A DNA stretch of 10,459 bases from Thermodesulfobacteriota bacterium (lineage in GTDB: Bacteria; Desulfobacterota; Desulfobacteria; Desulfobacterales; RPRI01): the NCBI GenBank assembly GCA_030836965.1, contig JAUPLM010000202.1, positions 1 through 10,459 of the forward strand, read 5' to 3'. Every line of letters begins with the position of its first letter. The stretch's first letter is position 1. Shown here piece by piece: positions 1 to 10,459 of this stretch. The translations under genes were made by a program, and so were the position numbers. The notes under the pieces were generated by a model that was not told the origin of the DNA, searched no databases, and was given only the letters and a program-made list of their open reading frames with translations.

Positions 1-51
1 CGAAGCCGTCCGGGTTGATTGGCATAAACGTTCAAATACAAGGAAACCAAA

Positions 52-408
52 ATGAACATCTTTATTGGAAATTTGTCGCGCGAGGCTACGGATGAAGATT
101 TAAGAAAACTTTTTGAAGCCTTTGGAGAGGTTACATCCGCTAATGTCATCAAGGAGAAGTTCGGCGGTCAGCCGAGAGGCTTCGGGTTTGTCGAAATGTC
201 CGCAAAAGCGGCGGCTCAGACCGCCATCACCGAACTCAACGGCAAGGAATTCATGGGCCGTGCGCTTAATGTCAACGAAGCGCGCCCCCGCACGGATGAC
301 CGTGGCGGCCGCGGGGGACGACCGGGTGGAGGAGGAGGCAGGCGGCCCGGCGGAGACAGAAGACCCGGAGGCGGAGGCAGGCCGGGTGGCGACAGGCGAC
401 CAAGATAG
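52..408 (+). CDS. RRM-domain RNA-binding protein with RGG tail
   Basis: A 118-residue, single-RRM protein of the bacterial glycine-rich RNA-binding type, expected to bind single-stranded RNA in the cytoplasm. RNP2 is IFIGNL (residues 3-8) and RNP1 is RGFGFVEM (42-49), with the aromatic residues that stack on RNA present in both. The RRM ends near residue 78. Residues 81-118 are a low-complexity Arg/Gly/Pro tail with repeated GGDRRP-like units, likely disordered and nucleic-acid binding. The start is supported by AAGGA at 40-44, 7 bases before the ATG. Bacterial relatives are often linked to cold or stress responses, but nothing here shows that directly. It appears monocistronic, with a hairpin following it. 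The family assignment is very secure; the physiological role is not. Confidence 0.95.
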   Translation: MNIFIGNLSREATDEDLRKLFEAFGEVTSANVIKEKFGGQPRGFGFVEMSAKAAAQTAITELNGKEFMGRALNVNEARPRTDDRGGRGGRPGGGGGRRPGGDRRPGGGGRPGGDRRPR

Positions 409-430
409 CTTGAGATATAATTTTTAAAAT

Positions 431-461
431 CCGTGCAGAGTGCGGATAATGCTCTGCACGG
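431..461 (+). terminator. Perfect 10-bp hairpin after the RRM gene
   Basis: CCGTGCAGAG (431-440) is exactly complementary to CTCTGCACGG (452-461) across an 11-base loop, starting 22 bases after the stop codon of the RRM gene. The plus-strand side is followed by AAATCTCTCTTCCC rather than a clean U run, so it is a weak intrinsic terminator in that direction. It could instead protect the 3' end of the transcript. On the minus strand the hairpin would be followed by ATTTTAAAAATTA, which is also imperfect. Confidence 0.6.
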
Positions 462-804
462 AAATCTCTCTTCCCTTCATCGACCGCATCCCGCATGTAT
501 AACATAACACGAATCAGGCATTCTCCTATGAAACCGGAAACCATAAAATAAGAACTAATCTTCCCTGTTTTTGGGAGGATAGCAAATATTATGAACAAAC
601 GTCCTTTTTCTCCGGTATTTCGGTATTTATATAACATGATACTTGCAATTCCATATCGTATGCCTTAAATTCTCACCATCATTCAGAAAAATCCGCTTAC
701 TCTTAAATTTTAACTATTGCGGCCAGGGAACTCCTTATATCACCGGAATTGACAGATCATGAGAGCCTCCCGAAGAGCCGGGGATTTATCCGGGATACTT
801 TTTA
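462..804. other. Gene-free stretch upstream of the kinase operon
   Basis: About 340 AT-rich bases between the RRM hairpin and the histidine kinase. I see no convincing protein, tRNA or repeat in it. The only candidate signal is a modest sigma-70-like promoter at 643-671. A perfect TTGACA at 749-754 has no matching -10 element at the right distance. Confidence 0.5.
643..671 (+). promoter_or_regulatory. Candidate sigma-70 promoter for the kinase operon
   Basis: TTGCAA at 643-648 and TAAATT at 666-671 are separated by 17 bases; each matches 4 of 6 consensus positions. This would give a leader of about 125 bases before the kinase ATG. Matches this weak are common by chance in AT-rich DNA. Confidence 0.25.
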
Positions 805-2232
805 ATGAATACTTTTTCTTTAAACATCCGCCAGAAGGTTATCGTCGGACTTACAATATGCCTTCTTGCGATAGGCTTTATCGGCGGAAACTCTTATCGC
901 TTTCTGCGGGAGATAGAACGCAAACAGCGCCTCGTTGAAATTGCGGATGATCTCAGCAATATAATACTTGAAATCCGCCGCTATGAAAAAAACTTCCTTC
1001 TTTACGGCTCAACGGACGATCTTGTCGAGAACAAGCGTTACATAAAAGAAGGCCTGAAGGTGCTTTCAACGATCGCACCTGAGATAAAGAAACTGCAGGG
1101 AGCTCCCCAGCTTGGCTATCTTGAAGAAGGGTTCGTGACGTACGGCAACCTCATGGATACGCTGGCGGTTTGTATCGTAAAAGGAAGACAAAACTGTGAA
1201 GATGATCTGGAAGACAGGCTTCGGATTGAAGGAAAAAATCTTGTGGACCGTTCAATTTCTCTCGTAACCTTTGAAAGAGAACGGATTCTGGTGATAATCG
1301 GAACCCTTGAAAAACATCTTCTCTTTACTCTTGTGATTTTTCTTTCGATGGGCGGATTTTTGATACCGATTGTGGCAAGAAAGATAATAAAGCCGCTCAA
1401 AATTATTGAAGAGACAACACTCCAGATAGCGAACGGAAATTTCAACCCCATCCCGGTTCAGAACGCCCGGGATGAAACAGAGCGCGTGGTTGACGCATTC
1501 AACCGCATGGTTGCGGAACTTGAAAAGCGCCAGGAGCAGCTGGTTCAGACAAAAAAGCTGTCATCGATAGGTATTCTTACGTCCGGAGTGGCTCACCAGC
1601 TCAATAATCCCCTTAACAACATATCAACCTCCTGTCAGATTCTTCTTGAAGAATACGGGAAGGCGGATCCCGAACTGACGCGCAAGATGCTTTCCAATAT
1701 CGAGCAGGAGGTCAGCAGGGCTAAAGATACGGTAAAAGGCCTTCTGGAATTTTCCAGAGACAGGGATTTCGCCCTTATCCCGGTCTCGCTTGGCGAAATC
1801 GTCGAACGCTCGATAAGGCTTGTTTCATGCCAGGTGCCTTCAGGAGTGGAGATTCAGAAAGATATCCCGGATGACCTGATTCTCAACATAGACATCCAGC
1901 GGATGCAGGAAGTATTTCTGAATCTCATTATGAATGCGGTTCAGGCGATTGAATGCTCCGCCGGTCTCATAAAAATATCAGCGCGCCCGGATTATGCCTC
2001 AGGCACGGCCGTTATAACCGTTGAAGACACAGGAACAGGTATTCCGGAAAAAAACTTCGGGATGATTTTCGATCCTTTTTTCACTACCAAGGAAGTAGGG
2101 GTCGGAACCGGCCTCGGGCTTTCAATAGTCTACGGTATTGTACAGAAACATCAGGGAACAATCTCGGTTGAGAGCAGGGTCGGAGAGGGTACAAAGTTCA
2201 TAATCCGCCTGCCTCTTCTTAAGCGGGCATGA
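805..2232 (+). CDS. Membrane sensor histidine kinase (HAMP-HisKA-HATPase)
   Basis: A 475-residue inner-membrane histidine kinase. A transmembrane helix lies at about 12-32 and a second at about 171-192. Between them is a roughly 135-residue, mostly helical extracytoplasmic sensor; its [13 protein letters not shown] segment (56-68) resembles four-helix-bundle/HBM-type sensors, so a small ligand or envelope signal is possible. A HAMP linker covers about 192-245. The H-box is [12 protein letters not shown] with the phospho-acceptor His264. The catalytic domain has the N-box (NLIMNAVQ, Asn377), G1 (VEDTGTG, Asp408), F-box (DPFFTTK) and G2 (GTGLGLS). All catalytic residues are present and no REC or PAS domain is attached. 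The ribosome site is weak (GGGA at 792-795). It lies 15 bases upstream of the response regulator gene, its presumed partner, and probably shares a transcript with it. The ligand cannot be read from the sequence. Confidence 0.95.
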
Positions 2233-2247
2233 GGGGAATTATTTAAG

Positions 2248-3603
2248 ATGAAGCAAGCCCGGATTCTGATAGTCGATGATGAGCAGATCGCAAGAGAAAA
2301 TCTTGACCTTATCCTCAAAAAGGAAGGATATGAGACTTTCCCGGTTGAGAGCGGGATAATAGCTTTGCAGGAGCTTGAAAAAAGAGAATTCGATCTTGTC
2401 CTTACCGATCTCAAGATGCAGGTTGTCGACGGCCTGCAGGTTCTTGAAAAAGCGCGGGAGATCCATCCCGATACAGAGGTAATAGTCATAACCGGTTATG
2501 CAACTGTTGCCACGGCAGTCGATGCAATGCAAAAGGGCGCTTTTTATTATCTGCCGAAACCGGTTAAAATAGATGAAGTGCGCATCCTTGTGCGTCAGGC
2601 ACTTGAGAAAAGATCTTTGAAAAAGGAGGTCGCCGACCTCAAACTCCGCATCGGGGACCGGAAGGAGACATTTCTCGTTACGGGCAATAACCCGAAAATG
2701 GAGAGCTTGAAAAAGACGGTGGAACAGATAGCTCCGACCGACTGCACCGTGCTTATTCTCGGCGAAACGGGAACCGGGAAGGAGCTGATTGCCCGGACAA
2801 TCCACCGGTTGAGCAACCGTTCCGGAAAAAGATTTATGGCAATAAACTGCGGAGCTTTCAATGAAGAACTCCTCGCGAATGAACTCTTCGGGCACGAAAA
2901 GGAAGCGTTTACCGGGGCGCGGGGCATAAAAAAAGGTCTCCTGGAGGCGGCAAACGGAGGAACTGTTTTTCTGGATGAAATAGGAGATATGCCTCTTTCC
3001 ATGCAGGTTAAGCTGCTGCGGGTGATGCAGGAGAGGACAATTATAAGAGTCGGAGGAACAGACGATCTCCCCGTCGATATTCGCGTGATTGCGGCGACAA
3101 ACAAGGATCTTGCCGGAGAGATTGAAGCAGGTTCTTTCCGCAGGGATCTATACTACCGTCTAAATGTAATTACCCTGCATCTGCCTCCTCTGGCGGAGAG
3201 GAAAGAGAGCATTCCGGTTTTATGCAGGCATTTTCTAAAAAAGTTTTCGGACGCGCAGAATAAAAATGTAGTGAACATATCCGGCGAAGTTACGGACATG
3301 CTTATGAGCTACGAGTTCCCGGGCAATATCCGCGAACTGGAAAATATTATCGAACATGCGGTGGCGATGGCCGAAAAGGATACTGTTGAGATGCGTCATC
3401 TTCCGGCCGATTTCCAGCAGTTGAAATTCAGGATAGCGGGCAGGCGTCAAAGGGAATTTCTGACACTTGAGGAAAACGAAATGGAATACATTGCCTGGGT
3501 GCTCGATCAGGTTGAGAATAAAAAAAGCAAGGCCGCCGAAATCCTCGGAATAGACAGGGTCTCTTTATGGAGAAAGCTCAGAAGGTATAATCTGGATACC
3601 TAA
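2248..3603 (+). CDS. NtrC-family sigma-54-dependent response regulator
   Basis: A 451-residue bacterial enhancer-binding protein. The REC domain (about 5-122) has Asp10/Asp11, phospho-acceptor Asp54, Thr82 and Lys104. The AAA+ sigma-54 interaction domain (about 146-375) has Walker A GETGTGKE (172-179), Walker B VFLDEI (240-245) and the arginine-finger segment FRRDLYYRLN (298-307). The sigma-54 contact loop reads EAFTGA (219-224), with Glu in place of the usual first Gly while the key Phe-Thr-Gly are kept. A Fis-type helix-turn-helix occupies about 424-447, ending in a WRKLRRY recognition segment. GAGGGG at 2231-2236 serves as ribosome site and overlaps the end of the kinase gene. Its stop codon overlaps the stop of the convergent protease gene. 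Likely targets are sigma-54 promoters with upstream dyads, such as those at 5739-5923. Family assignment is secure; the target is inferred. Confidence 0.96.
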   Translation: MKQARILIVDDEQIARENLDLILKKEGYETFPVESGIIALQELEKREFDLVLTDLKMQVVDGLQVLEKAREIHPDTEVIVITGYATVATAVDAMQKGAFYYLPKPVKIDEVRILVRQALEKRSLKKEVADLKLRIGDRKETFLVTGNNPKMESLKKTVEQIAPTDCTVLILGETGTGKELIARTIHRLSNRSGKRFMAINCGAFNEELLANELFGHEKEAFTGARGIKKGLLEAANGGTVFLDEIGDMPLSMQVKLLRVMQERTIIRVGGTDDLPVDIRVIAATNKDLAGEIEAGSFRRDLYYRLNVITLHLPPLAERKESIPVLCRHFLKKFSDAQNKNVVNISGEVTDMLMSYEFPGNIRELENIIEHAVAMAEKDTVEMRHLPADFQQLKFRIAGRRQREFLTLEENEMEYIAWVLDQVENKKSKAAEILGIDRVSLWRKLRRYNLDT

Positions 3604-5621
3604 AGAGCGCCATGCAGCACAAGTTTTACAATCCCTGGAATATCTTCCGCGAGCACCACCTCGACTCCTTCCTTTACTTCCGGCTCCAGAACAGCAATAT
3701 CAGACTTGTTCCGTTCGGGGAAAACCGTAACTTTTATTCCGCCGCGCTGGGCCGCAAGAATTTTTTCGCGTATCCCGCTGACGGCAAGTATTCTTCCGCT
3801 TAAGGTAAGTTCGCCGGTCAATGCTATATCGCTTCTTGCCGGTTTTCCGGTCAGAAGGGATATGAGGGCAACTGCTATAGTGACCCCGGCCGACGGCCCG
3901 TCTTTGCTTACCGCACCGGAAGGTATGTGGATATGAATATCTCTGCCCTCGAAAAAATCGGGATCTATCCCGAATTGAGCCGCATTGCTTCTGACAAAGC
4001 TGAGAGCGGTCTGCGCCGATTCCTGAAGAACATTTCCCATCGATCCTGTCAGGATGAGCTGCCGGTCTCCTTTCATCATTGACGCTTCAATAAAGATGAT
4101 CTCCCCTCCGAATTCCGTCCATACAAGCCCGGTTGCGACTCCGGGCCGGTTTCCCCTCTCAGCCGTCTCGTGATCGAACTTCCTTGAACCCAGAAGCTTT
4201 TGAACCAGGGCTTCATCAATCGTCACCTTGTCCGACTTCCGGTCGCTCTGAACCGAAAGTCTCGCAATTTTGCGGAAAATAGTCGCTATTTCACGTTCCA
4301 GATTCCGAAGACCCGCTTCCCTGGTATAATTCCGGATTACTTCGGATATCGCCTTTTCTGTAAAATCAGCTTTCATCCCTGTCAGGCCATGCTCCTGGAG
4401 CTGGCGCGGAATCAGATGAATCTTTGCTATGTGTTCCTTCTCTTTTTCAGTGTAACCCGTAAAACGGATTACTTCCAGCCGGTCAAGAAGAGGAGCGGGA
4501 AGTTTTTCAACCACGTTTGCCGTTGAAATAAACATAACGCCTGAAAGGTCAAACGGAGCATCAAGATAATGATCTGTAAAACGGCTGTTCTGTTCGGGAT
4601 CAAGAATTTCAAGCAGAACGGAAGCGGGATCTCCCCGGAAATCCTGTCCGATTTTATCTATTTCATCGAGCATGAAAACGGGATTTCTCGATCCTGCCCG
4701 CTTTATTTCATTGATAATTCTTCCCGGCATAGCTCCGACGTAAGTCCTGCGGTGCCCACGCAGATCGGCTTCATCTCTCATTCCGGCCAGCGAAATGCGG
4801 ACGAATTTTCTCTCAAGAGCTTCAGCAATGGCTTTTCCCACCGATGTTTTACCTGTTCCCGGAGGCCCCGCAAAACAGAGTATCGGACTCCGGGTCATCT
4901 GCAGGTGCTTTTTCTTTTCGATGAGCTGCCGTACGGTCGATCTCAGTTCATCCAGATTGATAGGCTTGGGAAGATAATGAAAAGCTCCTTTCTTCAAAGC
5001 ATCCACCGCCGAGCTGACCGTGGCAAAACCAGTTATCATAACAAGCTCCGCGTGAGGGGATATCTTCTTTGCCGATTCAAGGAGCTGCATACCGTCCATC
5101 TTTTCCATCTTGAGATCCGTCAGTATCAGGTCGATATTCCGGGTTTTAAGCACGTTCAGGGCTTCAAGTCCGTTTGCCGCCGTGCTGACCTCATATCCTT
5201 CCTTCTTAAGTATATATTCGAGGTTATCCCGCGCGATCTCTTCATCATCGACAACAAGCACATTAAAGGCCTGGAGGCTGAACAGGGTTCTGACTGAAAG
5301 ATACTCAAGCATGCGCTCTTTTATCTTATTCAGACCGTAATGCCTCGATTCCATTATTTTTCCGGCCCGATCAAGGTCGAGGTTGTCATTTGTGAAATTT
5401 TGCCAGGGAAGAGACAGGATATATTCAATATAATTAAGGCCTATGCTGTATTCGGGAGCGGAAGGATCCATGTTCTCCATCCGCTCCAGTTCCTTCAGTG
5501 CGATGGCTGTAAGAGAAGCCGATAATCCGGCTTTTTCAACAGACGCGCGAAGATCTGAAAGCTCCCGGTTTGATTTATCCCCTTCTTCTCTCGCTTTGTC
5601 AGGCTTTCTGGTAAAAATCAT
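3600..5621 (-). CDS. Lon-family AAA+ protease with inserted receiver domain
   Basis: A 673-residue Lon-type ATP-dependent serine protease with unusual architecture. The roughly 240-residue N-terminal substrate domain of classical Lon is absent; the protein opens with the helical segment that precedes the AAA+ domain (residues about 18-112, including EYILSLPW and HYGLNKIKERMLEYL). A complete REC domain follows at about 119-240, with Asp125/Asp126, phospho-acceptor Asp169, Thr197 and Lys219. Only then come Walker A GPPGTGKT (252-259), the YVGAMPGR pore loop (294-301) and Walker B MLDEID (Asp319/Glu320). The protease domain has catalytic Ser577 (KDGPSAG) and Lys620 (GIREKILAA), so activity is expected. 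The start at 5621 is chosen because AAAGGA lies 6 bases upstream; a longer TTG start at 5639 is possible but lacks such a site. It is divergent from the sigma-54 operon and convergent with the activator. REC phosphorylation probably gates ATPase or substrate entry (inference). Confidence 0.93.
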   Translation of the reverse strand: MIFTRKPDKAREEGDKSNRELSDLRASVEKAGLSASLTAIALKELERMENMDPSAPEYSIGLNYIEYILSLPWQNFTNDNLDLDRAGKIMESRHYGLNKIKERMLEYLSVRTLFSLQAFNVLVVDDEEIARDNLEYILKKEGYEVSTAANGLEALNVLKTRNIDLILTDLKMEKMDGMQLLESAKKISPHAELVMITGFATVSSAVDALKKGAFHYLPKPINLDELRSTVRQLIEKKKHLQMTRSPILCFAGPPGTGKTSVGKAIAEALERKFVRISLAGMRDEADLRGHRRTYVGAMPGRIINEIKRAGSRNPVFMLDEIDKIGQDFRGDPASVLLEILDPEQNSRFTDHYLDAPFDLSGVMFISTANVVEKLPAPLLDRLEVIRFTGYTEKEKEHIAKIHLIPRQLQEHGLTGMKADFTEKAISEVIRNYTREAGLRNLEREIATIFRKIARLSVQSDRKSDKVTIDEALVQKLLGSRKFDHETAERGNRPGVATGLVWTEFGGEIIFIEASMMKGDRQLILTGSMGNVLQESAQTALSFVRSNAAQFGIDPDFFEGRDIHIHIPSGAVSKDGPSAGVTIAVALISLLTGKPARSDIALTGELTLSGRILAVSGIREKILAAQRGGIKVTVFPERNKSDIAVLEPEVKEGVEVVLAEDIPGIVKLVLHGAL

Positions 5622-5683
5622 GACTGATCCTTTCACCAATATTATTCATCCGGAACCGATGAACCTGCTTACGGGTTTTTCCG

Positions 5684-5712
5684 ATTTTACAAAAAAATTA
5701 AGTCAATAGCAA
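5684..5712 (-). promoter_or_regulatory. Candidate sigma-70 promoter of the REC-Lon gene
   Basis: Read on the minus strand, TTGCTA (5707-5712) and TAAAAT (5684-5689) are spaced by 17 bases; the -10 matches 5 of 6 consensus positions and the -35 matches 4 of 6. Transcription would start near 5677, leaving a leader of about 55 bases. The dyad at 5739-5754 would sit about 70 bases upstream of that start, a place where an activator could act. Confidence 0.4.
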
Positions 5713-5738
5713 CCCTCATTCGTTTTCTATGCCCTTTC

Positions 5739-5754
5739 TGTTGCATATGGCAAC
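5739..5754. promoter_or_regulatory. Dyad operator copy 1 (TGTTGCATA-N2-GCAAC)
   Basis: TGTTGCATATGGCAAC contains the inverted repeat GTTGC/GCAAC around a 5-base centre at 5747. Copy 2, 87 bases away, shares TGTTGCATA and GCAA at the same spacing. This copy lies about 165 bases upstream of the sigma-54 promoter, within the usual range for an enhancer site of an NtrC-type activator. The bound protein is inferred, not shown. Confidence 0.5.
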
Positions 5755-5825
5755 GCCACCCCCGGGATGTAACATTTTCCCAACAATAAGAAATAATGAG
5801 ATATTTTTCTGCAGGATTAAAACGG

Positions 5826-5841
5826 TGTTGCATAGTGCAAT
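5826..5841. promoter_or_regulatory. Dyad operator copy 2 (TGTTGCATA-N2-GCAAT)
   Basis: TGTTGCATAGTGCAAT contains the perfect inverted repeat TTGCA/TGCAA centred at 5834. It matches copy 1 at 13 of 16 positions and lies about 75 bases upstream of the -24 element of the sigma-54 promoter. A pair of matching dyads is the typical arrangement for enhancer-binding proteins that act as oligomers. Confidence 0.5.
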
Positions 5842-5908
5842 AGATGCCAAATAGCCGTAAAATCCATATTGTTCATGTTTACAAGTATTTATACATGCTT
5901 TTAATAGC

Positions 5909-5923
5909 TGGCACAATCCTTGA
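5909..5923 (+). promoter_or_regulatory. Sigma-54 (-24/-12) promoter
   Basis: TGGCACAATCCTTGA matches the sigma-54 consensus TGGCAC-N5-TTGC with a perfect -24 element and exact spacing. The single core departure is A in place of the final C of the -12 element. Transcription would begin near 5935, about 30 bases before the ATG at 5964. It would serve the rightward operon and be driven by an activator bound at the two upstream dyads. Confidence 0.65.
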
Positions 5924-5963
5924 AATGCTTTTAGGAAAACACTCAAAAAAGGCTGACGATTTT

Positions 5964-6452
5964 ATGGATATTAAAAACAATACGGAAAACGGCATTAGGG
6001 ATGAGCGCCGGAAGATACTGGTTGCAGGAGAAGAAGGTTTTTTATCAGAGAGCGTTATGGATTACGCAATCCTTGTTGCAGGCAGGCTTGATTATGACCT
6101 TCTTGCGTTGAATGCGGTTTCGGAAGAGACGCTCAAATCCATTTCTCCCGGCAAAACAGGCTCCGGCAGGACATTTGATATTTCCGAAATCCGCTCCTGC
6201 GCTCTCTTTAAGATGAAGGCGGCATCAGGGGGGGTTAAATGTGATTGCATTGTCAGGGCAGGCAGCCCCGGAGAAACGGCAAAAAAAATAATCCACGAAA
6301 TAAAAAGGATAGAATTCGTAATAACAGGCTCTGATGAAATCAAAGAGAAAATCTCAGAAGAGGTCACAATACCGGTTTTCAGCGTTTTATCAATTAATAA
6401 TATAAGAGGAGAGAAGATTATGGGAGAGGAAATCAGCAAAAAAAGCCGATAG
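5964..6452 (+). CDS. Degenerate universal-stress-protein-like protein
   Basis: A 162-residue protein with the outline of a single USP domain: a first strand RKILVAGEE (about 16-24), a helix with an LVAGRLDYDLLAL segment, then VRAGSPGETAKKIIHEI and the strands FVITGS and PVFSVLS. The nucleotide-binding G-2x-G-9x-G-S/T loop of ATP-binding USPs is missing, so it is probably a non-ATP-binding member; the assignment rests on fold pattern and on the USP further along the operon. ATG 5964 is chosen because it lies just after the predicted sigma-54 start site, with AAGG 11 bases upstream. Upstream in-frame ATGs, as far as 5844, overlap the promoter region and lack ribosome sites. The last ten codons (from ATG 6420) overlap the start region of the following membrane-protein gene in the same frame. 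Confidence 0.65.
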   Translation: MDIKNNTENGIRDERRKILVAGEEGFLSESVMDYAILVAGRLDYDLLALNAVSEETLKSISPGKTGSGRTFDISEIRSCALFKMKAASGGVKCDCIVRAGSPGETAKKIIHEIKRIEFVITGSDEIKEKISEEVTIPVFSVLSINNIRGEKIMGEEISKKSR

Positions 6453-6766
6453 GCAGGACGATCGGATATGGCGCGGTAACTGTCGCTCTTTACGCTGCGG
6501 TTTTTATGAATGCGGATACGGTTACGAGCTACTTTACCAAAGGCAGCTGGTATGCGGCCCTGCCGGTTGCGACGGTCTTTATTTTTTCATTTGCTCATGG
6601 AGCGTTTGCGAGCAACCTGTGGTCTCTGCTCGGAATAGAGGCTGCAAGAAAGGATGTCAAGGTCACAACCGCAGAGAAAACAGTTCGTGAGGATGTCCGG
6701 GAAAAAAAGAGCGCACGAAAAAGACCTCGCGCCCGCGCATACATCAACCCGTTTCACAGAATATGA
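6420..6766 (+). CDS. Small two-helix membrane protein, frame broken at A7
   Basis: A small inner-membrane protein of unknown function. ATG 6420 has an excellent ribosome site (AGGAG at 6407-6411, 8 bases away), but its frame stops after 10 codons at 6450-6452. The protein-like sequence continues in the -1 frame from the A7 tract at 6438-6444. If the frame changes there, the product is about 115 residues: a polar start, TM1 at about 13-30 (TIGYGAVTVALYAAVFM), TM2 at about 43-66 (SWYAALPVATVFIFSFAHG), then a highly basic cytoplasmic tail (76-115, ending KRPRARAYINPFHRI). In that frame no ATG, GTG or TTG occurs between the stop at 6398 and ATG 6506. Starting at 6506 would cut off TM1 and has no ribosome site. 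It lies 61 bases ahead of the TauE permease gene and may be an accessory subunit (inference). Either a real frameshift, a slippage site or a sequencing error explains the break. Confidence 0.6.
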
Positions 6767-6827
6767 ATTTAAAACAAAACTACTGTCTTGATTCGGATTT
6801 TCAACATAACTACCTGAAGGGGGGAAT

Positions 6828-7892
6828 ATGCAGGATTTAGCATTGGAGAGTTTGAAGTTTATCGATCTTAATTTCATGTCTGTGGGATTCCTGTTTATAG
6901 TCGGTTTTATAGGAGGTCTTGTAAGCGGCTTCATAGGTTCGGGAGGAGCCTTTGTTCTTACCCCGGGCATGATGAGCCTTGGTGTTCCCGGAACAGTGGC
7001 GGTCGCGAGCAACATGTGTCATAAATTCCCGAAAGCCATGGTAGGCGCATACAAACGGTTCAAATACGGCCAGGTTGATCTCAAGCTAGGCCTTATACTT
7101 GCCGCATCTGCCGGGATCGGCGTTCAGGCCGGAATCCAGATTCAGCACTTTGTTCTCGGCAAATGGGGAGAGGCCGGATCAAATCTTTATGTGAGTCTCT
7201 CTTTTGTAGCAATCCTTATCATAGTAGGCGGATATGTCTTCTATGACGCGTGGAATACGGCAAGAACAGGCGGGGTGGAAAAGGTTACAAAACTTGCCCG
7301 CAAACTTCAATCAATAAACCTGCCTCCCATGATTTATTTCAAAACCGCTGATTTGAGAATATCCCTCTGGTTTACGGTTCCTGTCGGATTTGCGACCGGC
7401 CTTCTTGCCGCAACCATTGCGGTAGGCGGATTCATCGGTGTTCCGGGCATGATATATGTTTTAGGAGCATCGAGTCTTATCTCTTCCGCAACAGAGCTTG
7501 TAATTGCTTTTGTCATGGGCCTTGGCGGCTCAATCAACTGGGCTCTTCACGGAATGATCGACATCCGGCTTACCCTGATAATCCTCGGAGGCTCTCTTCT
7601 TGGAGTCCAGCTTGGAGCGATAGGAACAACTTATGTAAAGGAACATGTTATAAAGGTTGTGATGGGGTCAATAATGCTTCTCGTTGCGGTCAGCAGAGGG
7701 CTTGCCATCCCTAAATATCTCAATCAGCTCGGCCTGATCTCCATGAATGAAGGAAGCATCATGCTTCTTGGAAAACTCAGCTTTGTTGTAATGTGTATTT
7801 CTCTTGCTGTAGGAGCCATTATTATTCTGGGAAGCATGTGGAAAGCAAGAAGGCCTGCTCTTGCGATGGAAGAAAGTTACGTTAAAGCATAA
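6828..7892 (+). CDS. TauE/SafE-family membrane permease
   Basis: A 354-residue polytopic inner-membrane protein of the TauE/SafE (sulfite/organosulfur exporter-like) family. Two homologous halves each start with a Gly-rich motif: GGLVSGFIGSGGAFVLTPGM (29-48) and, in the second half, GLLAATIAVGGFIGVPGM (191-208). I count about eight hydrophobic segments: 17-45, 84-105, 121-140, 178-205, 220-240, 248-268, 272-292 and 312-337. An extended charged loop (141-177) separates the halves and makes it longer than the usual 250-residue members. Such proteins move small anions such as sulfite, sulfoacetate or related organosulfonates; the substrate here cannot be told. AAGG at 6817-6820 supports the start. 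It lies in the presumed sigma-54 operon, between the small membrane protein and the kinase-like gene. Confidence 0.9.
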   Translation: MQDLALESLKFIDLNFMSVGFLFIVGFIGGLVSGFIGSGGAFVLTPGMMSLGVPGTVAVASNMCHKFPKAMVGAYKRFKYGQVDLKLGLILAASAGIGVQAGIQIQHFVLGKWGEAGSNLYVSLSFVAILIIVGGYVFYDAWNTARTGGVEKVTKLARKLQSINLPPMIYFKTADLRISLWFTVPVGFATGLLAATIAVGGFIGVPGMIYVLGASSLISSATELVIAFVMGLGGSINWALHGMIDIRLTLIILGGSLLGVQLGAIGTTYVKEHVIKVVMGSIMLLVAVSRGLAIPKYLNQLGLISMNEGSIMLLGKLSFVVMCISLAVGAIIILGSMWKARRPALAMEESYVKA

Positions 7893-7910
7893 AAACAAGG
7901 GGGCTCATCC

Positions 7911-8720
7911 ATGGCAATTATCACGATTTCCAGAGGCTCATACAGCAGGGGAAAAGAGGTTGCCGGGAAGGTTGCAAAAAAACTCGGGTATGACTGCATT
8001 TCGAGAGATATACTCCTTGACGCTTCCGAAATGTTCAAAATACCCGAGATAAAGCTTATAAGTGCCATTGAAGACTCTCCGTCGATACTTGACCGGTTTA
8101 ATAACGGTAAGGAGAGATATGTCGCTTTCATTCAGGCGGCTCTTCTTAAATATCTTAAGGAAGACAACATTGTATATCATGGCTTTGCGGGCCATTTTTT
8201 TGTAAAAGATATTGCGCAAGTTTTAAAAGTACGTATTATAGCCGATATGGAAGAGAGAGTCAGGCTTGAAATGATCAGGGAAAACGTATCCGAAGAGAAG
8301 GCGGTCAGAACTATAATAAAGAACGACGAGCAGAGAAGAAAATGGAGCCTTTTTCTGTACGGAATAGATACGTCGGAGAGCAATCTGTACGATCTTGTAA
8401 TTCATATCAGAACAATGAACGCGGATGACGCGGCGGATATAATTTGCGATGCCGCGTCGCATGATTGCTTTCAAACTACCTGTGAATCCCGGAAACGCAT
8501 TGAAGATCTCGCATTGGCAGCCGAGGTCAAAGCTACTCTCATGGATTTGAGCCCTTATGTTGAAGCCTCCGCAGAGAACGGAACGGTTAACATCAGGGCA
8601 AAGATGCATGAGTATGGAAATGCTGACATGGAACTCAGGTTGAAAAACCTTGCGGAAAGCATTAATGGGGTAAAAGAGGCGAATATCAGGGTTTTTCCTG
8701 TTACCCAATTTACGGACTGA
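7911..8720 (+). CDS. Cytidylate-kinase-like protein with C-terminal BON-like domain
   Basis: A 269-residue cytoplasmic protein. Residues 1-185 match the cytidylate-kinase-like family: ITISRGSYSRGKE at the N-terminus is a P-loop-like nucleotide site (family form ISRxxGSGGxE), followed by YHGFAGHFF (89-97), VRIIADMEERV (107-117), and the closing segment YDLVIHIRTMNADDAADII (160-178). The P-loop has Ser-Arg-Gly in place of the usual Ser-Gly-Gly, so catalysis is uncertain. Residues about 196-263 look like a BON domain, with a helix, VEASAENGTVNIRAKM strands, a second helix and a NGVKEANIRVFPV closing strand. BON domains usually bind membranes or small ligands, so this may be a nucleotide-sensing regulator rather than a metabolic CMP kinase. 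The gene starts 18 bases after the permease gene, with AAGGGGG 7 bases before the ATG, so it is translated from the same message. Confidence 0.82.
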   Translation: MAIITISRGSYSRGKEVAGKVAKKLGYDCISRDILLDASEMFKIPEIKLISAIEDSPSILDRFNNGKERYVAFIQAALLKYLKEDNIVYHGFAGHFFVKDIAQVLKVRIIADMEERVRLEMIRENVSEEKAVRTIIKNDEQRRKWSLFLYGIDTSESNLYDLVIHIRTMNADDAADIICDAASHDCFQTTCESRKRIEDLALAAEVKATLMDLSPYVEASAENGTVNIRAKMHEYGNADMELRLKNLAESINGVKEANIRVFPVTQFTD

Positions 8721-8745
8721 ATTTCGGATAAGGACAAAGCCGCAA

Positions 8746-9564
8746 ATGGAACAGTATAAGAAGATACTTGCGGCAGTTGACGGGTCGGAAGCAAGCCTTC
8801 ACGCTCTGAATGAAGCGGTCCGCCTTTCTTACTGGATGCGTGGATCCGTTCGCGTGATTTCGGTTGTTCCTCCCTATGAAGGAGATCTGCGGTTCGCCGG
8901 CGTGAGAGATATAAAAGCCCTCATGAGGGAGCCCTGTGAAACCGTTCTGGCAAAAATAAAGAAGACCGCGGAGGAGATCGGCGCGGCGGTTGTGGCCGTT
9001 TGTAAAGAAGGCGAACCTTTTGAGAAAATTACCGAATTCGCCCAAACCGAAGGATGCGACCTTATAATAACGGGGGTTGAGGAAAAGCACCCGTTATACA
9101 GAATCCTGACCGGCGGGGTTACTGGTAGAATAATCCGGTCCGGAACAAGGGATGTCCTCGTAATACCGCATGAAACGTATATTGACTGGAACAGGATACT
9201 TGTTTCAACCGACTGCTCACAGGAAGGCAGAAGAGCTGCCGTAAGAGCGATCGGAATTGCAAAAGCTTACGGCGGGGAACTCCTGATACTGCCGGTTTCC
9301 GGGAATCGTTCCGCAGAAACGACAAAAAAATCCGAAGAATATTACAGGGAGATCGAAACTCTTTCATCGGGAATACCCCACAAATTCTTTTCTATAGCCG
9401 GAAACGCGGCCTTAGCAATTACCGAACTTGCTGCAGAGCAGAAGGCGGGCCTGATTGTTCTCGGACCTTTCACCAAAAAAAGTTCATTCGATATTTTTTC
9501 AAAAAGAACTTCTGAAACAGTAATTTACTCATCCCCCTGCCCCGTTCTTGTTGTAAAATATTGA
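8746..9564 (+). CDS. Tandem universal stress protein (two USP domains)
   Basis: A 272-residue cytoplasmic protein made of two USP domains, about 5-141 and 148-271. Domain 1 starts KKILAAVDGSEAS with the nucleotide-contacting Asp12; its signature loop reads G-2x-E-9x-G-G (110-124) rather than G-2x-G-9x-G-S/T. Domain 2 starts NRILVSTDCSQEG; its loop (GPFTKKSSFDIFSKR, 240-254) has lost the second and third glycines. Domain 1 may keep partial ATP binding, while domain 2 is probably structural or binds something else. The start is supported by AAGGA at 8730-8734, 11 bases upstream. It is the last gene of the presumed operon, 25 bases after the kinase-like gene. USP proteins associated with transporters often act as regulators of the transporter, so control of the permease is a reasonable guess. 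Confidence 0.9.
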   Translation: MEQYKKILAAVDGSEASLHALNEAVRLSYWMRGSVRVISVVPPYEGDLRFAGVRDIKALMREPCETVLAKIKKTAEEIGAAVVAVCKEGEPFEKITEFAQTEGCDLIITGVEEKHPLYRILTGGVTGRIIRSGTRDVLVIPHETYIDWNRILVSTDCSQEGRRAAVRAIGIAKAYGGELLILPVSGNRSAETTKKSEEYYREIETLSSGIPHKFFSIAGNAALAITELAAEQKAGLIVLGPFTKKSSFDIFSKRTSETVIYSSPCPVLVVKY

Positions 9565-9668
9565 CTCAGCAAAACGTAATTTTCATAACACTCTTATTTA
9601 ATTTCATTATTCTGTATACCGGCCTGTGCCTTATTTGGTTTCCTCTTTCTGGTAAATCGTGTTTGATA

Positions 9669-9697
9669 TTGACATAAAGTGCCATATTCTTTATATC
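9669..9697 (+). promoter_or_regulatory. Sigma-70 promoter of the TAXI binding-protein gene
   Basis: A perfect TTGACA (9669-9674) and TATATC (9692-9697) are separated by 17 bases. The start site would be near 9704, leaving a leader of about 80 bases. This indicates that the binding-protein gene is transcribed apart from the upstream operon. I see no clear hairpin terminator between 9565 and 9660. Confidence 0.55.
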
Positions 9698-9783
9698 TCT
9701 TCAAAAGTTAAAGGGCTCAATAGAAGATCTGATGTTGACGGTTTACAATTGTTTGACAAAAAACAAAAAAGGAGAAAATAGTT

Positions 9784-10459
9784 ATGAAAAAATTGTTAGG
9801 TTTTTGTGTAGCTGTTCTGTTTGTGATCAGCATGGTGGCCCCGGTTTACGCGGCTGATACCAAGCTGGTCCTCGCAACCGGCGGAACTGCCGGAACTTAC
9901 TATCCCTTCGGCGGCGCCATGGCAAGAATCTGGAATACCAAGATTCCGGGCATGAACGTGACCGCGCAGACCACAGGCGCATCGGCCGAGAACATCCGGC
10001 TGGTAAACAAAAAAGAAGCCGAACTTGCGCTTGTTCAGAGCGATACCCTCGACTTTGCTTACAATGCCAAGGAAGCGTTCAAAGAAGCCATAAAGAGCAT
10101 GAGCACCATCGCTGTTCTCTATCCTGAAATCATCCAGGTTGTCGTCCGGGCGGACTCCCCCATCAAATCCATCGCGGATCTGAAGGGAAAGAAAGTAGGA
10201 GTAGGAGCACCCGGAAGCGGAACCGAAGCCAATTTCAGACAATTAATGGACATTTACGGACTGGCCAAGGATGACGTCAAGAGCCAGTATCTCTCTTTTT
10301 CAGAGAGCGCCGAGCAGTTCAAAGACAGGCATATAGACGCCTTCATCGTGACAGCCGGCATTCCCAATGCGGCAATCATGGATATCGGCACACAGCATGA
10401 AGTCAGGATAATTAATATTCCTGCCGACATGTCGGCCAAGCTTACCGCGAAATACCCCT
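9784..10459 (+). CDS. TAXI-family TRAP transporter solute-binding protein (partial)
   Basis: The first 225 codons of a periplasmic binding protein, cut by the window end (family length is about 320). A signal peptide (KK, then a hydrophobic core at 4-20, and VYA before the likely cleavage after Ala23) directs export. The mature start LVLATGGTAGTYYPFGGAMARIW is the TAXI-type signature, followed by TTGASAENIRLVNKKEAELALVQ and IADLKGKKVGVGAPGSGTE, both standard for the family. It would deliver an organic acid or amino acid to a TRAP membrane permease, probably encoded downstream outside the window. AGGAG at 9770-9774 lies 9 bases before the ATG. Codons tend to end in C more than in the preceding genes, which suggests high expression. 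The substrate cannot be told. Confidence 0.95.
   Translation, partial: MKKLLGFCVAVLFVISMVAPVYAADTKLVLATGGTAGTYYPFGGAMARIWNTKIPGMNVTAQTTGASAENIRLVNKKEAELALVQSDTLDFAYNAKEAFKEAIKSMSTIAVLYPEIIQVVVRADSPIKSIADLKGKKVGVGAPGSGTEANFRQLMDIYGLAKDDVKSQYLSFSESAEQFKDRHIDAFIVTAGIPNAAIMDIGTQHEVRIINIPADMSAKLTAKYP

Follow-up and report, generated by a model that had tools for sequence, protein, structure and literature searches.

Proteases of the AAA+ class are usually steered by adaptors or by tags on their substrates. The locus described here lies in a stretch of 10,459 nucleotides (the window; contig JAUPLM010000202.1, assembly GCA_030836965.1) of a Thermodesulfobacteriota bacterium and encodes a Lon protease with a response-regulator receiver (REC) domain inside its chain, which raises the question of whether this protease is switched by phosphorylation and which kinase would do so. 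We regard it as probable, with a confidence of roughly 0.6, that this protein, called REC-Lon below, is one of two outputs of a single two-component system and represents a phospho-gated Lon.

Architecture of REC-Lon

The protein is built from a short N-terminus, the Lon three-helix bundle, the REC domain, AAA+, lid and S16 protease, in this order:

3600..5621, minus strand: REC-Lon gene, 673 aa, ATG at 5621, stop at 3600-3602 (open reading frame, Pfam, structure match and model)
4932..5261, minus strand: REC domain of the insertion (PF00072), spanning residues 121-230 with D169 as phospho-acceptor

A start at the TTG at 5639 would give a form of 679 aa, but the ATG at 5621 is preferred, since M1 shows a conservation of at least 90% across the family and an AAAGGA motif can be seen by eye just 5' of it. 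Residue numbers refer to the 673-aa form and increase by 6 in the longer one. The initial annotation had placed the reading frame and numbered Asp169, Ser577 and Lys620 correctly.

The REC match covers 110 of 111 profile positions (1-110) of PF00072 with an E value of 2e-29, and the remaining Pfam domains are AAA (248-388), Lon_lid (409-461) and Lon_C (468-669; PF05362, E 1.6e-75). In the alignment with Bacillus subtilis LonA (3m6a), residues 18-113 correspond to chain positions 7-102 and residues 242-669 to 105-530; 128 residues of REC-Lon occupy the place of two residues in the B. subtilis protein. The 18 classical Lons taken from this genome and related ones all have five residues between the columns of positions 113 and 245. 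The Pfam matches and the 3m6a alignment thus bear out the earlier claim of a REC domain with all phosphorylation residues between the helix bundle and Walker A, and the spacing in 3m6a and the 18 classical Lons agrees with the claim that these elements are nearly adjacent in classical Lon. The proposed loss of the N-terminal substrate domain was likewise confirmed: the Pfam Lon substrate-binding domain is absent from the 14 families matched by 66 REC-Lon members, and the Lon match starts in the three-helix region, with residue 18, where it must be considered that the reference Lon construct is itself titled a C-terminal domain.

In a monomer model (single-chain prediction), REC forms a separate alpha/beta fold. 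It is tied to the three-helix bundle by a 3-residue loop and to the Walker A strand by its last helix, an extended alpha5 (223-243) that heads to the adjoining strand 247-251. Compared to LonA proteins (B. subtilis 3m6a and the Lons of Escherichia coli, Yersinia pestis and M. taiwanensis), REC-Lon therefore differs in two respects, the missing N-terminal substrate domain and the 128-residue insertion before Walker A. The placement of REC ahead of an AAA+ ring resembles NtrC-family sigma54 activators such as NtrC1 (1ny5), and the best PDB matches of the Lon REC include chains of this family, 1ny5 being one of them. However, the REC of REC-Lon follows an N-terminal helix bundle, and its output is proteolysis and not transcription.

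Conservation and spread of the family

Homologous loci were collected as the best 80 of 513 homologues with a search pattern close to D169. A complete REC-Lon reading frame is present at 67 of these 80 public loci, a partial one at 11, and at two loci none passed the criterion of the script; one of the 67 (L041) starts at the contig end. Among 66 aligned homologues, the phosphorylation residues D126, D169, T197 and K219 are invariant and D125 is kept in 65, an invariance that partly follows from how the loci were selected. The Ser577/Lys620 dyad and the AAA+ residues K258, D319 and E320 are found in all 66; the initial annotation had called the dyad and the AAA+ motifs of this protein intact. 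All 66 contain PF00004 and PF22667 of the Lon AAA+ module, and REC, AAA, lid and Lon_C occur together in every member. A pseudogene reading was ruled out by the complete reading frames and the invariant residues across homologues.

Both REC junctions have a single length in the 66 proteins. As a control, the AAA, lid and protease blocks were found to be equally fixed and the REC linker of the partner regulator described below nearly so (41 of 44). Hence, the fixed junction length is not special to REC, and the argument drawn from it is weaker than it first appeared.

Regarding the spread of REC within Lon proteins, the survey of the phylum returned 34 full and two partial matches in 297 sampled genomes, the own genome included, and the family is not rare in the phylum. 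A tree built on the AAA+/protease part splits 20 REC-Lons (the window and 19 of the 67) from 18 classical Lons at an SH-aLRT of 99. A search for a viral origin gave four weak matches in viral contigs, none of them across the Lon-REC junction. The list of viral folds was headed by giant-virus Lons, which has no bearing on REC.

Gene neighbourhood and a second, related REC domain

REC-Lon, a histidine kinase and a sigma54 regulator are encoded together at 805-5621 of the window, and a divergent operon follows on the other side:

805..2232, plus strand: histidine kinase with HAMP, HisKA and HATPase_c (Pfam), judged membrane-bound by eye
2248..3603, plus strand: NtrC-type sigma54 response regulator with REC, sigma54-interaction domain and Fis HTH (Pfam)
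5741..5753, no strand assigned: operator-like palindrome TTGCATATGGCAA of the TTGC-N5-GCAA class
5828..5840, no strand assigned: second palindrome of the operator-like kind, TTGCATAGTGCAA, lying 87 bp away from the first
5844..6452, plus strand: first gene of the divergent operon, probable start 5964, resembling universal stress proteins by eye only and without a Pfam match
5909..5923, plus strand: site TGGCACAATCCTTGA, which resembles a sigma54 promoter and faces the divergent operon
6828..7892, plus strand: TauE/SafE anion exporter family protein (Pfam)
7911..8720, plus strand: cytidylate kinase-like protein (PF13189), in 16 of 80 loci
8746..9564, plus strand: tandem universal stress protein (two stretches with a Pfam match), at 25 of 80 loci

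The regulator gene is convergent with REC-Lon and overlaps its end by 4 bp. At the 80 loci, a kinase with at least 30% identity over at least 300 aa occurs 49 times and an NtrC-type regulator with at least 45% identity over at least 300 aa 45 times; both are jointly present at 45 loci. When only the 34 loci flanked by 4 kb or more on each side are counted, 29 carry the NtrC partner, and it is missing above this threshold at five (L039, L077, L080, L085 and L112). A C-terminal fragment of the partner was seen at L112. The divergent operon recurs as well, with a similar first gene at 37 of 80 loci, always 5' of REC-Lon, and a TauE/SafE protein at 42, of which 34 are located 5' of REC-Lon (61-78% identity) and eight elsewhere (30-33%). 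These neighbours, i.e. the kinase, the sigma54 regulator and the divergent stress operon, are what identifies the system.

Within the window the operator-like pattern matches twice against 0.01 expected, a ratio to be read with the fact that the pattern was drawn after the sites were seen. A TTGC-N5-GCAA pair spaced by 85-91 bp, with one mismatch allowed, occurs at 41 of 75 loci against 0.15 expected; an exact site is absent at 36 of the 75. A sigma54 promoter-like site facing the divergent operon was found at 45 of 74 loci against 9.6 expected, and given the site in the window the start of the first gene would fall at the ATG at 5964. In the direction of REC-Lon there is no clear enrichment (14 of 74 loci, 8.45 expected), and a scan of the window alone stays at chance level with 23 matches versus 21.8 expected at up to three mismatches.

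The REC domains of protease and regulator are close relatives. Within its own genome, the closest REC to that of Lon is the one of the neighbouring sigma54 regulator (146 bits, 57%; 53 other matches), followed by a match of 94 bits and 44%, and none of the others exceeds 47%. In helix alpha1, the kinase-docking helix, identity is 0.57 over 45 same-locus pairs versus 0.23 between Lon REC and other RECs, and outside alpha1 it is 0.48 versus 0.33, contrasts that may be inflated by the choice of partners at 45% identity or more to the regulator of the window. Comparing same-locus with shuffled pairs gave 0.584 versus 0.572 at the docking positions (39 of 1000 shuffles as high) and 0.477 versus 0.469 in the rest of the domain (14 of 1000). 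Since same-locus pairs are hardly above shuffled ones, co-evolution within loci is weak and a fine co-evolution with one kinase is unsupported. In a REC tree of 169 rows, the 76 Lon RECs fall on one side of a branch with support 0, and a joint branch of Lon and partner RECs reaches an SH-aLRT of 90 with five rows misplaced, which makes a common descent of both RECs likely. The residues setting Lon RECs apart from partner RECs are mild substitutions only (V123, A148, L223, K237) and outline no clear interface. H239 appeared as a further distinguishing residue on the basis of few rows.

A proposed forked output and its alternatives

The closest known system is DVU3303-3305 of Desulfovibrio vulgaris Hildenborough, in which DVU3303, described as a response regulator that includes a lon protease, adjoins the kinase DVU3304 and the sigma54 regulator DVU3305 (Rajeev et al., 2011; PMC3333781). 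DVU3305 is the regulator of an operon that encodes UspA-type proteins and a putative anion transporter, a conserved binding site is reported, and the three genes are treated as one operon (PMC3333781, PMC4641369); here, in contrast, the REC-Lon gene converges on those of kinase and regulator. Judged from this published description, REC-Lon apparently belongs to the family of DVU3303, and the three genes of the window look like a further member of the D. vulgaris-type three-part stress system; no record titled D. vulgaris is among our 80 loci (best 80 of 513). Rajeev et al. also suggest that phosphorylation activates DVU3303 (PMC3333781). In the D. vulgaris fitness data, mutants of the Lon, kinase and regulator share a common pattern with cofitness above 0.9, and under chlorate the loss of the three genes helps whereas the loss of the target DVU3299 hurts (PMC10102598). 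These opposite signs fit poorly to a simple activation of DVU3299, and in an operon polar effects could also yield high cofitness. Beyond the D. vulgaris papers, the literature search on Lon with a receiver domain returned nothing on point, and the accessible parts of what was retrieved hold no test of the REC-Lon switch or its substrate and no biochemical result.

The kinase at 805-2232 is the likely phosphodonor of both RECs, and a single kinase most likely governs transcription as well as proteolysis. It would sense envelope or oxidant/anion stress and phosphorylate the two related RECs. The phosphorylated activator (2248-3603) would bind the paired TTGC-N5-GCAA sites and turn on the divergent stress and anion-export operon. 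The second phosphorylated REC would be the one within Lon, where phosphorylation most likely alters hexamer assembly or ATP turnover, given the 3-residue loop and the extended alpha5 link to the Walker A strand; degradation of a specific regulatory substrate would thereby be switched on. Since the N-terminal substrate domain is missing, REC may also dock the substrate. The phospho-control of REC-Lon, which the initial annotation had predicted, is supported indirectly, by the invariant phosphorylation residues, the adjacent kinase and the likeness of its REC to the one in the regulator next door. The complete fork, in which one kinase drives the transcription factor and also opens the Lon ring through the REC next to Walker A, is put forward tentatively, at somewhat less than even odds.

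REC might instead be a built-in adaptor and no ATPase switch. It would then bring in a substrate, perhaps the partner sigma54 regulator through REC-REC pairing, which would make REC-Lon a negative-feedback protease of its own system. The missing substrate domain and the close kinship of the two RECs favour such a role, and there are precedents in RssB and CpdR, REC-based adaptors of AAA+ proteases that act with ClpXP. Common to these adaptors and to REC-Lon as proposed here is the control of an AAA+ protease by a protein with a REC domain, but in REC-Lon this domain is part of the protease chain and not of a separate adaptor protein. The adaptor reading is nevertheless unlikely, as REC sits with length-fixed junctions between helix bundle and Walker A instead of at a free end, and as a protease destroying the activator should give opposite fitness signs and not the cofitness above 0.9 found in D. 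vulgaris, with polarity as a caveat (PMC10102598).

That REC mainly serves the kinase, as a phosphate sink or for insulation, with constitutive proteolysis, would suit one kinase beside two similar RECs; neither the insertion beside Walker A nor the ATPase and protease residues invariant in 66 of 66 proteins would be needed for this purpose, which makes it quite improbable. Very improbable is a REC fold kept for assembly only, its phosphorylation lost or irrelevant: it would agree with the five well-flanked loci without an NtrC partner above threshold, but the Asp, Thr and Lys residues that phosphorylation requires are the same in all 66 rows, including the proteins from exactly these five loci. 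An assembly chimera of Lon and a response regulator could be suspected because the assembly of the window is fragmented and 63.6% complete. It was ruled out by the independent copies of REC-Lon, i.e. the same complete reading frame at 67 of 80 other loci and the matches across the phylum.

REC-Lon is not new in kind, as a Lon-containing response regulator has already been described in D. vulgaris (PMC3333781), for which the regulator targets and the common fitness pattern are in print. New here are the finding that, within this genome, the Lon REC is closest to the REC of the neighbouring regulator, most alike in the kinase-docking helix, and the TTGC-N5-GCAA pair with a sigma54 promoter-like site ahead of the divergent operon. 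If true, a phospho-switched AAA+ ring would link an environmental signal directly to proteolysis and be a natural blueprint for switchable degradation, and with a forked output one signal would rewrite both the making and the destruction of proteins. The family, often encoded beside kinase and regulator, has a genetic model in D. vulgaris.

Insertion of the receiver domain and spread of the family

3600-5621, minus strand: REC-Lon, a Lon protease with an inserted receiver (REC) domain, 673 residues
Residues 121-230, REC; 248-388, AAA; 409-461, Lon lid; 468-669, S16 protease
N-terminus: poorly conserved first residues, then the Lon three-helix region

The initial annotation had placed a REC before the AAA+ part of a Lon lacking the N-terminal substrate domain, and both points, like its residue numbers, proved correct. 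Residues 7-102 of B. subtilis LonA (3m6a) align with REC-Lon 18-113 and residues 105-530 with 242-669; the two-residue step of LonA is the place taken by REC. Likewise, all 18 classical Lons from the own and related genomes have five residues separating the columns of positions 113 and 245. The 66 REC-Lon members scanned match 14 Pfam families in all, none of them a Lon substrate-binding domain.

REC-Lon is real and forms a family. Bacterial and archaeal contigs, scanned with the N-terminal/REC part, gave 549 pattern hits, 513 of them relatives; the analysis continued with the best 80. By the criterion of our script, 67 of these 80 loci carry a complete ORF (including L041, a locus where it starts at the contig end), 11 a partial one and 2 none that passes. 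Their record titles name Deltaproteobacteria (e.g. Desulfobacteraceae, Syntrophobacteraceae, Desulfobulbus), a few "Proteobacteria" and Nitrospirae. Among 297 genomes sampled from the phylum of the window, own included, at least 34 full N-terminal/REC alignment matches (ORFs of 644-825 aa) and at least 2 partial ones (259 and 251 aa) were found, which are lower bounds because of the threshold of 1e-40. REC-Lon occurs in 13 of 59 near relatives, own genome included, and all 13 have at least one classical Lon among the matches listed. Hence, REC-Lon is an extra, specialised Lon beside the classical one. In one locus (L066:5125-7317) the match shifts reading frame within REC, so either the gene is broken or the assembly is wrong there. 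Three sampled genomes without a REC-Lon match at 1e-40 encode stand-alone Lon-REC-like ORFs of 132-141 aa (G131:C11, G164:C28, G158:C1).

Gene neighbourhood and upstream sites

52-408: small RNA-binding protein (RRM domain, Gly/Arg-rich tail), encoded upstream of the kinase
805-2232: histidine kinase, convergent to REC-Lon
2248-3603: NtrC-type sigma54 regulator, convergent to REC-Lon, overlapping its end by 4 bp
5741-5753 and 5828-5840: operator-like TTGC-N5-GCAA palindromes, 87 bp apart, between REC-Lon and the divergent operon
5844-6452: listed ORF, first gene of the operon divergent from REC-Lon (USP-like gene, TauE/SafE, cytidylate-kinase-like protein, tandem USP)
5909-5923: sigma54 promoter-like site inside that ORF
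9784-10458: solute-binding-like protein of the NMT1_3 family, truncated by the end of the window

The system is identified by its surroundings, namely kinase, sigma54 regulator and divergent stress operon. Among the best 80 loci, a kinase (at least 30% identity over 300 aa) was found in 49 and the regulator (at least 45% over 300 aa) in 45, the latter in 29 of the 34 loci flanked by 4 kb or more on each side; their side and strand relative to REC-Lon differ among loci. TauE is present in 42 loci (34 on the 5' side at 61-78%, 8 elsewhere at 30-33%), a USP-like ORF in 37, tandem USP in 25 and a cytidylate-kinase-like gene in 16. The contact loop of the regulator reads EAFTGA, the usual loop of sigma54 regulators being GAFTGA.

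For the TTGCATA form of the palindrome, a pattern drawn after the sites had been seen, 0.01 matches are expected in the window. Exact TTGC-N4-6-GCAA sites lie upstream of REC-Lon in 39 of 75 other loci (69 sites, 3.8 expected), and in 41 of 75 two sites form a pair spaced 85-91 bp apart if one mismatch is allowed (0.15 expected). In 45 of 74 loci (9.6 expected), sigma54-like promoters point towards the divergent operon, whereas those towards REC-Lon (14 of 74, 8.45 expected) are not clearly enriched; in the window taken alone, such matches are at chance level. Since the promoter-like site lies inside the listed ORF, downstream of its first ATG (5844), the gene probably starts at the ATG at 5964. 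Its product looks USP-like by eye and gave no Pfam hit.

Kinship of the two receivers and the proposed switch

Among the 53 other matches in the own genome, the REC nearest to that of Lon belongs to the neighbouring regulator (146 bits, 57%), the runner-up reaching 94 bits and 44%; the reverse relation holds among loci of 30 of 60 own-genome RECs. Kinases dock on REC helix alpha1. Over 45 same-locus pairs of Lon and partner REC, alpha1 identity is 0.57, compared with 0.23 when Lon RECs are set against other RECs; outside alpha1 the values are 0.48 and 0.33. In the REC tree an unsupported branch has all 76 Lon RECs on one side, and the joint branch of Lon and partner RECs has an SH-aLRT of 90 with 5 misplaced rows. 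Matching within loci is weak (docking-position identity 0.584, shuffled 0.572; 39 of 1000 shuffles as high). On these grounds we read the sequences as pointing to common descent of both RECs, which may be served by a shared kinase.

Most likely, one kinase would phosphorylate both RECs, the stress/export operon would be activated by the regulator, and the Lon ring would be moved into an active state by its phosphorylated REC. Alternatively, REC could act as a substrate adaptor of REC-Lon, as a phosphate sink or be an inert fold. The module is a known kind of system, and the central hypothesis of a phosphorylation-gated protease is already in print (PMC3333781); REC-Lon resembles DVU3303 of D. 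vulgaris by the published description of the latter, a Lon-containing response regulator grouped with kinase DVU3304 and sigma54 regulator DVU3305, for which activation by phosphorylation is suggested. In PMC4641369, DVU3305 is listed as a sigma54 regulator of both gene groups, with a GAFSGA loop. According to PMC10102598, DVU3303-3305 show cofitness above 0.9, and under chlorate their mutants have positive fitness but the target transporter DVU3299 negative fitness. Simple activation does not explain these opposite signs, and possible polarity is a further caveat on the sense of the switch.

The present analysis adds where exactly REC is inserted, that the switch is invariant, that the two RECs are kin, how broadly the module occurs, and the operator-like pair.
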